A stretch of DNA of 64,000 nt, taken from positions 1 to 64,000 of the forward strand of contig JAJFJT010000036.1 of assembly GCA_021773795.1 (NCBI GenBank), written 5' to 3'. Shown piece after piece: positions 1 through 64,000 of this stretch; the first letter of the stretch is position 1; every line of letters starts with the position of its first letter. Below the pieces are notes generated by a model. That model saw only the letters and a list, made by a program, of their open reading frames with translations, did no database searches and was not told the origin of the DNA. Source of the stretch: Gammaproteobacteria bacterium. GTDB lineage: Bacteria > Pseudomonadota > Gammaproteobacteria > HK1. A program made the translations under genes and the position numbers.

Positions 1-1
1 A

Positions 2-75
2 TGGCTGGGGGACAAGGATTCGAACCTTGGTTGGCGGAGTCAGAGTCCGCAGTCCTACCACTAGACGATCCCCCA
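2..75 (-). tRNA. tRNA-Gln (anticodon CUG)
   Basis: On the minus strand the sequence folds as a tRNA: acceptor strand beginning TGGGGGA, T-arm with GGTTCGAATCC, and an encoded CCA end (plus-strand TGG at 2-4). The anticodon stem is GCGGA/TCCGC around the seven-base loop CTCTGAC, giving anticodon CTG, which reads the glutamine codon CAG. It lies 9 bp downstream of rpsI and may be co-transcribed with it. Confidence 0.95.
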
Positions 76-84
76 AATTGCGGT

Positions 85-477
85 TTAGCGCTTGGAGAAC
101 TGTGGCCGCTTGCGCGCCTTGTGTAGCCCCACCTTCTTACGCTCGACCTCACGGGCGTCACGAGTAACAAAACCCGCCTGGCGCAGGACCGGACGCAGGG
201 TTTCGTCGTAACACATGAGTGCGCGGGTGATGCCATGACGGATAGCGCCCGCCTGGCCGGTGCCGCCGCCACCCTTAACAGTTACCTGGATATCAAAGGT
301 ATCCAGCATCTCTACGGTTTGCAGCGGCTGCTGCACCACCATACGAGAGGTCTCACGGCCAAAGTATTCGTCCAGGGGACGTTTGTTAATAAGAATATTG
401 CCGGTACCACGACGAAGAAATACGCGTGCCGCAGAAGACTTGCGTCGGCCAGTGCTGTAATAGGTTTCGACTGCCAT
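85..477 (-). CDS. rpsI: 30S ribosomal protein S9
   Basis: S9 binds 16S rRNA in the head of the small subunit, and its C-terminal tail reaches the P-site tRNA. The 130-residue product has the family length and carries the [11 protein letters not shown] start region, the [15 protein letters not shown] segment (about 70-83) and the conserved basic tail ending [11 protein letters not shown]. It follows rplM by 9 bp, the usual L13-S9 operon, so the two are almost certainly co-transcribed from the promoter upstream of rplM. Confidence 0.98.
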
Positions 478-486
478 TAAAATTCC

Positions 487-915
487 TTAAAACTCCAGTT
501 GAGTGGGTTGCTGCGCCTCGTGCTGATGTTCCGGTCCAGTATAGACCTTCAGCTTGAGAAACATGGCACGCCCCAAAGGGCCCCTGGGCAGCATGCCCTT
601 TACTGCATGTTCAATCGCCCGGGTAGGCGCCTTGTCCATCAGCTTGTCAAAGGTGATGGACTTGATGCCACCAGGATAGCCACTGTGACTATAGTAAGTC
701 TTGTCGGTGCGCTTTCTGCCAGTGACTTCTACCTTCTCGGCATTGATAACGATGATGTAATCACCGGTATCCTGGTTTGGGGTGTAGATGGTCTTATGCT
801 TTCCCCGCAGCCGGCGAGCCACCTCCGTGGCAAGGCGACCCAGCACTTTGTGCTCGGCATCGACTACGAACCAACCACGCTCTACTTCGGCTGGCTTCGC
901 GCTAAAGGTACCCAT
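487..915 (-). CDS. rplM: 50S ribosomal protein L13
   Basis: L13 is an early-assembly protein of the large subunit. The product is 142 residues from the chosen ATG, the same length as the E. coli protein, with [24 protein letters not shown] near the N-terminus, the [18 protein letters not shown] block (about 59-75) and [15 protein letters not shown] (about 105-119). The ATG at 915 is preceded by GGGGA at a good distance; a TTG four codons upstream is less likely. First gene of the rplM-rpsI operon. Confidence 0.97.
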
Positions 916-997
916 AACAATCCCCAATCTTAATAAATGGAAGGGTTAGCCGCCATGCCCAACGGGCACAGTCTGTGCTCCCCAAAAAAGGGCCGAA

Positions 998-1026
998 ATG
1001 CTACCCCCGACTCCCGCTGTTGTCAA
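998..1026 (-). promoter_or_regulatory. Sigma-70-type promoter of rplM-rpsI
   Basis: On the minus strand a perfect -35 hexamer TTGACA (1021-1026) is followed by a 17-bp spacer and TAGCAT (998-1003, four of six matches to the -10 consensus). Transcription would start near 990, about 75 bases upstream of the rplM start. This is a motif call; no start site has been measured. Confidence 0.7.
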
Positions 1027-1076
1027 TCGAATGCTGCGCCCCCCGAGAGGGACCACTTGCTGCCACCCGGCTCACC

Positions 1077-1841
1077 TCAACCGTGCAGCCGTCGGCGGAT
1101 CAGCGCGGTGGCAGTCACATAGGCCACGCCCCCGTAAAACGCCAACACAATCAGATGCATAGAGACATCAGAGAGGGCTGTGCCGGTCATTAGTGGGCGC
1201 ACGATAGCCACCGTATGTGTCAGCGGCAACCACTCGGCCACGGCACGCACCGCCGGCGGCAGGCCATCCATGGGAAAGAATACCCCACCGAGCAACAGAC
1301 TGGGGGTCACGAACAGGGTGTTGTAGTAGAGGAAAAAATCATAGTTTTTCGCCAAACCGGCAATCACCAGTGCCATGGCGGTAAAACACAGCCCGGCGGC
1401 AAAAATGGCAGGCAAGGCCCACAAGGCGCGCCAACCATCCACCGCTCCCAGTGCCGCCGCGACCGTGAGGATGGCGACAGCGCTGATCAGGCTTTTGGTG
1501 GCTCCCCAGATCAGCTCTCCCAGCACGATATCGTTCACATCCAGCGGCGTAGCAAGCATCGCCTCCCAGGTATTTTGTACTGCCATGCGCGTGTAGGCCG
1601 AATACATGCCCTCAAAAGAAGCAGTAAACAAGGCGCTGGAGCAGATGATCCCTGAGGCCAGAAACACCGGATAAGGCAATTCCCCAATCACGCCCACCAG
1701 AGAACCCAGCCCATACCCAAGCCCCAGCAGATAGAGTAAGGGCTCACCGAAGTTTCCTACCAGCGCCGGGCCAGCCAGCTTGAACCAGACCTGCAAATTG
1801 CGCCGCCACACCGGCAACCAGCACAGAGCCCCGGCAGGCAT
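1077..1841 (-). CDS. ABC-2 type transporter permease, NodJ-like
   Basis: Membrane subunit of an ABC exporter. The 254-residue product has about six hydrophobic segments and the ABC-2 pattern: a WRRNLQVWFK amphipathic start, the LASGIICSSALFTASFEGMYSAYTRM segment (about 80-105) and a late VTPSLLLGGVFFPMDGLP loop (about 178-195), as in NodJ-type permeases. The ATPase gene lies just upstream on the same strand, so the two form one exporter; the substrate cannot be told. The ATG at 1841 is chosen because any longer start would be translated from the repeat at 1843-1985. The end of that repeat supplies GAGGTG as a possible ribosome binding site. Confidence 0.85.
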   Translation of the reverse strand: MPAGALCWLPVWRRNLQVWFKLAGPALVGNFGEPLLYLLGLGYGLGSLVGVIGELPYPVFLASGIICSSALFTASFEGMYSAYTRMAVQNTWEAMLATPLDVNDIVLGELIWGATKSLISAVAILTVAAALGAVDGWRALWALPAIFAAGLCFTAMALVIAGLAKNYDFFLYYNTLFVTPSLLLGGVFFPMDGLPPAVRAVAEWLPLTHTVAIVRPLMTGTALSDVSMHLIVLAFYGGVAYVTATALIRRRLHG

Positions 1842-1842
1842 T

Positions 1843-1985
1843 AGGGCACCTCTAAAAACACAATATTCGTCGCAATACAGCGTTTCTCGCAAAAAAGTTT
1901 CGCTCACCTATCAAACGTAGGCTGCGCTCAACTTTTTCACTCATGCCTTGTCTTGCATGGAAACTTGAATTTTTAGAGGCACCCT
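1843..1985 (-). repeat. Palindromic miniature repeat, family 1, copy 1
   Basis: About 143 bp bounded by inverted ends AGGGCACCTCTAAAAA and TTTTTAGAGGCACCCT. It lies in the opposite orientation to the other four copies at 16378, 24842, 43997 and 49762. It separates the exporter ATPase stop (1994) from the permease start (1841), so it was inserted inside this operon. It encodes no transposase and reads as a MITE-like element. Confidence 0.9.
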
Positions 1986-1993
1986 TTAAGCAA

Positions 1994-2902
1994 TCAGTCA
2001 TCACGCAACTCCCTGCCGGTAAGACGCAGGAATACATCTTCCAGATTAGCCGGTCGATGCAAATAACTGAGCTCGGGGTAGTCACGCAAAGCGTCGAGCA
2101 GGGGACGTTCATCGTCCGCATAGTAAAAGCAGGTATCACCCGCCCGCTCAAAGCGCGTGGCCAGAGCCTCCCCTTTGGCTCCATGCCAGCTATCCAGCCC
2201 CGTGCCATAGACCTCAACCACCTGGGCCTCAATGTGCCGGGCAATGAGCTTTTTGGGAGAGTCGCTATCGAGAATCCGGCCGTGGTCCATGATGGTCACC
2301 TGATCGCACAAACGCGTCGCCTCCTCCATGTAGTGGGTGGTCAGCACCAGCCCCAGGCCACGCGCACGCAGGGCCCTGAGTTGCTGCCAAATAAGTTGCC
2401 GGGCCTGCGGGTCAAGACCGGTAGTGGGCTCATCGAGGACTAATAATTTCGGCTCATTCACCAGGGCCCTGGCCAGAGACAAGCGCCGTTGCATACCCCC
2501 CGATAAGGCGGTAATTGGAGAATCCGCGCGGGATTCAAGCGCGGCGAATTTTAATAACTCCGAGATTCTGGGTTGCAGCTCGATACGGGAAATACCGAAA
2601 TATGAAGCGTAGGTGCGTAGATTCTCCACCACGCTGAAATCCACATCCAGATTATCCTGTTGGGGAACCACGCCGATACGGCGACGTAGCTTCAGTGCCT
2701 CACGGGGTACGTCATACCCCAACACCCGCAGCCGGCCGGCAGTTAGCGAAGTATTGCCGGTGAGCATACGCAAAAAGGTGGTTTTCCCAGCACCATTAGG
2801 ACCCAATAGCCCCCAGCAAATACCCGCGGGCACGCAGAGACTCAGGGCATCGACAACACGCTGCTTGCCATAACATTTACTTAGGCCTTTGGCCTCAATC
2901 AT
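1994..2902 (-). CDS. ABC transporter ATP-binding protein, NodI/DrrA-like
   Basis: ATPase subunit of the exporter whose permease follows downstream. The 302-residue product has Walker A GPNGAGKT (34-41), the Q-loop in VVPQQDNLD, signature LSGGMQRRLSLARAL (about 134-148), Walker B LLVLDEPTTGLDP and the switch histidine in LTTHYMEEA. The C-terminal ~90 residues form the accessory region seen in drug or lipo-oligosaccharide exporters of the DrrA/NodI group. It is divergent from coq7 across a 115-bp gap that must hold both promoters. Confidence 0.9.
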   Translation of the reverse strand: MIEAKGLSKCYGKQRVVDALSLCVPAGICWGLLGPNGAGKTTFLRMLTGNTSLTAGRLRVLGYDVPREALKLRRRIGVVPQQDNLDVDFSVVENLRTYASYFGISRIELQPRISELLKFAALESRADSPITALSGGMQRRLSLARALVNEPKLLVLDEPTTGLDPQARQLIWQQLRALRARGLGLVLTTHYMEEATRLCDQVTIMDHGRILDSDSPKKLIARHIEAQVVEVYGTGLDSWHGAKGEALATRFERAGDTCFYYADDERPLLDALRDYPELSYLHRPANLEDVFLRLTGRELRDD

Positions 2903-3017
2903 CGCCTGAGAAACCTCTGTTCTGTATCATATAACGCGTGACTGGCTGGCCTCACTTTTACTGCGATAAGATAGCCACCACCCTCTATTCCATCCTAATT
3001 CACCGACGGTCATCACC

Positions 3018-3656
3018 ATGCAACAGCTTGATCTGCCAGATCGTATCATCACGCATTTCGACCAGGCACTGCGCACCCTGTTCGGCAAGGCCCGTGGCAG
3101 CGGCCGAAAAAACCCGGGACTGATTCAACCACACAGCGATCTCTCAGCCGAGGAAGCACGACTCACGGCAGGACTGATGCGGGTTAATCATGCTGGTGAG
3201 GTCGCAGCTCAGGCCCTGTATGAGGGTGCGGGACTAACGGCCCACCAGCCTGCCGTAAAGGAGCTGATGCAACAAGCGGCACGGGAAGAGGGAGATCACC
3301 TTATATGGTGCCGTGAGCGCCTGCGCCAGCTTGATTCACACACCTCTTATCTCGACCCTCTGTGGTATGCAGGTTCGCTCGCTATTGGTAGCCTTACCGG
3401 TGCCATCGGGGATCGCTGGAGTCTGGGTTTCGTGGTAGAAACCGAGCATCAGGTGGTTGCCCATCTGGATGATCATCTGCAACGCTTGCCCCGTAAAGAC
3501 GGCAACAGCCGCGCTATATTGGAGCAAATGCGCGAGGATGAAGGACGGCACGCCACCGCTGCACACCATGCTGGCGGGATTCAATTACCCAAGCCCGTGC
3601 GCAAGGCCATGCATCTGGTTTCCCGCATCATGACCCGCACCGCTTACTGGCTATAA
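3018..3656 (+). CDS. coq7: 3-demethoxyubiquinol 3-hydroxylase, Coq7 family
   Basis: Di-iron enzyme for a late hydroxylation in ubiquinone synthesis, replacing UbiF in many proteobacteria. The 212-residue product shows the full ligand set: E61 in NHAGEVAA, E91-x2-H94 in EEGDH, E143 in VETEHQ and E175-x2-H178 in EDEGRH. The roughly 40 residues before the catalytic domain are typical of bacterial Coq7. It stands as a single gene on the plus strand. ubiD at 53.2 kb belongs to the same pathway but is not adjacent. Confidence 0.93.
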   Translation: MQQLDLPDRIITHFDQALRTLFGKARGSGRKNPGLIQPHSDLSAEEARLTAGLMRVNHAGEVAAQALYEGAGLTAHQPAVKELMQQAAREEGDHLIWCRERLRQLDSHTSYLDPLWYAGSLAIGSLTGAIGDRWSLGFVVETEHQVVAHLDDHLQRLPRKDGNSRAILEQMREDEGRHATAAHHAGGIQLPKPVRKAMHLVSRIMTRTAYWL

Positions 3657-3741
3657 GCATCTACTCAAGAGAAAGACCCGCACCCATGAATTATTTATAT
3701 ATCCCTCTAAACGCCACACCTGGTTTTTCCAGAGGCTACCG

Positions 3742-5721
3742 ATGCTAAACCGTTGGGATGATGCCGAGGCCACCCAGTACCCTGGCCCACTCGGCCCACG
3801 GGTCTATAGCTCGCGCCTGCTTGGCCGCGAACCCTCGTTGGTGCTCCACGGTGGTGGCAATACCTCGGTAAAACTGCAGGAAAAGGATCTCTACGGAAAT
3901 GAGGAATCAATCCTCTACATCAAGGGTAGCGGCTGGGATCTGGAATATATCGAAGCCACCGGCTTTGCCCCGGTACGGCTAAAACCACTGATAAAACTCG
4001 CCACCCTCAAGCGGCTTTCCGACCAACGCATGGTCAACGAGCTGTGCAGTCACACCATCCGCGCCGACGCACCCACACCCTCGGTTGAGGCCATCCTGCA
4101 CGCCATCTTGCCCTATCGTTACGTGGATCATACTCACACCAGCGCCCTGCTCAGCATCACCAACGGCCCCGACGGTGAGGCGCGCATCCGCGAGATCTAT
4201 GGTGATTCGGTGGTGGTCATTCCCTACGTCATGCCCGGCTTCGATCTTGCGCGCCTGTGTGCCGAACGTTTTCCCCGGGATGCAGGATCAAACACTATCG
4301 GCATGGTGCTGATGAATCACGGACTGTTTTCCTTTGCCGACGAGCCGCAGGAATCCTATGAACGCATGATCGATCTGGCCAGCCGCGCGGAAGACTATCT
4401 ACAACAAAACCATGCATGGGAGATTCCAATATCGGCTAGCAGCGAAAATCCCATCGACGTTACATCCGCCATGGCCCTCGCCACGCTGCGCCTTGCCGTG
4501 TCGCAAGCCGCCCAAACCCCCATGCTGTTACCAAGCCGCTCCAATACTCGCATCCGGCACTTTATCGCCCGTGAAGATATACAACAGATCTCGCAACAGG
4601 GACCCGCTACCCCCGATCACATCATTCGCACCAAGCAACTGCCACTCCTTGGCGGCGACGTCACAGACTATGCAGAAAATTACCAACACTATTTTTCAGA
4701 ACACAGTGTCCAGGCCGATGCCCAATTGGAGATGCTCGATGTGGCGCCACGGGTGATTCTCGATCAGACTCTGGGACTGTGTACCGCCGGCACCAGCATG
4801 GCCAATGCCCTCATCGTACGCGACCTGTATGAAGAGACCATGGATGTCATCGAACGCGCCGAGTGCCTCGATCGCTACCAGGCCCTGGCCAGCCCGGAGC
4901 TCTTTGCCGTAGAGTACTGGGAGCTGGAGCAAGCCAAGCTGAGCAGCGGGGGAAATCCACCACAGTTTGCCGGAGAAATTGCCCTGGTAACCGGTGCCGC
5001 TTCAGGCATAGGCAAGGCTACGGTAAAAGCCTTGCTCGATCGTGGCAGCGCAGTTATCGGATTAGATATCGAGCCCGATGTTGAAATGACTTCGAAACAC
5101 AACGCCTTCCTTGGCCTCCAGTGCGACCTGAGGGATATCGAGCAATTGTCCGGTGTTTTGTATCAGGGCGTTCATCATTTTGGTGGGCTGGATATGCTCT
5201 TCCTGAACGCCGGCATCTTTCCCGAAAGCTATACCATCGAGGAATTGCCAGACTCGTTGTGGCGCCAAAGCATGTCCATTAATGTGGATGCCAATCTGGC
5301 CTTGTTACGTGCCTCACATCCCTTGCTCTGCCTTGCGCCGGGCGGCGGACGTGTGCTGATCATCGGTTCCAAGAACGTACCTGCACCGGGCTGCGGTGCC
5401 GCCGCTTATTCCGCTGCCAAGGCCGCACTAAACCAGCTGGGGCGCATCGCCGCGCTGGAGTGGGCCGAAGACGATATCCGTGTAAACCAGCTCAACCCGG
5501 ACGCCGTTTTTGACACCGGAATCTGGACTGCGGACATACTGGAAAAACGCGCAGCGGTACATCAAATGAGCGTGGAAGAATATAAGCGGCGCAATCTGCT
5601 CGGGGTGAAAATATCGAGCCGAGACGTGGCCGAACTGGCGGTAGAAATGTGTGGATCACTATTCGCTAAAACCACCGGGGCACAGCTTCCCATTGATGGT
5701 GGTAACGAACGCATCATCTGA
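3742..5721 (+). CDS. Bifunctional class II aldolase / short-chain dehydrogenase
   Basis: A 659-residue fusion. The N-terminal ~380 residues are a class II aldolase/adducin domain with HGGGNTSVK (36-44), the zinc-type DHTHTSAL (about 129-136) and LMNHGLFSF (about 190-198). The C-terminal ~250 residues are a short-chain dehydrogenase with TGAASGIG (about 417-424), LNAG, catalytic YSAAK (about 556-560) and a closing PIDGGNE. The architecture matches proteins annotated as rhamnulose-1-phosphate aldolase/lactaldehyde dehydrogenase, but no sugar-catabolic genes are near, so the substrate is open. AGAGG lies six bases before the ATG. cca follows after 18 bp and may share the transcript. Confidence 0.88.
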   Translation: MLNRWDDAEATQYPGPLGPRVYSSRLLGREPSLVLHGGGNTSVKLQEKDLYGNEESILYIKGSGWDLEYIEATGFAPVRLKPLIKLATLKRLSDQRMVNELCSHTIRADAPTPSVEAILHAILPYRYVDHTHTSALLSITNGPDGEARIREIYGDSVVVIPYVMPGFDLARLCAERFPRDAGSNTIGMVLMNHGLFSFADEPQESYERMIDLASRAEDYLQQNHAWEIPISASSENPIDVTSAMALATLRLAVSQAAQTPMLLPSRSNTRIRHFIAREDIQQISQQGPATPDHIIRTKQLPLLGGDVTDYAENYQHYFSEHSVQADAQLEMLDVAPRVILDQTLGLCTAGTSMANALIVRDLYEETMDVIERAECLDRYQALASPELFAVEYWELEQAKLSSGGNPPQFAGEIALVTGAASGIGKATVKALLDRGSAVIGLDIEPDVEMTSKHNAFLGLQCDLRDIEQLSGVLYQGVHHFGGLDMLFLNAGIFPESYTIEELPDSLWRQSMSINVDANLALLRASHPLLCLAPGGGRVLIIGSKNVPAPGCGAAAYSAAKAALNQLGRIAALEWAEDDIRVNQLNPDAVFDTGIWTADILEKRAAVHQMSVEEYKRRNLLGVKISSRDVAELAVEMCGSLFAKTTGAQLPIDGGNERII

Positions 5722-5739
5722 CTGATGAGTTCATAAGCA

Positions 5740-6864
5740 ATGCAGGTTTTTCTTGTAGGCGGTGCGGTCCGGGATAAATTGCTCAAGCTTCCGATGCGGG
5801 ATCGTGACTGGGTAGTGGTGGGCGCTACCCCCGAAGAAATGGAACAGCAGGGATTCACCCGCATCGACAGCAATTTCCCGGTTTTTTTACACCCAAAAAG
5901 TGGCGAAGAGTACGCGCTTGCACGGACCGAGGAAAAATCTGCTAGCGGCCATAAAGGCTTTACCATCCATGCGGGTCCGGAGGTCACCCTGGAAGCCGAT
6001 TTACGTCGACGGGATCTCACCATCAACGCCATTGCGGAAGACCCTCACGGCACCTTGATCGACCCCATGAATGGCCAACACGATCTGACACATCGGTGCC
6101 TGCGCCATGTCTCCCCCGCCTTTACGGAAGATCCCTTGCGAGTATTGCGAGTGGCACGTTTTGCCGCACGCCTGGCCCCACGAGGCTTCCAGGTCGCACC
6201 TGAAACACTGGAGCTGATGGGCTCCATGTCAAAAAATGGCGAACTGGCCACGCTGTCACGGGAACGTATCTGGCAAGAGACCCGGCGGGCCCTGGAAGAA
6301 CCTGAGGCAACTGTCTACTTTGAGCTATTAGCTCAGTGCGGTGCGCTGGAAACCGTACTTCCAGAATTAGCCGATACCAAAGCCCTGACAGCGACCAAAC
6401 AAGGCCCGCTGAATTCCCTCCAACATGCACAAGAAATATCGCCCAAAGCCTCTATCCGTTTTGCCGTTCTCGCAAGCGCCATCGCCTTGAGCAAAAACGC
6501 ACCGAAGATAGAACACATCTGCAAGCAACTTCGTGTGCCTACGCGTTACCGGGAACTCGCGACCCTGGTCAGCACCGCCTACCCGCAGATAGAAAACCAT
6601 CCTGGCGCCAGCCAATTGCTTACCCTGCTTGAAAAGCTAGACGCCTTCCGTCGTGGTACCCGCTTCCGGGATTTTATAATCGCATCGACCGCCCTGTCGG
6701 CCACGAGATCAGAGGGGGAAATAAAGGGCATTGCCGCCCTGGAACGGGCCTTTTCAAAGGCATCACAGATCAGGTATCCACAGACCGGTCACCAGAAAAA
6801 TAATGGCATTAAGCATTCCGAGATGCTTCGTCAGCTACGTAAAAAAGCTATCGAACACATTTAA
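5740..6864 (+). CDS. cca: CCA-adding tRNA nucleotidyltransferase lacking HD motif
   Basis: Adds or repairs the 3' CCA of tRNAs. The 374-residue product opens with LVGGAVRDKLL, then the catalytic DxD (D21, D23 in RDRDWVVVG), RRRDLTINAIA and EDPLRVLRVARFAARL, all hallmarks of class II CCA enzymes. It is shorter than the ~412-residue E. coli enzyme. The region equivalent to the C-terminal HD phosphohydrolase domain is present up to CKQLRVPTRYRELATLV, but the His-Asp metal pair is replaced (RFAVLASAIA), so phosphatase activity is probably lost. A strong terminator follows. Confidence 0.93.
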   Translation: MQVFLVGGAVRDKLLKLPMRDRDWVVVGATPEEMEQQGFTRIDSNFPVFLHPKSGEEYALARTEEKSASGHKGFTIHAGPEVTLEADLRRRDLTINAIAEDPHGTLIDPMNGQHDLTHRCLRHVSPAFTEDPLRVLRVARFAARLAPRGFQVAPETLELMGSMSKNGELATLSRERIWQETRRALEEPEATVYFELLAQCGALETVLPELADTKALTATKQGPLNSLQHAQEISPKASIRFAVLASAIALSKNAPKIEHICKQLRVPTRYRELATLVSTAYPQIENHPGASQLLTLLEKLDAFRRGTRFRDFIIASTALSATRSEGEIKGIAALERAFSKASQIRYPQTGHQKNNGIKHSEMLRQLRKKAIEHI

Positions 6865-6871
6865 CCAAACC

Positions 6872-6903
6872 AAAAAAAGCCGGGCAACGCCCGGCTCTTT
6901 CTC
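6872..6903. terminator. Bidirectional rho-independent terminator
   Basis: The hairpin AGCCGGGC-AAC-GCCCGGCT (6878-6896) is flanked by an A-run before and a T-rich tract after. It therefore works as a terminator for cca on the plus strand and for the convergent basic-protein gene on the minus strand. Confidence 0.9.
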
Positions 6904-6918
6904 TACATTTTTCTGCCG

Positions 6919-7653
6919 TTAAGCAGAGCGCTTCTTTCGAACAACCCGCTTTTTCTTTACTCCTCGTTGCTTTCGAGCCAGTGCCTTGGCACGTTTGGCT
7001 AACTTCTTATCGTAGTCTCTCAGGAAGCGCTTGCTAAAGCGTTCAACCGCCGCCACCAAATCAGTACCGCGCTTTTGAACCGCCTTTTCCTGCTGCACCT
7101 GTGCACGAACATTGCCGCGCGCTGCATTTAGCTTCACCGTCAATTCGCTTACCCGGTTCTTCGCTTTGAGTGCTCCGGCCCGTGCTCTCTCGAGTGCCAG
7201 ACGAGTGCGCCCCGTTTTTCCACGCCGATCATTAACAACGGCAACCCGCACCTTATCTCGTGCCACCACCCTGGCCGCTTTGCCTTTGGCCAATCGTTCC
7301 TCGGCAGCCACGACCCGCACAGCCAACTTTTCAATCGCTGGCGACGTCACCACCACTCTGCGTTTTTTTCGCACCGTGGCTTTCTTGCGTACCGCAATCT
7401 TTTTCCGCGCCACTGGGGCTTTCTTGCGCGCGGCTGAAACTTTTTTCCGCGCTACAGCCTTCTTGCGCACGGCGGTCACCTTTTTACGTACCGCCGCCTT
7501 TTTACGAACAACCTTCTTCTTCACGGCTTTGGCCGCGCCCGCGACTATCCTTTTCTTTGCTACGCGCTTCTTTGCGCCAACTGCGGAAACTTTCTTCTTT
7601 TTCCGAACCCCTGCTTTTGCTGTTTTGACCAAGATCGTCTCCTCGTTTTTCAT
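6919..7653 (-). CDS. Histone H1-like lysine/alanine-rich protein
   Basis: A 244-residue, extremely basic protein. The first ~100 residues are near-tandem VRKK/ARKK units (about a dozen of the type xRKKxxV), like the C-terminal tails of bacterial H1-like or AlgP-type DNA-binding proteins. Residues ~105-215 are predicted long helices (ERLAKGKAARVVARDKVR and following), and the tail is again KKKRVVRKKRSA. DNA binding or nucleoid compaction is inferred from composition only. The ATG has no clear ribosome binding site; GAGGAG precedes a TTG at codon 8 (7632), which may be the true start. Divergent from hemB. Confidence 0.75.
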   Translation of the reverse strand: MKNEETILVKTAKAGVRKKKKVSAVGAKKRVAKKRIVAGAAKAVKKKVVRKKAAVRKKVTAVRKKAVARKKVSAARKKAPVARKKIAVRKKATVRKKRRVVVTSPAIEKLAVRVVAAEERLAKGKAARVVARDKVRVAVVNDRRGKTGRTRLALERARAGALKAKNRVSELTVKLNAARGNVRAQVQQEKAVQKRGTDLVAAVERFSKRFLRDYDKKLAKRAKALARKQRGVKKKRVVRKKRSA

Positions 7654-7683
7654 AGCAATCGAATAACTGCTTACGAATTATAG

Positions 7684-8850
<1,167 letters not shown>

Positions 8851-8851
8851 T

Positions 8852-9409
8852 TCAACGACCCCTTAGTGTAAGGCGTTGTTCCAGGATAGAGACCAACCGG
8901 TTGGCATCCTCATCCACCACCACCCTGGACTGATCGTGCAGGCTTAGAAAACCTTCACCACTCATATGGCTAATGAAGGCCATGAGCGGGCTGTAGTAGC
9001 CAGCCGTATTGAGCAGACCGAAGGGTTTGTCATGCAATCCCATACGCGCCCAGGACCAGATTTCGAAAAACTCTTCCATGGTTCCCACGCCACCCGGAAG
9101 GGCGATGAAACCATCCGCCAGCTCCGCCATGCGCGCCTTTCGCTGCCGGGTTGAATCCACGACCTGTAATTCCGTCAGGCCAGCCAGTGTATTTTCATGC
9201 TCACCGGAATCCCTTGGCACGACACCTACCGCCTCGCCACCGGCCGCCAATACGGCGCTGGCTATCTCCCCCATAAGGCCAGAACGCCCACCGCCAAAAA
9301 TCAGGCGGATGCCACGCTGTGCCAATACCCGGCCCAACTGCCGGGCGCCCTCACCATAGATCTCTGAATCACCGCTAGCTGACCCGCAAAACACACAAAA
9401 CCCGCCCAT
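8852..9409 (-). CDS. LOG-family / TIGR00730 Rossmann-fold protein
   Basis: Probable nucleoside 5'-monophosphate phosphoribohydrolase. The 185-residue product has both family signatures: FGGGRSGLMGEIA (about 38-50) and PGGVGTMEEFFEIWSW (about 104-119), which form the nucleotide-binding and catalytic site in LOG proteins. Cytokinin activation is known for plant members; in free-living bacteria the role is usually nucleotide salvage or unknown. It is convergent with hemB, with one base between the two stops. Confidence 0.88.
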   Translation of the reverse strand: MGGFCVFCGSASGDSEIYGEGARQLGRVLAQRGIRLIFGGGRSGLMGEIASAVLAAGGEAVGVVPRDSGEHENTLAGLTELQVVDSTRQRKARMAELADGFIALPGGVGTMEEFFEIWSWARMGLHDKPFGLLNTAGYYSPLMAFISHMSGEGFLSLHDQSRVVVDEDANRLVSILEQRLTLRGR

Positions 9410-9448
9410 CCATTTCCTCCAAGCTATATACTTCGCACTTCAGCACCA

Positions 9449-9904
9449 TCAAAAATCAATGATAATTGGCTTCACCAGACGCCGGTAATCGTTAAACGAG
9501 AGGCGCACCAGCTCAGTGTGAGAACCCGCGTTGAATGCAATGTTTTCATCCTCCGCCAGTTTTGCTGCCGCATAGACATTCATACCATAAAGATTGCCGA
9601 AAGGCGGCATCGCACCTGTTTCACATCCGGGAAACAAATCCCGAAAATCTCTTTCACTGGCAAGCTCCACGGCACGTACACCAATAGCTTCCCTCAATTT
9701 CTCCACGCGCACCATGGCCGTCGCCGGCAGTACCGCCATTGCCATGACACCATCCACCTTCATCATCACCGTCTTGGCCATCTCAACCCCTGGCACATGC
9801 GCCGAGGCTGCCACCTCCTGTGCCGTATAGGCCAGTGAATGCTGGATACTCACATATTTGACGTGATTCTCATCAAGAAACTGCTTCAGTTTTTGTGCTG
9901 ACAT
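9449..9904 (-). CDS. YbaK/EbsC-type aminoacyl-tRNA deacylase
   Basis: Trans-editing hydrolase that clears mischarged tRNA, related to ProX/YbaK. The 151-residue product carries VEMAKTVMMKVDG (about 39-51), the GAMPPFGNLYGMNVY loop (about 99-113) and SFNDYRRLVKP near the end. The ATG at 9904 has a perfect AGGAGG six bases upstream, which settles the start; a longer open frame to 10060 has no family similarity. The tRNA substrate (Cys-tRNA-Pro or Ala-tRNA-Pro) cannot be told. Downstream partner of no obvious operon. Confidence 0.88.
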   Translation of the reverse strand: MSAQKLKQFLDENHVKYVSIQHSLAYTAQEVAASAHVPGVEMAKTVMMKVDGVMAMAVLPATAMVRVEKLREAIGVRAVELASERDFRDLFPGCETGAMPPFGNLYGMNVYAAAKLAEDENIAFNAGSHTELVRLSFNDYRRLVKPIIIDF

Positions 9905-10677
9905 AACCGCCTCCTTGTGCAGATGGAAGCCGATATTCCCCTGACCTCCTCCACGCTCTCTAATACATTCGCATGCCTCACCTATCCCATGGCATACCGG
10001 CGAGGCCACCGTACTCAAAGTATGGCAAGCCCATCGAGGTGCTTCAATGCGGCTGGTCACAACCTCGCGGGGACATAGGCGTGGTCATCAATGGCACCAC
10101 ATATGCACTTGGTCCCGCGGCAACCCGGGCCCCATAAAAGCCCAAGTTGTATAGCCGGTCACAAAGATGGAACCAGGGCTAAAGTACGGTGGCGATATAC
10201 CGCTAATAGTCATGACGTCGGCGCACCTGTAATTTCGGTGCATACCAGTCACTCTTGGTTCATATATCTACAGACATAGCTGAACAGAAATGCTTACTCC
10301 ACTCATAGATATCGTCAAAGCGTTAATCATCGTCATGGCAGTCGTCTTTGCCTTGAATGCGGGGCTGCTCAGCAGCTCAGATTCCGCCCATTCCCCCAGC
10401 GAAATCCATCAGGCTGGCGGAGATTAGTCGCTGACAATAGCCGCCAGCGCGTCTGGCCTCTATTGGGCACATGGCCCACGGGATGGCTCGCGCCATCGCG
10501 AGTGCCGATCGGCAGCACTGAATGATTCGAAAAGCTCGGCCGAAGCGCACCTCAGCCAAACACCTGAACCATTACTGGATTAAACCAGCGATAGTGGTAA
10601 CGTCAGGATCGGCTCGGGTTACTGCGGTACAACAGTAAGGCAGACATGGACTTGAAGAATCTCATGTCGACAAATCC
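9905..10677. other. Gene-poor 770-bp stretch
   Basis: No gene above 60 codons is convincing here. It lies between the deacylase (minus) and the cyclase (plus). It holds a possible 45-codon reading frame at 10290-10427 (listed separately) and short imperfect inverted repeats around 10430-10560, but no element matching either repeat family. Confidence 0.6.
10290..10427 (+). CDS. Possible small membrane peptide (45 aa)
   Basis: ATG at 10290 to TAG at 10425-10427. The product starts MLTPLIDIVKALIIVMAVVF and has one hydrophobic segment (about residues 5-28) followed by a polar tail. No good ribosome binding site is visible, and no family is recognised, so this may be a chance frame. It is the only coding candidate in the gene-poor stretch. 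Confidence 0.25.
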   Translation: MLTPLIDIVKALIIVMAVVFALNAGLLSSSDSAHSPSEIHQAGGD

Positions 10678-11673
10678 ATGAAAATGAGCAAACGTTCAAA
10701 ACTGATTTCCAATTTACGCCAAGTCACCAGTCGCCGGACTTTTGAGTTCGCCGGCGGCAAGCGAATACTGCCTCCCCAATCTGCCGTCGCACTCATGTTT
10801 ACTGACATTGAGGCGTTTACCCCGATAGCCTTGGCCTTGAAAGAAAAGGCCATCCGTCTATTGGGTCTGTATTTCGGCGCCATGAGCGAATATATCTATG
10901 AGGCCGGCGGGGATATCGACAAATTCATTGGCGACAGTATATTTGCCTATTTCTTTGATCCGCAGGACCCCGAGATTGCCGTCAATATTGCCTTCGATAC
11001 AGCCATTGCAATGTCATATGCGGATGGAGATATGGCTTTTTCAGATAATCCGGAGTGGCAACAATGCCCGCAGTTCAAAACCAGATTTGGATTGCACTGG
11101 GGAGAGGTCGTAGCCGGATCTTTTGGCTCTGAGCAGCGCGCGGACAGCACGTTATTGGGTGACAACGTAAATCTGGCTGCTCGGATGGAATCCCTGAACA
11201 AAAAGTATCAGTCCTACATCCTGTTAACGGATGACTTTTACCGGAAACTTTCCGCTGAGCGAAAAAACAAATGCCGACTCCTGGACCGCGTTGCCGTAGC
11301 CGGGCGCGAAGAACACCCGCTGAATATCTACGTGGCCGATCTGAATCCCTTACCAAAATCTTTTCTTCAGCTTTTCGGAAATGCCCTGCAATATTATTTT
11401 ACGGGCGATTGGCAATCTGCCCATCAGACTTTTACCGAGGCGCGGAAGGTTCTGGCTCATCATGGATTGCCTGACGATGGGCCCACAAATGCTTTATTAA
11501 ACAGAATAGAAGAAACGAACTTGTTTTGGAAAAAAGCGTTGAGACACCTTGGTGATAATGTTCCAGAAATCATGAGCCCGGACATTGTCTCGGCAATCAC
11601 GGAAAAACTTTCCGATAAAAAATACCTGGCCCCAATGGATTGGTCCGGGTACTGGCGCCATCACGAAAAGTAA
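10678..11673 (+). CDS. Class III adenylate/guanylate cyclase domain protein
   Basis: Soluble nucleotidyl cyclase of 331 residues without a membrane or sensor domain. The cyclase homology domain spans about 35-215: metal aspartates D43 (FTDIEAFT) and D86 (KFIGDSIFAYF), base-selecting K82 and T158 (adenylate-cyclase type), and the transition-state pair N165 and R169 in GDNVNLAARME. All key residues are present, so cAMP production is the likely activity. The C-terminal ~110 residues are helical, perhaps TPR-like (NALQYYFTGDWQSAHQTFTEA), and may regulate it. Two ATGs, codons 1 and 3, are possible starts. Confidence 0.88.
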   Translation: MKMSKRSKLISNLRQVTSRRTFEFAGGKRILPPQSAVALMFTDIEAFTPIALALKEKAIRLLGLYFGAMSEYIYEAGGDIDKFIGDSIFAYFFDPQDPEIAVNIAFDTAIAMSYADGDMAFSDNPEWQQCPQFKTRFGLHWGEVVAGSFGSEQRADSTLLGDNVNLAARMESLNKKYQSYILLTDDFYRKLSAERKNKCRLLDRVAVAGREEHPLNIYVADLNPLPKSFLQLFGNALQYYFTGDWQSAHQTFTEARKVLAHHGLPDDGPTNALLNRIEETNLFWKKALRHLGDNVPEIMSPDIVSAITEKLSDKKYLAPMDWSGYWRHHEK

Positions 11674-11755
11674 GGCCAAGCCCAGATCCCGTCCAGCCAT
11701 AGCCAGCTATCATTCGCCACCGGAGGCGGGCGGCAAGAAAAGATATATGGACCCG

Positions 11756-13153
11756 CTAGAGATCCAGCTCCCGGATCTTGCGTGTAAGGGTGTTACGGCC
11801 CCAACCGAGTAGCTTGGCTGCATCTTGTCGACGGCCGTCGGTAAATTTAAGTGTGGTTTCGATCAGCACTCGCTCAAATTTTGATGCGGCACTATCCAGT
11901 AAAGGCTGTGTACCCTGAGCCAGTTGAAACTCGGCCCAGTGTCGCAATGCAGACTCCCAATCCTCAGACGATTCGGTGGATCCTGTTCCGGGCGTCAGTT
12001 CCGGAGGCAGATCCTTGCGATGAATCTCCTCACCCGGAGCCATCACCGTCAGCCAGCGGCAAACATTGAGCAACTCACGGACATTCCCTGGCCATGGCAG
12101 ACTTACCAGGTGCCCAAGGGTTTTATCACGCAAGATCTTGGGCGGAACATTGAGTTCCCGTGCAGCGGTTTCGAGAAAAAACTTCGCCAGCAGCCCAATA
12201 TCCTCGCGGCGTTCACGCAACGGTGGCACATGCACACGAATAACGTTCAACCGGTGCCAGAGATCTTCCCTGAACAAGCCCTCCCCGACTCGCGCCTCGA
12301 GGTCCTGATGAGTGGCTGCAATGATGCGTACGTCCACACTGAGTGGGGCATGGCCACCCACCCGATAGAAAGCGCCCTCGGCAAGAACGCGCAGCAACCG
12401 ACTCTGGAGCGCCGCCGGCATGTCACCGATCTCATCCAGAAACAGTGTACCGCCATCTGCCTGCTCAAAACGCCCACGGCGCCGTTCCACCGCGCCAGTA
12501 AAGGCACCACGTTCGTGGCCAAACAACTCGGATTCCATGAGTTCTTGCGGAATCGCTGCCATATTGAGTGCAATGAATGGTTTTCCCGCCCGCGGACTAT
12601 GGCGATGTAAAGCCTCGGCCACCAATTCCTTTCCGGAGCCTGATTCACCCGTAATCAGTACCGTAATATGTGAACTTGAAAGCCGTCCGATAGAACGAAA
12701 AACTTCCTGCATGGCGGGAGCCGAACCAATAATCTGGCGGCTGGAGGCAACACCTTCCCCAACAGGAGGGGTCTCGGCATCATCCGCATGGTCGATGGCC
12801 CGTCCCACGAGATCGACCGCCTGCTTCAGATCGAAAGGTTTGGCGAGATAATCGAAGGCCCCTTCCTGATAAGCCGACACTGTACTTTCCAGATCAGAGT
12901 AGGCGGTCATGATAATCACCGGCAATCGTGGATGCTGTGCCTTTATCTGCTGCATTAGCGCAAGGCCATCCATCTCCGGCATACGCACATCCGATAGCAC
13001 CACGGCCGGCTGCTCTTGCTGCAATCGCTTAAGCAAACTGGATGCCTCTGAAAAACTGTGCACCACGTAGCCGCGTTTCCGCAGAGCCTGTTCCAGCACC
13101 CAGCGGATAGACTGGTCGTCATCCACCACCCAGACTTCAGTTTTCTTAGTCAT
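11756..13153 (-). CDS. ntrC: Nitrogen regulator NtrC (NR-I)
   Basis: Sigma-54 enhancer-binding response regulator, 465 residues. Receiver domain 1-120 with the acidic pair D11/D12, phospho-acceptor D55 (VLSDVRMPEMDG) and K in FDYLAKPFD. The AAA+ domain follows (about 140-380) with GESGSGKE, the sigma-54 contact loop GAFTGA and LFLDEIGDMP. A Fis-type helix-turn-helix ends the protein (RQDAAKLLGWGRNTLTRKI). Its ATG overlaps the ntrB stop by four bases, so the two are translationally coupled. rpoN lies at 30.9 kb. Confidence 0.96.
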   Translation of the reverse strand: MTKKTEVWVVDDDQSIRWVLEQALRKRGYVVHSFSEASSLLKRLQQEQPAVVLSDVRMPEMDGLALMQQIKAQHPRLPVIIMTAYSDLESTVSAYQEGAFDYLAKPFDLKQAVDLVGRAIDHADDAETPPVGEGVASSRQIIGSAPAMQEVFRSIGRLSSSHITVLITGESGSGKELVAEALHRHSPRAGKPFIALNMAAIPQELMESELFGHERGAFTGAVERRRGRFEQADGGTLFLDEIGDMPAALQSRLLRVLAEGAFYRVGGHAPLSVDVRIIAATHQDLEARVGEGLFREDLWHRLNVIRVHVPPLRERREDIGLLAKFFLETAARELNVPPKILRDKTLGHLVSLPWPGNVRELLNVCRWLTVMAPGEEIHRKDLPPELTPGTGSTESSEDWESALRHWAEFQLAQGTQPLLDSAASKFERVLIETTLKFTDGRRQDAAKLLGWGRNTLTRKIRELDL

Positions 13154-14262
13154 GCGGTATTCCCGATGGGCAATAAAATGGAAAATACGGTCTTTAGCTC
13201 GTCGCTGCGGTACTCCACCAGGCCGCCGTGTCTTTGTGCCACAGACTGGGCCAGTGCGAGCCCAAGGCCGGAACCATCCACCCGCCCGGTCACCAGGGGA
13301 AAGAACAGGGTTTCACGGTAAGCATCGGGCACACCGGGACCGTCATCTTCCACTTCGATACTGGCCACCAGGGGATAATGGCGTCGACCCAGGGTGAATT
13401 TACGCAGAATCCGCGTACGCAAAATAATCCGGCCCTGCTCACCCACGGCCTGCACCGCATTACGCGCGATATTGAGCAGTGCCTGGATCAACAACTCCGG
13501 ATCGGCGTGCAGCTCTGGAATGCTCGGGTCGTAATCGCGCTCCACCTGTACCCCGTGGGGGCTTTCCGCACCAATGAGCAAATACACGCGCTCGGTAACT
13601 TCGTGGATATTGAGCGTACGCGGTTTGAATTGTCCCTGCGGGCCGGCGACACGATCCACAAGACCCTGCAGGCGATCTACCTCGTGCGAAATTACCTGGG
13701 TATATTCTTGCCACTTGGGGGCCTCCAACTCCTGCTCAAGCAACTGGGCGGCGCCCTTGATGCCACTGAGGGGATTTTTTATCTCGTGTGCCATCTCCCG
13801 CAGCAACGCACGCAGCCTTTCCCCTTGGCGTATAAATTGTTCCTCCCGCACAATGCGGCGAGGACGATTCAACTCGGTGACCTCCAGCAGCACATGCTCT
13901 CCCGAGACACCATTCGGAAACAGGGTTACCACCCAGTCCACAATTTTTCTACCACCCCCCGGCAACAGCAATTCCAGTTCCCGTTCTGCATAACCCCGAC
14001 CATCGTGTTGGGCATTGCCCAGATTTTTTGTCAGTTGTTTACCCTCGGGCAGCAGTTCCGAAAGGGTCTGACCAGCGGCATGTCCCCGGCTGCTACCCAG
14101 CAGGGATTCGGCTGCGGGGTTCATTGTCAGCAGACATAAATCACAGTTGAAAATGAGCACTGCGGTACTGAGATATTGCAGGGTTTCGCACCACAAACCC
14201 GGTGCTTGCGCAGCCTCTATGGCATCACGCTTCGATGCTACGTCGCTACCAGAGTAGCTCAA
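13150..14262 (-). CDS. ntrB: Nitrogen sensor kinase NtrB (NR-II)
   Basis: Two-component kinase/phosphatase for NtrC, normally controlled by PII. The 370-residue product has a PAS-like N-terminal domain (about 25-130), the dimerisation helix with H159 in REMAHEIKNPLSGIKGAA, then the ATPase domain with NIARNAVQA (N box), EVEDDGPGVPD and GSGLGLALAQSV. No transmembrane segment, as expected for a cytoplasmic nitrogen sensor. Follows a DUF4124 gene and overlaps ntrC. Confidence 0.95.
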   Translation of the reverse strand: MSYSGSDVASKRDAIEAAQAPGLWCETLQYLSTAVLIFNCDLCLLTMNPAAESLLGSSRGHAAGQTLSELLPEGKQLTKNLGNAQHDGRGYAERELELLLPGGGRKIVDWVVTLFPNGVSGEHVLLEVTELNRPRRIVREEQFIRQGERLRALLREMAHEIKNPLSGIKGAAQLLEQELEAPKWQEYTQVISHEVDRLQGLVDRVAGPQGQFKPRTLNIHEVTERVYLLIGAESPHGVQVERDYDPSIPELHADPELLIQALLNIARNAVQAVGEQGRIILRTRILRKFTLGRRHYPLVASIEVEDDGPGVPDAYRETLFFPLVTGRVDGSGLGLALAQSVAQRHGGLVEYRSDELKTVFSILLPIGNTA

Positions 14263-14284
14263 GGGGGCACCCTAAAGGAGCTCC

Positions 14285-14788
14285 TCACCGAAACGGGCGA
14301 TGGAGAAAAAACTTTAGCGGCGTCGTACGGATAATTTCCTTGTCATCCTGGTCAACCACAACGGCATATATTTCATGAGCGCCGCGATCGAGGTTATCCA
14401 GGGTCCGGGAAAGGCTCTGCTCGCCACCGATCAAAGGTTGACCATCCAGAAACAACCTGAGCCGATGGCCAGCGTGTAGTGCGGGAAGCAGTTTCAGGCG
14501 CACGGGAACACGACCCTGGGCATTTCTCAGGCTTTGATTTGGAAGCGGGGTGATCACGCTGAAGTGTTCATACCCGGCCGAGGGTTTGGCTTTTTCAGGA
14601 GGCTGACGCAGTGGTAACCGTGGCGCAGGATAAGTCTGCACCGGCTTGAGGTCTATTTCCTCACCACCCGGGATGGGTGTGTCAGAAAAGATAACTTTGC
14701 CATCTGGCCCCACTGCCCGATAAATCTCTTTGGCTGGTGCCAGCAGGCTGAAGCTAAACAGCAGAAAGATGAGGCCCAAGTAACGCAT
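14285..14788 (-). CDS. DUF4124 periplasmic protein
   Basis: A 167-residue protein with a signal peptide (MRYLGLIFLLFSFSLLAPAKE) followed by the DUF4124 core IYRAVGPDGKVIFSDTPIPG, a small beta domain common in gammaproteobacterial envelope proteins. The C-terminal part resembles a beta-sandwich (RLRLFLDGQPLIGG, HEIYAVVVDQDDKEI). It sits between glnA and ntrB, a position shared by many Chromatiales and Pseudomonas genomes; its role there is unknown. Neither this ATG nor one seven codons upstream has a clear ribosome binding site. Confidence 0.75.
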   Translation of the reverse strand: MRYLGLIFLLFSFSLLAPAKEIYRAVGPDGKVIFSDTPIPGGEEIDLKPVQTYPAPRLPLRQPPEKAKPSAGYEHFSVITPLPNQSLRNAQGRVPVRLKLLPALHAGHRLRLFLDGQPLIGGEQSLSRTLDNLDRGAHEIYAVVVDQDDKEIIRTTPLKFFLHRPFR

Positions 14789-14840
14789 GGCTACAGAATA
14801 GGGGGCCATGGAGAAATTTCAAGCGCGCGCCATCCGTAAC

Positions 14841-14876
14841 TCCGGAGGACAAAGACCACAGCCCTTGTCCTCCGGA
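14841..14876 (-). promoter_or_regulatory. Perfect 12-bp hairpin after glnA
   Basis: TCCGGAGGACAA (14841-14852) and TTGTCCTCCGGA (14865-14876) form a perfect stem with a 12-base loop, six bases after the glnA stop. There is no U-run, so it is not a standard terminator. It may stabilise the glnA transcript end or reduce transcription into the DUF4124-ntrBC genes. Confidence 0.6.
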
Positions 14877-14881
14877 TTAAT

Positions 14882-16291
14882 TTACAGACTGTAGTAGAGA
14901 TCAAACTCCACCGGATGGGTGCTCATGCGCAGGCGTGTGACTTCTTCCATCTTCAGCGCGATATAGGCATCAATGGTGTCATTGGTGAACACATCTCCGG
15001 CAAGCAGGAACTCACGATCTGCATCCAGTGCATCCAGAGCCTGATCCAGCGAATGGCACACGGTGGCAATATTTTTCTCTTCCTCGGGCGGCAGATCATA
15101 GAGATCCTTGTCCATGGGTGCCCCCGGCTCAATCTTGTTACGGATACCGTCCAAACCCGCCATCAGCATGGCCGCAAAGCAGAAGTAAGGGTTGCCGGTG
15201 GCGTCCGGAAAACGTATCTCAACGCGCCGGCCCTTGGGGTTGGAATCGTAGGGGATACGTACCGAGGCAGAGCGATTGCGCGCCGAGTAAGCCAACATCA
15301 CTGGCGCCTCGAAGCCCGGAACCAGTCGCTTGTAGCTATTGGTGCTGGCATTGGTAAAGGCATTGAGCGCACGAGCATGCTTGAAGATGCCGCCAATATA
15401 ATAAAGCGCCGTCTGGGATAGCCCGCCGTATTTGTCCCCGGCAAACAGGTTCTTGCCGTCTTTGGCCAGCGACTGGTGCACATGCATGCCGCTGCCGTTA
15501 TCCCCTACCAGCGGCTTGGGCATGAAGGTGGCGGTCTTGCCATAGCCATGGGCCACGTTCATCACCACGTATTTGTTGATCTGTACCTCATCGGCCTTGC
15601 GCACCAGGGTATTGAAGCGGGTGCCAATCTCGTTCTGACCAGCGGTAGCCACCTCGTGATGATGGACCTCCACCGGAACGCCCATTTCCTCCAACGCAAG
15701 ACACATGGTGGAACGCAGATCGTGCATGGAGTCCACTGGCGGCACCGGAAAATAACCACCCTTGATGCCGGGGCGATGCCCCATGTTGCCATCCTCATAC
15801 ACCCGTTCCGAGTTCCAGCCCGCCTCCTCGGAATCAATCTTGTAACCGGCACCCTGCATATCGGCATTCCAGCGCACATCGTCAAAGACGAAGAATTCCG
15901 GCTCAGGACCAAAGAAGGCGGTATCGGCGATGCCAGTAGCCTTGAGATAGGCCTCGGCCCGGTGCGCAGTAGAACGGGGATCCCGCTCATAACCCTGCAT
16001 GGTGGTCGGTTCATAGACATCACAACGCACGTTGAGGGTGACTTCCTCCGTAAAGGGATCAAGCACCACACTGTCCGCATCCGGCATCAGGATCATGTCC
16101 GACTCATTGATGCCCTTCCAGCCAGCAATGGAGGAGCCATCGAACATCTTGCCGTCCTCAAAGGTATCGGCATCGATCTGATGGACCGGCATAGTCACAT
16201 GCTGCTCCTTGCCCCGGGTATCGGTGAATCGCAGGTCCACGAACTTCACTTCCTTTTCCTGCATGAGTTTCAAGACATCTTCAGCGGACAT
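14882..16291 (-). CDS. glnA: Glutamine synthetase type I
   Basis: Forms glutamine from glutamate, ammonia and ATP. The 469-residue product has the type I-beta features: [25 protein letters not shown], the ATP-binding [31 protein letters not shown], and the adenylylation loop DLYDLPPEE with the target tyrosine near residue 398, so GlnE control is expected. GGAGGAG precedes the ATG. It heads glnA-DUF4124-ntrB-ntrC and has a sigma-54 promoter upstream. Confidence 0.98.
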
Positions 16292-16352
16292 TTACACTCC
16301 TCCAGATTAGAGATCCATCGGGCCTTCCAATGGACGAACACAAGGGTCTAAA

Positions 16353-16367
16353 GCAACACTTGTGCCA
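16353..16367 (-). promoter_or_regulatory. Sigma-54 promoter of glnA
   Basis: The minus strand reads TGGCAC-N5-TTGC, an exact match to the -24 GG / -12 GC sigma-54 core with correct spacing (TGGCAC 16362-16367, TTGC 16353-16356). The start site would be near 16341, about 50 bases before the glnA ATG. Together with ntrBC downstream this gives the classic NtrC-activated glnA circuit. Confidence 0.85.
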
Positions 16368-16377
16368 AAAACAACTT

Positions 16378-16518
16378 AGGGTACCTCTAAAAATTCAAGT
16401 TTCCAGACAAGACAAGGCATGTTAAAAAAGTTGCGCGCGGCATATGGTTGATATGTAAGCGAAACTTTTTTTCGAGAAACGCCATATTGCGACGATAGTA
16501 TATTTTTAGCGGTGCCCT
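16378..16518 (+). repeat. Palindromic miniature repeat, family 1, copy 2
   Basis: 141 bp with ends AGGGTACCTCTAAAAA and (imperfect) TTTTTAGCGGTGCCCT. It begins only 11 bp upstream of the glnA -24 element, so it occupies the place where enhancer-bound NtrC would normally sit or loop across. Confidence 0.9.
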
Positions 16519-16572
16519 TTATCCGATATACGGGACTATCTGCGGGGATTATTCCACGAAGCCCCTGGTCAG

Positions 16573-16589
16573 CGCACTAAAATCGCTCA
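16573..16589. promoter_or_regulatory. Candidate NtrC binding site
   Basis: CGCACTAAAATCGCTCA matches the NtrC consensus TGCACCAAAATGGTGCA at 12 of 17 positions, including GCAC and AAAAT. It lies about 205 bp upstream of the glnA -24 element, on the far side of the repeat, a workable enhancer distance. The match is partial and the site lies close to the 3' end of the cation-efflux gene. Confidence 0.3.
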
Positions 16590-16600
16590 TGACCGGGAGA

Positions 16601-17806
16601 TTACGCCCCCTTTTGGTGCTCCTCATCCCCACAGAAAAACAACCTCACCTCTGCGATATCATCCTCCTGACGAACGGCTGCAGCAAAGACTTCAGTGAGC
16701 CGTGCACTACTACTACTTGCCACGCCTTGCAGACAACTCAGGGGTAACTGTAAATCCAGGTAAATCTTGCCATCCAGATAATGCAGGGTAATGTTCTGGA
16801 TATCTTTGGCGACATCGATAGCTTTCCAGCGCTTGTGCAAGCGCGCCAGTACTCTGGCACGCGGCGACAGCGCCCGGTTTGGCATCGATTTCTCATCGTC
16901 TTCGGGGTCGATATGCACGGTCACGTCTGATACATCATCGATACTGCGTATCAGCCGCCCGCGCACCGCCTCACTGATCTGGTGCCCCTCCGAGACACTG
17001 ATTCGTGCCTGCTCCAGCATGATGTGTACATCCACAAATACCTGACCCGCCATTTTCCGGGTACGCAACATATGCAGCGCACTCACCCCGTCTACGGCAG
17101 TGATGGTCTCACGGATATGTTCCACCGCCTCGGCATCAAGCCCGGTATCGATGAGTTCCTGGGTACTGCTCCAGACAAAACTGGCACCAATCTTCGCGAT
17201 CATAGCAGCCACCACAATGGCGGCAATGGCATCGATATAGGGCAGCCCCGCCATGGAACCGGCGACACCGATAATGACGACGATGGAGGAGATGGCATCA
17301 CTGCGGCAATGCCAGGCATTGGCGCGCAATATATTAGAGCGCAGGCGGCGTGCGGAACGCATGGTGTAATGGTAAAGCAGCTCCTTGCTCAACACCGAAA
17401 AGGCAGCAATCAGCAGTGCCCAAATACCCGGGCGCAGCAGCAGTTCCGGGGTGAACAAGCGATACACAGCGTCATAGGCAATGCCGCAACCCACCACCAC
17501 CAGGCTGAAGCCAAGAATCACCGTAGCCACCGTCTCGACCCGACCATGGCCGTAGGGGTGTAGCTCGTCCGCATCCTGATGGCTGTGCTTCGCAGCCACC
17601 AACACGACGATATTGGTAGCGAGATCCGACAGCGAATGAAGGCCGTCAGCAATAAGCGCCTGAGAATGGGCAAACCAACCACCATAGAGCTTGATGATCA
17701 CGAGGAAAACGTCGAGCACCGAACCCACCAGGGTCACGCGACGGGTCTCGCGATAGCGCTCCTGACTATCGATCTCGTCTGCGGGCAACTCAGGCACCGT
17801 GGCCAT
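16601..17806 (-). CDS. Cation diffusion facilitator (CDF) transporter
   Basis: Divalent metal/proton antiporter of the inner membrane, 401 residues. Six hydrophobic segments lie in the first ~220 residues, with the metal-site motifs ADGLHSLSD (TM2) and HCRSDAISS (TM5). The C-terminal cytoplasmic domain contains the family's VDVHIMLE strand and HIDPEDD, and an extra ~90 residues close the protein. The ATG at 17806 has GGAGG six bases upstream and overlaps the preceding gene by 17 bp. It is the last gene of the lptM-lysA-thiolase-tusA run; zinc or iron is the likely substrate. Confidence 0.88.
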   Translation of the reverse strand: MATVPELPADEIDSQERYRETRRVTLVGSVLDVFLVIIKLYGGWFAHSQALIADGLHSLSDLATNIVVLVAAKHSHQDADELHPYGHGRVETVATVILGFSLVVVGCGIAYDAVYRLFTPELLLRPGIWALLIAAFSVLSKELLYHYTMRSARRLRSNILRANAWHCRSDAISSIVVIIGVAGSMAGLPYIDAIAAIVVAAMIAKIGASFVWSSTQELIDTGLDAEAVEHIRETITAVDGVSALHMLRTRKMAGQVFVDVHIMLEQARISVSEGHQISEAVRGRLIRSIDDVSDVTVHIDPEDDEKSMPNRALSPRARVLARLHKRWKAIDVAKDIQNITLHYLDGKIYLDLQLPLSCLQGVASSSSARLTEVFAAAVRQEDDIAEVRLFFCGDEEHQKGA

Positions 17807-18053
17807 CTTCATCCTCCTCTCCGACCCGCAGTGTAATGGTGAATTCGTAATCCCCTTCGCTGATCTCAAGGATCTTATGGCCATTAATGCGGCACCAGGC
17901 CGGGATATCGTAGCGAGCACCGGGATCAGAGCAGCACACCGCCAGAATATCACCGGCGCACATATCCACCACCCGGTCCTGAGTGCGAATCACGGGTAAG
18001 GGACACAATAAACGCCGCGCATCCAGTTGCTCCGGAATGGGGGATGTCGTCAT
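17790..18053 (-). CDS. TusA/SirA-family sulfur-carrier protein
   Basis: Small sulfurtransferase-like protein of 87 residues. The persulfide-carrying cysteine sits in the family motif DARRLLCPLPVIRTQ, and the second half has the usual GDYEFTITL strand. It overlaps the upstream PP-loop gene by ATGA and the downstream transporter by 17 bp. Next to a tRNA-thiolation-like PP-loop ATPase, it most likely delivers sulfur to that enzyme. It carries two further cysteines (AVCCSD) not needed for TusA function. Confidence 0.85.
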   Translation of the reverse strand: MTTSPIPEQLDARRLLCPLPVIRTQDRVVDMCAGDILAVCCSDPGARYDIPAWCRINGHKILEISEGDYEFTITLRVGEEDEDGHGA

Positions 18054-19093
18054 ACGTACCACTCCGGCAACACCTCTGCCGCCGTCATCGGCTTAACCGT
18101 AGCGGTCCAGGTTTCGCCTTTGCGCTCATGCACCTCGATCTCCACCTGCTCTGCATCCCGCCCCTGGCAAAAGCGAGCCATCAGCCGGGCGGCAAGCAAT
18201 AAATCATCCCGATTAGCGGGACCATCTATGAGTCCTAAAGGTCCACGGTGGCTGAGCACATGCAAGTGGCTAAACTGCCGGCAATAACCGCGCAGATAAT
18301 TATTTTCCCCTTCCTCACGCCCGAGTATCAGTTTGAAATTGGGCCGGGGACGCAGGTGACGGCCCACCTTGAGCAAGAGAAGATCATCCAGCTCGTATTC
18401 GCGATGGCCCTGAGCGCACCACAAATCTGTAAGCTTGCTGCTGTACTCGCGGTTGGTGAGAAAACAGCAACCGCCGGCGGGCTGCGCATATTCAGTAAAA
18501 CCGTACTCTTCCGCCAAAGCCATTTGTGGCTTACGGCTGCGCCCGGAAAAATCATGCAGTTGTTCCCGGTCTACCCAGCCGCTGGTTTCCGCCAGGGTCG
18601 GTGGTAGAAGTTTGGCACACAGCGGCCGTAGCAGGCGCTCGCCGGCACCGGACTCGCGTGCCACCACCGGCATAGTATCGCGTCGCTGAGACATGGGACG
18701 TTGTCCTATCACCTCGCCACTGAAAATGAAATCAAAGCCATGAGCCGTCGCCCATTCATCGGCCTTGCGTACCATGAAACCTTTACAATCAAGACAGGGG
18801 TTAAGATTGGCACCATAACCGTGTTTAGGGTTGAGCAATACGTCTTTGTACTCCTCTACTACGTCGATGATGTGCAGCTTGATACCCAGCTGCTCTGCCA
18901 CCCACAGCGCATTATTGCGTTTTGGTTTTTCGGAATCGCGCTTGCGAATAGCATGGGTGTGTCCTTCAACACAAAAACCGGTGAAGAAATTAATCCCCTC
19001 CACATGCACGTCCTGCCCCATCACCACCCGCGCGGCCAACAGGGAATCAAGGCCCCCGGATATAAGGGCTACCGCCTTTGCTTTAGCCATCAT
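18050..19093 (-). CDS. PP-loop ATPase, tRNA-thiouridylase-like
   Basis: A 347-residue adenine-nucleotide alpha-hydrolase. PP-loop SGGLDSLLAA at about 12-21, a CxxC site in NPCLDCKGFMVRKADEW (about 98-114), GEVIGQRPMSQRR resembling the ThiI/MnmA substrate loop, PAGGCCFLT, and a C-terminal RPNFKLILGREEGENNYL region. It is related to MnmA and ThiI but is neither, and belongs to a less-studied group of predicted tRNA sulfurtransferases. The downstream TusA-like carrier and ATGA overlap suggest a dedicated sulfur relay. The target nucleotide is unknown. Confidence 0.75.
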   Translation of the reverse strand: MMAKAKAVALISGGLDSLLAARVVMGQDVHVEGINFFTGFCVEGHTHAIRKRDSEKPKRNNALWVAEQLGIKLHIIDVVEEYKDVLLNPKHGYGANLNPCLDCKGFMVRKADEWATAHGFDFIFSGEVIGQRPMSQRRDTMPVVARESGAGERLLRPLCAKLLPPTLAETSGWVDREQLHDFSGRSRKPQMALAEEYGFTEYAQPAGGCCFLTNREYSSKLTDLWCAQGHREYELDDLLLLKVGRHLRPRPNFKLILGREEGENNYLRGYCRQFSHLHVLSHRGPLGLIDGPANRDDLLLAARLMARFCQGRDAEQVEIEVHERKGETWTATVKPMTAAEVLPEWYV

Positions 19094-20343
19094 CAATCTG
19101 GCAGCAGGGACTCGCCCGCATATAGTTGCTCAACACGCTCCCGTTCGCGCACCACGCGCACCTCGCTCCCATCCACCATCAACTCCACCGCACGCGGACG
19201 TGAGTTGTAATTGGAGCTCATGCTAAAACCGTAGGCTCCCGCCGAATGCACCGCCAGCAAATCGCCCGCCACTACCTTCAGGGTTCGCTCCGCACCCAGT
19301 ACATCACCACTCTCACACACCGGCCCAACCACGTTATAGGTCTCGCTATCAATATCCGCACGCAGATGCACCGGTGCAATGTCATGCCACGCCTGATAAA
19401 GCGCCGGACGCATCAAATCATTCATCGCGGCATCCACCACCGCAAAGTGCTTGGCACCACTGTGTTTGATGTATTCCGTCCGGGTCAGCAGCAGGCCCGC
19501 ATTGCCGACGATGGCCCGGCCGGGTTCGATCAATAACTTAAACGGGCGTCCTTGCACCAACTCGCACAAAAGCTGTGTGTAGACGGCCGGTGTGGCCGGA
19601 TTTTCGTCGCAAAAACGGATTCCTAAACCACCACCCAGATTGAGATGAGTGAGTTCGAGACCCGCCGCCAATAATTCATCAGCCAGTGCCAGGACCCGAC
19701 GCGTCGCCTCGGCAAAGGGTTCAAGCTCGGTGAGCTGGGAGCCAATATGGCAATCGATACCATGCACCGCGATGTGGGACATGGCATGGGCCCGCCGATA
19801 CAAATCGACGGCATCCTCCATAGCGATACCAAATTTGTGTTCCCTGAGGCCGGTAGCGATATAAGGATGGGTCTTGGGATCGACGTCCGGATTGACCCGC
19901 AACGACACCGGCGCACGCAGAGACATTTCACCCGCCAAGTGATTCAGCCGCTCAAGCTCGGCCTCAGACTCGACGTTGAAACAGAGAATCCCGACGGCCA
20001 GCGCGCGACGCAGTTCCCACTCGCTCTTGCCTACGCCAGAGAACACCACCTTGCCCGAATCACCCCCGGCACGAAGCACACGTTCCAGCTCACCATCAGA
20101 GACAATATCGAAGCCGGAACCCAGCCGTGCGAGCAGATTCAGAATCGCGAGATTGGAATTGGCCTTGACCGCATAGCAGACCAGATGTGGCACCGCCTCA
20201 AGCCCCTCATCAAAAGCCCGCCATTGGGCTTCTATCGCGGCACGCGAGTAGACATAGGCCGGCGTGCCAAAGCGGGTGGCAAGTTCGTCTAGCGCCAAGC
20301 CCTCAACAAAGAGCCGGTCATCACGATACTCAAAGGCGGCCAT
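19093..20343 (-). CDS. lysA: Diaminopimelate decarboxylase
   Basis: Last step of lysine synthesis, PLP-dependent, 416 residues from the chosen ATG. The PLP lysine is in CYAVKANSNLAIL (about 55), with GIDCHIGSQ, NLGGGLGI, IEPGRAIVGNAG and the dimer-site CESGDVLG. The start MAAFEYRDDRLFVEG gives the family N-terminus; the longer open frame overlaps lptM. It overlaps lptM by 14 bp upstream and the thiouridylase-like gene by TGATG downstream. Confidence 0.96.
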   Translation of the reverse strand: MAAFEYRDDRLFVEGLALDELATRFGTPAYVYSRAAIEAQWRAFDEGLEAVPHLVCYAVKANSNLAILNLLARLGSGFDIVSDGELERVLRAGGDSGKVVFSGVGKSEWELRRALAVGILCFNVESEAELERLNHLAGEMSLRAPVSLRVNPDVDPKTHPYIATGLREHKFGIAMEDAVDLYRRAHAMSHIAVHGIDCHIGSQLTELEPFAEATRRVLALADELLAAGLELTHLNLGGGLGIRFCDENPATPAVYTQLLCELVQGRPFKLLIEPGRAIVGNAGLLLTRTEYIKHSGAKHFAVVDAAMNDLMRPALYQAWHDIAPVHLRADIDSETYNVVGPVCESGDVLGAERTLKVVAGDLLAVHSAGAYGFSMSSNYNSRPRAVELMVDGSEVRVVRERERVEQLYAGESLLPD

Positions 20344-20503
20344 GAGACGCTGGCTGCTCCATGGACAACATCGCCGTCTTTCCTGCCTTCTTGGCGGGCG
20401 CTTCGTCGGGCAAATAGAGGGGACCACTCTGGCCACAACCGGCAAGTGCCGCAAGCAACACCGCCAACAGCAAACCAGCGCGAAAGGGAGTCGAATATTT
20501 CAT
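20330..20503 (-). CDS. lptM: LptM (YifL)-type small lipoprotein
   Basis: A 57-residue lipoprotein: signal peptide MKYSTPFRAGLLLAVLLAALAGC with lipobox LAGC, followed by the diagnostic GQSGPLYLP. LptM helps mature the LPS translocon LptD. Position directly upstream of lysA is conserved in many gammaproteobacteria. It is the first gene of the minus-strand operon and is divergent from the esterase gene. Confidence 0.85.
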   Translation of the reverse strand: MKYSTPFRAGLLLAVLLAALAGCGQSGPLYLPDEAPAKKAGKTAMLSMEQPASHGRL

Positions 20504-20563
20504 AACTTTAATTCCATCAACTTTTAATACGTTTGGTTGAAACACCCCTGTTAGACTAATCGC

Positions 20564-21247
20564 ATGTCGCAAGAAATCCTGGAAGAAGATAATGCCATCA
20601 TCGTCGAGCCAGCGGGTGGTAAAGTAGAAGCTACCGTCATCTGGTTACATGGCCTCGGTGCCGACGGCGAGGATTTCCGACCCATTATCGGTGCCCTGGA
20701 ACTACCAGAAGCTCACTCAATTCGCTTCATCTTTCCCCACGCACCGTATCGGGCTATCAGCATCAACGGTGGCCAGATCATGCGTGGCTGGTACGATATT
20801 CGCCAGCCCGATTTTGAGTCGGAGCTGGATCTCGAGGGCATCCAAGAGTCAGTCGAGACCTTGTGCGATCTCATCAAACAGGAAGTAGCCAAGGGCATCG
20901 CAAGCCACAACATCCTCCTCGCCGGATTTTCCCAAGGCGGTGCCATTGCCTTATATGGGGGCCTTCGATATCCCGAAAAACTGGCGGGGATCCTCGCCCT
21001 CTCTACCTACCTGCCCCACGCCGTGGCCATCGAAACCGAGGCCAGCGCCAATAACCATGAACTACCCATCTTCATGGCGCACGGTAGCGCCGATCTGGTA
21101 GTTCCCATTGACCTCGCGAAACAATGCCATGATCGGCTGCAGGCCATGGGTTATTTATTGGAATGGCACCGCTACCCCATGGGCCACAACGTCATCCACG
21201 AGGAAACAACCGACATAGGTCGCTGGATTCGCGAGCGTCTCTGCTAA
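20564..21247 (+). CDS. Alpha/beta-hydrolase carboxylesterase (YpfH/EstB type)
   Basis: Serine esterase of 227 residues, related to acyl-protein thioesterases and Pseudomonas EstB. The catalytic triad is visible: S123 in GFSQGG, D177 in HGSADLVVP and H208 in PMGHNVI, with the oxyanion loop WLHGLGADGEDF at 27-38. No signal peptide, so cytoplasmic. Convergent with rhlB, three bases apart. Confidence 0.9.
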   Translation: MSQEILEEDNAIIVEPAGGKVEATVIWLHGLGADGEDFRPIIGALELPEAHSIRFIFPHAPYRAISINGGQIMRGWYDIRQPDFESELDLEGIQESVETLCDLIKQEVAKGIASHNILLAGFSQGGAIALYGGLRYPEKLAGILALSTYLPHAVAIETEASANNHELPIFMAHGSADLVVPIDLAKQCHDRLQAMGYLLEWHRYPMGHNVIHEETTDIGRWIRERLC

Positions 21248-21250
21248 AGG

Positions 21251-22525
21251 CTAGCGTCGCCGAGGCGGCCTGCCACCGCCAGAGCGCCCGCCCCGTGATC
21301 CACGACGGCCACCCACACGCGGGCGCGGTGGACGCCGCTTCGGGTGTTTTGGTTTGACCAGCATGCCGTCTTCCACCATGGCGACAGGAATCTTTTCACC
21401 AATATAGTCCTGAATATCCGCCAGCGAATAGACGTACTGGTCACAACCGAAACTCACCGCATCGCCTTCGGCCCCGGCACGGGCGGTACGCCCAATCCGG
21501 TGGACATAATCTTCGGCCTCCTGGGGCAGATCAAAGTTGAAAACGTGGCTCACCGCGGGAATGTGCAAACCGCGTGCGGCCACATCAGTGGCCACCAGGA
21601 TCGGCAGGTTACCATCACGGAATTTGGCAAATAAATGTGAGCGCCGGGACTGAGGGACATCACCCGAAAGCATGCCGGACTCATAGCCGTTGGCGCCCAG
21701 ATAATCGGTTACCCGCTCGGCACCCCGCTTGGTATTGACGAAGATAATGGTGCGTTCCACCTCCATCGCCTGCAGCAGGCCAAGCAGCAATGGAATCTTT
21801 TCCTCTCTGGATACGTGATAAAGGATCTGGCGGACCCCTTTGACCGTCACCTCATCACCTGCCGTATTGATCACCAGCGGGTCATTCATATGCTCATAGG
21901 CAAGCTCTGAGACCTTGTGCGAAAGGGTCGCGGAAAACAGCATATTCTGTCGCTGCCCGGCGGGAGGCAAACGGCGTAACAGGTAACGAATGTCCTTGAT
22001 AAAACCCAGATCAAACATCCGATCTGCCTCATCCAGCACCAACACCTGCACCCCATCCAGGCCAAATACACCCTGTTTGAAATAATCGATGAGCCGTCCC
22101 GGGGTGCCGATGAGGACATCCAGCCCGGCGCGCAGCATGTCCCGCTGACTGTCGTAACCGGTACCACCGTAAACCACCCCCAGGCGCAAGCCACTATGCC
22201 GGCCCAGCACCTTCGCATCCGCATGAATCTGGATCGCCAGCTCCCGGGTCGGCGCGAGAATAATGGCGCGTGGCCATCCCTCGCAACGCTTGGACAGAGG
22301 CTCGATACGCAACAGGCGATTCATAGTGGCCAGTAAAAAGGCCGCACTCTTGCCGGTCCCGGTATGGGCCTGGCCCGCCACATCTACCCCTTCCAGGGCC
22401 TTGGGCAGGGTCTGTGCCTGGATTGGCATGCAGGTCTTGAAACCCGCATCCTGAACCCCGCGCAGCAGGGTCTCGTCGAGATCAAGATCGCCGAAGGCGA
22501 CTTTCGTTAAGGCATCTTTTTCCAT
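21251..22525 (-). CDS. rhlB: DEAD-box ATP-dependent RNA helicase RhlB
   Basis: RNA helicase of the mRNA degradosome, 424 residues. Q motif FKTCMPIQAQTLP, Walker A AHTGTGKS, motif Ib TPGRL, DEAD box VLDEADRMFDLGF, SAT motif and HRIGRTARAG in order, then an arginine/glycine-rich basic tail (RGSRGGRSGGG). Divergent from trxA with rho beyond, the same arrangement as E. coli rhlB-trxA-rho, which supports RhlB over other DEAD proteins. The ATG at 22525 is chosen; further upstream the open frame runs antisense to trxA. Confidence 0.92.
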   Translation of the reverse strand: MEKDALTKVAFGDLDLDETLLRGVQDAGFKTCMPIQAQTLPKALEGVDVAGQAHTGTGKSAAFLLATMNRLLRIEPLSKRCEGWPRAIILAPTRELAIQIHADAKVLGRHSGLRLGVVYGGTGYDSQRDMLRAGLDVLIGTPGRLIDYFKQGVFGLDGVQVLVLDEADRMFDLGFIKDIRYLLRRLPPAGQRQNMLFSATLSHKVSELAYEHMNDPLVINTAGDEVTVKGVRQILYHVSREEKIPLLLGLLQAMEVERTIIFVNTKRGAERVTDYLGANGYESGMLSGDVPQSRRSHLFAKFRDGNLPILVATDVAARGLHIPAVSHVFNFDLPQEAEDYVHRIGRTARAGAEGDAVSFGCDQYVYSLADIQDYIGEKIPVAMVEDGMLVKPKHPKRRPPRPRVGGRRGSRGGRSGGGRPPRRR

Positions 22526-22598
22526 AAAATCCAAGCTTGCATTGAGAAAACGATTCCGCCGACAATGAGCCCCCGACAAATCTGGAGTAACCCGACTG

Positions 22599-22925
22599 AT
22601 GAGCGCTGAGATCGTCCACCTGAGTGACGACAGTTTTGAACAAGATGTATTGCAGGCTGACCGACCGGTACTGGTCGACTTTTGGGCCGAGTGGTGTGGT
22701 CCCTGCAAGATGATTGCCCCCGTACTGGAGGAACTCGCGGGAGAATACGCGGACAAGCTGCGGATCGCAAAAATCAATATCGACGAAAACGCGGCCACCC
22801 CTCCCAAGTACGGCATCCGTGGCATTCCTACACTGATGCTCTTCAAGGACGGTAACGTCGAGGCCACCAAGGTCGGTGCGGTCTCAAAATCCCAGCTAGC
22901 CGCCTTTATCGACAGCAACCTGTAG
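22599..22925 (+). CDS. trxA: Thioredoxin 1
   Basis: Disulfide reductase of 108 residues with the active site WCGPC (C33, C36) and the cis-proline region [11 protein letters not shown]. It matches E. coli TrxA along the whole length and lies between divergent rhlB and downstream rho. A 232-bp leader separates it from rho. Confidence 0.97.
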
Positions 22926-23157
22926 ATATCCGAAGGCTGAAAATCGTGCCCACCGTTTGCCGAGGGTACGCCAGTCGGCACTTTCCAAAGAATTAAGGGG
23001 TAGACGATAGGCATGTACCCATGCTAACTTCCGCCTATCAGCTCTTGCTGCACCTGTATTTGCATGACCCCCATCCCTAAATGAACCCCCTAGCAGGGTA
23101 GCCATGTCGGCTAATTGTCGGCCAGTCCACGTCTATCACAACGCCAGTCTCGCATTC
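22926..23157 (+). promoter_or_regulatory. Long untranslated leader before rho
   Basis: There is no gene in these 232 bases. The stretch about 23050-23100 is C-rich and G-poor (runs such as GACCCCCATCCC and GAACCCCC), as expected for a Rho loading site. In E. coli rho is autoregulated by Rho-dependent attenuation in a leader of comparable position. The assignment rests on this parallel. Confidence 0.4.
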
Positions 23158-24414
23158 ATGAATCTAACGGAATTAAAGAAAATGGCCGCTCCGGCCCTTC
23201 TGATTATGGCCCAGGAAATGGGCATCGAAAGCATCGCAAGGGCGCGCAAACAGGAAGTCATCTTCGCCATCCTCAAGGCCCAGGCCAAGAACAAAGAGCC
23301 TATCTACAGCGAAGGCGTACTGGAAATTCTTCAGGACGGATTTGGCTTTCTACGCTCGGCAGACAGCTCCTACCTGGCGGGACCAGATGACATCTACGTG
23401 TCTCCCAGCCAAATCCGACGCTTTAGCCTGCGCACCGGGGATACCATCGCTGGAAAAATCCGGCCTCCAAAATCCGGGGAGCGCTATTTTGCCCTGCTTA
23501 AGGTGGACAAAATCAATCTGGATGCGCCGGAAAACTCGCGCAACAAGATCCTGTTTGAAAATCTCACCCCATTGTTTCCCGATGACCGTCTGAACCTCGA
23601 ACTGGGGAACGGCAGCACCGAGGATTTAACCCCCCGGGTGATCGACATGGTAGCCCCCATTGGCAAGGGCCAGCGCGGACTCGTTGTATCACCTCCGAAA
23701 GCGGGCAAGACCATGATGCTCCAGAGCATTGCCCACTCCATCGCCGCCAATCATCCCGAGTGCTATCTCATCGTCCTGCTCATCGACGAGCGCCCGGAGG
23801 AAGTGACGGAAATGAGTCGCTCTGTGCGTGGTGAGGTGGTCTCAAGCACCTTTGATGAACCGGCCACCCGCCATATACAGGTGGCAGAAATGGTCATTGA
23901 GAAGGCCAAGCGTCTGGTGGAACATCAAAAGGACGTGGTCATTCTGCTGGACTCACTGACCCGGCTGGCACGCGCCTATAACACTGTGGTGCCCTCTTCG
24001 GGAAAGGTACTGACCGGTGGTGTCGATGCTAATGCCTTACAGCGTCCCAAGCGTTTCTTCGGTGCCGCACGCAACATCGAAGAGGGTGGCAGCCTGACCA
24101 TTATTGCCACCGCACTCGTCGATACCGGCTCGCGCATGGATGACGTGATTTACGAGGAATTCAAGGGCACCGGCAACAATGAAATCCATCTCGAACGCAA
24201 GCTGCACGAGAAACGGATTTACCCCGCTATCAACATCAACCGTTCCGGCACCCGTCGCGAGGAACTGCTCACCGAGGAAGATACACTCCAGAAGCTGTGG
24301 ATCCTGCGCAAATTGCTGCACCCCATGGATGAGATTGCCGCAATGGAATTTCTCCTCGATCGTCTCAAGGTCACCAAGGTGAATTCGGAGTTCTACGCAT
24401 CAATGAAGCGCTAG
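23158..24414 (+). CDS. rho: Transcription termination factor Rho
   Basis: Hexameric RNA-dependent ATPase, 418 residues. The N-terminal three-helix domain [18 protein letters not shown] and the cold-shock-like RNA-binding site [17 protein letters not shown] come first, then Walker [11 protein letters not shown], Walker [17 protein letters not shown], the Q-loop region [14 protein letters not shown] and the arginine-finger segment. The ATG at 23158 gives the family start; an in-frame ATG at 23104 lies in the leader. Confidence 0.97.
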
Positions 24415-24567
24415 CCCACGTGGCGCTAACATTTAAACTGTAGATCTTCCGGCCAACAGCCTACATTTGCCCAGCCTTTTCCTGACCCCGGAGGTCGGGA
24501 CCATTGCGATAGGGTCAGGGGGTGGGAAATTGGATTCCCGCGTTTGACATCACGCAAGGAGGCCTTC

Positions 24568-24837
24568 ATGTCAAAGCTCAGATCTCTGGGGCTCGCATTC
24601 GCCCTGCTCTTTCTCTGCAGTCACGCTACCCTCGCCGCAGAACCCGTAGATATCAACAGTGCTGACGCCAAAACCCTGGCCACGGCAATCTCTGGAGTAG
24701 GTATCAAACGGGCCGAGGCAATCATCGCCTACCGTAGTCAACACGGCCCATTTCAATCCGTAGATGGGCTAAGTCAGGTCAAAGGTATTGGCAAAAAAAC
24801 CGTGGAGAAAAGTCGCGCAAAACTGGCGGCCAAGTAA
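24568..24837 (+). CDS. ComEA-like helix-hairpin-helix DNA-binding protein
   Basis: An 89-residue exported protein: signal peptide cleaving after TLAAEP, then two helix-hairpin-helix motifs (INSADAKTLATAISGVGIKRAEAI and LSQVKGIGKKTVEK). Such short ComEA proteins bind incoming DNA in the periplasm during competence in other gammaproteobacteria. AAGGAGG lies five bases before the ATG at 24568. No other competence gene is in the window. Confidence 0.85.
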   Translation: MSKLRSLGLAFALLFLCSHATLAAEPVDINSADAKTLATAISGVGIKRAEAIIAYRSQHGPFQSVDGLSQVKGIGKKTVEKSRAKLAAK

Positions 24838-24841
24838 CTAT

Positions 24842-24983
24842 AGGGTGCCTCTGGAGATTCAAGGTTCGAAGCAAGACAGGGCATAAGTATAAAAGTTGAG
24901 CGCAGCATATGGTTGATATGTAAGCGTAACTTTTTTGCGAAAAATGTCGCATTGCGACGATCGTGTATTTTTAGAGGCGCCCT
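24842..24983 (+). repeat. Palindromic miniature repeat, family 1, copy 3
   Basis: 142 bp between the ends of convergent comEA-like and murU. It is the most diverged copy: the left end reads AGGGTGCCTCTGGAGATTC and the right end TTTTTAGAGGCGCCCT. The core GTTGAGCGCAGCATATG is unchanged. Confidence 0.88.
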
Positions 24984-25018
24984 GCAGTGTATACGGTCTG
25001 AGCTCTTTCTCGGTGGGC

Positions 25019-25687
25019 TCAGGCTTTTTTACTTCTCAGATAATTATTCAGGGCATACAAACGTGCAGGCGTGCCCACGTCCCGCCAGTTGCCCGCATAG
25101 CACTCGCCTGCAAGCTGCCCTTTTTTTGCCGCTGTCCGTAACAATGGAGCCAAGGGGAAAGCACCGGCGCGACACGCACTAAATAGTTCCGGGCGATAAA
25201 CACCTATTCCGCTATAGGTCAGCGCCAGTGGTGGCTGATTGCTCACCCGAGCATCGAGCAAAGAAAAATCACCCTTGGAGCTATACGACGGATTAGGCAC
25301 AAAAACCAAATGCGCCAAACCTTCAGGTGCCCGCCGTAACTCGGTGAAGGGAAAGTCAGTCCAAATATCGGCATTGACCACCAGAAAAGGTTCAGCCCCT
25401 AGCAATGGCAGGGCCTGATAAATACCCCCGCCAGTCTCCAGCGCTTCATGCTCCCGGGAATAATGGATGCGCGCCTGATAGCGAGCACCGTCCCCGAGGA
25501 GATCCTCGATCTGTTTACCCCGATAAGCGAGATTAATCACCAACTCCTCATACCCGGCGGCTACCAGAGCCTCCACCAGATGAATAATAAGAGCCTTGCC
25601 CCCGACCTCTAACAACGGCTTGGGGTACCCATCCGTCAATGGCCGCATCCGCTGCCCTCGCCCCGCCGCAAGCAACATCACTTTCAT
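25019..25687 (-). CDS. murU: N-acetylmuramate-1-phosphate uridylyltransferase MurU
   Basis: Nucleotidyltransferase of the peptidoglycan recycling route that bypasses de novo UDP-MurNAc synthesis and gives intrinsic fosfomycin tolerance in Pseudomonas. The 222-residue product begins MKVMLLAAGRGQRMRPLTDGYPKPLLEVGGK, the sugar-nucleotide transferase signature, and has the VNADIWTDFPF metal site. Its ATG overlaps the stop of the preceding amgK by ATGA, the known AmgK-MurU pair. Confidence 0.92.
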   Translation of the reverse strand: MKVMLLAAGRGQRMRPLTDGYPKPLLEVGGKALIIHLVEALVAAGYEELVINLAYRGKQIEDLLGDGARYQARIHYSREHEALETGGGIYQALPLLGAEPFLVVNADIWTDFPFTELRRAPEGLAHLVFVPNPSYSSKGDFSLLDARVSNQPPLALTYSGIGVYRPELFSACRAGAFPLAPLLRTAAKKGQLAGECYAGNWRDVGTPARLYALNNYLRSKKA

Positions 25688-26697
25688 CCCGGATACGCTG
25701 CTTGAGCGCGGCGTTCGAGAAGCTCACAAACGCCCAAGCTCTGCAACAAGCTCCCAAGCCCGTGTAATTCCTCGTAGATATTACAGACACTCACCAGATA
25801 AGACATCACTCGAGGAATATCCTGGAGATAACGCGCCTTGCCATCGCGGTGGTAAAGGCGGGCAAAAATACCCGCCACTTTCAAATGCCGCTGCGCACCC
25901 ATGAGGTCAAAGTCGCGGCGCAATTGTCCTGCTTGGGTCGGCACCGACAGATCCGCAGCACGGGCAGTCGTTAAATAATAGGCAAGACAACGATCCAGAC
26001 GCTGCTCAGGAAGACAGATATAGGCATCCCGAAGCAGGCTCACCAGGTCGTAACAAAGGGGGCCGGAAACCGCATCCTGAAAGTCCAGAATACCCGGGGC
26101 ACCAGTGGATCCAAGCATCAGATTACGGCAATGGTAATCACGGTGCACAAAGACCCTGGCCTGTGCCAGCGCCGCATCTTCAAGCAAGGAAAATGCCTCA
26201 TCAAGCACCCGCCGGGCATCACCGTCCAAAGAAAGATTCAGGTGAGTCGAAAGCAACCATTCAGGAAAGAGCGCCATCTCCGCGCGCAAACGCCCTCGAT
26301 CATAGGGAGGCAGATCTGCATCTGATACCTGCGACTGCATCTGCACCAGGGCCGCTATCGCGGCGTCATAGTAAGTATCGGCATCACTTCCCTCCAATAC
26401 CTCGGAATAATGACGAGCCCCCAAATCGCTTAGCAGCAACAAGCCGTTCACCATATCAGCATGCAATACCTCCGGGGCCTCCAACCCAGCCTCTCGCAAG
26501 CGCCCGGCGATGGCGACAAAAGGCCCACAGTCCTCGTGCTGAGGAGGGGCATCCATAACAATGAAGCTCTGCCCGTTCCGATATAACCGCAGATAATGCC
26601 GAAAGCTGGCATCATCGCTGGCAGCCTCCAAATGGTAATCAGGAGCGCCAAAATGCTCATCCAGCCAGCGCTGAATTAATGCTAAACGTAAAGCCAT
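25684..26697 (-). CDS. amgK: N-acetylmuramate/N-acetylglucosamine kinase AmgK
   Basis: Anomeric sugar kinase that makes MurNAc-1-phosphate for MurU. The 337-residue product has the aminoglycoside-phosphotransferase fold: catalytic VHRDYHCRNLML (HxDxxxxN) and the metal-binding ILDFQDAVSGPLCYDLVSLLRDAY. AAGGA stands before the ATG at 26697; the open frame extends 34 codons upstream without similarity. In Pseudomonas amgK is next to lptD and surA; here it is not. Confidence 0.92.
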   Translation of the reverse strand: MALRLALIQRWLDEHFGAPDYHLEAASDDASFRHYLRLYRNGQSFIVMDAPPQHEDCGPFVAIAGRLREAGLEAPEVLHADMVNGLLLLSDLGARHYSEVLEGSDADTYYDAAIAALVQMQSQVSDADLPPYDRGRLRAEMALFPEWLLSTHLNLSLDGDARRVLDEAFSLLEDAALAQARVFVHRDYHCRNLMLGSTGAPGILDFQDAVSGPLCYDLVSLLRDAYICLPEQRLDRCLAYYLTTARAADLSVPTQAGQLRRDFDLMGAQRHLKVAGIFARLYHRDGKARYLQDIPRVMSYLVSVCNIYEELHGLGSLLQSLGVCELLERRAQAAYPG

Positions 26698-27048
26698 TTT
26701 TTCCTTCAAGGAGCCTGCCGAATATAGGCGCTCGTAGCGAGGGGAAGCCATCTCGTGCACGGATGCACTCATGCTGCGGTCGCATGGCCGCTCCCGCACA
26801 TCCTGTACTCCGCGACATAAGACTATCCATGGCCAAAGATGCCAAAGAGCAGTGATTGAGGCGGATTTTTTGGTCGTTTAAGGATAATAGTTACTCTATA
26901 TAGACGAAAAGGACCAGAAAATATGGCCCATAGGGATTTTCCGCAGTAGAGCTGCCCTAAATCCGGCAGGCTCTTACATCTCCCTGCCTATGTTCGACCG
27001 CAGGCATTTTCGCTACTATCCGGATCCTTTTAATTTTCTGTCTTCATT
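26698..27048. other. Non-coding stretch between amgK and yrbG
   Basis: About 350 bp between divergent genes with no supportable reading frame. The part around 26860-26935 is AT-rich and probably holds the two promoters. Neither repeat family is found here. Confidence 0.6.
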
Positions 27049-28017
27049 ATGCTAATTCACCTGCTCGCCATCACTATCGGTATTGGCCTCCTGGTATGGG
27101 GCTCCGACCGCTTTGTCAGCGGTGCCGCCGCCATCGCCCGCAACAGCGGTCTACCACCGCTGGTCATCGGCCTCACTATCGTAGGCTTCGGCACCTCTGC
27201 GCCGGAACTATTCGTTTCCGGTATGGCCTCCTGGAAGGGCAACCCCGAGCTTGCCATCGGCAATGCGCTGGGCTCAAATATCGCCAACATAGCCTTGGTG
27301 TTGGGCGTCAGCGCGTTGATCACCCCGCTGTTGGTAAACTCCCGTAGCCTGAAGCGCGAATACCCCCTGATGTTCGCGGTCATGCTGCTTGCCTGGTGGC
27401 TGCTGCACGATAATGAGCTGGGACGCCTGGACGGCAGTCTGCTGCTAGCTGCTGCGGCGCTACTGCTTGGCGCCGTGGTCATGATCGGCCTTAATAACCG
27501 CCATCAACAAGATCCTCTGGATAACGAATTTAGCGATGAGATCCCCACCAACCTGTCCAGTGGCAAGGCGCTGTTTTGGCTGCTCGCGGGCCTGGTGCTG
27601 CTCCTCATCGGTGCTCAGGTCATTGTATGGGGTGGCGTGCAAATAGCCCAGACACTGGGTATCAGCGACCTGGTTATCGGCCTCACGGTAATCGCCATCG
27701 GCACCAGTCTGCCAGAACTGGCCACCTCGGTGATGAGTGCCTACAAGAAGGAGCATGATATCGCCATCGGCAATATCATCGGCTCCAATATGTTTAACCT
27801 GCTGCCGGTGCTGGCACTGCCGGGGATCCTCGCGCCAGGCCCGCTGGCATCCGAAATCACCCAACGCGATTTTCCCGTGATGGTGGCCCTCAGTATTGCC
27901 CTATTCATTATGGCCTACGGATTTCGTGGCCCGGGACGAATCGTACGCTGGGAGGGCGGGCTACTACTACTCACCTTTGTGCTGTACCAAAGCTGGCTTT
28001 ATGTTGGCAGCCTGTGA
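27049..28017 (+). CDS. Calcium/sodium antiporter, YrbG type
   Basis: Inner-membrane cation exchanger of 322 residues with ~10 hydrophobic segments and the two inverted alpha repeats of the CaCA family: GFGTSAPELFVS with IGNALGSNIAN (about 46-83) and AIGTSLPELATS with IGNIIGSNMFN (about 218-250). Heads the yrbG-kdsD-lptCAB-rpoN cluster, as in E. coli. The calcium role in E. coli is not firmly established. Confidence 0.92.
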   Translation: MLIHLLAITIGIGLLVWGSDRFVSGAAAIARNSGLPPLVIGLTIVGFGTSAPELFVSGMASWKGNPELAIGNALGSNIANIALVLGVSALITPLLVNSRSLKREYPLMFAVMLLAWWLLHDNELGRLDGSLLLAAAALLLGAVVMIGLNNRHQQDPLDNEFSDEIPTNLSSGKALFWLLAGLVLLLIGAQVIVWGGVQIAQTLGISDLVIGLTVIAIGTSLPELATSVMSAYKKEHDIAIGNIIGSNMFNLLPVLALPGILAPGPLASEITQRDFPVMVALSIALFIMAYGFRGPGRIVRWEGGLLLLTFVLYQSWLYVGSL

Positions 28018-28057
28018 AGCGGGTACACTTGTGAGCGATCATGCACAGCTTCCAAAT

Positions 28058-29029
28058 ATGAATGATGCCACTTATATAAAACTCGGTTCCGCCGTGCTGC
28101 AAACCGAGGCCAGCGCCTTGGCGGCACTGGTGCAGCGACTCGATGGCCAATTTGCCCAGGCTTGCCGGGAAATGTTGGCCTGCAAGGGGCGGGTGGTGGT
28201 CACCGGCGTTGGGAAGTCGGGCCATGTCTGTCGCAAGATTGCCGCTACCTTAGCCAGCGTGGGTACTCCCGCATTCTTTGTACACGCCGGTGAGGCCAGC
28301 CATGGCGATCTCGGCATGCTGCTCCCCGGGGACACCGTGCTCGCCATTTCCAACTCGGGGACGACCCAGGAGCTACTCGCTATTTTACCGGCGATAAAGC
28401 GCCTTGGCTTGCCACTGATTGCTCTCACGGGAAGGCCCGATTCCAAACTCGCCCGCATGGCCGATATCAACCTTGACGTCAGTGTGGATGACGAGGCCTG
28501 TTCCCTGGGTCTGGCCCCCACAGCCAGCACCACCGTCGCCATGGCCATGGGGGATGCCTTGGCCGTTACCCTGCTTGAGGCCCGGGGCTTCGGTCCAGAG
28601 GACTTTGCACGCGCCCATCCAGGTGGCCGCCTGGGGCGCCGATTACTGCTGCATATCAGCGATATCATGCATACCGATACTGACATCCCCCGGGTCAGTC
28701 CCGACACCCTGTTGCGGGAGGCGCTGGTAGAAATCAGCCAAAAACGGCTGGGCATCACCGGGGTGGTAGACTCTGAGGATCGGGTAATCGGGATATTTAC
28801 CGACGGCGACCTGCGCCGTTCCCTCGATCAACAGGTGGATATACATCAAGCCAGCATGGACCAACTGATGACCCCCAATTGCGTCACCATCCAGGCAGAT
28901 TGCCTGGCGGCAGAGGCGCTGAAACTCATGGAGGAAAGGAAGATCAACGCCCTGCTGGTAGTGGATGACGAAAAGCGTTTGGTGGGCGCCCTCAACATGC
29001 ACGATCTGCTGCGGGCGGGGGTTCTATAA
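28058..29029 (+). CDS. kdsD: D-arabinose-5-phosphate isomerase
   Basis: Converts ribulose-5-phosphate to arabinose-5-phosphate for Kdo in LPS. The 323-residue product has a SIS domain (VVVTGVGKSGHVCRKIAATLASVGTP; ISNSGTTQEL; ARAHPGGRLGRRLL) and two CBS domains (about 205-320). The ATG at 28058 gives MNDATYIKLGSAVLQTEA, the family start. Next gene is lptC, not kdsC as in E. coli. Confidence 0.93.
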   Translation: MNDATYIKLGSAVLQTEASALAALVQRLDGQFAQACREMLACKGRVVVTGVGKSGHVCRKIAATLASVGTPAFFVHAGEASHGDLGMLLPGDTVLAISNSGTTQELLAILPAIKRLGLPLIALTGRPDSKLARMADINLDVSVDDEACSLGLAPTASTTVAMAMGDALAVTLLEARGFGPEDFARAHPGGRLGRRLLLHISDIMHTDTDIPRVSPDTLLREALVEISQKRLGITGVVDSEDRVIGIFTDGDLRRSLDQQVDIHQASMDQLMTPNCVTIQADCLAAEALKLMEERKINALLVVDDEKRLVGALNMHDLLRAGVL

Positions 29030-29039
29030 AAATCCAGCT

Positions 29040-29594
29040 ATGAGACGCTGGCTACTCTATGGGCTACTCCTTGCTATCGTTGCTGCAACCGGCTGGCTAC
29101 AGCGGCAATTGGCTACACCCGAAAAAACAGCTGCCCCAAGCCAACGACATGCTGCAGACTTCTTCATGCAAGACTTCGAGAGCATCACCATGGATGCCTT
29201 GGGAGCACCGAAACGAACCCTGCAAGCCAAGCGCCTGGCCCACTATCCGGATACCGACAGCAATGAGCTGGAACAACCCTATATCGTGCTCCACCATCCG
29301 GAAAAACCACCGTGGCACGTGCGCTCAGAGCGCGGCTGGATCAATGGGGAAGGCAAGGTGATACTGCTACTCGGTGCGGTGAAAATCTGGCGTGAAGAGA
29401 CCGCAGAGAATCATCGTGTCGATATCGAGACCTATGATCTCCGGGTATTACCGGATTCAGACTACGGTGAAACCGATAAGGCCGTGCTGATCCGCACCCC
29501 CACCACCGAGACCCGGGGCATTGGCATGCGTGCCTACCTGGAGCGTGGTCGGGTAGAAATCTTGTCCAAGGTCCATACCCGCTATGAAAAATAA
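29040..29594 (+). CDS. lptC: LPS export protein LptC
   Basis: Bitopic inner-membrane component of the LPS transport bridge, 184 residues. One N-terminal membrane segment (WLLYGLLLAIVAATGWL) is followed by the periplasmic beta-jellyroll with FFMQDFESITMDALGAPKRTLQAKRLAHYPD and the closing [23 protein letters not shown]. It overlaps lptA by 11 bp. Confidence 0.92.
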   Translation: MRRWLLYGLLLAIVAATGWLQRQLATPEKTAAPSQRHAADFFMQDFESITMDALGAPKRTLQAKRLAHYPDTDSNELEQPYIVLHHPEKPPWHVRSERGWINGEGKVILLLGAVKIWREETAENHRVDIETYDLRVLPDSDYGETDKAVLIRTPTTETRGIGMRAYLERGRVEILSKVHTRYEK

Positions 29595-30117
29595 CCTCGC
29601 CCCTATCACTGCTATCGCCCTGCTCTGCCTACTGTGGGTCGGATCAGCGCAGGCACTGTCCACGGACAGCGAACAGCCGATTAATATCGAGGCTGATCGG
29701 GTGGATGCCGATGACCGCAAACGCCTTACTGTCTATCGCGGCAAGGCCATCATTACCCAGGGCAGCATCCGCATTAGCGGCGATACGGTGAAAATGTACT
29801 TTGACGACCAAAATGAGCTCATCAAACTCATCTCCGTAGGCAAACCCGCACGCTTTCGCCAACGCCCCGATGGAAAAAAGGAATTCCAGCGCGCCGAGGC
29901 CAGACGTATCGAATACTATGCCAACAAGGATCGGATGATCCTTATCGACCATGCCAAGGCCTCCCAGGGAGGCGATACCATTCGCGCTGATCGCATTGAA
30001 TACGACACCTTCCACGGCAAGGTGAAGGCTGAATCTCTCCCCACCAATAAAGCCGGAAAAGCACCCAAATCGAGGGTTCGGATCACCATTAACCCGAAAA
30101 ACAAAAAACGCCCATGA
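29584..30117 (+). CDS. lptA: LPS export periplasmic protein LptA
   Basis: Periplasmic bridge protein between LptC and LptD, 177 residues. Signal peptide ending at SAQA, then the OstA domain ([32 protein letters not shown]). The C-terminus is strongly basic ([22 protein letters not shown]). Co-transcribed with lptC and lptB. Confidence 0.93.
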
Positions 30118-30160
30118 TCCCGTATCTCCGTATGCCTGGCGCAACCAGACAAACCCATTC

Positions 30161-30886
30161 GTGAGTATTCTTGCGGCCCAGCATCTGGGCAAGCGTTATC
30201 AGTCACGAACCGTGGTCAACGACGTCAGTCTCAGTGTTCAAAGCGGTGAGATCGTGGGCCTGTTGGGGCCCAATGGCGCGGGAAAAACCACCAGTTTTTA
30301 CATGATTGTCGGGCTGGTTCCCTGCGATCAGGGCAGTGTTCGCCTCAACCAGCGCGACCTGACCCATACCCCCATGCATGTGCGTGCCCGCGCGGGCCTG
30401 GGTTATCTGCCTCAGGAACCCTCAGTATTCCGCAAGCTGACGGTCGCTGATAATATCCTCGCAATACTCGAAACCCGCCCCGATCTTTCGCGTTCACAGC
30501 GTATGCGCCGGCTGGAAAACCTGCTGCGAGAACTGCATATTCGTCATATTCGCAATAATCTCGGCAGCAATCTCTCTGGGGGTGAGCGGCGGCGAGTGGA
30601 GATAGCCCGAGCGCTGGCATCGGAACCACGTTTTATTCTGCTGGATGAGCCTTTTGCCGGCGTTGATCCCATTTCAGTACTGGATATCCAGCGCATCATC
30701 CGTTATCTCAGCGATCGGGGCATCGGCGTGCTGATCACCGACCACAACGTGCGGGAAACCCTGAGTATTTGTAACCGGGCCTATATCGTCAGTGAAGGCC
30801 ATATCCTCTGCCAGGGGCCGCCAGAGGTTATTTCCTGTGATGAACGGGTACGAGAGGTCTATCTGGGTCAGGATTTCAGGCTGTGA
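30161..30886 (+). CDS. lptB: LPS export ABC transporter ATPase LptB
   Basis: Cytoplasmic ATPase that powers LptFG, 241 residues. Walker [15 protein letters not shown], signature [16 protein letters not shown], Walker [14 protein letters not shown], switch region [10 protein letters not shown]. Starts with GTG at 30161. lptF and lptG are not in the window. Confidence 0.96.
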
Positions 30887-30959
30887 TCGGCAATGTCTGG
30901 TTTATTCGCATGCCCCACTGGACTAGAATTCTAATAGTCCCAAAGACAAAACGCTTATA

Positions 30960-32387
30960 GTGAAACCCACTCTTCAATTACGCCTCGGGCAACAGCTGGC
31001 CATGACGCCACAGTTGCAACAGGCTATCCGACTGTTGCAACTATCCACCCTGGATCTGCGCATGGAGATCCAGCAGGCCCTGGACTCCAACCTGATGCTG
31101 GAGCTGTCGGAAGACGAAGTTCCCGCCGCCGAAGAGCTGAATGGCTTGCATGCCGAAGAGGATGTGAAACCCGCGGACATTCCCAAGGAACTACCCACGG
31201 ACAGCAACTGGGAAGATACCTACGACAGTACTCCGCTGGCAACGCCCGCCAGTAACAGCCATACCGGTATGGAGTTCGAAAATCAACGCCCCCACGAGGA
31301 AGACCTGCGCCAACACTTGTACTGGCAGATGGAGTTCTCCCACTTCAGTGATGATGACCGGGTCATTGCGGAAACCATCATTGATGCCATAGACGATGAT
31401 GGCTATCTCAGCATCTCGCTGGAAGACATCCAGGAAATTATCCAGCCGGAGCAAGCCGAGCTTGAACTGGAAGATATCGAGGCAGTACTCCATCAGGTAC
31501 AAAATTTTGACCCTGTGGGTGTCGGCGCGCGGGATCTACGAGAGTGTCTACTGCTGCAATTGCAACAAGCGCCCGTGGGGACCCCCTGGCACGAACAGGC
31601 CGTCAAGCTGATCTCGGAACACCTCGATCTGCTCGCCTCCAAGGACTATGCCCAGCTTATGCGACGCATGAAACTCGGTGAGAGCGAATTGCTGGATCTG
31701 GTGCAATACATCCAGAGCCTGCAACCACGTCCAGGCTCCGTTAACCACGCCAGCCCCCCCGAATACATCGTGCCCGATGTATTGGTGCGCAAAATAAAAG
31801 GGGCCTGGCGGGTAGAACTAAATACCGAGATCTTGCCGCGGATACGGGTTAATGCCCAATACGCCAGCCTGGTTCGCCGTGCCGATAATAGCCACGACAA
31901 TACCTGTCTCAAGACCCATCTGCAGGAGGCGCGCTGGTTTATAAAAAGCCTGCAAAGCCGTAGTGACACACTGCTCAAGGTAGCCAGCTGTATCGTCGAG
32001 CGTCAGCAGGCCTTTTTCGAGTATGGCCCCGAGTCCATGAAGGCCATGGTGCTACATGACGTTGCTGATATCGTAGAAATGCACGAATCCACCATCTCGC
32101 GAGTAACCTCGCACAAGTACATGCACACCCCACGAGGGATTTTCGAGCTCAAATACTTTTTTTCCAGCCATGTCTCGACCCAGGCGGGTGGCGAATGCTC
32201 ATCCACCGCTATCCGTGCCTTGCTAAAAAAGCTCATAGAGGCGGAAAATCCACGCAAGCCTCTGAGTGATAACAAACTGGCGGCAATCCTGGTGGAACAG
32301 GGTATTAATGTCGCCCGCAGGACCGTGGCAAAATACCGTGATGCACTGATGATTCCTTCATCCAGTCAACGTAAACAACTGATGTAA
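30960..32387 (+). CDS. rpoN: RNA polymerase sigma-54 factor
   Basis: Sigma factor for NtrC-type promoters, 475 residues. Glutamine-rich activator-interacting N-terminus ([21 protein letters not shown]), acidic linker (about 50-110), core-binding and helix-turn-helix region ([24 protein letters not shown]), and the diagnostic RpoN box [12 protein letters not shown] near the end. Starts with GTG. The target promoter at glnA is in this window. Confidence 0.96.
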
Positions 32388-32393
32388 CAAAGT

Positions 32394-32420
32394 ATTTCGG
32401 CCGTTATGCCGAACCGAAAT
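32394..32420 (+). other. Small hairpin between rpoN and hpf
   Basis: ATTTCGG (32394-32400) pairs with CCGAAAT (32414-32420), seven bases after the rpoN stop. No U-run follows, so a terminator is not supported; it may only stabilise or segment the transcript. Confidence 0.35.
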
Positions 32421-32443
32421 CACCTAAAGATAGGAGTTAACAA

Positions 32444-32770
32444 ATGCATATAGATCTCACTGGACAACATGTAGATGTCACCCAGGCTCTAAAGGAATAC
32501 GTAGATAGCAAACTTTCCCGACTGGAGCGCCATTTCGACAAGGTCAGCAAGACCCATGTCGTACTCTCAGTGGAAAAATTGCGCCAGAAGGCCGAAGCTA
32601 CGGTCCACGTCGCTGGTGGCAAGCTGTTTGCCGAGGCAACGGCAGAAGATATGTACGCCGCCATCGATGCGCTGGCCAACAAGCTCGACCGGCAAGTACG
32701 GCGACACAAGGAAAAGCTCAAGGATCATCATCGCACGGACGACAACCTCAAAGGGCATAACGTAGCCTGA
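32444..32770 (+). CDS. hpf: Ribosome hibernation-promoting factor, short form
   Basis: A 108-residue sigma-54-modulation family protein that binds the 30S decoding region and inactivates ribosomes in slow growth. Family start MHIDLTGQHVDVTQALKEYVDSKLSRLERHFDK, beta strands to about 90, charged tail. The short length marks HPF rather than long HPF. AGGAG precedes the ATG. Conserved position between rpoN and ptsN. Confidence 0.93.
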   Translation: MHIDLTGQHVDVTQALKEYVDSKLSRLERHFDKVSKTHVVLSVEKLRQKAEATVHVAGGKLFAEATAEDMYAAIDALANKLDRQVRRHKEKLKDHHRTDDNLKGHNVA

Positions 32771-32793
32771 AGCCCCGGAAAACGAGTCTGAAC

Positions 32794-33249
32794 ATGCACG
32801 TAGATAAGCTCCTCACCCTGGAACGCACCCTTACCCAGGTGCACGCAAATAGTAAGAAAAAAGCTCTGGAAACTCTCAGCGGGATACTCGCTGAAGGCGA
32901 CCCCGAGCTAGGCTCACAGCAAGTATTTGATGCCCTGTTGGCACGGGAACGGCTGGGGAGCACTGGGCTGGGGGAGGGCATTGCCCTGCCCCACGCCCGT
33001 ATGCCCGAACTGAAACAGGCCATGGGCGCCTTTGTGCGACTAACCGGATCGATAGATTTTGATGCGCTGGATCATGCTCCGGTAGACCTGATGTTTGGCC
33101 TGCTGGTACCAGAAGACTCCACTAACGAGCACCTGGAGATCCTGGCCGAGTTAGCGGGCCGCTTTAGTGATGGAAAACTGCGGGAAAAACTGCGGGAATC
33201 CTCATCGACAGAGGAGATATATGCGCTGCTCAGTTCTTCAGAAAACTAA
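32794..33249 (+). CDS. ptsN: Nitrogen-related phosphotransferase EIIA-Ntr
   Basis: Regulatory EIIA protein of the PTS-Ntr system, 151 residues, with the phospho-histidine H67 in GEGIALPHARM. In other gammaproteobacteria it controls potassium transport and nitrogen responses. Its stop codon TAA (33247-33249) coincides with the first bases of a family 2 repeat that fills the gap to rapZ. Confidence 0.93.
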   Translation: MHVDKLLTLERTLTQVHANSKKKALETLSGILAEGDPELGSQQVFDALLARERLGSTGLGEGIALPHARMPELKQAMGAFVRLTGSIDFDALDHAPVDLMFGLLVPEDSTNEHLEILAELAGRFSDGKLREKLRESSSTEEIYALLSSSEN

Positions 33250-33327
33250 GGGAGCCTCTGATCTCTGATCTATTCGTGAACTCACATATCGTGCGCCCAA
33301 AATATCCGGAATGAATCAGAGGTTCCC
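33249..33327 (+). repeat. Palindromic miniature repeat, family 2, copy A (short)
   Basis: 79 bp with ends AGGGAGCCTCTGATC and TGAATCAGAGGTTCCCT. The interior contains GTGCGCCCAAAAT, which also occurs in the 169-bp copy B at 40444-40612 (on the minus strand), so this is probably a shortened derivative. It occupies nearly the whole ptsN-rapZ gap and ends seven bases before the rapZ start. Confidence 0.8.
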
Positions 33328-33333
33328 TAAGCA

Positions 33334-34191
33334 ATGAGACTTATAGTGGTAAGCGGGCTCTCGGGCGCAGGCAAGAGCGTCGCCATGCATGCGCTGGAGG
33401 ATCTCGGCTACTACTGCATCGATAATCTGCCGGTCAACCTGCTCCCAGCTTTTGCCGAAGAACTCAGCAAAGGAGAACAGCCACTACACAAGCGGGCCGC
33501 CGTCAGCATCGATGCACGCAATCCAGCGGCCTCCCTGCATGACCTTCCGGAGATCATTCAGACACTACGGACGGACGCCATCGTCAGCGATTTTCTGTTC
33601 ATAGAAGCAGATGATGACATCCTCATTAAGCGCTTTAGCGAAACCCGCCGAAAACACCCCCTGACCACTGACCAGATCTCCCTGGCCGAGGCTATCGGGC
33701 GCGAGCGCGAAGTGCTCTCTCCACTACGCCGCTGTGCTGATATCTGTATTGACACCAGCCGCACCAATCTCCACCAGCTGCGGGATCTGATGCGCCAACG
33801 GGTGGATCGGCGCCCCACCCAGCGTCTCTCGTTACTGTTTGAATCCTTCGGCTTCAAGCACGGCATACCCACCGACGCAGATATGGTTTTCGATGTGCGT
33901 TGCCTGCCCAACCCCTACTGGAATCCCGAGCTTCGCTCTCTCACCGGCCGCGCCCCAGAGGTTGCTAACTTCCTCTCGGCGCAACCCGAAGTGAAGGATA
34001 TGTATCAGCATCTGGAGACTTTTCTGGCACGCTGGTTACCCGAGTTCGAGGCAGATAACCGTGCCTACATGACCATTGCCATCGGCTGCACCGGCGGTCA
34101 ACACCGCTCGGTCTATCTGGCGGAGCGACTGGCAAAGCACTTTGGCAATGCACCCGCGGAGGTGCTGGTGCGGCATCGCGAATTATCCTGA
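33334..34191 (+). CDS. rapZ: RNase adapter protein RapZ
   Basis: Nucleotide-binding protein of 285 residues, known in E. coli to guide RNase E to the GlmZ small RNA. Walker [17 protein letters not shown] (8-15 core) at the N-terminus and the conserved [23 protein letters not shown] and [17 protein letters not shown] blocks in the C-terminal half. Whether the small-RNA role holds in this organism is unknown. Convergent with queC, overlapping by nine bases. Confidence 0.93.
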
Positions 34192-34866
34192 GCTCTGATA
34201 ACGGGTAGGGTCTACACAGGCCGCGGCTGCAAAACCTTCCCGGCGCAGGCGGCAAGCATCACAACGACCGCAGGCACGGCCAGCTTCGTCGGCCTGATAA
34301 CAGGATACCGTCAGCGAAAAATCCACTCCAAGGCGATCACCCTGGGCAATAATCTCGGCCTTGCTCATAGCAATCAGCGGCGCTTGAATAATCACCCCAC
34401 CCCCCTGAACGCCCGCCCGGGTGCCTAGATCCGCGACCCCCTGAAAGGCCTGAATGAAGGCCGGCCGGCAATCAGGATAACCGGAGTAATCCACAGCGTT
34501 GACCCCGATATATATTTCGCTCGCAGCCTTGGCCTCGGCCAGAGCCAAAGCCAAAGAGAGAAAAATAGTATTACGTGCCGGCACATAGGTGACCGGGATA
34601 CCTTCAACCGGCACCTCGGGCACCACCAAATCCGGGTCCGTGAGCGCCGAACCACCAATCTGATCCAGACCGAGATGCATGATGCGGTGCTCACTGATCC
34701 CAAACGCCGCCACCACCCTCCGCGCCGCCTGCAGTTCCGCGCCATGACGTTGCCCATAATCAAAACTAAGCGCAATGCACTCATGCCCTGCCGCGAGCGC
34801 CCACGCCAGACAAGTGCTCGAATCGAGCCCCCCGGAAACCAGCACCACTACCTTCTTCTTCCTCAT
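34183..34866 (-). CDS. queC: 7-cyano-7-deazaguanine synthase QueC
   Basis: Makes preQ0 in queuosine synthesis. The 227-residue product has the PP-loop [13 protein letters not shown] at about 10-22, the [13 protein letters not shown] segment, [15 protein letters not shown], and four zinc cysteines ([17 protein letters not shown]). Overlaps the queE stop by ATGA, so the two are coupled. Confidence 0.96.
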
Positions 34867-35510
34867 GTTCCCGGAACATCGCCCCACAATAGTTTGTGCA
34901 ACTGCAATTGCATGCGTACCGGCAACCGGTCCTCAAGTATCCAGGCCGCCAGCTGCTCCGGTGCCAACTCGCCCCAGACCGGTGAATACAGCAGTCCGCA
35001 GCGATCAACAAGCTGGTAGTCCGACAGTTGTTTGCAGGACCATTCATAATCCGCCCGATCGGCAATCACGAATTTGATCTGGTCACTCTCGGATAACCAA
35101 TGAATATTGCTCATGCGATTGCCCGCCACCTCCCCCGAACCCGGCGCCTTCAGGTCCATCACCACCTGTACCCGCTGATCCACTGCGGCGATATCCATCC
35201 CGCCACTGGTCTCCAGAGACACCTCATAGCCCGCATCGCAAAGCGATGACAATAATTTGCCACAGCTTTTTTGTGCCAGGGGTTCGCCGCCAGTAACGGT
35301 GACACGAGAAACTCTATGGGAGGCCACGGTAGTGAGTATTTCCACCACCTCCATGCGCCGGCCACCGCTAAAAGCATAGGCGGTATCACACCAGACACAG
35401 CGCAGCGGACAACCACTAAGGCGCACGAATACCGTGGGGTAGCCCTGGGTAGTGGACTCTCCCTGGAGGGAGAGGAATATTTCGTAGATTCGACAGCTAA
35501 CGCTAGACAC
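34863..35510 (-). CDS. queE: 7-carboxy-7-deazaguanine synthase QueE
   Basis: Radical-SAM enzyme upstream of QueC in queuosine synthesis. The cluster motif is CPLRCVWC (Cx3Cx2C), preceded by [10 protein letters not shown] and followed by [10 protein letters not shown] and LETSGG. A GTG at 35510 gives an N-terminus of family length ([11 protein letters not shown]). An ATG at 35561 would overlap cpoB by 41 bases and add 17 residues; the start is not settled. queD and queF are not in the window. Confidence 0.9.
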
Positions 35511-35520
35511 AAGATGAGCT

Positions 35521-36435
35521 TCAAGGCTGCTTAGCAGATGTCCCGGTCTTGCTCTTGGCACGCATCAATTGCAAACGCTTGTTTGCCTGGCGGGCATGGG
35601 TCGATGCCGGATAGCGGGCCACGAGGTCCTTGAGAACGCGGCTGGCTTTGGTATTTTGCCCCAGTTCATAGTGGCTGAAGCCAATCTTTAGTATGGCTCC
35701 GACATACTTGGGGCTGGCGGGATGCAACTCTGCCAGTTTCGTGAAAGCAGTAACGGCTGCCTGAAAATTGCGCGTCACATAGTGGGACTCACCCAACCAA
35801 TAGCGCGCATTATCAGCGTAGTCTCCAGAAGGGTAACTCAGCAAAAAGGCATCGAAGGCCGTAATCGCCTGCTGATAACGGCCCGCCTTCAGTTCGTCAA
35901 AGGCCTGCTGATAAGCATGCTGCTCCGCTACCGGGCTGGCCGAAATGGCTGCCACCGGCTCCCCCGTTGCCGTTATGGCCTTATCAGGATTCTGCTCCAA
36001 GTTCGTAGTCGGGGCGACAGCCACGGTGCCGGAAGGAGCCGCCGTAGCCAGGCTTTCCTGACGCTGCAGGCGCCGGTCCACATCCAGATATAGCTCGCGC
36101 TGGCGCTGCTTGAGCTGGGAGATGTTATGCACGAGCATCTCCAATTCTCCGCGCTGCTGCTGAATCTCTCGCTGCAAATGCTCAAGACTTTCGACAATCT
36201 CCAGCAGGGTACGGGAGTTGAGCAAACGCTCAAGCCTTGCGGTGCGCTCCTCCAGCGAGAGCTTGCCAGAAACGACCGCAGCGGCGCCGCGTTGCTCCAC
36301 CGGCACCTGTGCTGCCACCCAAGCTGGAATCATGGCACCGGCGAGGCAAAAGAGCAGCACGAATGCGCGGCAAGTACCCGCAGACGCCTTCAGGATGCCC
36401 CCCACCGAGAGCCAGTTCCAGCCTTTAAACACCAA
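35521..36435 (-). CDS. cpoB: Tol-Pal accessory protein CpoB (YbgF)
   Basis: Periplasmic coordinator of peptidoglycan synthesis and outer-membrane constriction, 304 residues. Signal peptide ending AAQVP (about 42), a trimerising coiled coil (LERLLNSRTLLEIVESLEHLQ and following, about 68-125), a linker, then three TPR-like repeats (YQQAFDELKAGRYQQAITAF and following). Three bases after pal, last gene of the Tol-Pal operon. Confidence 0.93.
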   Translation of the reverse strand: MVFKGWNWLSVGGILKASAGTCRAFVLLFCLAGAMIPAWVAAQVPVEQRGAAAVVSGKLSLEERTARLERLLNSRTLLEIVESLEHLQREIQQQRGELEMLVHNISQLKQRQRELYLDVDRRLQRQESLATAAPSGTVAVAPTTNLEQNPDKAITATGEPVAAISASPVAEQHAYQQAFDELKAGRYQQAITAFDAFLLSYPSGDYADNARYWLGESHYVTRNFQAAVTAFTKLAELHPASPKYVGAILKIGFSHYELGQNTKASRVLKDLVARYPASTHARQANKRLQLMRAKSKTGTSAKQP

Positions 36436-36438
36436 CGT

Positions 36439-36987
36439 TTACCGACTCTGGTAGTTAATTTCTACCCGCCGGTTAAGCTGCCAGGCAGACTCATCGTGGC
36501 CTTGCACGGCTGGACGCTCCTCACCATAACTCAGGACCTGCAATTGAGCCTCTGCCGCTCCCAGCAAAACCATCTGGCGGCGCACCGTGGTTGCTCGCCG
36601 CTCGCCCAGGCCAATATTGTATTCCCGTGATCCACGCTCGTCGGCATGACCTTCCAAGACCACTGAGGCTGAGGAATTACTCGCCAGATAACGCGCATGA
36701 GCCTCAATGAGGTCGCGAAATTCTTTCTTGATATCGCTCTTATCGAAATCAAAGTAGATAACACGCGAGCTCAACACGCCCTTTGGGTCATCCAGGGGAT
36801 GGCCTTTGTAGATGGCGCTGCCCACCAACGCCTTGGCCTTGGCAGTCTCCGTGCTGCTCGTTGTGCCAGCCGTCTTTTCCGCACTGGCAGCCGCCGCCGT
36901 ATCGTCTTTGGTTCCCAGGGTGCTTTCGCAAGCGACCAGTAGTAGCAATGAAGCAACTGCAATAGAATTTTTTAACCACTTGTTCAT
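36439..36987 (-). CDS. pal: Peptidoglycan-associated lipoprotein Pal
   Basis: Outer-membrane lipoprotein anchoring to peptidoglycan, 182 residues. Lipobox LLVAC (cysteine about 20), linker rich in A/T/K, then the OmpA-like domain with YFDFDKSDIKKEF and LEGHADERGSREYNIGLGERRA. AAGGAG stands seven bases before the ATG at 36987; ten codons of open frame upstream are not family-like. Confidence 0.96.
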   Translation of the reverse strand: MNKWLKNSIAVASLLLLVACESTLGTKDDTAAAASAEKTAGTTSSTETAKAKALVGSAIYKGHPLDDPKGVLSSRVIYFDFDKSDIKKEFRDLIEAHARYLASNSSASVVLEGHADERGSREYNIGLGERRATTVRRQMVLLGAAEAQLQVLSYGEERPAVQGHDESAWQLNRRVEINYQSR

Positions 36988-37038
36988 AGTAATACTCCTT
37001 GATGTAACGAATCCCACCCCATGGGGGGCGATTAATAA

Positions 37039-38349
37039 TTATTGAAATGGCGACCAGGCGGGTTCGCGGACTCCCCCCTTCTCAACAGCCAACTGCTGGC
37101 GTACCCGCCCATCCACCGAAACCGCCCCAAGAATGTTGGCCGCACCCTTCACCGTTGCATACAAAATCATACTGCCATTGGGTGCAAAACTCGGCGATTC
37201 GTCCAGACGGGAGTCGGTCAGCACCCGAAAATCCTGGGTCTCCAGACTCAATACCGCAATACGGAAGTTGCCATTATCGCCATGCAACAGCACCAACTGC
37301 TTCCCATCCGGAGAAAAACTTGCGCGCGTATTATAGCGACCTTCGAAGCTCAGTCGGTGGGCACGACCCCCAGAAACAGGCATCTGATAGATCTGCGGCG
37401 TGCCCCCACGATCAGAGGTAAACACCAGGGATTTTCCATCCGGTGCCCAGGCCGCTTCGGTATCAATCGCGGCATTATGAGTCAGGCGTTGCCAGCGACT
37501 GCTAGCAAAATGGAAGATATAGATTTCTGGATTGCCATCCTTCGACAGGGTCATGGCCATGCGTGAGCCATCAGGAGACCAGGCTGGCGCCCCATTGATT
37601 CCGGGAAAGGCGCTCAGCCGCTGCCGGCTACCACGAGCCAAATCCTGGATGAAGATGCTGGTTTTTTTGTGCTCAAAAGATACATAGGCCAATTTTGAGC
37701 CGTCGGGAGACCAGGCAGGAGACATCAGCGGCTCCCCAGACTCCAACACGGGAAAGGCATTGTAGCCATCACTATCCGCTACATTCAGTACATATCGCCG
37801 TTTGTTACCCGTGCCGGAAAATTCGGTCACATAGGCTATGCGTGTATTAAAGGCACCCGGCTCACCGGTCAGTTCGCGATAAATGATATCGCTAATCTGG
37901 TGGGCAGTACGGCGCAAGCCCGACGCTGGTGTAACGAACTGAAAGCCGCTGAGCTGCACCCCCTTTAAAACATCGAACAGGCGAAAACGCGTGGCATAAC
38001 GATTCCCACCAACGGCCTCGATCTGTCCGATCACCAGATACTCGCTACCGAGCAGGCGCCAGTCGCGAAAGCGAATGTCCTCTGCGCGCCCGGGACGGGC
38101 CGGCAGATCCTGAAAGGGATAGGGTTTAAAGCGACCGCTGCGCGCCAGATCGCTGGATATCACCCCGGCGAGATCCACGGGTGGGGGCGTGCTACCCGCC
38201 ACCCGCAGAAAAGGCACCACGGCCACCGGCAAGGCCCCCTCCAAACCCTGGGTAACGGTAATGTCCAGCACCGCCCAGGCCGGTCTCAGCAGGGCCATAA
38301 ACAATAGCAGGGTAAAGAGAATTCGAGTCAAACTATTGCTCCGGATCAA
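37039..38349 (-). CDS. tolB: Tol-Pal translocation protein TolB
   Basis: Periplasmic beta-propeller that exchanges between Pal and TolA, 436 residues. Signal peptide ending RPAWA, N-terminal alpha/beta domain, then repeats of the form SPAWSPDGSKLAYVSFE, GAPAWSPDGSRMAMTLS, EAAWAPDGKSLVFTSDRGG. Overlaps tolA by 17 bp. Confidence 0.96.
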   Translation of the reverse strand: MIRSNSLTRILFTLLLFMALLRPAWAVLDITVTQGLEGALPVAVVPFLRVAGSTPPPVDLAGVISSDLARSGRFKPYPFQDLPARPGRAEDIRFRDWRLLGSEYLVIGQIEAVGGNRYATRFRLFDVLKGVQLSGFQFVTPASGLRRTAHQISDIIYRELTGEPGAFNTRIAYVTEFSGTGNKRRYVLNVADSDGYNAFPVLESGEPLMSPAWSPDGSKLAYVSFEHKKTSIFIQDLARGSRQRLSAFPGINGAPAWSPDGSRMAMTLSKDGNPEIYIFHFASSRWQRLTHNAAIDTEAAWAPDGKSLVFTSDRGGTPQIYQMPVSGGRAHRLSFEGRYNTRASFSPDGKQLVLLHGDNGNFRIAVLSLETQDFRVLTDSRLDESPSFAPNGSMILYATVKGAANILGAVSVDGRVRQQLAVEKGGVREPAWSPFQ

Positions 38350-39292
38350 AGGTGATATTCAGAACGCGATCGAATAAGGATGGATCCCGCGGCAAGGGCA
38401 GCGGCGAGGCCTTCCTGACTGCAGCCTCCGCCGAGCGGTCGAAGGCCAGGTTGCCACTGCCCTTGATGATACGAACCGAGACCACTTCACCCCCTGGAAT
38501 CTGTTCCACTCGCAAGATGTTTTTCAACCCCACGGGCACCCCGGCGGGTCGGATCCAGTGGCGCGTAAATTTTGCGCGGATACGCTCATTATATTCGCTT
38601 CGTGCCCGATTAAGCAGTGCCCGACGACGCTCATCCAGACTGCGCTGCTCACTGGCAAGCTGCTCCTGTAGTGCGCGTTCTGCGGCCTTTTGCTCTGCCG
38701 CTTTACGTGCTGCGGCCGCCATCTGCTTCTTTTTCTCGGCCGCTTTACGTGCCGCAACCGCGGCCTGCTTCTTTTTCTCGGCGGCCAGCTTGCGCTTATG
38801 TTCCCTGGCAGCGAGTTGCTTCTTCTCCTCAGCCTTCCTCAATATCTCTTTCTTGCGCGCCACTTCGGCCTTGCGCTTTGTTTCTGCCGTCAGTTTTTCC
38901 CGAGCACGCCGTTTTTTTTCCTCGGCCTTTCTCTGCGTCGCCTGCTTGCGCGCCGCCGCGGCCTGTTTCTTTTCCCTGGCCAGTTTTTTCTTCAGCTGTG
39001 TAAGCTTCTTTTCCTCGGCCTTACGGCGTTTTTCTGCGGCCCGTGCCTTAGCCTCAATTTTATTAAGTCGCGTACTTTCCTGCTTTTTTTGCTTCGCCTC
39101 AGCCGCACGCAGGCGTTTCAACTCGGCGGCAACCTGGGCCTCATCCATGGCCACCGCCTGAATTGGCTGTGACTGGGTGCTTGCCGGCACCGGTGGCGGA
39201 ACCTTCCAGTCGAGACTAAAAACCAGCAATCCCAGCAAAGCCAAGTGTATGAGGAGCGCATAAATACCGGCGCGCAGGGTCCCGAATTTCAA
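38333..39292 (-). CDS. tolA: TolA envelope-spanning protein
   Basis: Links the TolQR motor to TolB/Pal, 319 residues. One N-terminal membrane segment (about 9-27), a long alanine/lysine/glutamate helix (about 55-220; repeats of the type AAEKKKQAAVAARKAAEKK), then the globular C-terminal domain starting near YNERIRAKFTRHWIRPAG. Low-complexity coding produces a long antisense open frame that is not a gene. Overlaps tolR by ATGA. Confidence 0.95.
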   Translation of the reverse strand: MKFGTLRAGIYALLIHLALLGLLVFSLDWKVPPPVPASTQSQPIQAVAMDEAQVAAELKRLRAAEAKQKKQESTRLNKIEAKARAAEKRRKAEEKKLTQLKKKLAREKKQAAAARKQATQRKAEEKKRRAREKLTAETKRKAEVARKKEILRKAEEKKQLAAREHKRKLAAEKKKQAAVAARKAAEKKKQMAAAARKAAEQKAAERALQEQLASEQRSLDERRRALLNRARSEYNERIRAKFTRHWIRPAGVPVGLKNILRVEQIPGGEVVSVRIIKGSGNLAFDRSAEAAVRKASPLPLPRDPSLFDRVLNITFDPEQ

Positions 39293-39720
39293 TGCTTGAC
39301 CTCAGGTGCCTCGGTAATTAAACCCACACTACCCGCACCCGCTCGCTGCAACAGGGCCATGGTTTCGACCACGGCACCATAGGCAACGTTCCGATCCCCC
39401 TTGACCAGAACCTGGATGCCGGGCCGGTGACGTAACAGGGCGCTAACCCGCGGTAACAATACTTCCGGAGCAAGCGGCCGATCCTGGCCATCACCATAGT
39501 TGAGAAAAATCTCCCCGGCCTGATTGACACTCACCACCAGGGGTTCCTTATCGGAGCTCTCCAGCACCTTTGAAGGTGCCTGGGGCAACTCCACCTTAAC
39601 GCCCTGGGTTAACAACGGTGCGGTAATCATAAAGATCACCAGCAACACCAGCATCACGTCGATATAGGGAACGACATTGATCTCTGCCATGGGGCGTTTG
39701 CGTATGCGATGTCTGGCCAT
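39289..39720 (-). CDS. tolR: Tol-Pal proton-channel protein TolR
   Basis: ExbD-family subunit, 143 residues, one membrane segment carrying the proton-path aspartate in VPYIDVMLVLLVIFM, preceded by the KRPMAEIN entry motif and followed by a periplasmic domain ending in a family-typical VETMALLQRAG helix. Confidence 0.95.
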   Translation of the reverse strand: MARHRIRKRPMAEINVVPYIDVMLVLLVIFMITAPLLTQGVKVELPQAPSKVLESSDKEPLVVSVNQAGEIFLNYGDGQDRPLAPEVLLPRVSALLRHRPGIQVLVKGDRNVAYGAVVETMALLQRAGAGSVGLITEAPEVKH

Positions 39721-39735
39721 GATGCAGGCAGCCGG

Positions 39736-40410
39736 CTAAACGTGGGCCTGACGCTGGAGAATAGTAGAAAACTCTTCCACGAAGGTATCGTAGCGATCGG
39801 TCAGACGCTCCGCATCGTTGGCAAAGCGGTTATAGGCAATGACCGCAGGAATAGCCGCAAACAGGCCCATGGCCGTGGCAATCAGCGCCTCGGCAATACC
39901 GGGCGCCACCATTGCCAGGGTCGCCTGGTTGGCAGAGCCGAGGGCCCGGAAGGAATTCATAATGCCCCACACCGTTCCAAACAGCCCTACATAGGGGCTG
40001 GTGGAGCCCACAGTGGCGAGAAAGGAAAGGTGCAACTCCAGTTCATAGAGTTCACGCGCCAGGGTCACGCGCATGGCCCGGGCCGAGCCCTCAAGCACTG
40101 CCATGGGCTCCACATTGCTTTGCTGACGCAAGCGGGCGAATTCACGGAAACCGGAATGAAAGATCTTCTCCATGCCGTTGGACTCATGGGGTCGTTCATC
40201 GATCTGCTTATAAATATTGGCCAAGTCCTGGCCCGACCAGAACAAATCCTCGAAACGGTCGGCGGCGCGTTTGGCCTCACCGAGCACCGCCCGTTTACGG
40301 AAAATCATCATCCAGGAAACGAAGGACGCAGCGAGCAGTAACAGCATCACCAGCTGCACCAAAATGCTGGCGTTGCTGACGATTTCAATCAACGAAAGAT
40401 CGGCCTTCAT
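39736..40410 (-). CDS. tolQ: Tol-Pal motor protein TolQ
   Basis: ExbB-family subunit, 224 residues, three membrane segments (about 15-35, 130-155, 165-190), with LSFLATVGSTSPYVGLFGTVWGIMNSF and the AIPAVIAYNRFANDAERL motif. First of the tolQRAB genes; a family 2 repeat separates it from ybgC. Confidence 0.95.
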   Translation of the reverse strand: MKADLSLIEIVSNASILVQLVMLLLLAASFVSWMMIFRKRAVLGEAKRAADRFEDLFWSGQDLANIYKQIDERPHESNGMEKIFHSGFREFARLRQQSNVEPMAVLEGSARAMRVTLARELYELELHLSFLATVGSTSPYVGLFGTVWGIMNSFRALGSANQATLAMVAPGIAEALIATAMGLFAAIPAVIAYNRFANDAERLTDRYDTFVEEFSTILQRQAHV

Positions 40411-40443
40411 TCTTGAGACACCCTATTCATAGACTCAGACTCC

Positions 40444-40612
40444 TAAAGGAAGCTCTGATTTATTCTGGACGAAGTAGATTGTGATTCAAAATGCCCAGCT
40501 TTGAGGCGCTGCTCGCACGTAATAGTCGTTCTATTGTGAAGAGCAGCAACGATAAAGAGGGGCATTTTGGGCGCAAGATACGATTTCATGAATGGATCAG
40601 GGCTTCCCTTAA
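40444..40612 (-). repeat. Palindromic miniature repeat, family 2, copy B (long)
   Basis: About 169 bp with inverted ends TAAAGGAAGCTCTGATT and GGATCAGGGCTTCCCTTA. Two nested inner inverted repeats (AAAATGCCC/GGGCATTTT and GCTGCTC/GAGCAGC) make it nearly fully palindromic. It lies between ybgC and tolQ; its 40589-40612 end encodes the last eight residues of YbgC. Confidence 0.82.
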
Positions 40613-40999
40613 TTTGGCCAGCAGTTGCGGCGGGATGGGATGGGGACGCAAGGTATCAGCCTGCAGACAGGCTATGCGGACCTCGGCACGACACAGCACT
40701 TTGCCCGCCCGACAAATTTCCTGGCTTAAATTCAGGCTTACCCGGCGGCTATCCACTAAATGCACCCCCACCTCCAGTTCATCGTTAAAACGTGCCGGCA
40801 GCAAAAACTCTACGGAAATCTGCGCCACCGCAAACAGCACGGAACACTGTTGCCGCAGCACATCCTGCTCGAAGCCCAGGGCGCGTAACCATTCGCTACG
40901 TGCACGCTCCATGAAACAGAGGTAATTGGCGTGATAGACAACGCCGCCACAGTCAGTATCTTCGTAGTATATCCGTAGCGGCCAACTGAACTCTGCCAT
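40586..40999 (-). CDS. ybgC: Acyl-CoA thioesterase YbgC (Tol-Pal associated)
   Basis: Hot-dog-fold thioesterase of 137 residues. Active-site segment YYEDTDCGGVVYHANYLCFMERAR near the N-terminus with the catalytic aspartate. The last eight residues (LREALIHS) are encoded inside the adjoining family 2 repeat, which also supplies the stop codon. The ATG at 40999 is preferred over a GTG at 41011 that would overlap ruvB. Conserved first gene of the tol-pal operon. Confidence 0.92.
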   Translation of the reverse strand: MAEFSWPLRIYYEDTDCGGVVYHANYLCFMERARSEWLRALGFEQDVLRQQCSVLFAVAQISVEFLLPARFNDELEVGVHLVDSRRVSLNLSQEICRAGKVLCRAEVRIACLQADTLRPHPIPPQLLAKLREALIHS

Positions 41000-41003
41000 A
41001 TCC

Positions 41004-42041
41004 TCAGACACCGTCCGAAAACAGCTCGGGGGAGGCGTTTACCGCGGGTGGATTCAATCCAAAGTGCCGCCAGGCATGCTGGGTGGCCATGCGCCCTCGG
41101 GGGGTGCGCATGAGAAATCCCTGCTGGATAAGATAGGGCTCGATCACGTCCTCAATGGTTCCGCGCTCCTCGCTGAGGGCGGCGGCCAGATTGTCGACCC
41201 CCACCGGACCACCATCAAATTTTTTCAGGATGGCTAACAACAGCTTGCGGTCCATGAGGTCAAAACCGGCATCATCCACCTCCAGCATCTCCAGCGCCTG
41301 CTGAGCGATTTCCTGGCTAATCCGACCCTCACCCTCGATCTGGGCATAGTCACGCACCCGCCGCAATAGCCGATTACAGATCCGTGGCGTCCCCCGCGAA
41401 CGGCGTGCAAGCTCTGCCGCACCAGCATCCGAAATCTCGATTTTCAGCACCCCGGCGGACCGCAAGATAATGTGCTTTAACTCCTTTTCATCGTAAAACT
41501 CCAGTCGCTGCACAATGCCGAAGCGATCCCGCAAGGGTGAGGTGAGCAGGCCCGCGCGAGTGGTGGCGCCAATGAGGGTGAAGGGTGGAAGATCCAGTTT
41601 GATGGAGCGGGCGGCAGGACCCTCGCCGATCATGATATCGAGCTGAAAATCCTCCATCGCCGGATACAGTATTTCCTCCACCACCGGGCCAAGACGGTGG
41701 ATCTCGTCAATAAAGAGCACATCATGAGGCTCCAGGTTGGTCAACAGGGCGGCCAGATCGCCCGGCCGCTCCAGCACCGGCCCCGAGGTCTGACGCAGCG
41801 CCACCCCCAGTTCATTGGCCACAATATGGGCAAGGGTGGTCTTGCCGAGGCCCGGAGGACCGAAGATCAGCAGATGATCCAGCGCCTCACTACGACCCGA
41901 GGCAGCGGCCATAAAAATAGCCATCTGCTTGCGCACCCGCTCCTGGCCCACATAATCCGCCAGTAACCGCGGCCGCATGGAGAGTTCGACCAGGCGTTCC
42001 TGATCACTGGAATCACTATCGATCAGACGTTCTGTTTCCAT
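41004..42041 (-). CDS. ruvB: Holliday junction helicase motor RuvB
   Basis: AAA+ branch-migration motor, 345 residues. [18 protein letters not shown], Walker [13 protein letters not shown], Walker [10 protein letters not shown], sensor GATTRAGLL and arginine-finger [14 protein letters not shown], winged helix at the end ([16 protein letters not shown]). The ATG at 42041 overlaps the ruvA stop. Confidence 0.97.
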
Positions 42042-42643
42042 CAAGCCGTCACCGCCTGCAGGGCGCGACGCACCAGTTCCTCACAGGCCAGGCCATCCTC
42101 GTTAATCGCTCGAATCCGCCGGCTTGCCTCCGGGGGCTTGAAGCCCAGCGCCACCAGTGCACTCACCGCCTCGGCCACGGGTTCGATGGCAATTGTTGCT
42201 CCCTCACTGTTAGGCAGCGAAACCCCCGCGCTGACACTGCTGGCAGGCAGGCGATCACGTAACTCCATAATCAGCCGCTCGGCGGTCTTCTTGCCGATAC
42301 CCGGAATGGTAGTGAGCCGGGCAGTATCTTCCTCGGCGATACAGCGGGTCAGAGTGCCGGCATCGAGCCCGGACAGAATTGCCAGCCCAACCTTGGCCCC
42401 CACTCCGTTCACCCGCAACAGGGCACGAAAAATATCGCGCTCCGCCTCACGGGCAAAACCATACAACGCGTGGGCATCTTCACGCACCACCAAATGGGTA
42501 TACAGGCTGATTTCACTACCACTGGTGGGCAAATCGTAGAAGGTAGTCATGGGGGCCTGTAACTCGTAGCCCACACCACCGACATCGAGAGTGAGCCAGG
42601 GTGCCTGACGGGCGCGCAGGGTGCCCCGCAACCAGCCGATCAC
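42041..42643 (-). CDS. ruvA: Holliday junction binding protein RuvA
   Basis: Tetrameric junction-binding protein, 200 residues: N-terminal OB fold ([27 protein letters not shown]), helix-hairpin-helix motifs ([16 protein letters not shown] and [16 protein letters not shown]), and a RuvB-contacting C-terminal domain. Starts with GTG at 42643, overlapping the ruvC stop as GTGA. Confidence 0.97.
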
Positions 42644-43143
42644 TGCACGGCTCCCGCCGCGGCAATGCGCTGTTGAGTCTGGCACATACTGCCATGGCAC
42701 CAGGCCACCGCGAGGGCATCCGCCTCATCCTCCTGGGGCGCCTCCTTAAGGCGCAACAACACCCGCACCATATGCTGCACCTGTTCCTTGCTGGCGTGCC
42801 CCTTGCCGGTGATAGCCTGCTTGATCTGGGTCGGGCTGTATTCAGCCACCGGCTTATCCTCCATCACTCCAGCAAGCACCGCCACGCCACGGGCGTGACC
42901 CAGTTTCAGTGCCGAGGCCGCATTGCGGTGCATGAAGACCTGCTCCACGGCAACCTCGTCGGGCTGGTGCTCACGCACGATACCGTTAAGACCCTGATAA
43001 ATAATGCGTAGGCGTTCCGGCAAACTACCCTTACCCGTTTTCAGAAAACCACTGGCCAGATAACTGACCTTGTTGCCGGAAAACTCCAGCAGCCCATATC
43101 CGGTAATGCGGGAACCCGGGTCGATACCAAGGATGCGGACCAT
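42640..43143 (-). CDS. ruvC: Holliday junction resolvase RuvC
   Basis: Endonuclease that cuts junctions, 167 residues. Catalytic acids: D8 in ILGIDPGSRITGYG, E in VAVEQVFMHRN, and the pair in QEDEADALAVAWCH. The ATG at 43143 gives the family start MVRILGIDPG. Confidence 0.97.
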   Translation of the reverse strand: MVRILGIDPGSRITGYGLLEFSGNKVSYLASGFLKTGKGSLPERLRIIYQGLNGIVREHQPDEVAVEQVFMHRNAASALKLGHARGVAVLAGVMEDKPVAEYSPTQIKQAITGKGHASKEQVQHMVRVLLRLKEAPQEDEADALAVAWCHGSMCQTQQRIAAAGAVQ

Positions 43144-43163
43144 GTGCTGTACTGGCCCCAACC

Positions 43164-43910
43164 TCAGTCGAGCTGAGCCAGGATCTCCTCGGAAATATCC
43201 GCGTTGGAATAGACCTCCTGCACATCATCGATCTCCTCCAGCATACCCAGCAACCGAACCATGCCGGCAGCATCCTTGAGCCCCAATTCAACGCTGGTAG
43301 ACGGCCGCATGGTGATCTCCGCCTGTCCCGCCTCCAGACCCGCCTGTTGCAGCGCCTCCTTCACATCATTGAAGGCCTCCGGCGTAGTCAATACGTCCAC
43401 CGAACCATCCTCGTTACTCACCACATCGTCAGCTCCCACCTCCAGAGCCACATCGATGAGGGCATCCTCATCCACACCAGCATCGTAGCCAAGCTCTCCG
43501 ACCTTGGAAAAGAGATAGGACACGGAGCCATCGGTACCCAGATTACCGTTACACTTTGCAAAGGCATGGCGCACCTCGGAAACCGTGCGGTTGCGGTTGT
43601 CGGTCATGCAGTCTGCAATGACGGCAACGCCGCCGGGGCCGTAGCCCTCATAGCGGATTTCGTCGATATTCTGGGCATCCTTGTCACCCACACCGCGCTT
43701 GACTGCGCGCTCAATGGTGTCCTTGGCAAGATTGCCGGACAACGCCTTGTCAATGGCCGTACGCAGGCGCGGATTGGCACCTGGATCAGCGCCACCCAGA
43801 CGGGCGGCGATCGTCACCTCGCGAATCAGCTTGGTGAAAAGCTTGCCACGTTTGGCATCCTGGGCACCTTTACGGTGCTGGATATTGGCCCATTTACTAT
43901 GTCCCGCCAT
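43164..43910 (-). CDS. yebC: YebC/PmpR-family regulatory or translation factor
   Basis: A 248-residue TACO1/YebC protein, directly upstream of ruvC as in most proteobacteria. [27 protein letters not shown] at the N-terminus and [31 protein letters not shown] in the middle are diagnostic. Earlier called a transcription regulator; more recent work on family members points to translation of proline-rich stretches. The ATG at 43910 is used. Confidence 0.95.
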
Positions 43911-43996
43911 ACTGTCTCTCGCCATCCTGAATAGCCGCAGAGTCTATCATCCGGGGGAGAGGCATCCCAACCGGGAACGTTCCCTTGGCGGACTAC

Positions 43997-44136
43997 AGGG
44001 CGCCTCTAAAAATTCAAGTTCCCAGGCCAGACAAGACATGTTAAAAAAGTTGAGCGCAGCCTATGTTTGATATGCGAGCGAACTATTTTGCGAGAAACGC
44101 AGTATTGCGACGATAGTGTGTTTTTAGAGGTGCCCT
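43997..44136 (+). repeat. Palindromic miniature repeat, family 1, copy 4
   Basis: 140 bp, ends AGGGCGCCTCTAAAAA and TTTTTAGAGGTGCCCT, 15 bp upstream of the def start. The inner arms GTTAAAAAAGTTGAGCGCAG and GAGCGAACTATTTTGC show the same layout as other copies with several substitutions. Confidence 0.9.
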
Positions 44137-44151
44137 AACAGGAGAAGGTAC

Positions 44152-44673
44152 ATGGCGGTCATTAAGGCTCTACGCATGGGCCACCCCATACTGGGGCAAG
44201 TCGCCGCCTCGGTGGACCCGCTTCCAAGCCGGGAGCTCGAGCTGCTGGTGGACGATCTGTGGGACACCATGCGGGCCCTGGACGGAGCCGGCCTGGCCGC
44301 ACCCCAGGTTGGGGTAAGCCTGCGGGTAGTGGTCTTCGAGGTAGCGGATAACCCCCGCTATCCCGATGCCGAAACCGTGCCCCCCACGGTGCTCGTCAAC
44401 CCCCACATCGAGCCCCTGGGAGAACGCATGGAAAGCGGCTGGGAGGCTTGTCTCAGCATCCCGGGCATGTGCGGCCGGGTGCCGCGCTTTCAGCATATCC
44501 GTTACCGCGGTTTCAGCGCGGAGGGTGAATCCATCGAGCGCGAGGTCAGTGGCTTTCACGCCCGCGTGGTGCAACACGAATGTGACCACCTCAACGGCCT
44601 GCTATATCCCCAGAGGATTCCGGAACTGAGAGATTTTGGCTTTAGCGAGGAAATCGAGGCATGGGGCAGCTGA
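44152..44673 (+). CDS. def: Peptide deformylase
   Basis: Removes formyl groups from nascent proteins; metal enzyme of 173 residues. Motif I GAGLAAPQ (45-52), motif II with metal ligand C100 in EACLSIPG, motif III HECDH with H142, E143 and H146. Motif II is EACLS where most family members have EGCLS. GGAGAAGG lies before the ATG. fmt is not adjacent, so this may be a second deformylase outside the usual def-fmt operon. Its end overlaps the next gene by 13 bp. Confidence 0.93.
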   Translation: MAVIKALRMGHPILGQVAASVDPLPSRELELLVDDLWDTMRALDGAGLAAPQVGVSLRVVVFEVADNPRYPDAETVPPTVLVNPHIEPLGERMESGWEACLSIPGMCGRVPRFQHIRYRGFSAEGESIEREVSGFHARVVQHECDHLNGLLYPQRIPELRDFGFSEEIEAWGS

Positions 44674-45995
44674 AAAATCCCTTTCACCTACTGGCACGGC
44701 GCCGCCTCGGCCCGCTCTTTCTGACCCAGTTCCTCGGTGCTTTTAACGACAATCTCTACAAGAACGCACTGCTCATCCTCATTGCCTATCAGGCCAGCAC
44801 ACTCTCTGCCAAAAGCAGCCACCTGCTCATCAACCTCAGCGCCGGACTATTCATCCTGCCCTTCTTTCTGTTTTCCGCCAGTGCCGGACAACTGGCCGAT
44901 CAGATGGACAAGGCGACGCTGATCCGGCGCATCAAGGTACTAGAAGTGCTAATCATGCTCATCGGTACCGCCGGACTGGTGAGCGGCAAGCTCTGGGTAT
45001 TGATTCCGGTATTGTTTCTCATGGGCACTCAGTCGAGTTTCTTTGGGCCGGTGAAATACGCCATCCTGCCCCAGCATCTGGCGAATACGGAACTGGTGGA
45101 GGGCAACGGCCTGGTGGCCATGGGTACCTTTCTCGCCATCCTGCTGGGCACCTTGGCCGGAGGGCTGTTGGTGGCTATGGGGGAAAGCGGGTGCTGGATA
45201 ATCGCCATGGTCGTACTGTGTGTGGCGCTGGGCGGCTGGTGGGCAAGCCGTGCCATTCCTCCGGCAAAGCCCGCCGCCACCTGGCGGCCGCTACGGCTAA
45301 ATCTCTGGCGTGAGATCCGTCAGACGCTGAACCAGGCCACGGCAGACAAACGCGTTTTTGCAGCCATCCTGGGGATTTCCTGGTTCTGGTTTTTCGGTGC
45401 CCTGCTACTCACTCAGATACCCAACTTCACACGTCTGCATCTGGGGGGCAACGAAACCATCGTGGTAGGGCTGCTCACCACCTTCTCGCTCGGCATCGGT
45501 GGTGGCGCACTGCTCGCGGCACGGCTTTCGGCGGGACGAGTGGAACCGGGGCTGGTACCCATGGGGGCTTTGGGGATGAGCCTCTTTGGGCTGGATCTGG
45601 GCCTCGCCACACCGGCAGGGGTGGCTGAAGGAACACTATTGGGGATCAGTACCGTTCTCTCCCAAGCAGCCTATTGGCGGGTGCTACTGGATCTCGCCCT
45701 GCTCTCCCTGAGCGGCGGTCTCTACATTGTCCCACTTTACGCCATGGTGCAAAGCCTTACAGCGGCCCATCATCGCGCGCGAGTGATTGCCGGCAACAAC
45801 ATCCTCAACGCCCTCTACATGGTGCTAAGCGCGGTGTTTGCTATAACTCTTCTGGGATTTGGAATGGAGATACCGGGCTTGTTTATCACCCTGGCACTAA
45901 TGAACGCGCTCTATGCCAGCCTGCTCTTCAACCATGCCCCGGAGTTTTTGACTGCGCTACGGCAATGGTGGAAGAAAGGACACCCCCCACCCTAA
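44661..45995 (+). CDS. MFS transporter, LplT-like (lysophospholipid flippase group)
   Basis: A 444-residue membrane protein with about 12 hydrophobic segments. The opening RRLGPLFLTQFLGAFNDNLYKNALLILIAY and FFGPVKYAILPQHLANTELVEGNGL are typical of LplT and of the transporter half of MFS-acyltransferase fusions; the acyltransferase half is absent. Overlap with def suggests co-expression. Substrate inferred as lysophospholipid. Confidence 0.8.
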   Translation: MGQLKNPFHLLARRRLGPLFLTQFLGAFNDNLYKNALLILIAYQASTLSAKSSHLLINLSAGLFILPFFLFSASAGQLADQMDKATLIRRIKVLEVLIMLIGTAGLVSGKLWVLIPVLFLMGTQSSFFGPVKYAILPQHLANTELVEGNGLVAMGTFLAILLGTLAGGLLVAMGESGCWIIAMVVLCVALGGWWASRAIPPAKPAATWRPLRLNLWREIRQTLNQATADKRVFAAILGISWFWFFGALLLTQIPNFTRLHLGGNETIVVGLLTTFSLGIGGGALLAARLSAGRVEPGLVPMGALGMSLFGLDLGLATPAGVAEGTLLGISTVLSQAAYWRVLLDLALLSLSGGLYIVPLYAMVQSLTAAHHRARVIAGNNILNALYMVLSAVFAITLLGFGMEIPGLFITLALMNALYASLLFNHAPEFLTALRQWWKKGHPPP

Positions 45996-46621
45996 AGCTC
46001 CACTTCACCACCACCCTCACCCTCCGGTGCCGTGCCTGCATGCGCCTTTCCCAGAGCCTCCTTCGCCTTATCATCATTGTTGCCGCTAAACATCGCCGCA
46101 TACTCATCCAGCATTCGGCCAATGGTCTCCTTGCTAATCTGCAGCTCTCCGGACAGGCGCTCATTCTCATGCTGCAAGTGCGCCGCCTCTTCCGACTCGG
46201 GGGCAGGAGCCGCTTTGTTCGCGCTTTCCCCGGTCTCCGCCTCCGGCGGAACCGGCTGCAGCGCCTGATACCCCACCACCAGGCTGTCCACTTCCCGTAC
46301 AAGATCCGTCAACTTTGCCGCGTCATGGCTGAGATAGATATTGATGACATGCTGAAACAACGCCATACGGGACGTATCAAGCTCCTTCAAGACCAATCGG
46401 GCGGCACTTCCCTCCAGCCACATTTTCCGCTCCAGCCAGCTCAGGGTCAGACGCCTGTTCTCCTCCTTGTTCTCCTGCACTGTCGCAATCAGGGCCCGTA
46501 CCCCAGCGCGGTCACGCCGCTTGCGCAAAAAAACCAGCACTCCCCAGGCAACGGGAACCAAAGCCAGAACTGCCAACAATTCCAGCAACAGAACACTTGA
46601 TACCGCCTGTGTAAGAGACAC
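45992..46621 (-). CDS. Unknown membrane-anchored coiled-coil protein
   Basis: A 209-residue protein of no recognised family. One N-terminal membrane segment (about 9-33, AVSSVLLLELLAVLALVPVAWGVLVFL) followed by a basic KRRDR stop-transfer, a helical region (about 45-115, RALIATVQENKEENRRLTLS), a proline/glutamate-rich linker (about 120-145), and a coiled coil (about 145-175, EEAAHLQHENERLSGELQ) with an acidic glycine-rich tail. It is convergent with the MFS gene, overlapping by four bases. Confidence 0.7.
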   Translation of the reverse strand: MSLTQAVSSVLLLELLAVLALVPVAWGVLVFLRKRRDRAGVRALIATVQENKEENRRLTLSWLERKMWLEGSAARLVLKELDTSRMALFQHVINIYLSHDAAKLTDLVREVDSLVVGYQALQPVPPEAETGESANKAAPAPESEEAAHLQHENERLSGELQISKETIGRMLDEYAAMFSGNNDDKAKEALGKAHAGTAPEGEGGGEVEL

Positions 46622-46871
46622 TCCTATAAACCCCGTTTATTAACGCCCCTGTTTTCTAGCGGCCGCAATACTCACTTACTTTAACAGTGGCTATGGGAAT
46701 GCCTGTCAGCCCTTGTTTGAGGCTAGGTAGTCCCACCTTGTAGACTGGGTACAAGGCCAGGCCGAACTGCTCCAAGAACTTCTCCGCTCAGCCGAGGAGG
46801 GAAATAAGCTCAAAGGGAATCCTGGCGCCAATCCAAGAAGCCTGAAGATTTAACTGCTGCAAAACAGCATC
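46622..46871. other. Decayed intergenic stretch
   Basis: No intact gene. On the plus strand a frame at about 46738-46854 reads VDWVQGQAELLQELLRSAEE and further to a TAA, without start codon or known family; it may be a gene remnant. Together with the following EAL fragment it suggests that this locus once held other genes. Confidence 0.4.
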
Positions 46872-47129
46872 ATGGGGAGTATGGATAAACTCAATCGAAT
46901 CACGGAGGCCTTTAGTGACACGGGCATCGGACTGACATCGGGCGTTTTTGGTACTGACCACGCCTCCCTGTCTTCCATCAGCCGCTTTCCCATGGAAACC
47001 CTCAAGGCAGACCGCTCACTCGCTATCCAGATGACCAGCAACCCGAAGAACACCACCATAGTATTGGCAGTGATCGCCCTTGCCCTCGGCATGGTGCTAA
47101 AGATCATCGCTGAAAATGCCCGTGTAATT
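46872..47129 (+). pseudogene. Degenerate EAL-domain fragment
   Basis: The frame aligns with the second half of an EAL phosphodiesterase domain: GLTSGVFGTDHASLSSISRFP against the usual [29 protein letters not shown] against [11 protein letters not shown], and LKIIAENAR against [10 protein letters not shown]. The catalytic DD pair and the AEGVE motif are lost and the first half of the domain is missing, so no activity is expected. An intact comparison domain lies at 61.9-62.7 kb. Confidence 0.65.
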
Positions 47130-47206
47130 GGGCGCAAGAATTTTGTTTCGCACATCCCATGCCCGTTGCAGATTTTCTCAACTGATGGCCGAGGACAATA
47201 CCTTTG

Positions 47207-48754
47207 ATGCCAGTGTTTAAGCCATATTGGGAGCAGTTTGGTGTGATCGTCCCCGCGTTGGTGGCTGCGATACTACTGGCGACCGCATCCTGGATGGCCA
47301 CATCGAGAATCGGTAAAACCGTTCGGATGGAGGTGGGAAACGCCCTGCAAACGGTCCTGGAAACGACACGCATGGGAATACGCGCGTGGGGCGAGGAAAA
47401 GCAGGTGAAGGTGTCGGTCGCGGCGCGAAATCCCCGCATCGCGGATCTCATCGGCGAGCTGCTGGCAACACCCCGGACGGCGGACCAACTGCTCGCTTCC
47501 CCGGCGCAAAAGGAACTGCGGGAACTGTTGCATCCATTGATCGAGATCGGCAATGAAAAGGGATTTCTCATTGTCGACATGGAAGAAATCAATATCGCCT
47601 CAAGCCACGATTCCATGGTCGGCATACCAACCCAGCTGGCGAAACAACGAGAAGTCCTGGAAGCGGTGAAGCGAGGGAAGCCCATGCTCAGCGCGCCCCT
47701 GCTGGAGGAAATCCGCTTAAGCGATGCGGCGGAAAAATTAGTTGCAGGTTCAGCATCCCTATTCGTGGCCGCGCCAGTGAGGGATAAATCCGATGAGGTG
47801 ATCGCAATTCTCGCCATCCTTCTAGAACCCGGCGGCGCGCTGGGACCCTTTTTGCGCGGCGCAAGCATCGGCAAGACAGGCGAGACCTATGCCTTCGACC
47901 GTCACGGATACCGGATCGCCTCGGGCCGCTCAAGTTATTATCAACCGGCACTCCGCTCGATGGATTCCACGCAAACCCCCAAACTCATTGTCGAAAAGCG
48001 AACCGCCGACATCACACTGGCGGCCGGAGCACCCATGGATACCTCCGGGAGCGGGCATAGTTTCGCGAAGATGGCAAAGCGCGCCCAGACCGAAGGATTG
48101 CGGTTGGATCTGGCGGGATATCGTAACTATAGGAATGTCCCGGTAGTTGGCGCCTGGCTCTGGGACCCGGTGCTGAATTTGGGTTTTGCTACGGAAATCG
48201 AGGCCACGGAGGCATACCGGAACCTCGGCGTTATCCAGCGCATAGTCTGGGGCCTCACCGCCTTTGCGATCACCTTGTTGGCAGGCCTCACGGCAAGCTT
48301 CTGTTTGAGCCGAAAACGTATTCGCGCGAGCGAGCAACGTTTCAAGGACATCTCGGAGGCCGGTTCCGACTGGGTCTGGGAGATGGGACCCGATCTCTGT
48401 TACACCTACGCATCGGAGCAACTGTGCAATCTGCTGGGCGTTACCGCCGCCGACATCATCGGGACCCGGCATGGCGACCTGCCTGGCCATCAAAAGCTCG
48501 CCCATGCAGGCTGGAAGGCTCATTACGAGGATCTGGAAAAGCGCCGGCCCTTTCGTAGTTTTCAGTACACTTATCAAAAGCCGGGCGGGCGTATCCGCAC
48601 CCTCAGCATCAGCGGCAAGCCGATTTTTGACCAGAAAGGCGAGTTTTGCGGCTACCGCGGCGTGGGAAGCGACGTGACACGGCACGTCAAAGCAAGAAGG
48701 AAGCTGCGAAAAGCCAAGGAAATGGCGAAGGCCGCAAGCCGTACAAAATCCTGA
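47207..48754 (+). CDS. Cache-PAS sensor protein lacking its kinase output domain
   Basis: A 515-residue protein with an N-terminal membrane segment (about 11-31), a periplasmic Cache-type region (about 40-335; SIGKTGETYAFDRHGYRIASG at 220-240), a second membrane segment (about 346-367) and a PAS domain (about 376-490; RFKDISEAGSDWVWEMGPDL). It stops at KAKEMAKAASRTKS, the very point where hybrid histidine kinases continue with EFLANMSHEIRTP. The stop is therefore likely a truncation and the protein has no visible output domain. ATG at 47207 is preceded by an in-frame TTG. Confidence 0.75.
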   Translation: MPVFKPYWEQFGVIVPALVAAILLATASWMATSRIGKTVRMEVGNALQTVLETTRMGIRAWGEEKQVKVSVAARNPRIADLIGELLATPRTADQLLASPAQKELRELLHPLIEIGNEKGFLIVDMEEINIASSHDSMVGIPTQLAKQREVLEAVKRGKPMLSAPLLEEIRLSDAAEKLVAGSASLFVAAPVRDKSDEVIAILAILLEPGGALGPFLRGASIGKTGETYAFDRHGYRIASGRSSYYQPALRSMDSTQTPKLIVEKRTADITLAAGAPMDTSGSGHSFAKMAKRAQTEGLRLDLAGYRNYRNVPVVGAWLWDPVLNLGFATEIEATEAYRNLGVIQRIVWGLTAFAITLLAGLTASFCLSRKRIRASEQRFKDISEAGSDWVWEMGPDLCYTYASEQLCNLLGVTAADIIGTRHGDLPGHQKLAHAGWKAHYEDLEKRRPFRSFQYTYQKPGGRIRTLSISGKPIFDQKGEFCGYRGVGSDVTRHVKARRKLRKAKEMAKAASRTKS

Positions 48755-48892
48755 TTCCCCACCCACGTGGGATGCCACCGTTCTCGCCTGTCATTGGCTA
48801 CGGCGCAATGTTGTTCGATAAAATGGAAGCCGGTGTGACAATTGAGGATTTAGACAAAAATTGCCAACCAAGAAGACCCCCGGCGCCAGCCC

Positions 48893-49525
48893 TCAGCGAG
48901 AGGCGAAAAAATACGCAATGGCCCCGGGCTTGTCAAAAATGACGTCGGGCCGCTCGGCCATGAGGCGTGGTCGGCTCTGCCAGCCCCAGGTGGTCGCCAC
49001 GGTACGGACTCCGGCGAGCTTGCCTTGGCGGATATCGCTGATGGAATCGCCCACCATCCAGACCCGTTCAGGCTCAAACCCCAGTGTTTTTGCCGCGCCA
49101 GCGATCTTTTCCGCTTTGGCACCGGGGATATCCGAGCCGAGGATCATCGTGATCGCATCCTCTAGCCCCTCTCGTTCCAGCACCGCGCGGATGGTGGCGC
49201 GCTCACTGGCGGAAATAATCGCCACCTCATGCCTTAATGCCAGCCCGCGTAGTAGCTCCGGCATGCCGGCAAAGACCTTCGCCCCATCACCATGGGCTGC
49301 CAGAAAGGGCAGCAAGCTAGCCATAAAGTCATCGATACGGACCTCGGGAATACCGATATGACGCCCTAAATCATCGAAGGTAACATTGTCCAGCGTTTCC
49401 AGGTCTACTGCGGTGACCACCCGTTCCACACCCACTGCCGCTGTAGCCTGGGTAGCCGCCTCTAACGCCAGTTCCCGGGAGTCCACGATGACCCCGTCGT
49501 AATCAAAGATGATGAGGTTAGTCAT
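48893..49525 (-). CDS. HAD-family phosphatase, phosphoglycolate-phosphatase-like
   Basis: A 210-residue haloacid-dehalogenase hydrolase. Nucleophile motif [13 protein letters not shown] at the N-terminus, motif II AIISASE, motif III lysine in [12 protein letters not shown], and motif [16 protein letters not shown]. The cap is helical (about 20-85). Substrate unknown. The ATG at 49525 overlaps the dodecin stop by eight bases. Confidence 0.85.
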
Positions 49526-49727
49526 CAAGGTGATAGCCCACTTTGATAGTCACCTGCCAATGAGCCACGGCATCGTCTTCGATATGGCCGCGGGTCTCCA
49601 CCACCTCAAACCAGCGTAGCTTGGGGGTGGTCTTGGCGGCACGGGCGATGGCATTTTGAATCGCATCTTCCATGCCCTTACGGGAAGAACCGGTTAGCTC
49701 AATACTGCGGTACACGTGGTCAGGCAC
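49518..49727 (-). CDS. Dodecin-family flavin-binding protein
   Basis: A 69-residue dodecin that should assemble into a hollow 12-mer storing flavin or CoA. The fold signature [20 protein letters not shown], the flavin-stacking tryptophan in [16 protein letters not shown] and the QVTIKVGY strand are all present. Coupled to the HAD phosphatase. Confidence 0.93.
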
Positions 49728-49761
49728 TGTTATTCTCCTCAGTTATGCGGTTTCCGGTGAC

Positions 49762-49903
49762 AGGGTACTTCTAAAAACTCAAGTTTCCAGGCAAGACAAG
49801 GCATGTTAAAAAAGTTGAGTGCAGCATATGTTTGATATGTAAGCGAAACTTTTTTGCGAGAAACGCCGTATTGCGACGAAAATGGTATTTTTAGAGGTGC
49901 CCT
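49762..49903 (+). repeat. Palindromic miniature repeat, family 1, copy 5
   Basis: 142 bp with ends AGGGTACTTCTAAAAA and TTTTTAGAGGTGCCCT. The inner arms AAAAAAGTT and AACTTTTTT flank GCATATGTTTGATATG, so a transcript would fold into one long hairpin. Lies 38 bp upstream of the bioA start. Confidence 0.9.
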
Positions 49904-49941
49904 ACAGCATACCTGCGGGCTGACAAAGGGCAATAATCAGG

Positions 49942-51225
49942 ATGCACGATATCAACGCGTTGATTGACTTCGACCAGCAGCACCTCTGGCACCCCTACAG
50001 CTCTATCATCGATCCGTCACCCACCTGGCCCGTTAGCGCCGCCCACGGCGTACGCATCCGGCTGGCCAATGGCCGCGAGCTTATCGATGGCATGGCCTCC
50101 TGGTGGTGTGCGATTCACGGCTACAACCATCCGCTACTGAACCAGGCGCTGATAAAACAAATGGAGCAGATGGCCCACGTGATGTTCGGCGGCCTCACCC
50201 ATGAACCCGCGGTGGAGCTAGGCCGGCGGTTGGTAGATCTGACACCGGAATCCCTCGACAAGGTGTTTTTCAGTGATTCGGGCTCGGTGGCCGTAGAGGT
50301 GGCGATCAAGATGGCACTGCAATACTGGCAGGCACGGGAGCAACCGGGAAAACATCGGCTGCTAAGCCTGCGCAAGGGCTATCACGGCGACACCTTCGGT
50401 GCCATGTCGGTGTGTGACCCGGTGACCGGGATGCACGATCTGTTTTCTGGCCTGCTGCCATCCCAGCTCTTTGCCCCCACCCCATCCTGTGCCTTTGATG
50501 CCCCCTGGGATGCCATGGATATCAGTGCGCTAACGGAGCTGATGGAGCAGCATCACCAGGAGCTGGCAGCGGTGATTCTGGAACCCATCGTTCAGGGTGC
50601 CGGCGGCATGCGCTTTTATCACCCCGAATATCTGCGCCAGGTACGCAAGCTTTGCGACCACTACGATGTGCTGTGGATCGCCGACGAAATAGCCACTGGC
50701 TTTGGGCGTAGCGGCCGGCTTTTTGCCTGTGAACACGCCGGCGTGGCGCCGGACATCCTCTGCCTGGGCAAGGCCATGACCGGCGGTTATCTAAGCCTCG
50801 CCGCCACCCTCACCAGCACCCATGTGGCCGAGACCCTGTGCGGCGGATCTGCGGGCTGCTTCATGCACGGCCCCACCTTCATGGCCAATCCGCTCGCCTG
50901 TGCAGTTTCAGTGGCCAGCATCGATCTGTTGCTCGATAGTCCGTGGCAACAACGCATAGGGGCCATTGAGGCCCAGTTGAAGGCAGAACTCGCCCCGCTT
51001 GCCAGCCATACCGCCGTCGCCGAGGTACGCGTACTCGGTGCTATCGGCGTAGTAGAGATGAAAGACGCCGTGGACCTGCGCCAGATTCAGCCCCGCCTGG
51101 TGGAACAAGGCGTCTGGCTACGCCCCTTCGATCACCTCATCTACCTGATGCCCGCCTACGTCATAGACACCGACGAACTGGGTGCCCTGACACATGCTAT
51201 CGGGCAGGTTATCGCCGATTCCTGA
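49942..51225 (+). CDS. bioA: Adenosylmethionine-8-amino-7-oxononanoate transaminase
   Basis: PLP enzyme making diaminopelargonate in biotin synthesis, 427 residues. Starts with the family's FDQQHLWHPYSSIIDPSPTWPV, then GMASWWCAIHGYNHP, YHGDTFGAMSVCDP, WIADEIATGFGRSG and the PLP lysine in LCLGKAMTGGYLSLAATLTS. No other bio gene is in the window, so it is separated from bioBFHCD. Confidence 0.96.
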   Translation: MHDINALIDFDQQHLWHPYSSIIDPSPTWPVSAAHGVRIRLANGRELIDGMASWWCAIHGYNHPLLNQALIKQMEQMAHVMFGGLTHEPAVELGRRLVDLTPESLDKVFFSDSGSVAVEVAIKMALQYWQAREQPGKHRLLSLRKGYHGDTFGAMSVCDPVTGMHDLFSGLLPSQLFAPTPSCAFDAPWDAMDISALTELMEQHHQELAAVILEPIVQGAGGMRFYHPEYLRQVRKLCDHYDVLWIADEIATGFGRSGRLFACEHAGVAPDILCLGKAMTGGYLSLAATLTSTHVAETLCGGSAGCFMHGPTFMANPLACAVSVASIDLLLDSPWQQRIGAIEAQLKAELAPLASHTAVAEVRVLGAIGVVEMKDAVDLRQIQPRLVEQGVWLRPFDHLIYLMPAYVIDTDELGALTHAIGQVIADS

Positions 51226-51238
51226 GCCCTCAGGAATC
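51217..51238 (+). other. Perfect 10-bp hairpin over the bioA stop
   Basis: GATTCCTGAG-CC-CTCAGGAATC spans the bioA stop codon (51223-51225). It has no U-run; it may protect the transcript end or weakly terminate. Confidence 0.45.
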
Positions 51239-51344
51239 ACCACTCCATGTAGCAGGTGTTTGCAGGCCAGGACAGAATCGGTAACCCTAGCCCCATGCAG
51301 ATCACCATAAAAATAATAGCCCCCCCCCGGACGAGGACGCGGTA

Positions 51345-53183
51345 TTGAACGCACCGCTGGCGCCGGAGCCCCATGCCATCTTCGTGCTGTTGCTCACGGT
51401 GGGCGCACTCATCCTGTTCACCCGCGAACGCATTCCGCTGGAATCCTCGAGCCTGCTGGTGCTGTCAGTGTTGGCAGCGATGTTCGAGCTGTTTCCCTTC
51501 ATTATGGAAGATAGTAGCCAGCTTCGGGCGGCCACATTTTTCTCCGGTTTTGGCCACGAGGCACTGGTAGCGGTGTGTGCACTGATGATCATGGGCCAAG
51601 GGCTGGTGCGCACCGGCGCCCTGGAGCCGGTGGGACGGAGCATGTCCTACCTGTGGGGGGTAAACCCCAAGCTCTCTTTTCTGGCGGCCCTGCTGGTGGC
51701 GGCTACGCTCAGTGCCTTCGTCAACAATACTCCCATCGTAGTATTGCTGCTGCCCATCCTCACCGGGGTCTCGTTACGCACCAACACCCCGGCATCCGGG
51801 GTACTAATGCCCATGGGACTGGCCACTATCATCGGCGGCATGAGCACCACCATCGGCACCTCCACCAACCTGTTGGTGGTATCGGTGGCCGCAGATATGG
51901 GTATGCGCCGCCTGGGCATGTTTGACTTTGCCCTGCCCGTACTAATGGCGGGGGGTATCGGCATCCTCTACCTGTGGTTTATTGCACCCATGCTGCTACC
52001 ACGACGCGAATCCCTGCTGGAAGACAGCTCCCCGCGCCTGTTTGATGCCCAATTGATTATTCCTGAAGATGGCTTTGCTCACGGAGAAACTCTGCTAACG
52101 GTCTGCGAGAAGGTGCCTGGTTTGCGGGTGCGGCATATCCAGCGCAGCAAAAACACGCGCCTGGTACCACTTCCAGATGTCCGCCTGCGAACCGGCGACC
52201 GCTTGATGGTGAGAGACACACCACAAAACCTCAAGGAATACGAGCAGGTCCTGGAGGCCACCCTCTATACCGGCCAGGAGGGCAGCATCCCGGTGGATGA
52301 AGAGCATCCCCTCACCGCGGAAGATCAGCAACTGGCAGAAATCGTCATCACCCGCGGCTCCACCCTGGAAAATACCACCCTGCGCACTGCGCGCTTCGCC
52401 GATCGCTTTCAACTAGCCACCCTCGCCCTGCACCATGCCGGGGAGGCCCGGGATATGGGGCCATCAGGGGTCGGTGATGTGGTATTGCAAACCGGCGATG
52501 TGATGCTAGTGCAGGGGCCGCGAGAGCAGATTGCGGCGCTCAAACGCAGTGGCGAGCTGCTGGTACTGGATGCCACCACGGATCTGCCCTTCACCCGCAA
52601 GGCACCCATCGCCCTGGCAACCATGGCAGGCACCGTCACCTTGGCGGCGCTAGGCATCCTGCCCATCGCGGTCAGTGCCCTTGGGGGCGCCCTATTGATG
52701 ATCAAAAACGGCTGCCTCGGCTGGAAGGATGCCACCCGGGCACTTAGCACCCAGGTGATTCTCATCGTGGTGGTCAGCTTGGCGCTCGGTATCGCCCTGT
52801 TAAAAACCGGGGCCGCGGATTTCCTCGCTGGCTGGTTCATCTTCCTGGTACATGGCAACTCACACACGGTCATACTCAGCGCCCTGATGCTGGTGATGGC
52901 AGTGCTTACCAACGTCGTCTCCAACAATGCCGCTGCAGTTATTGGTACCCCCATCGCCATTGGCATCGCCGACCGTCTGGGGCTACAGGCGGAACCCTTC
53001 GTGCTGGCGGTGCTGTTCGGTGCCAATATGAGCTTTGCCACCCCCGTGGCCTATACCACCAATCTGCTGGTAATGAATGCGGGTGGTTATACCTTCGGAG
53101 ATTTTGTCCGCGTCGGCTTGCCACTGACCATTATTCTGTGGCTCGCCTTTAGCTGGCTGCTGCCCACTCTCTATCATCTTTAA
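51345..53183 (+). CDS. SLC13/ArsB-type permease with TrkA-C domains
   Basis: A 612-residue membrane protein with two groups of hydrophobic segments (about 10-215 and 425-612) around a cytoplasmic part with two TrkA-C (RCK_C) domains (about 235-310 and 320-410). [16 protein letters not shown] and [20 protein letters not shown] are the paired re-entrant motifs of the divalent anion/sodium symporter family. The start is a TTG at 51345 with GAGGA seven bases before it. A tract of nine C at 51320-51328 lies just upstream: one more C would join an ATG at 51295 and give the N-terminus [18 protein letters not shown]. Confidence 0.82.
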
Positions 53184-53187
53184 AAAT

Positions 53188-54669
53188 ATGAAATATCGTG
53201 ACCTACGAGAATTCATCGCCGCCCTGGAAACCGCAGGGGAACTGAAACGCATTTCTGTACCCGTAGATCCGCACCTGGAAATGACCGAGATATGCGACCG
53301 CACCCTGCAGTTGGAAGGGCCGGCGCTGCTATTCGAACATCCCAAGGGCACGGACATGCCGCTGCTCGCCAACCTCTTTGGCACCCCGCACCGCATTGCT
53401 ATGGCCCTGGGGCTGGAATCCGCCAAGGAATTACGAGAGGTGGGTGAATTACTCGCCTTTTTGCGCAACCCGGAGCCTCCCGGCGGGCTACGCGATGCCT
53501 GGGCGAAGCTACCGGCCTACCGCAAGGTGCTGGACATGTCTCCCAAGGTGGTCAAACGTCCCCCCTGTCAGGAGGTGGTGCTGGAGGGCGATGCGGTGGA
53601 TCTCGGTCTGCTGCCAATTCAGACTTGCTGGCCCGGCGATGTCGGCCCACTGGTCACCTGGCCGCTGGTGATCACCCGTGGACCAGAGAGGAAGCGCCTC
53701 AACTTGGGGATCTACCGGCAACAGCTGATCGGACCTAATAGACTGATCATGCGCTGGTTATCGCATCGTGGCGGCGCCCTCGACTATCAGGACTGGTTGC
53801 AACAGCACCCCGGCGAGCCTTTCCCCGTTGCGGTAGCGCTGGGAGCCGATCCCGCTACCACCCTGGCCGCGGTAACCCCCATTCCCGACACCCTCTCCGA
53901 ATATGCCTTTGCCGCCCTGCTACGAGGTAACCGCACCGAGTTGACCCAGTGCCTGGGTAACGAACTCATGGTGCCGGCACGGGCCGAGATTGTGCTTGAA
54001 GGTTGCATCCATCCAGGCGACGAGGCCCCGGAGGGACCCTTTGGGGACCACACCGGCTATTACAACGAGGTGGAGACCTTTCCGGTATTTACCGTAGAAC
54101 GCATCACCCACCGCCGCGACCCCATTTACCACAGCACCTATACCGGCAAACCCCCGGATGAACCCGCAGTACTGGGCGCGGCGCTAAACGAGGTCTTCAT
54201 TCCGCTGCTACAAAAGCAGTTCCCGGAGATCGTGGACTTCTACCTGCCCCCGGAGGCCTGCTCCTACCGCCTAGCCGTAATGAGTATCCGCAAGCAATAC
54301 GCGGGGCATGCCAAGCGAGTGATGTTTGGCATCTGGTCGGTACTGCGCCAATTCATGTACACCAAATTCCTCATCATCACCGATGATGATATCGATGTAC
54401 GCGACTGGCAGGCCGTGATCTGGGCCATGAGTACACGCATGGACCCCGCGCGCGATTTGACTCTGGTGGAACGGACCCCCATCGACTACCTGGATTTTGC
54501 CTCGCCAGTGGCCGGTCTGGGCTCCAAGGCCGGCTTCGATGCCACCAACAAATGGCCGGGGGAGACCGATCGGGCTTGGGGCACCCCTATTCAGATGAAA
54601 ACAGAAGTCATCGCGCGGGTGGATGAACTGTGGGATGAATTGGGTATTTCCGTCCCCCCGGCCAAATAA
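53188..54669 (+). CDS. ubiD: 3-octaprenyl-4-hydroxybenzoate carboxy-lyase UbiD
   Basis: Prenylated-FMN decarboxylase of ubiquinone synthesis, 493 residues. [22 protein letters not shown] start, [21 protein letters not shown] (about 166-186), the active-site [11 protein letters not shown] (about 285-295) and the catalytic-residue block around [17 protein letters not shown]. UbiX, which makes the cofactor, is not in the window. Starts four bases after the permease. Confidence 0.95.
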
Positions 54670-54696
54670 GCCAAATAAGCCAAATAAGCCAAATAA
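54661..54696 (+). repeat. Four tandem copies of a 9-bp unit at the ubiD stop
   Basis: GCCAAATAA is repeated four times without change. The first unit encodes the last two residues (Ala-Lys) and stop of UbiD; the others repeat the stop codon in frame three more times. This looks like replication slippage that duplicated the gene's end. Confidence 0.95.
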
Positions 54697-54759
54697 ACTT
54701 TGCAGGAAGGCCTCGGTATAGGCTATATTTACCCGTTCACAGTAACTTTTATGTTCCAG

Positions 54760-54773
54760 CGAAGGGCCCTTCG
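54760..54773 (+). promoter_or_regulatory. Palindrome covering the rpmE ribosome binding site
   Basis: CGAAGGGCCCTTCG is a perfect 14-base palindrome directly abutting the rpmE ATG at 54774. It contains the only purine-rich ribosome-binding stretch (AAGGG), so folding or protein binding there would control translation. Confidence 0.5.
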
Positions 54774-54977
54774 ATGAAAGCCGACATTCATCCCAAATAT
54801 AACGAGATCGCAGTGGAGTGTTCCTGCGGCAACAAGTTCAAGACCCGCTCTACCCTGAAGGATGATCTGCTCGTTGATGTCTGCTCCAACTGTCATCCCT
54901 TCTATACCGGCAAGCAACGCATCATGGATACCGCTGGTCGAGTAGACAAATTCCGCAAGAAGTACGGCATGGGCTAA
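54774..54977 (+). CDS. rpmE: 50S ribosomal protein L31, zinc-binding form
   Basis: L31 bridges the ribosomal subunits. The 67-residue product has four zinc cysteines (C16, C18, C37, C40), marking the zinc-containing C+ paralogue rather than the zinc-free form used in zinc shortage. TATATT at about 54723-54728 may be its -10 box. A terminator follows. Confidence 0.96.
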
Positions 54978-55000
54978 AACCGCCGTGTGCAACTGCAAGC

Positions 55001-55030
55001 AAAAGGCGCCTTCAGGGGCGCCTTTTTGTT
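55001..55030 (+). terminator. Rho-independent terminator of rpmE
   Basis: AAAAGGCGCC-TTCAGG-GGCGCCTTTT followed by TGTTTTTT. It lies 23 bp after the rpmE stop and inside the open frame of the following nuclease gene. Confidence 0.88.
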
Positions 55031-55032
55031 TT

Positions 55033-55827
55033 TTGGGGCGTCGTTTCAGTTTGCTCTGGTACACCCTCGCCCTACTCGGCCTGTGGGCAAGCTGGATCCC
55101 ACCGGCTACTGCCTCAGACTGCCCCAATGCGAAAGCAGATGACCATGGGGTCGTGGCACATATAGTTGATGGCGATACCCTGCGTCTGGTCGATGGCCGC
55201 ATCATCCGCCTGGTGGGCATCAACACCCCGGAGTTGGGACGCGATAACAAGCCGCCACAGGCCCGGGCCAGACAGGCACGGAGATTCCTTGGAAAACTGG
55301 CCCCGGTGGGCTCGCGTCTTGGATTGCGCTTCGACCTGCAGCGCCAGGACCGCTACCAACGCACCCTCGCCCATCTGCAAACGGCCGAAGGCCACAACCT
55401 CCAGGAACAGATCCTCGCTGCCGGACTCGCCACCACCCTGGTGGTACCCCCCAATTACCTCAACATCGCCTGCTACCACGATGCCGAGACCAAAGCCCGC
55501 AGTCTCGGCCTTGGCATCTGGGTGCTGCCACACTATCAATCCAGAGCAGCCGAGAGCCTGGGCTCGGCGGATCTCGGCTATCGTATCGTCAGCGGACAAG
55601 TCTCCCGTATCGGTCACGGCAAGCGCTCCCTGTGGCTTGAGATCGGCCCCCGCTTCGCGTTGCGCATAAGCCGCTCCGATCTCATCTACTTCAAGGCTTC
55701 CCAACCGGAGGCTCTACTCGGGAAACGGCTCACCGCACGCGGTTGGGTTTATCGCAGAAAGGGCCAGTTGCGCATGCGGCTTCGCCATCCGGCGGCACTG
55801 GAATCTGTCGGACTTAGGCGCCCATAG
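55033..55827 (+). CDS. Secreted staphylococcal-nuclease-like (SNase) protein
   Basis: Thermonuclease-family endonuclease with an export signal (RRFSLLWYTLALLGLWASW, cleavage near ATAS). Motifs: VDGDTLRLVDG, RLVGINTPELG (the metal-ligand aspartate of SNase is Asn here, as in some homologues; the glutamate is kept) and DRYQRTLAHL with the catalytic arginine. The C-terminal ~85 residues are an extra beta domain. The start is uncertain: TTG at 55033 avoids the rpmE terminator, whereas a GTG at 54985 would place that hairpin in the coding region. The 3' end overlaps an inverted repeat. Confidence 0.8.
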   Translation: MGRRFSLLWYTLALLGLWASWIPPATASDCPNAKADDHGVVAHIVDGDTLRLVDGRIIRLVGINTPELGRDNKPPQARARQARRFLGKLAPVGSRLGLRFDLQRQDRYQRTLAHLQTAEGHNLQEQILAAGLATTLVVPPNYLNIACYHDAETKARSLGLGIWVLPHYQSRAAESLGSADLGYRIVSGQVSRIGHGKRSLWLEIGPRFALRISRSDLIYFKASQPEALLGKRLTARGWVYRRKGQLRMRLRHPAALESVGLRRP

Positions 55828-55852
55828 CGAGCAATAATAGGGCAGTCCTAAG
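55806..55852. repeat. Inverted repeat overlapping the nuclease gene end
   Basis: CTGTCGGACTTAGG (from 55806) and CCTAAGTCCGACAG (to about 55862) are perfect 14-base arms around about 28 bases. The left arm encodes the last residues of the nuclease. No U-run follows, so it resembles a REP-like palindrome more than a terminator. Confidence 0.7.
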
Positions 55853-55907
55853 TCCGACAGACTCCTATAGTGGAGATGCAGGCAAAATATCCCCTACAAT
55901 CAAGGCT

Positions 55908-57368
55908 ATGAAATATTACCTCCCATCTGCCAGCCTGCTGCTTGGCCTCCTGCTCACCGCCTGTGCGCAAAACCCGGTCACCGGAAAATCCAACTTCGTA
56001 CTGTTGTCGGAGGAACAGGAGATCGCCCTCGGCAGAAAAAGCCACGCCCAGGTCCTGAAGCAATATGCCCGCTATGAGGACGCCAACCTGCAACGCTATG
56101 TTCAAGAGGTCGGCGCAAAAGTGGCGGCCAACAGCCACCGTAAGGAACTCTTTTATCGCTTTACCGTACTCGATGGTGACGAGATCAATGCCTTCGCCCT
56201 GCCCGGTGGCTACATCTACATCACCCGCGGATTGCTGGCCTACCTCAATTCGGAGGCGGAACTCGCTGCAGTGCTCGGTCACGAGATTGGACACGTGACC
56301 GCACGCCATTCGGTACGCCAGTACACCGCCCAGCAGGCCACCAATATCGGCCTTGCTATCGGTTCCATCCTGTTGCCACAGGCACGCAATCAAAGCACGC
56401 AGAATATCGCTCACCTGTTCGGCAACGTGCTGTTACGTGGTTATGGCCGTAAACACGAGTTGGAGGCCGATCGGCTGGGTGCGGAATACCTTGCCCGCAG
56501 TGGCTATACCCCAACGGCCATGCTGGGCGTCATCCGCGTGCTTAAGAATCAGGAAATTTTTGAACGCGAACGCGCCAAAACAGAGGACCGTAAGGCTCAG
56601 ATCTACCACGGTGTATTTGCCACCCACCCGGATAACGATACCCGACTGCAGCAAGTCGTAGCGTTGGCCAAGCCCTTTGCCCGCAAACAGCAACAAATTG
56701 GCCGTGAATCCTTTCTGCACCATATCGACGGCCTCAGATTCGGCCCCAAGCCGAGTGAAGGTGTATTACGCAAACAGGATTTTTATCACCGCGATCTGGG
56801 CATCGCAGTACACTTTCCCACAGGCTGGCGTGTCCTCAATCGACCACGGAGCCTAGTCGCTCTGGCACCCAAGGGAGGCGCCTTTCTGCAGCTCACAACG
56901 GCAGATTTGAACAAAAGAATCAGCCCGCGAGATTTCCTGATTCATCGCCTGAAACTGGAAAATTTGCGCCAAGGGAAAAAGGTCAATGCGGGCAAGCTTA
57001 CTGGCTACACCGCCGTAGCCTATGGAACGACCCCCTTTGGCCGCCGCCTGACCCGCTATACCGTCATCTACCTTGAGGAGCAGGCTTATGTGTTCGCCGG
57101 TGCGGCAAGCAAGGCCGGTGCCGAGGCACGCTACCGTACCGACTTTCTCAACACTGCACTTAGCCTGCACCCGCTACGCCCGCGGGAATATGCCCTTGCT
57201 ATCCCCCTCCAGCTTGGTCTGCGACGCACTGATGCCCACTCCAGCTATCTGACTTTGGCCTCGGACTCACCCATCCCCAATGACCCGGAACAACAATTAC
57301 GCCTGCTAAACGGCCATTACCCGGCCGGAGATCCCAAAGCAGGCACCCTGATAAAAATAGTCGAATAG
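55908..57368 (+). CDS. M48-family metalloprotease lipoprotein
   Basis: A 486-residue peptidase related to BepA/YfgC. Lipoprotein signal with lipobox LLTAC (cysteine about 19), the zinc site HEIGHVTARH (about 125-134), the third ligand in KHELEADRLGAEYL, and a C-terminal region without recognised repeats (about 290-486). Expected in the periplasm at the outer membrane, where BepA-type proteins police outer-membrane protein assembly. A strong terminator lies downstream. Confidence 0.88.
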   Translation: MKYYLPSASLLLGLLLTACAQNPVTGKSNFVLLSEEQEIALGRKSHAQVLKQYARYEDANLQRYVQEVGAKVAANSHRKELFYRFTVLDGDEINAFALPGGYIYITRGLLAYLNSEAELAAVLGHEIGHVTARHSVRQYTAQQATNIGLAIGSILLPQARNQSTQNIAHLFGNVLLRGYGRKHELEADRLGAEYLARSGYTPTAMLGVIRVLKNQEIFERERAKTEDRKAQIYHGVFATHPDNDTRLQQVVALAKPFARKQQQIGRESFLHHIDGLRFGPKPSEGVLRKQDFYHRDLGIAVHFPTGWRVLNRPRSLVALAPKGGAFLQLTTADLNKRISPRDFLIHRLKLENLRQGKKVNAGKLTGYTAVAYGTTPFGRRLTRYTVIYLEEQAYVFAGAASKAGAEARYRTDFLNTALSLHPLRPREYALAIPLQLGLRRTDAHSSYLTLASDSPIPNDPEQQLRLLNGHYPAGDPKAGTLIKIVE

Positions 57369-57651
57369 CCGCACCCAGGGATATCGATAAACACGGGAAC
57401 TTTGCCCAACAGCGGCCCTCTAACTCAGCGAGTGCCACCCCCATGGCGTTCCCCGTCCTCCCTCCCTGGACGGGAGCCCCGCCCGACACCCCAGTCGGGC
57501 AATTCCTCACCCCGGGCATCGCCTGTCCCCTGATAGGCGACCCGGGGTTTTTTTTGGCTAGGCACTTTGGTTGACCACCTTGGCAAACTGCGATTAAATA
57601 CCTCGCTTGCCCAGCCCACTACTCGCCACCCAGGAACAGGAGATCCACCAA
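57369..57651. other. Intergenic stretch with terminator
   Basis: No gene in about 280 bp. It contains GGGCGGGG-type repeats in the first half, the terminator at 57509-57555, and presumably the cytochrome promoter after it. Confidence 0.6.
57509..57555 (+). terminator. Strong rho-independent terminator
   Basis: A long stem ACCCCGGG-CA-TCGCCT pairs with AGGCGA-CCCGGGGT around a ten-base loop, followed by a run of eight T. It insulates the M48 protease from the cytochrome genes. Confidence 0.92.
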
Positions 57652-57960
57652 ATGAACCGTTTTGTAATCACCACTGCCGCCCTGTTGATATTCGCCCCCA
57701 CTGCCTTTGCCGGCGGAGATGCAGCAGCCGGTAAAGCCAAGGCTGCAGTCTGTGCTGGCTGTCATGGTGCCGACGGCAATAGCGTCAATCCCATGTGGCC
57801 CAAGCTCGCTGGCCAACATGCGACCTACCTAGTCAAGACCATCAAGGACTACAAATTGGGTAAACGCAAGGATCCCATGATGGGCCCGATGTCTGCCCCG
57901 CTGAGTGACGCAGACATCAACAATCTGGCTGCCTACTTCTCCTCCCAGAAACAGAAATAG
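57652..57960 (+). CDS. Small monohaem c-type cytochrome
   Basis: A 102-residue periplasmic cytochrome: signal peptide ending TAFAG, haem site CAGCH, and methionine ligand in PMMGPMSAPLSD. It resembles one half of cytochrome c4, whose gene follows 20 bp later. GGAG precedes the ATG at 57652. It probably carries electrons from the bc1 complex or a donor enzyme to an oxidase. Confidence 0.92.
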   Translation: MNRFVITTAALLIFAPTAFAGGDAAAGKAKAAVCAGCHGADGNSVNPMWPKLAGQHATYLVKTIKDYKLGKRKDPMMGPMSAPLSDADINNLAAYFSSQKQK

Positions 57961-57980
57961 TTCCCACAGGTCAAAGTCTC

Positions 57981-58589
57981 ATGAAGACACTGCTGCCCCG
58001 CATACTCGTAGCCCTGTTGGGCCTTAGTATTATTCCAATGGCCCACGCCAGCGGCGATGCCACCGCCGGCAAGGCACGCGCGGCAGCCTGTACCGCCTGC
58101 CATGGTGAAGATGGCAATAGCCCTAATCCGGTATGGCCAAAACTGGCGGGGCAGCATGCAAGCTATCTGGTCAAACAACTCCAGGATCTGAAAACCGGTG
58201 CTCGTAAGGACCCGATGATGGGCCCCATGTCCATGGGGCTGTCGAGTACCGACATGGCGAATCTTGGGGCCTGGTATTCCAGCCAAAAGGTCAAGGCAGG
58301 CAGTGTTGACAAGGCCCTGGCAACGCTCGGGGAAAAACTCTACCGTGGCGGCAACAGCAGCACGGGACTTCCAGCCTGCATATCTTGTCACGGCCCTGAT
58401 GGCGCTGGCATCCCGCCAGCCTTCCCTGCACTTTCCGGCCAACACGCGGCATACACCGCGAAACAGCTGACTGCTTTCCGCTCAGGCGAGCGCAGCAACG
58501 ATGCCGCCAAGATGATGCGTGATATCGCCACCAAGCTGCGTGACGACGAAATCAAGGCGCTGGCAGCCTATATCTCAGGCCTGCACTAG
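57981..58589 (+). CDS. Dihaem cytochrome c4
   Basis: A 202-residue periplasmic cytochrome with two haem sites, CTACH (about 34-38) and CISCH (about 133-137), one per similar half, and methionine ligands in PMMGPMSMGLS and in the second half NDAAKMMRDIA. This is the c4 architecture. The order c4-dsbA is conserved in Pseudomonas and relatives. Confidence 0.93.
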   Translation: MKTLLPRILVALLGLSIIPMAHASGDATAGKARAAACTACHGEDGNSPNPVWPKLAGQHASYLVKQLQDLKTGARKDPMMGPMSMGLSSTDMANLGAWYSSQKVKAGSVDKALATLGEKLYRGGNSSTGLPACISCHGPDGAGIPPAFPALSGQHAAYTAKQLTAFRSGERSNDAAKMMRDIATKLRDDEIKALAAYISGLH

Positions 58590-58637
58590 CGGGCTGTTAA
58601 CGCTTATCCATTAAGCGTCCAGCTACCCCTCCAAATA

Positions 58638-58674
58638 AAAAGCGCACAGCCGCCAGTGGCGGCTGTGCGCTTTT
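58638..58674 (+). terminator. Rho-independent terminator of the cytochrome genes
   Basis: A perfect 17-bp stem AAAAGCGCACAGCCGCC / GGCGGCTGTGCGCTTTT with a three-base loop. The stem's own A and T ends allow it to act in both directions. Confidence 0.92.
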
Positions 58675-58748
58675 CGTCGATCACTTCTCATTACAGCACC
58701 CATTTCTGCGGCTACAATGCGCATATCTAGTCCAAGGAGAGTTTTTCC

Positions 58749-59384
58749 ATGCGCAACACCCTGCTATCCATCCTCTTCCTCGGTCTCTCCGGCCTGTTAC
58801 CCAGTCTGGCCTCAGCGGCTCCCCAGGCTGGCTATGAGCTTATAGAGCCGGCACAACCCACGACCACCGGTGACAAGGTGGAGGTGCTGGAGATCTTCTG
58901 GTACGGCTGCCCTCACTGCTTTCGCTTTCACCCTCACGTGGAAGACTGGAAGTCTGCAAAGCCGGAGCACGCGGCCTTTCGCCTGATGCCCGCTATTTTC
59001 CGGGCTAATTGGGAGCCCCATGCCCGCGCCTACTTTATTGCTGAAATTCTGGATATCGTGGAGCAGATCCATGGCCCCTTATTCGATGCCATCCACCTGG
59101 AGAACCGCAAACTGAATGACCAGAAAAGCCTTGCTGCCTTTTTCGGCCGCTTTGGAGTGAGCACAGAGCAGTTCAACAAGACCTGGGATTCCTATGCGGT
59201 TTCTTCCATGCTCCGGCGGGCACGGGTGATGACCCGCCGCTACAAGATCCGAGGTGTCCCCACCATCATCGTCAACGGGCGCTACCGGATTTCCGGTAGC
59301 ACCGCCGGCAGCTTTGAAAACATGATTAAGGTTGTTAACAAATTGATCGCTAAAGAGCAGACAAGGATGCACAAGAAACCATAG
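58749..59384 (+). CDS. dsbA: Thiol:disulfide interchange protein DsbA
   Basis: Periplasmic oxidase that introduces disulfides, 211 residues. Signal peptide ending ASAAP, the active site CPHC in WYGCPHCFRFHPHVEDWK, and the cis-proline loop RGVPTIIVNGRYR. dsbB is not in the window. The diguanylate cyclase gene follows after 14 bp. Confidence 0.95.
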   Translation: MRNTLLSILFLGLSGLLPSLASAAPQAGYELIEPAQPTTTGDKVEVLEIFWYGCPHCFRFHPHVEDWKSAKPEHAAFRLMPAIFRANWEPHARAYFIAEILDIVEQIHGPLFDAIHLENRKLNDQKSLAAFFGRFGVSTEQFNKTWDSYAVSSMLRRARVMTRRYKIRGVPTIIVNGRYRISGSTAGSFENMIKVVNKLIAKEQTRMHKKP

Positions 59385-59398
59385 CGCCGGGACAAAAT

Positions 59399-60787
59399 AT
59401 GTTTTTCAATACAGACAAGAGAATCAAGCGCTGGAAGGAAAAATACTACAGCAGCCTTGAGACCCTCGAGCAAAAGGAGCTGCGCTGGAAAGAGATAGAG
59501 GAAGCCCTGTATCAAGGCATGGGCCGCCTCGCCCTGGTTCCCTATGGGAATGATGCAGCTGTTGATAGCCATCTCGACACGCTGCGCCAAGCCCTGCGCC
59601 GGCATAAAAAACACGATTTCCTGTCGTCCCTTATCGACGACGTACATACGGCGCTTGAGCATGCAGCCCCCGGCGCCAAAAAAATAACCACAGAGCGCCC
59701 AACTCCCACCGCGAAGGCAAAGGCCAAGACCGCACCCACTGATACCCTCTCTATTCCTGTCCAGCCTTTGATTGATCTGCTAGACGCCCTGGAATTACCA
59801 GAACAGCATCTGTCCGAAATTAAAAAATGGAAGCAGCGCCTGGGTGGCAAAGAAGCCCAGAAATGGTTTGAACCGGCACTACCCGCCATCACCAGGCTAG
59901 TGACCAGGATGCGCCAACATTTTCATCAGGAACGGGAAGAACTGGAAAATTTCCTCCGCGCCATCGATGAGCGCCTTGGGGATATGGATCAATTCATCGC
60001 GCTGGGCGACAAGTCGCGGGTAGCTTCCGAAAATGCACGGGCACACCTGCAGCAGTCGGTCAGCGACGAAGTAGGAGAGATCCAGAGCGAAGCCCAGCAA
60101 ACCACCGATCTGAACCAACTCCAGCAGTCGCTGCAGCAACGGGTCGGTGTCATCCAGGGATATCTGGAAGAATTCGTTAACGAAGAGCAGGAACAGCAGC
60201 AGCGCCTGGAGAGCGGCCAGCTGCAGCTGAAGAATCGCCTCGACAAGCTTGAACGCGAGGGAGACAGCCTGCGCGAGAAGCTGCGCACCCAACAGCACCA
60301 GTCCCTGCGCGACCCCTTAACCAAAGTCTATAACCGGGCTGCCTACGATGAACGCATCGTCCAGGAATACGCCCGCTGGCAACGCTATAGTCAGCCCCTG
60401 TCGCTGATGTTCTGGGATATCGACCATTTCAAGAAGGTCAATGACGGCTTTGGTCACGCTGCAGGGGACAAGGTGCTTGCGGCCTTTGCCAACAAGCTGC
60501 AAAGCGCCTGCCGAAAAACTGACTTCGTTGCACGCTACGGTGGTGAAGAATTTCTCATCCTGATGCCCGGCACCGAACAACAAGAAGCCCTGCAAGTAGC
60601 GGAAAAGCTGCGCGCTCAGATTGCGGAGATCCGCTTCACCTTCAAAAGCAAACCACTAACACTCACCGCCTCCTGTGGCCTCACCGAATTTCGCCAGGGG
60701 GATGACGCCGAAAGCATGCTGGAACGAGCTGATAAAGCCCTCTACCGGGCCAAGGATGGTGGCCGTAATCAGTGCCAGACGGCCTGA
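59399..60787 (+). CDS. Diguanylate cyclase with helical N-terminus
   Basis: A 462-residue soluble GGDEF protein. Residues ~1-300 are helical with a long coiled coil (about 170-300, EEFVNEEQEQQQRLESGQLQ), ending in a GGDEF domain (about 305-460) with LMFWDIDHFKKVND and the active-site RYGGEEF. The product-inhibition site RxxD is present as RKTD five residues upstream. Gene order c4-dsbA-GGDEF resembles Pseudomonas dgcP, but assignment to DgcP rests on position and architecture only. Confidence 0.9.
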   Translation: MFFNTDKRIKRWKEKYYSSLETLEQKELRWKEIEEALYQGMGRLALVPYGNDAAVDSHLDTLRQALRRHKKHDFLSSLIDDVHTALEHAAPGAKKITTERPTPTAKAKAKTAPTDTLSIPVQPLIDLLDALELPEQHLSEIKKWKQRLGGKEAQKWFEPALPAITRLVTRMRQHFHQEREELENFLRAIDERLGDMDQFIALGDKSRVASENARAHLQQSVSDEVGEIQSEAQQTTDLNQLQQSLQQRVGVIQGYLEEFVNEEQEQQQRLESGQLQLKNRLDKLEREGDSLREKLRTQQHQSLRDPLTKVYNRAAYDERIVQEYARWQRYSQPLSLMFWDIDHFKKVNDGFGHAAGDKVLAAFANKLQSACRKTDFVARYGGEEFLILMPGTEQQEALQVAEKLRAQIAEIRFTFKSKPLTLTASCGLTEFRQGDDAESMLERADKALYRAKDGGRNQCQTA

Positions 60788-60792
60788 ACTGT

Positions 60793-60821
60793 CGCACTCC
60801 CAAAAGTCAGAGGTTCCTTAG
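60793..60821 (-). repeat. Remnant end of a family 2 repeat
   Basis: GCACTCCCAAAAGTCAGAGG followed by TTCCTTAG matches the right end of copy A (TCAGAGGTTCCCTAAG) and the CGCCCAAAA that precedes it. It fills the gap between convergent genes and provides the TAA stop of the rhodanese gene (60818-60820). Confidence 0.5.
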
Positions 60822-61642
60822 ACAGTTTCTACGGGAGAGTCGGGTAAATTCCCCCACTCCGACCAAGCCCCCGGATAACCACGCACCCGTTGGAAACCCA
60901 ACGCCCGCAACACCACGTAGGTATGGGAAGAGCGGCGATGAGTCTGGCAGTAGACGATCAACTCCTGCCCTTCATCGATCCCAAGTGCCGCAAACAAAGC
61001 ACGTAATTCCTTCTCTGGACGCAAGCGCATCGCACGCTCGGGGTCGATGGCCCGGGTCCATTCCAGGTGCAAGGCCCCGGGTATATGCCCGCCTCGCGCA
61101 GCATGGCATTTTTCCCCGCTGTACTCTTCCTGGCTACGCACATCTAGCAGCGTAGTACCTGGGTCCTCCAGATGGACAAGGATATAATCCCGTTCCGCCA
61201 GATACTCGCCACTGGGGCGGACCCGATAAGCACTCGGCATCACTCGCGGCAACCGCAAATCGAGCGGCAAACCCGCCGTGGTCCAGGCGTGCCAGCCGCC
61301 ATTCAGAAAAGACACCCGCGTATGCCCCATGAGGTGCAGCGTCCAGAGCAAGCGAGCCGCCTGAGCCCCCCCCAGATCATCGTAAACTACCACTTGGGTG
61401 TCCGGCCTAAGGCCAATACTCGAAAACACCCTCTCGAGATGAGCGGGGTGCGGCAAAAGACCGGAAACTGGCGGACGATCCCAGGTAATTTCCTCGTATT
61501 CCAAGTGCACCGCATTGGCGATATGGCCACGCACATAACCGGTACGGGTACCGATGTGCACCACCAGCAACTCGCTTTGACCCAGCAATGCCTGTAGTGC
61601 TTCAGGCTCCAGAATCAGGGGAAGTTCATCAGACATACGCAT
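60818..61642 (-). CDS. Thiosulfate/3-mercaptopyruvate sulfurtransferase (rhodanese)
   Basis: A 274-residue tandem rhodanese. The inactive N-terminal domain (about 8-130, HIANAVHLEYEEITWD) is followed by a catalytic domain (about 150-270) with the persulfide cysteine in IVYCQTHRRSSHTYVVL. The loop CQTHRRSS differs from both the thiosulfate type (CRKGVT) and the mercaptopyruvate type (CGSGVT), so the sulfur donor is unclear. ATG at codon 1 or 3. Confidence 0.88.
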   Translation of the reverse strand: MRMSDELPLILEPEALQALLGQSELLVVHIGTRTGYVRGHIANAVHLEYEEITWDRPPVSGLLPHPAHLERVFSSIGLRPDTQVVVYDDLGGAQAARLLWTLHLMGHTRVSFLNGGWHAWTTAGLPLDLRLPRVMPSAYRVRPSGEYLAERDYILVHLEDPGTTLLDVRSQEEYSGEKCHAARGGHIPGALHLEWTRAIDPERAMRLRPEKELRALFAALGIDEGQELIVYCQTHRRSSHTYVVLRALGFQRVRGYPGAWSEWGNLPDSPVETV

Positions 61643-61936
61643 TCCGTTTTATAAGGGGTTATGTAAAGAAGCCTCTCAGGCTTCAGACCGCTACACCAGA
61701 CTTTCGTTTCCGCCGCTCATACACACGGCCAATGAGTGCGCGGAAAGCTTAGTAGGTCGGATTAGCGTAGTGTAATCCGACGATAAATTGCTCACCCTCT
61801 CTAGCGGCGATCCGGCAACACAAAGGGCTAACCCCCGCCGCGCCTCCGTTCCCCGGATCCCCGCTTGCGCGAGGATGACGGCAAGGTTGGGTAGCTTGGA
61901 TTAGCGACAGCGTAATCCGGCAGCAATACTCGTGTA
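61643..61936. repeat. REP-like intergenic repeats
   Basis: No gene in 294 bp. Two related palindromes, GTCGGATTA-N8-TAATCCGAC (61756-61781) and GGATTA-N9-TAATCC (61898-61919), flank a third motif GGATCCCCGCTTGCGCGAGG at about 61855-61874. These are common types of dispersed extragenic palindromes in gammaproteobacteria and occur nowhere else in the window. Confidence 0.75.
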
Positions 61937-62752
61937 CTACCGATTTCTCAGATAGGCCTCACAATCATCTGCCGCCAAAGGACGACTGAAGAAATAGCCC
62001 TGTACCTCATCGCAACCCTGTTCCCTGAGATAGCTGAGTTGGTCTTCCGTCTCCACCCCCTCGGCTACCACCTTGCGTCCCAGACCATGCCCCAGAGCGA
62101 TCACCGCGCGGACAATGGCGGCATCCTCCGGGTCGCAATGAATATCGCGTACAAAGGAGCGGTCGATCTTGACCTTGGATACCGGAAAACGCTTCAAATA
62201 GCCCAATGATGAATAACCGGTTCCAAAATCATCGATGGCCAATTCAATACCCATTTGGTCCAGTTCATTGAGCATTTCCGTGGTCTTATCCACATGCTCC
62301 ATCAATAAGGATTCCGTGATTTCCAGTGACAGGCAGGAAACATCCAGCCCCGTCTGTTTCAGCACTTTGCGAATATCGGCCACCAATTTTGGGTCGCGAA
62401 ACTGCACTGCGGAGAGATTGACGTTCACCCGCATCTTTGCCAGGCCGGCCTTCTGCCAGGCACGATTCTGACGACAGGCCTCTGATAGCACCCACAAGCC
62501 TATGGGTACGATTAAACCGCTTTCCTCAGCCACCTCAATAAACTCGAAGGGAGAAAGCAAGCCGCGCTCGGGATGCTGCCAACGCACCAGGGCTTCCACC
62601 GCGGTGACACGATTACTGGCCACATCAATGAGCGGCTGGTAGTGAAGTCGTAACTCTTGCTGCTGCAAGGCCCGGCGCAACTCTTTTTCCACCCCACGTC
62701 GGCGTTGTGTTTCCGCGTGCATCTTCGCGCTGAAAAATCGGTAGGTATTGCG
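61937..62752 (-). CDS. EAL-domain half of a PAS-GGDEF-EAL protein (frameshifted)
   Basis: c-di-GMP phosphodiesterase domain: [24 protein letters not shown] with the EAL motif, [44 protein letters not shown] and VAEGVET, all catalytic motifs intact. It is split from its N-terminal half by a tract of nine G (minus strand; 62753-62761). With one extra G the linker reads [21 protein letters not shown], the normal GGDEF-EAL junction, so this is one gene. If translated alone it could start at 62722. Confidence 0.85.
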
Positions 62753-64000
62753 CCCCCCCCCTTGGCCTGATACATCGCCACATCAGCTTCTTTAAGTAAT
62801 TCATGCGGGGTCTTGCCGATCTCCCCCTGGTAAAGCGTAATACCAATACTCGGACTGGTGTAGATCTCGCTGCTTTCCAGCATAAATGGTCTGGCGAGTG
62901 CCTCCCCGATCTTCTCCGCCAACACCACCGCACCATTTTCCGATTTCAAGGCGCTCTGGATGATGGCAAATTCATCACCCCCCAGACGTGCCACCGTATC
63001 CACTTCCCGGGTACAGGCACGCAGGCGTTTGCTCACTGCCTGCAGCAAAAGATCGCCCAAATGGTGGCCATGGACATCATTAATATTCTTGAAACGATCC
63101 AGATCAAGAAACATTACCCCCATTAATCCGCCGTCGCGCCTTACCCGAGCCAGTGCGTGCTCCAGGCGATCACGAAACAGGACTCGATTGGGGAGATCCG
63201 TCAGCGCATCGTAATGTGCAAGACGACGGATCCGCTCTTCCGATTGTTTGCGTGCAGAAATATCTTCCACGGTGCACAAAAACATCCGCCGGCCACCCAG
63301 CCAGAGCTCGCTCAATACATAAGAGACAGCACAGGGGATATCTCCCGCTCGCAGCACCACTCCCTCGCCCATACAGCGCGGAGAACGAATTGCAGCCTCT
63401 GCCTCCCCCACACCGTCGGTGGCAGCAGAGGGCAAAATGATGTCCGGAATCAGCTGTATTAGCGTCATCCCCACCAGCCGATCACTCTTTTTTCTGAACA
63501 GTTTCTCCGCCGCTGCATTGACGCTATTGATCACACCGTCAGCATTGCTAACCATGACACCATCGTGAATATTTTCCAGAATTGTGCGCAGGCGTAACTC
63601 GTTTTCACCCAATTTCACCATCAGATGACTCAGGCTGCTTGCCTGTTCTCGCAACATCCCTTCGCGAGAAACCGAGGCAGAAACATCCCGTATCTGAATC
63701 AAACAATGGCGTGGACCATCAGTAATACTTACCGGCTTGACCGTCACCATCTGGTGCAAGCGTTGAGCTTTTTGACGATCGGATGGCGTGCGAAAAAGAG
63801 GGAAAGGGTGCCGATGCAAGCCTGGAGAGAGCATGCCCGCCATGCCCTTGTCGAGGGCCTGTTCAATACTCACAAACAGGCGGGTATCCAACAATTTAGG
63901 AAAAATACTATCCAGGGCACTGCCCAGCGCGGCATCCGTGGACACCCCGGAAAACCGCTCCATCCAACCGTTCCAGAGCATCACCCGGGCGCTGGGATCG
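62753..64000 (-). CDS. PAS-GGDEF half of the same protein, partial at window edge
   Basis: N-terminal part of the PAS-GGDEF-EAL protein. The frame is open to the window's right edge ([18 protein letters not shown], a PAS start), so the true start lies beyond 64000. A second PAS follows ([26 protein letters not shown]), then the GGDEF domain ([20 protein letters not shown]) with an RxxD inhibition site REVD five residues upstream. In the given sequence the frame shifts at the nine-G tract and would end at 62512. It probably makes or senses c-di-GMP together with the EAL half. Confidence 0.85.

Follow-up and report, generated by a model that had tools for sequence, protein, structure and literature searches.

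Why does the ybgC gene of this gammaproteobacterium (GTDB lineage HK1) stop inside a mobile repeat, and do other genes end at this repeat for the same reason? We examined a window of 64,000 nucleotides (positions 1 to 64,000 of contig JAJFJT010000036.1) together with the rest of the genome and two congeners, which we refer to as G001 and G002. A sequence-only reading of the window had proposed that copies of the repeat end ybgC, ptsN, and a rhodanese gene, either because the repeat inserts preferentially near stop codons or because its built-in stop is tolerated there. We base the names ptsN, rapZ, ybgC, tolQ, and rhodanese on Pfam families, on the names in that reading, and on gene order. Protein ends are written below up to the stop codon.

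The ybgC gene (40586-41011, minus strand) encodes a protein that ends with PQLLAKLREALIHS. Its last codons on the minus strand are TTA AGG GAA GCC CTG ATC CAT TCA TGA, so by translation the C-terminus is LREALIHS. Copy B of the repeat is a full-length element of 160 nt at 40448-40607 (minus strand; 180.6 bits with the covariance model, and aligned with 27 other copies), and its left end, in the orientation of the model, lies at 40607 and makes the end of ybgC. In the 27 bases that encode the new C-terminus and stop (40586-40612, minus strand), 22 belong to the element (the TGA, the codons for S, H, I, L, A, and E, and the third base of the R codon AGG), four are target duplication (40608-40611, the first two bases of the R codon and two of the L codon), and one, at 40612, belongs to the old gene. 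The sequence-only reading had assigned the last eight codons and the stop to the repeat. The overlap and the TGA stand, but eight codons are slightly too many, as R lies partly and L wholly outside the element.

The site is empty in both congeners, where ybgC ends with ...GGAATTCAGGAGTCTGAGTCTATGA (EFRSLSL) in G002 and with ...AAATTCAGGAGTCTGAGTCTATGA (KFRSLSL) in G001. Comparison with relatives that lack the repeat had been suggested as a check, and for ybgC it bears the claim out: both congeners end with FRSLSL, which differs from LREALIHS, so the stop does derive from the element. The old 3' end persists as a relic beyond copy B (GGAGTCTGAGTCTATGA on the minus strand, 40427-40443), and these same 17 nt form the end of ybgC in both congeners. 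The distance from the ybgC stop to the tolQ start is 175 nt, versus 16 nt in both congeners. Judging from these alignments, the insertion of copy B removed the last residues and the stop of the old ybgC and substituted element codons. The target duplication on the ybgC side of copy B reads CTTA on the plus strand (40608-40611), drifted from CTRA (the empty site in the congeners has CTGA), and on the tolQ side it reads CTAA followed by one extra A (40443-40446). That these two copies of the duplication are unequal (CTAA plus A versus CTTA) counts against our explanation. The Pfam 4HBT_2 match in YbgC stops at residue 134 of 141, which puts the element-derived tail at the boundary of this domain, and the C-termini of five YbgC homologues from other genera are variable.

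The repeat is a non-autonomous element of 157-166 nt with ends GGAA[GC]CTCTGAT and with flanking 4-bp YTAR duplications. We built a family model from 27 full-length copies. The 2.56-Mb genome gave 58 unique nhmmer matches, partial ones included, and 43 full-length copies among those that were extracted. With up to two mismatches, the end pattern has 88 matches in this genome, versus 13 for the reversed pattern. Counted by strand, the covariance model has 105 matches in this genome, 77 in G001, and 18 in G002; palindromes score on both strands, so the copies are fewer. Across all the fetched loci, nhmmer gave 106 unique matches, of which 89 are full-length (43 from this genome, 38 from G001, and 8 from G002). 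These copies were drawn from 39 fetched places in G001 and 8 in G002, so copy totals are lower bounds. The survey of 89 copies leaves aside 17 partial matches, including copy A (see below), as well as the solo end at the rhodanese gene.

Mean pairwise identity is 84% among 28 full-length copies, in an alignment that includes a few flanking bases. Of the 89 copies, 22 have the same 4-mer on both flanks, as compared to a mean of 8.2 and a maximum of 17 after shuffling, and YTAR is present on at least one side of 59 copies. In the other 67 copies the flanking 4-mers are unequal, which counts against our explanation, and because of this we infer that many copies are old. The family is short and multi-copy, lacks a transposase gene, and has a 4-bp YTAR duplication, as is characteristic of MITEs derived from the IS5 group. 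We also considered a structured regulatory RNA. Copy B has strong predicted folding (-55.5 kcal/mol, z = -6.9), and we dropped an RNA function for the repeat since covariation is almost nil (double changes in 2 of 34 predicted pairs), as expected for a palindromic MITE; there was no Rfam match at the repeat.

Evidence as to what moved the repeat comes from a full insertion sequence at a locus from the scan of named genomes described below (L115, 1659-2853). It is 1,195 nt long, it has CTAG on both sides, and its ends (GGAAGCTCTGAT... and ...GGAACCTCTGATTTATTC) are shared with the repeat. Its 321-amino-acid product matches PF01609 (1.4e-31) and PF05598 (1.6e-21). Terminal repeats common to the repeat and to this full element are what would be expected of an IS5-type family member, and on these sequence grounds the repeat is best read as an IS5-type MITE. 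We take its parent to belong to the subgroup known as the IS5 group. The repeat resembles the insertion sequences and MITEs of the IS5 family (presumably the IS5 group) in its 4-bp YTAR duplication and in sharing terminal repeats with a full insertion sequence that has both PF01609 and PF05598. Unlike the insertion sequences, it has no transposase, and only a decayed relic is present in its own genome. This relic (C30:107477-108579, at L222) is a frameshifted IS5-type transposase gene whose ends are of this type but degenerate, and it is the sole relative of the L115 transposase that we found in this genome. No intact transposase of the L115 type was found in this genome, G001, or G002 (draft assemblies), and G001 and G002 gave no match at all to this type of transposase, which counts against our explanation. 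A transposase of the IS5 type would have acted in trans on the repeat, duplicating 4-bp YTAR sites, and would since have been lost or have decayed. An excerpt of PMC10359306 gives YTAR as the target duplication motif of IS5.

The same junctions can be read in another register, with TA as the duplication, R...Y as the outermost bases of the element, and TA again. The repeat would then be an IS630-type or Correia-like MITE that duplicates TA, and the targets of RUP do contain TA, according to part of PMC2229807. Duplications of the four bases YTAR are a better fit, given the extended flanks and the empty site in the congeners, and we dropped TA-only duplication. Also, the product of the full insertion sequence is a DDE_Tnp_1/DUF772 transposase, and PF13358 has no matches in this genome. 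We consider an IS630-type origin to be highly improbable.

Ends of this type are not limited to these three genomes. When we scanned named genomes for the end pattern, the matches listed included many metagenome-assembled genomes and some isolates, mostly labelled as proteobacterial. Where ends were paired, the matches listed included elements that are 158-162 nt long and have YTAR-like flanks in several of these genomes; two of the loci, L117 and L121, are from G001. Salinisphaera sp. Q1T1-3 has 273-nt elements (L113, L155, L156, and L180) whose ends are of this type and perfect, and each of these has a stop-free frame of 74-86 codons over most of its length. The window itself contains five copies of a second palindromic family of about 140 nt with ends GGG[CT]RCCTCTAAAAA (1844-1984, 16379-16517, 24839-24988, 43998-44135, and 49763-49902, all found by matching the end pattern, with one end only at 24839-24988). 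The end architecture of this second family resembles that of an IS5-type MITE, as far as the sequence indicates. Separately, positions 57450-57555 (plus strand) match the Rfam family anti-hemB (RF02837, "Burkholderia RNA 7") with 50.2 bits, versus a gathering score of 49.5 bits.

The other gene ends in the window differ from that of ybgC. Copy A (33250-33326) is an internally deleted copy of about 77 nt (77-78 depending on the boundaries used) between ptsN and rapZ, which we identified from the sequence and from matches to the repeat ends. Its target duplication is CTAA, found at 33246-33249 (plus strand) and again at 33327-33330, directly before the ATG of rapZ at 33334. The TAA at 33247-33249 is the stop codon of ptsN and is probably native: in G001, where the element is absent, ptsN (SASED) also ends with TAA at this position. 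In G002, ptsN has a TAG stop and then an apparent degenerate element end, at the position of copy A (L108). The insertion between ptsN and rapZ may be earlier than the split of this genome from G002.

At the rhodanese gene, the stop lies inside a CTAA that is followed by GGAACCTCTGAC and by extra bases that are absent from G002 (60788-60821, minus strand). This is probably a decayed remnant whose partner end is absent, the alternative being a chance resemblance. In both congeners the gene has a C-TAG stop; that of G002 (ETG) matches in codon position, and that of G001 (ETGA) is one codon further on. We found no recognizable repeat end at this gene in either congener; the GAAGG after the stop in G001 is too short to judge. 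Because congeners without a recognizable element stop at the same codon or one codon off, the stops of ptsN and of the rhodanese gene are, from these comparisons, most likely native rather than supplied by the repeat.

This conflicts with the sequence-only reading, in which the TAA of both genes was the first three bases of the repeat. The junctions read CTAA-G-GGAGCC at ptsN and CTAA-GGAACC at the rhodanese gene, so the TAA belongs to the target site, as the TAR of YTAR, and not to the repeat. The literal repeat end that had been given (TAAGGGAACC) is absent from the window, and it has only matches with one mismatch (3, versus 2.83 expected by chance). For these two genes, the comparison with relatives goes against a repeat-supplied stop, as the stops persist without the element (TAA for ptsN in G001, and C-TAG for the rhodanese gene in both congeners). 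That three of three ends terminate genes was a miscount. The window has at least five ends: the left end of copy A (at the ptsN stop), its right end (before the rapZ ATG), the right end of copy B (at ybgC), its left end (upstream of the tolQ start at 40410), and the degenerate solo end at the rhodanese gene. Two of these are beside gene starts.

Similar cases occur outside the window. We named the hemL-, cdsA-, dxr-, and fabH-like genes from the appearance of their proteins, and these names should be taken as our assumption. At the fabH-like gene (L044), the element sits on TTAG; both congeners are empty and have a stop at the same codon, either TAG or TAA. Another junction stop (L047) is ambiguous, with GQT here versus GQPQP and LKAV in the congeners.

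Does the repeat seek out stop codons? A genome-wide survey of distances to stop codons had been suggested, and we performed it on the 89 copies, with genes called by a home-made scorer of ORFs by codon usage rather than taken from a curated annotation. In 18 of the 89 copies (11 in this genome, 7 in G001, and none in G002), the TAR of the junction, or a drifted form of it, is exactly the stop codon of a called gene. As the background, we used YTAR sites that are at stops or are not wholly coding. Among these, 16 of 84 sites in the window (0.190; p = 0.79) and 72 of 494 sites in the flanks of the copies (0.146; p = 0.13; overlapping flanks count a few sites twice) are stops. If the junction may be up to three bases off, then the count rises to 22 of 89 (p = 0.18 versus the window and p = 0.010 versus the flanks). 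The result depends on the threshold for calling genes. At thresholds of 6, 12, and 20, Fisher's exact test gave p = 0.77, 0.20, and 0.007 for all 89 copies and p = 0.16, 0.022, and 0.0004 for the 59 copies with YTAR, and odds ratios for these six variants ranged from 1.1 to 3.5. At all three thresholds, no called gene extends across a whole copy (0 of 89).

These numbers could indicate an active preference of the transposase for stop codons or for the 3' ends of genes, beyond its need for YTAR, for instance because of local structure or of access that is coupled to translation. The excess is clearest at threshold 20, with 17 of 89 junction stops versus 54 of 614 in the background and with 15 of 59 among YTAR-intact copies; the looser junction count is also above the flank background. 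However, for all copies the odds ratios fall to 1.5 and 1.1 at thresholds 12 and 6, and the rate of 18 of 89 (0.202) is close to the window background. We suspect that the background is too low under strict calling, since real genes are lost. Also, a stop codon may shield its own TAR from drift, which would bias the YTAR-intact subset. Overall, we view an active preference as rather doubtful. The choice of YTAR as a target, together with the purging of copies from coding regions, accounts for most of the gene-end pattern, and a modest extra enrichment at stops is possible. Thus, the insertion preference that had been suggested is largely the YTAR target (0.202 versus 0.146-0.190), with a modest excess in some of the variants. 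In the literature that we searched, we found no paper that ties YTAR to stop codons.

The other suggestion, that the element's built-in stop is tolerated, holds for a minority of copies. In 7 of the 89 copies (at thresholds of 12 and 20; 8 at threshold 6), the reading frame of a gene runs on into the element and ends there. We compared four of the seven supplied tails, that of ybgC among them, to the congeners, and all four differ from both of them. For example, the tail of the hemL-like gene is RLRSL versus GLK and KLK, and that of the cdsA-like gene is GILRKL versus ITDL and FTGL. At L058, the tail is ESLIYSGRSRL versus TTKQI in G001 and GLGKL in G002, and in G002 both the GKL with its stop and the downstream sequence are element-like. 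The orthologues of this gene are of interest in themselves. In G001 (L297), KQI and the stop are followed by GGAACCTCT, a degenerate end, and in G002 (L298), which ends with GKL, the usual TGA of the element reads TAA. All three genomes thus have the element, or a degenerate end of it, at this gene end, each in its own register; the cause could be either several insertions or a single old one with later drift.

When the consensus is preceded by YTAR, all three reading frames are closed within 22 nt at its left end and within 37 nt at its right end. The stops are the TAR itself, the TGA at nt 9-11 (giving LGKL or LRKL), and a further TGA, which at the left end lies at nt 20-22 (REALIYS or KEALIYS) and at the right end at nt 35-37 (...EALIYSGRSRL). 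Selection might have shaped the ends to stop all three frames, as a built-in terminator cassette that softens insertions into gene tails. Among base-shuffled elements, 2.5% have stops in every frame this early at both ends, and the TGA at nt 9-11 lies within the terminal repeat that is common to elements from other taxa. Against this, the TCTGA sits in a terminal repeat that is presumably recognized by the transposase, which would account for its conservation, and a chance of 2.5%, computed after the fact, is weak grounds for claiming selection. Stops in all frames are also described for other small elements, in parts of PMC2229807 and PMC6382973. Selection for such a cassette seems unlikely to us.

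Our preferred explanation, in which we have high confidence, is that the repeat is a MITE mobilized by a transposase of the IS5 type, with duplication of YTAR, that the stops at its ends are mostly native, and that the ybgC tail is derived from the element. Its transposition is read from comparative empty sites, as at ybgC, at ptsN in G001, and at the fabH-like gene. Because YTAR contains TAA or TAG, an element that lands on the Y-TAR of a stop codon would leave that stop intact, as we propose for ptsN, for the fabH-like gene, and probably for the rhodanese gene. If it lands near the 3' end of a gene in another register, then the ribosome would enter the element and stop at the TGA at nt 9-11, with a tail of RKL or GKL, or else at the TGA at nt 20-22 or 35-37, with a tail of xEALIYS or xEALIYSGRSRL; ybgC would be a case of the TGA at nt 20-22. 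Any concentration at gene ends beyond that due to the target site would reflect the purging of copies within genes.

More speculatively, an IS5-type end plus YTAR might be a translation-terminating module, with TAR closing one frame and TGA the other two, that colonizes the tails of genes in operons and rewrites their C-termini with RKL, EALIYS, or EALIYSGRSRL. The tails or the inter-cistronic hairpin could even be useful. If so, the element would be spreading within important operons (ybgC-tolQ, ptsN-rapZ, and the cdsA-dxr-like pair), although we would not bet on this module.

Repeats that behave in part like this one have been described. According to excerpts of PMC5896051, QMITE1 and QMITE2 of Coxiella burnetii sit where functional genes end and supply C-terminal residues, and the authors state that they do not know why 3' ends are preferred. 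They are MITEs at gene 3' ends that provide C-termini, as here, but are a different element. MITEAba12, as described in part of PMC6382973, is likewise a short MITE with stops in all frames; it is ascribed to a co-resident insertion sequence, and it has fused one gene to 31 of its bases; unlike our repeat, it has 9-bp duplications and other ends, and that fusion makes the protein 398 amino acids shorter. RUP and Correia elements (excerpts of PMC2229807) are repeats of about 107-155 bp, with stops in all frames in RUP and in the 155-bp form of Correia, but the target of RUP contains TA and it is assigned to an IS630-type transposase. C-termini supplied by MITEs have thus been published already, and this repeat is another element of that sort.

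What the repeat offers is a testable reason for the apparent liking of small bacterial transposons for gene ends: the preferred target includes a stop codon. It also indicates that native C-termini can be exchanged for transposon-derived ones in genes that are expected to be important, which bears on gene annotation and on how differences in C-termini between species are viewed.

Follow-up and report, generated by a model that had tools for sequence, protein, structure and literature searches.

A 141 bp interspersed repeat of a gammaproteobacterial genome with the probable character of an IS5-family MITE

Five copies of a palindromic repeat approximately 141 bp in length are found in the window, the 64 kb stretch of gammaproteobacterial DNA that was analysed, and these very probably belong to a family of non-autonomous IS5-family transposable elements, or Miniature Inverted-repeat Transposable Elements (MITEs). 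About 49 copies are present in the whole genome; most are flanked by 4 bp target site duplications, some occupy sites that are empty in congeners, and their 15 bp ends match those of IS5-family elements in other bacteria.

Anatomy and copy number of the repeat

The copies in the window align over their full length, and a profile built from genomic copies recovered exactly five when searched across it, the number originally predicted. The studied copy, at 49763..49902 on the + strand, is flanked by a divergent 69 aa open reading frame (ORF), starting at ~49727, and a bioA-like class-III aminotransferase gene (49942). The others are at 1844..1984 (- strand), with ABC transporter ATPase and ABC-2 permease genes on either side in tandem; at 16379..16517 (+), where its neighbours are genes for cation efflux and glutamine synthetase; at 24843..24982 (+), directly after a 97 aa ORF (24544-24837) and followed by a convergent nucleotidyltransferase gene; and at 43998..44135 (+), within a divergent pair of yebC-like and peptide deformylase genes, an insertion also found in the congener G001. 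The predicted coordinates had been correct to within 1-2 bases.

A typical copy is 138-141 bp long and, as had been anticipated for all of those in the window, encodes no protein. The family is delimited by 15 bp inverted ends, GGGYRCCTCTAAAAA...TTTTTAGAGGTGCCC; these had been described as 16 bases long, and while their inverted arrangement stands, their length and form required revision, the outer A being part of the target duplication in some copies. In the studied copy, the left terminal inverted repeat is GGGTACTTCTAAAAA (49763..49777, + strand) and the right, read on the - strand, is GGGCACCTCTAAAAA (49888..49902). Both of the internal features proposed from the window, an inner inverted repeat and a CATATG-N4-ATATG core, are present, in the order AAAAAAGTT / CATATG-N4-ATATG / AACTTTTTT. 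The corresponding arms of the studied copy (49808..49816 and 49847..49855, both +), the pairing of which is retained across the family through double changes, enclose the central palindrome core CATATG-TTTG-ATATG (49825..49839, +). No Rfam family covered any of the copies in an Rfam search. Elsewhere in the window, positions 57450-57555 (+) match anti-hemB RNA (RF02837), a family described from Burkholderia, with 50.2 bits relative to a gathering score of 49.5.

The genome, a 2.56 Mb draft in 36 contigs, was surveyed through end-motif searches combined with profile searches of the regions fetched around each match. Besides 47 copies of near full length, the profile searches identified two truncated ones, hence about 49 instead of the 'hundreds per genome' first extrapolated; the genome-wide density is approximately one copy per ~52 kb, such that the window is richer than average. 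The end motif had 97 matches in this genome, compared with four for a reversed control pattern, indicating that the repeat is no chance pattern. Pairwise identity among the genomic copies has a mean of 87%, in agreement with the suggestion that they are old rather than the products of recent duplication, and the description of the repeat as MITE-like, palindromic, non-coding and without a transposase nearby is likewise supported.

Target sites and transposases with the same ends

Once element ends were set at GGG...CCC, the 4 bp on either side were identical in 30 of the 47 near full length copies and matched at three or more of the four bases in 37. The studied copy is one of the imperfect cases, its left flank GACA (49759..49762) being a single base different from the TACA on its right (49903..49906). 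Among copies with complete ends, the duplication was 4 bp long in 28, 3 bp in one and 2 bp in two, with none of 5-9 bp. Targets are A/T-rich, such as TTTA, ATAA, TAAA and TTAT. The original prediction favoured an IS630/Tc1-type transposase generating TA duplications, and these A/T-rich targets, often with TA inside them, do have that flavour. Nevertheless, an IS630/Tc1-type MITE inserting at TA can be given almost no credence, as duplications of 4 bp, present in 28 copies, far outnumber those of 2 bp, present in two; TA is not obligatory (TCAT, TGGA, GGAA, ATTG and TTCA are all used); and the transposases found with matching ends are of the IS5 family.

Sites corresponding to two of the copies in the window are empty in related genomes, which shows these copies to be real insertions. 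When the flanks of the copy at 1844 are joined with one copy of the target, they match uninterrupted sequence in the congeners G001 and G002 over 800 of 800 positions at 84% identity. The site of the copy at 49763 is uninterrupted in G002, and the junction is also empty in G001, where unrelated extra sequence is found ~30 bp away. An inverted pair of copies on contig C22 (at 26341 and 27005) was considered as a potential compound transposon; this was rejected since each copy has its own duplication, and the pair therefore represents two separate insertions. At another locus (contig C13, 113303-113442), a copy with an ATGA target lies 2 and 4 bp from the neighbouring genes; an overlap of stop and start codons may have been restored there by the duplication.

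Ends matching those of the family over 15 bp delimit IS5-family elements of ~1.3 kb, encoding DDE transposases of the IS5_4 type, in Sulfurimonas, Nitrotoga and others. A 1300 bp Sulfurimonas element (L131, 91-1390) has the family's ends, an ATTA/ATTA duplication and a 344 aa transposase with the Pfam domains DDE_Tnp_1 (86.5 bits) and DUF772, which scores 247 bits on the NCBIfam IS5 model NF033581 (IS5_4; cut-off 140). Further elements with GGGYRCCTCTAAAAA-type ends around IS5_4/DDE_Tnp_1 transposases include L150 and L218/L225, and a search seeded with L131 extended the set to relatives, with ends of this kind, in the genomes of Nitrotoga, Nitrosomonadales, Nitrosomonas and Sulfurovum. A complete genome from another family, G354, contains relatives of the MITE, at 78-80% identity, alongside numerous IS5 copies with ends of the form GGGCATCTCTAAAAA; one of these IS5 copies (L225) is flanked by TTAT/TTAT. 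The best-preserved IS5 elements with these ends, L131 and L225, thus carry 4 bp duplications; the flanks of other IS5 copies mismatch, as expected for old copies. Around ten nearly identical IS5 copies in G354 (loci L218-L237) share the same division of the transposase between two frames, which suggests programmed frameshifting. In Nitrotoga BS, an element of ~640 bp (L172) that is flanked by TTAA/TTAA and contains a partial transposase match looks like a deletion derivative.

Mobilization by an IS1182- or other DDE-family transposase that generates 4 bp duplications, rather than by one of the IS5 family, has precedent in IS1182-derived MITEs with 4 bp repeats (PMC3852290), and the IS1182 model gives the L131 transposase a score too. 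At 106, this is far below the cut-off of 270, where the IS5_4 score of 247 exceeds its own cut-off of 140, and the transposases found between such ends, in searches employing IS5_4-like queries only, are of the IS5_4 type, making a source outside IS5 highly improbable.

The resemblance to the IS5 copies examined is confined to the terminal 15-21 bp. The inner ~110 bp had no clear match to any IS examined, and attempts to find the parent through similarity of the inner sequence returned just a weak, marginal sub-terminal resemblance; derivation of the interior from a parent is not obligatory for a MITE, and the parent may lie outside the elements sampled. Nor is a parent in the same genome obligatory, and none was found here: transposases of the L131 type had no match at E<=1e-5 in the genome or in G001. 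Two sets of candidates for the cognate helper were rejected, an IS5_4 remnant on contig C30 owing to its ends being of the CATGGACCAA type and the remaining DDE_Tnp_1 matches in this genome owing to their being without the family's ends. The absence of matching ends near the edges of the 36 contigs makes it less likely that an IS present in several copies was missed between them, although the draft state of the assembly leaves room for a helper present only once. The copies in this genome therefore look orphaned.

Gene setting and evolution of the palindrome

All 49 copies are intergenic, as judged by a simple codon-usage gene finder: 15 lie between tandem genes in the same direction, 17 between tandem genes in the opposite direction, eight between convergent and nine between divergent genes. 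There is no bias in orientation relative to genes (15 tandem+ vs 17 tandem-). Insertion followed by loss from genes would give such an even, intergenic distribution; a terminator or 3'-end element would not.

The repeat might instead be a REP/BIME-like element, or one affecting termination or mRNA stability, that is kept for its RNA function at gene ends. It forms a stable hairpin, consistently stronger on one strand (47/47 copies; means of -48.6 vs -36.1 kcal/mol), and compensatory changes across hosts affect 10 of 32 pairs, exceeding the 4.4 in shuffles and the 1-4 in slid controls, with counts inflated by the relatedness of the alignment rows. The strand difference itself arises from widely shared variants that form G-U pairs on the stronger strand. 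By contrast, rare changes in pairs, those present in no more than four copies, are balanced between G-U and A-C (39 vs 41), such that the excess of G-U stems from founder-like variants and no present RNA constraint is seen. Terminator-like hits were absent from the two copies scanned. Given also the even direction relative to genes and the existence of transposition hallmarks, retention as an RNA element is very unlikely, and a present RNA function for the palindrome is not supported.

The double changes include the replacement of G-C by T-A in the inner stem, and a paired change from A-T to C-G in the core is found in nine copies of this genome; the inner palindrome in which paired changes occur lies outside the ends shared with IS5 elements. 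Template-switch correction of imperfect palindromes can yield paired changes without selection. The pattern can therefore reflect either such correction or selection on the folded form of active copies. That the hairpin itself is needed, with MITEs spreading through, or being selected for, a folded intermediate (single-stranded or cruciform) or an RNA made by active copies, seems doubtful in view of the template-switch alternative and the inflation of counts by relatedness.

Relatives, history and known counterparts

A search of public genomes with a pattern comprising the end and a few further bases found many elements of 141, 161 and 178-181 bp, in Nitrotoga, Gallionellaceae, other Nitrosomonadales, Gammaproteobacteria, Clostridia and others, with exact 4 bp duplications at 56 of 78. 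The 141 bp form of Candidatus Nitrotoga, Nitrosomonadales and Gallionellaceae, abundant in Nitrotoga and its relatives, is ~89% identical to the present repeat over its full length. The 178-181 bp variant (L058, L081, L095 and others in Nitrotoga) is alike on its left side and has ~40 additional bases near its right end. A 161 bp repeat of Clostridia and Ruminococcaceae (L064, L067, L100, L132 and L137), the hosts of which include a metagenome-assembled genome from goat omasum, has the same 15 bp ends and an unrelated interior. No match to the MITE was found in plasmid and phage records; a single putative viral contig (IMGVR_UViG_2675903045_000001, 5067-5087; L204) contains the end motif.

In a phylogenetic tree, the copies of this genus all group together in a single clade (support 100/99) beside those of Nitrotoga, with a star-like and poorly resolved interior. 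Among 38 relatives, the MITE was matched in this genome and G001 only, and in a class-wide sample six of 369 genomes had any match, three of them through stretches of 24-31 bp only. Two of the three copies in G001 share sites and similar flanks with copies in this genome (that at 43998 in the window, and L016), indicating that some insertions are older than the species split. The most economical account of this history is that the family entered once and then multiplied in a burst.

We infer mobilization in trans, arrival of the founder from a different lineage, purging from genes and later loss of the helper; the direction of the founder's transfer is equally presumptive. An IS5-type DDE transposase would have recognised the GGGYRCCTCTAAAAA ends and inserted the 141 bp unit into A/T-rich 4 bp targets, duplicating them. 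A founder related to the Nitrotoga elements would thereby have reached about 50 sites in this genus, with gene-internal copies lost or avoided, and the matching transposase would either have been lost subsequently or have been present only temporarily, leaving the copies to diverge in place.

The family hence offers some 50 cleanly delimited MITE insertions that seem to be orphaned and have vacant counterparts in sister species. It also shows that two distinct bacterial lineages can harbour one MITE family at ~89% identity, and that the matching IS5 ends extend to further lineages. It should be of use in genome annotation and in testing the survival of MITEs beyond their helper, while leaving the concept of a MITE unchanged.

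Correia/NEMIS and ERIC/RUP-type repeats are also short, palindromic, intergenic and able to form RNA hairpins, but their ends and target duplications differ from those of the present family, from which they are set apart by description. The closest counterpart is MITEPsy1 of Pseudomonas syringae pv. phaseolicola, a 100 nt non-coding unit with 18 nt ends (GG......TCTGAAAAA) that generates 4 bp duplications of CTAG or YTAA; it has six copies, two of which are inside genes, has been shown to move, and is thought to derive from the IS5-family element ISPsy2, a helper in the same genome (PMC3189936). The two resemble each other in architecture, form of the ends, 4 bp duplication and IS5-type helper; the present family differs in having another sequence, about 49 copies that are all intergenic and a helper that was not found. 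IS5 MITEs of 140-252 bp have been described from archaea, and include the 140 bp MITE of ISMma12 in Methanosarcina acetivorans, with 16 bp ends, 24 copies and an IS5 helper (PMC3852290). Compared by description only, this is similar in its ~140 bp length, 16 bp ends, tens of copies and IS5-type helper, and differs in its archaeal host and listed direct repeat of 3 bp.

The 141 bp elements of Nitrotoga, Nitrosomonadales and Gallionellaceae have the same ends and 4 bp duplications, and some of their hosts carry IS5 elements with the ends of the MITE; they are distinguished by consistent differences in the inner stem, with T-A where G-C is found here, and by the 180 bp variant. No report of a MITE was found in the literature on Nitrotoga and Gallionella. 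As far as the literature searched shows, the sequence of the family is new, and its kind is that of the well-known IS5-derived MITE.
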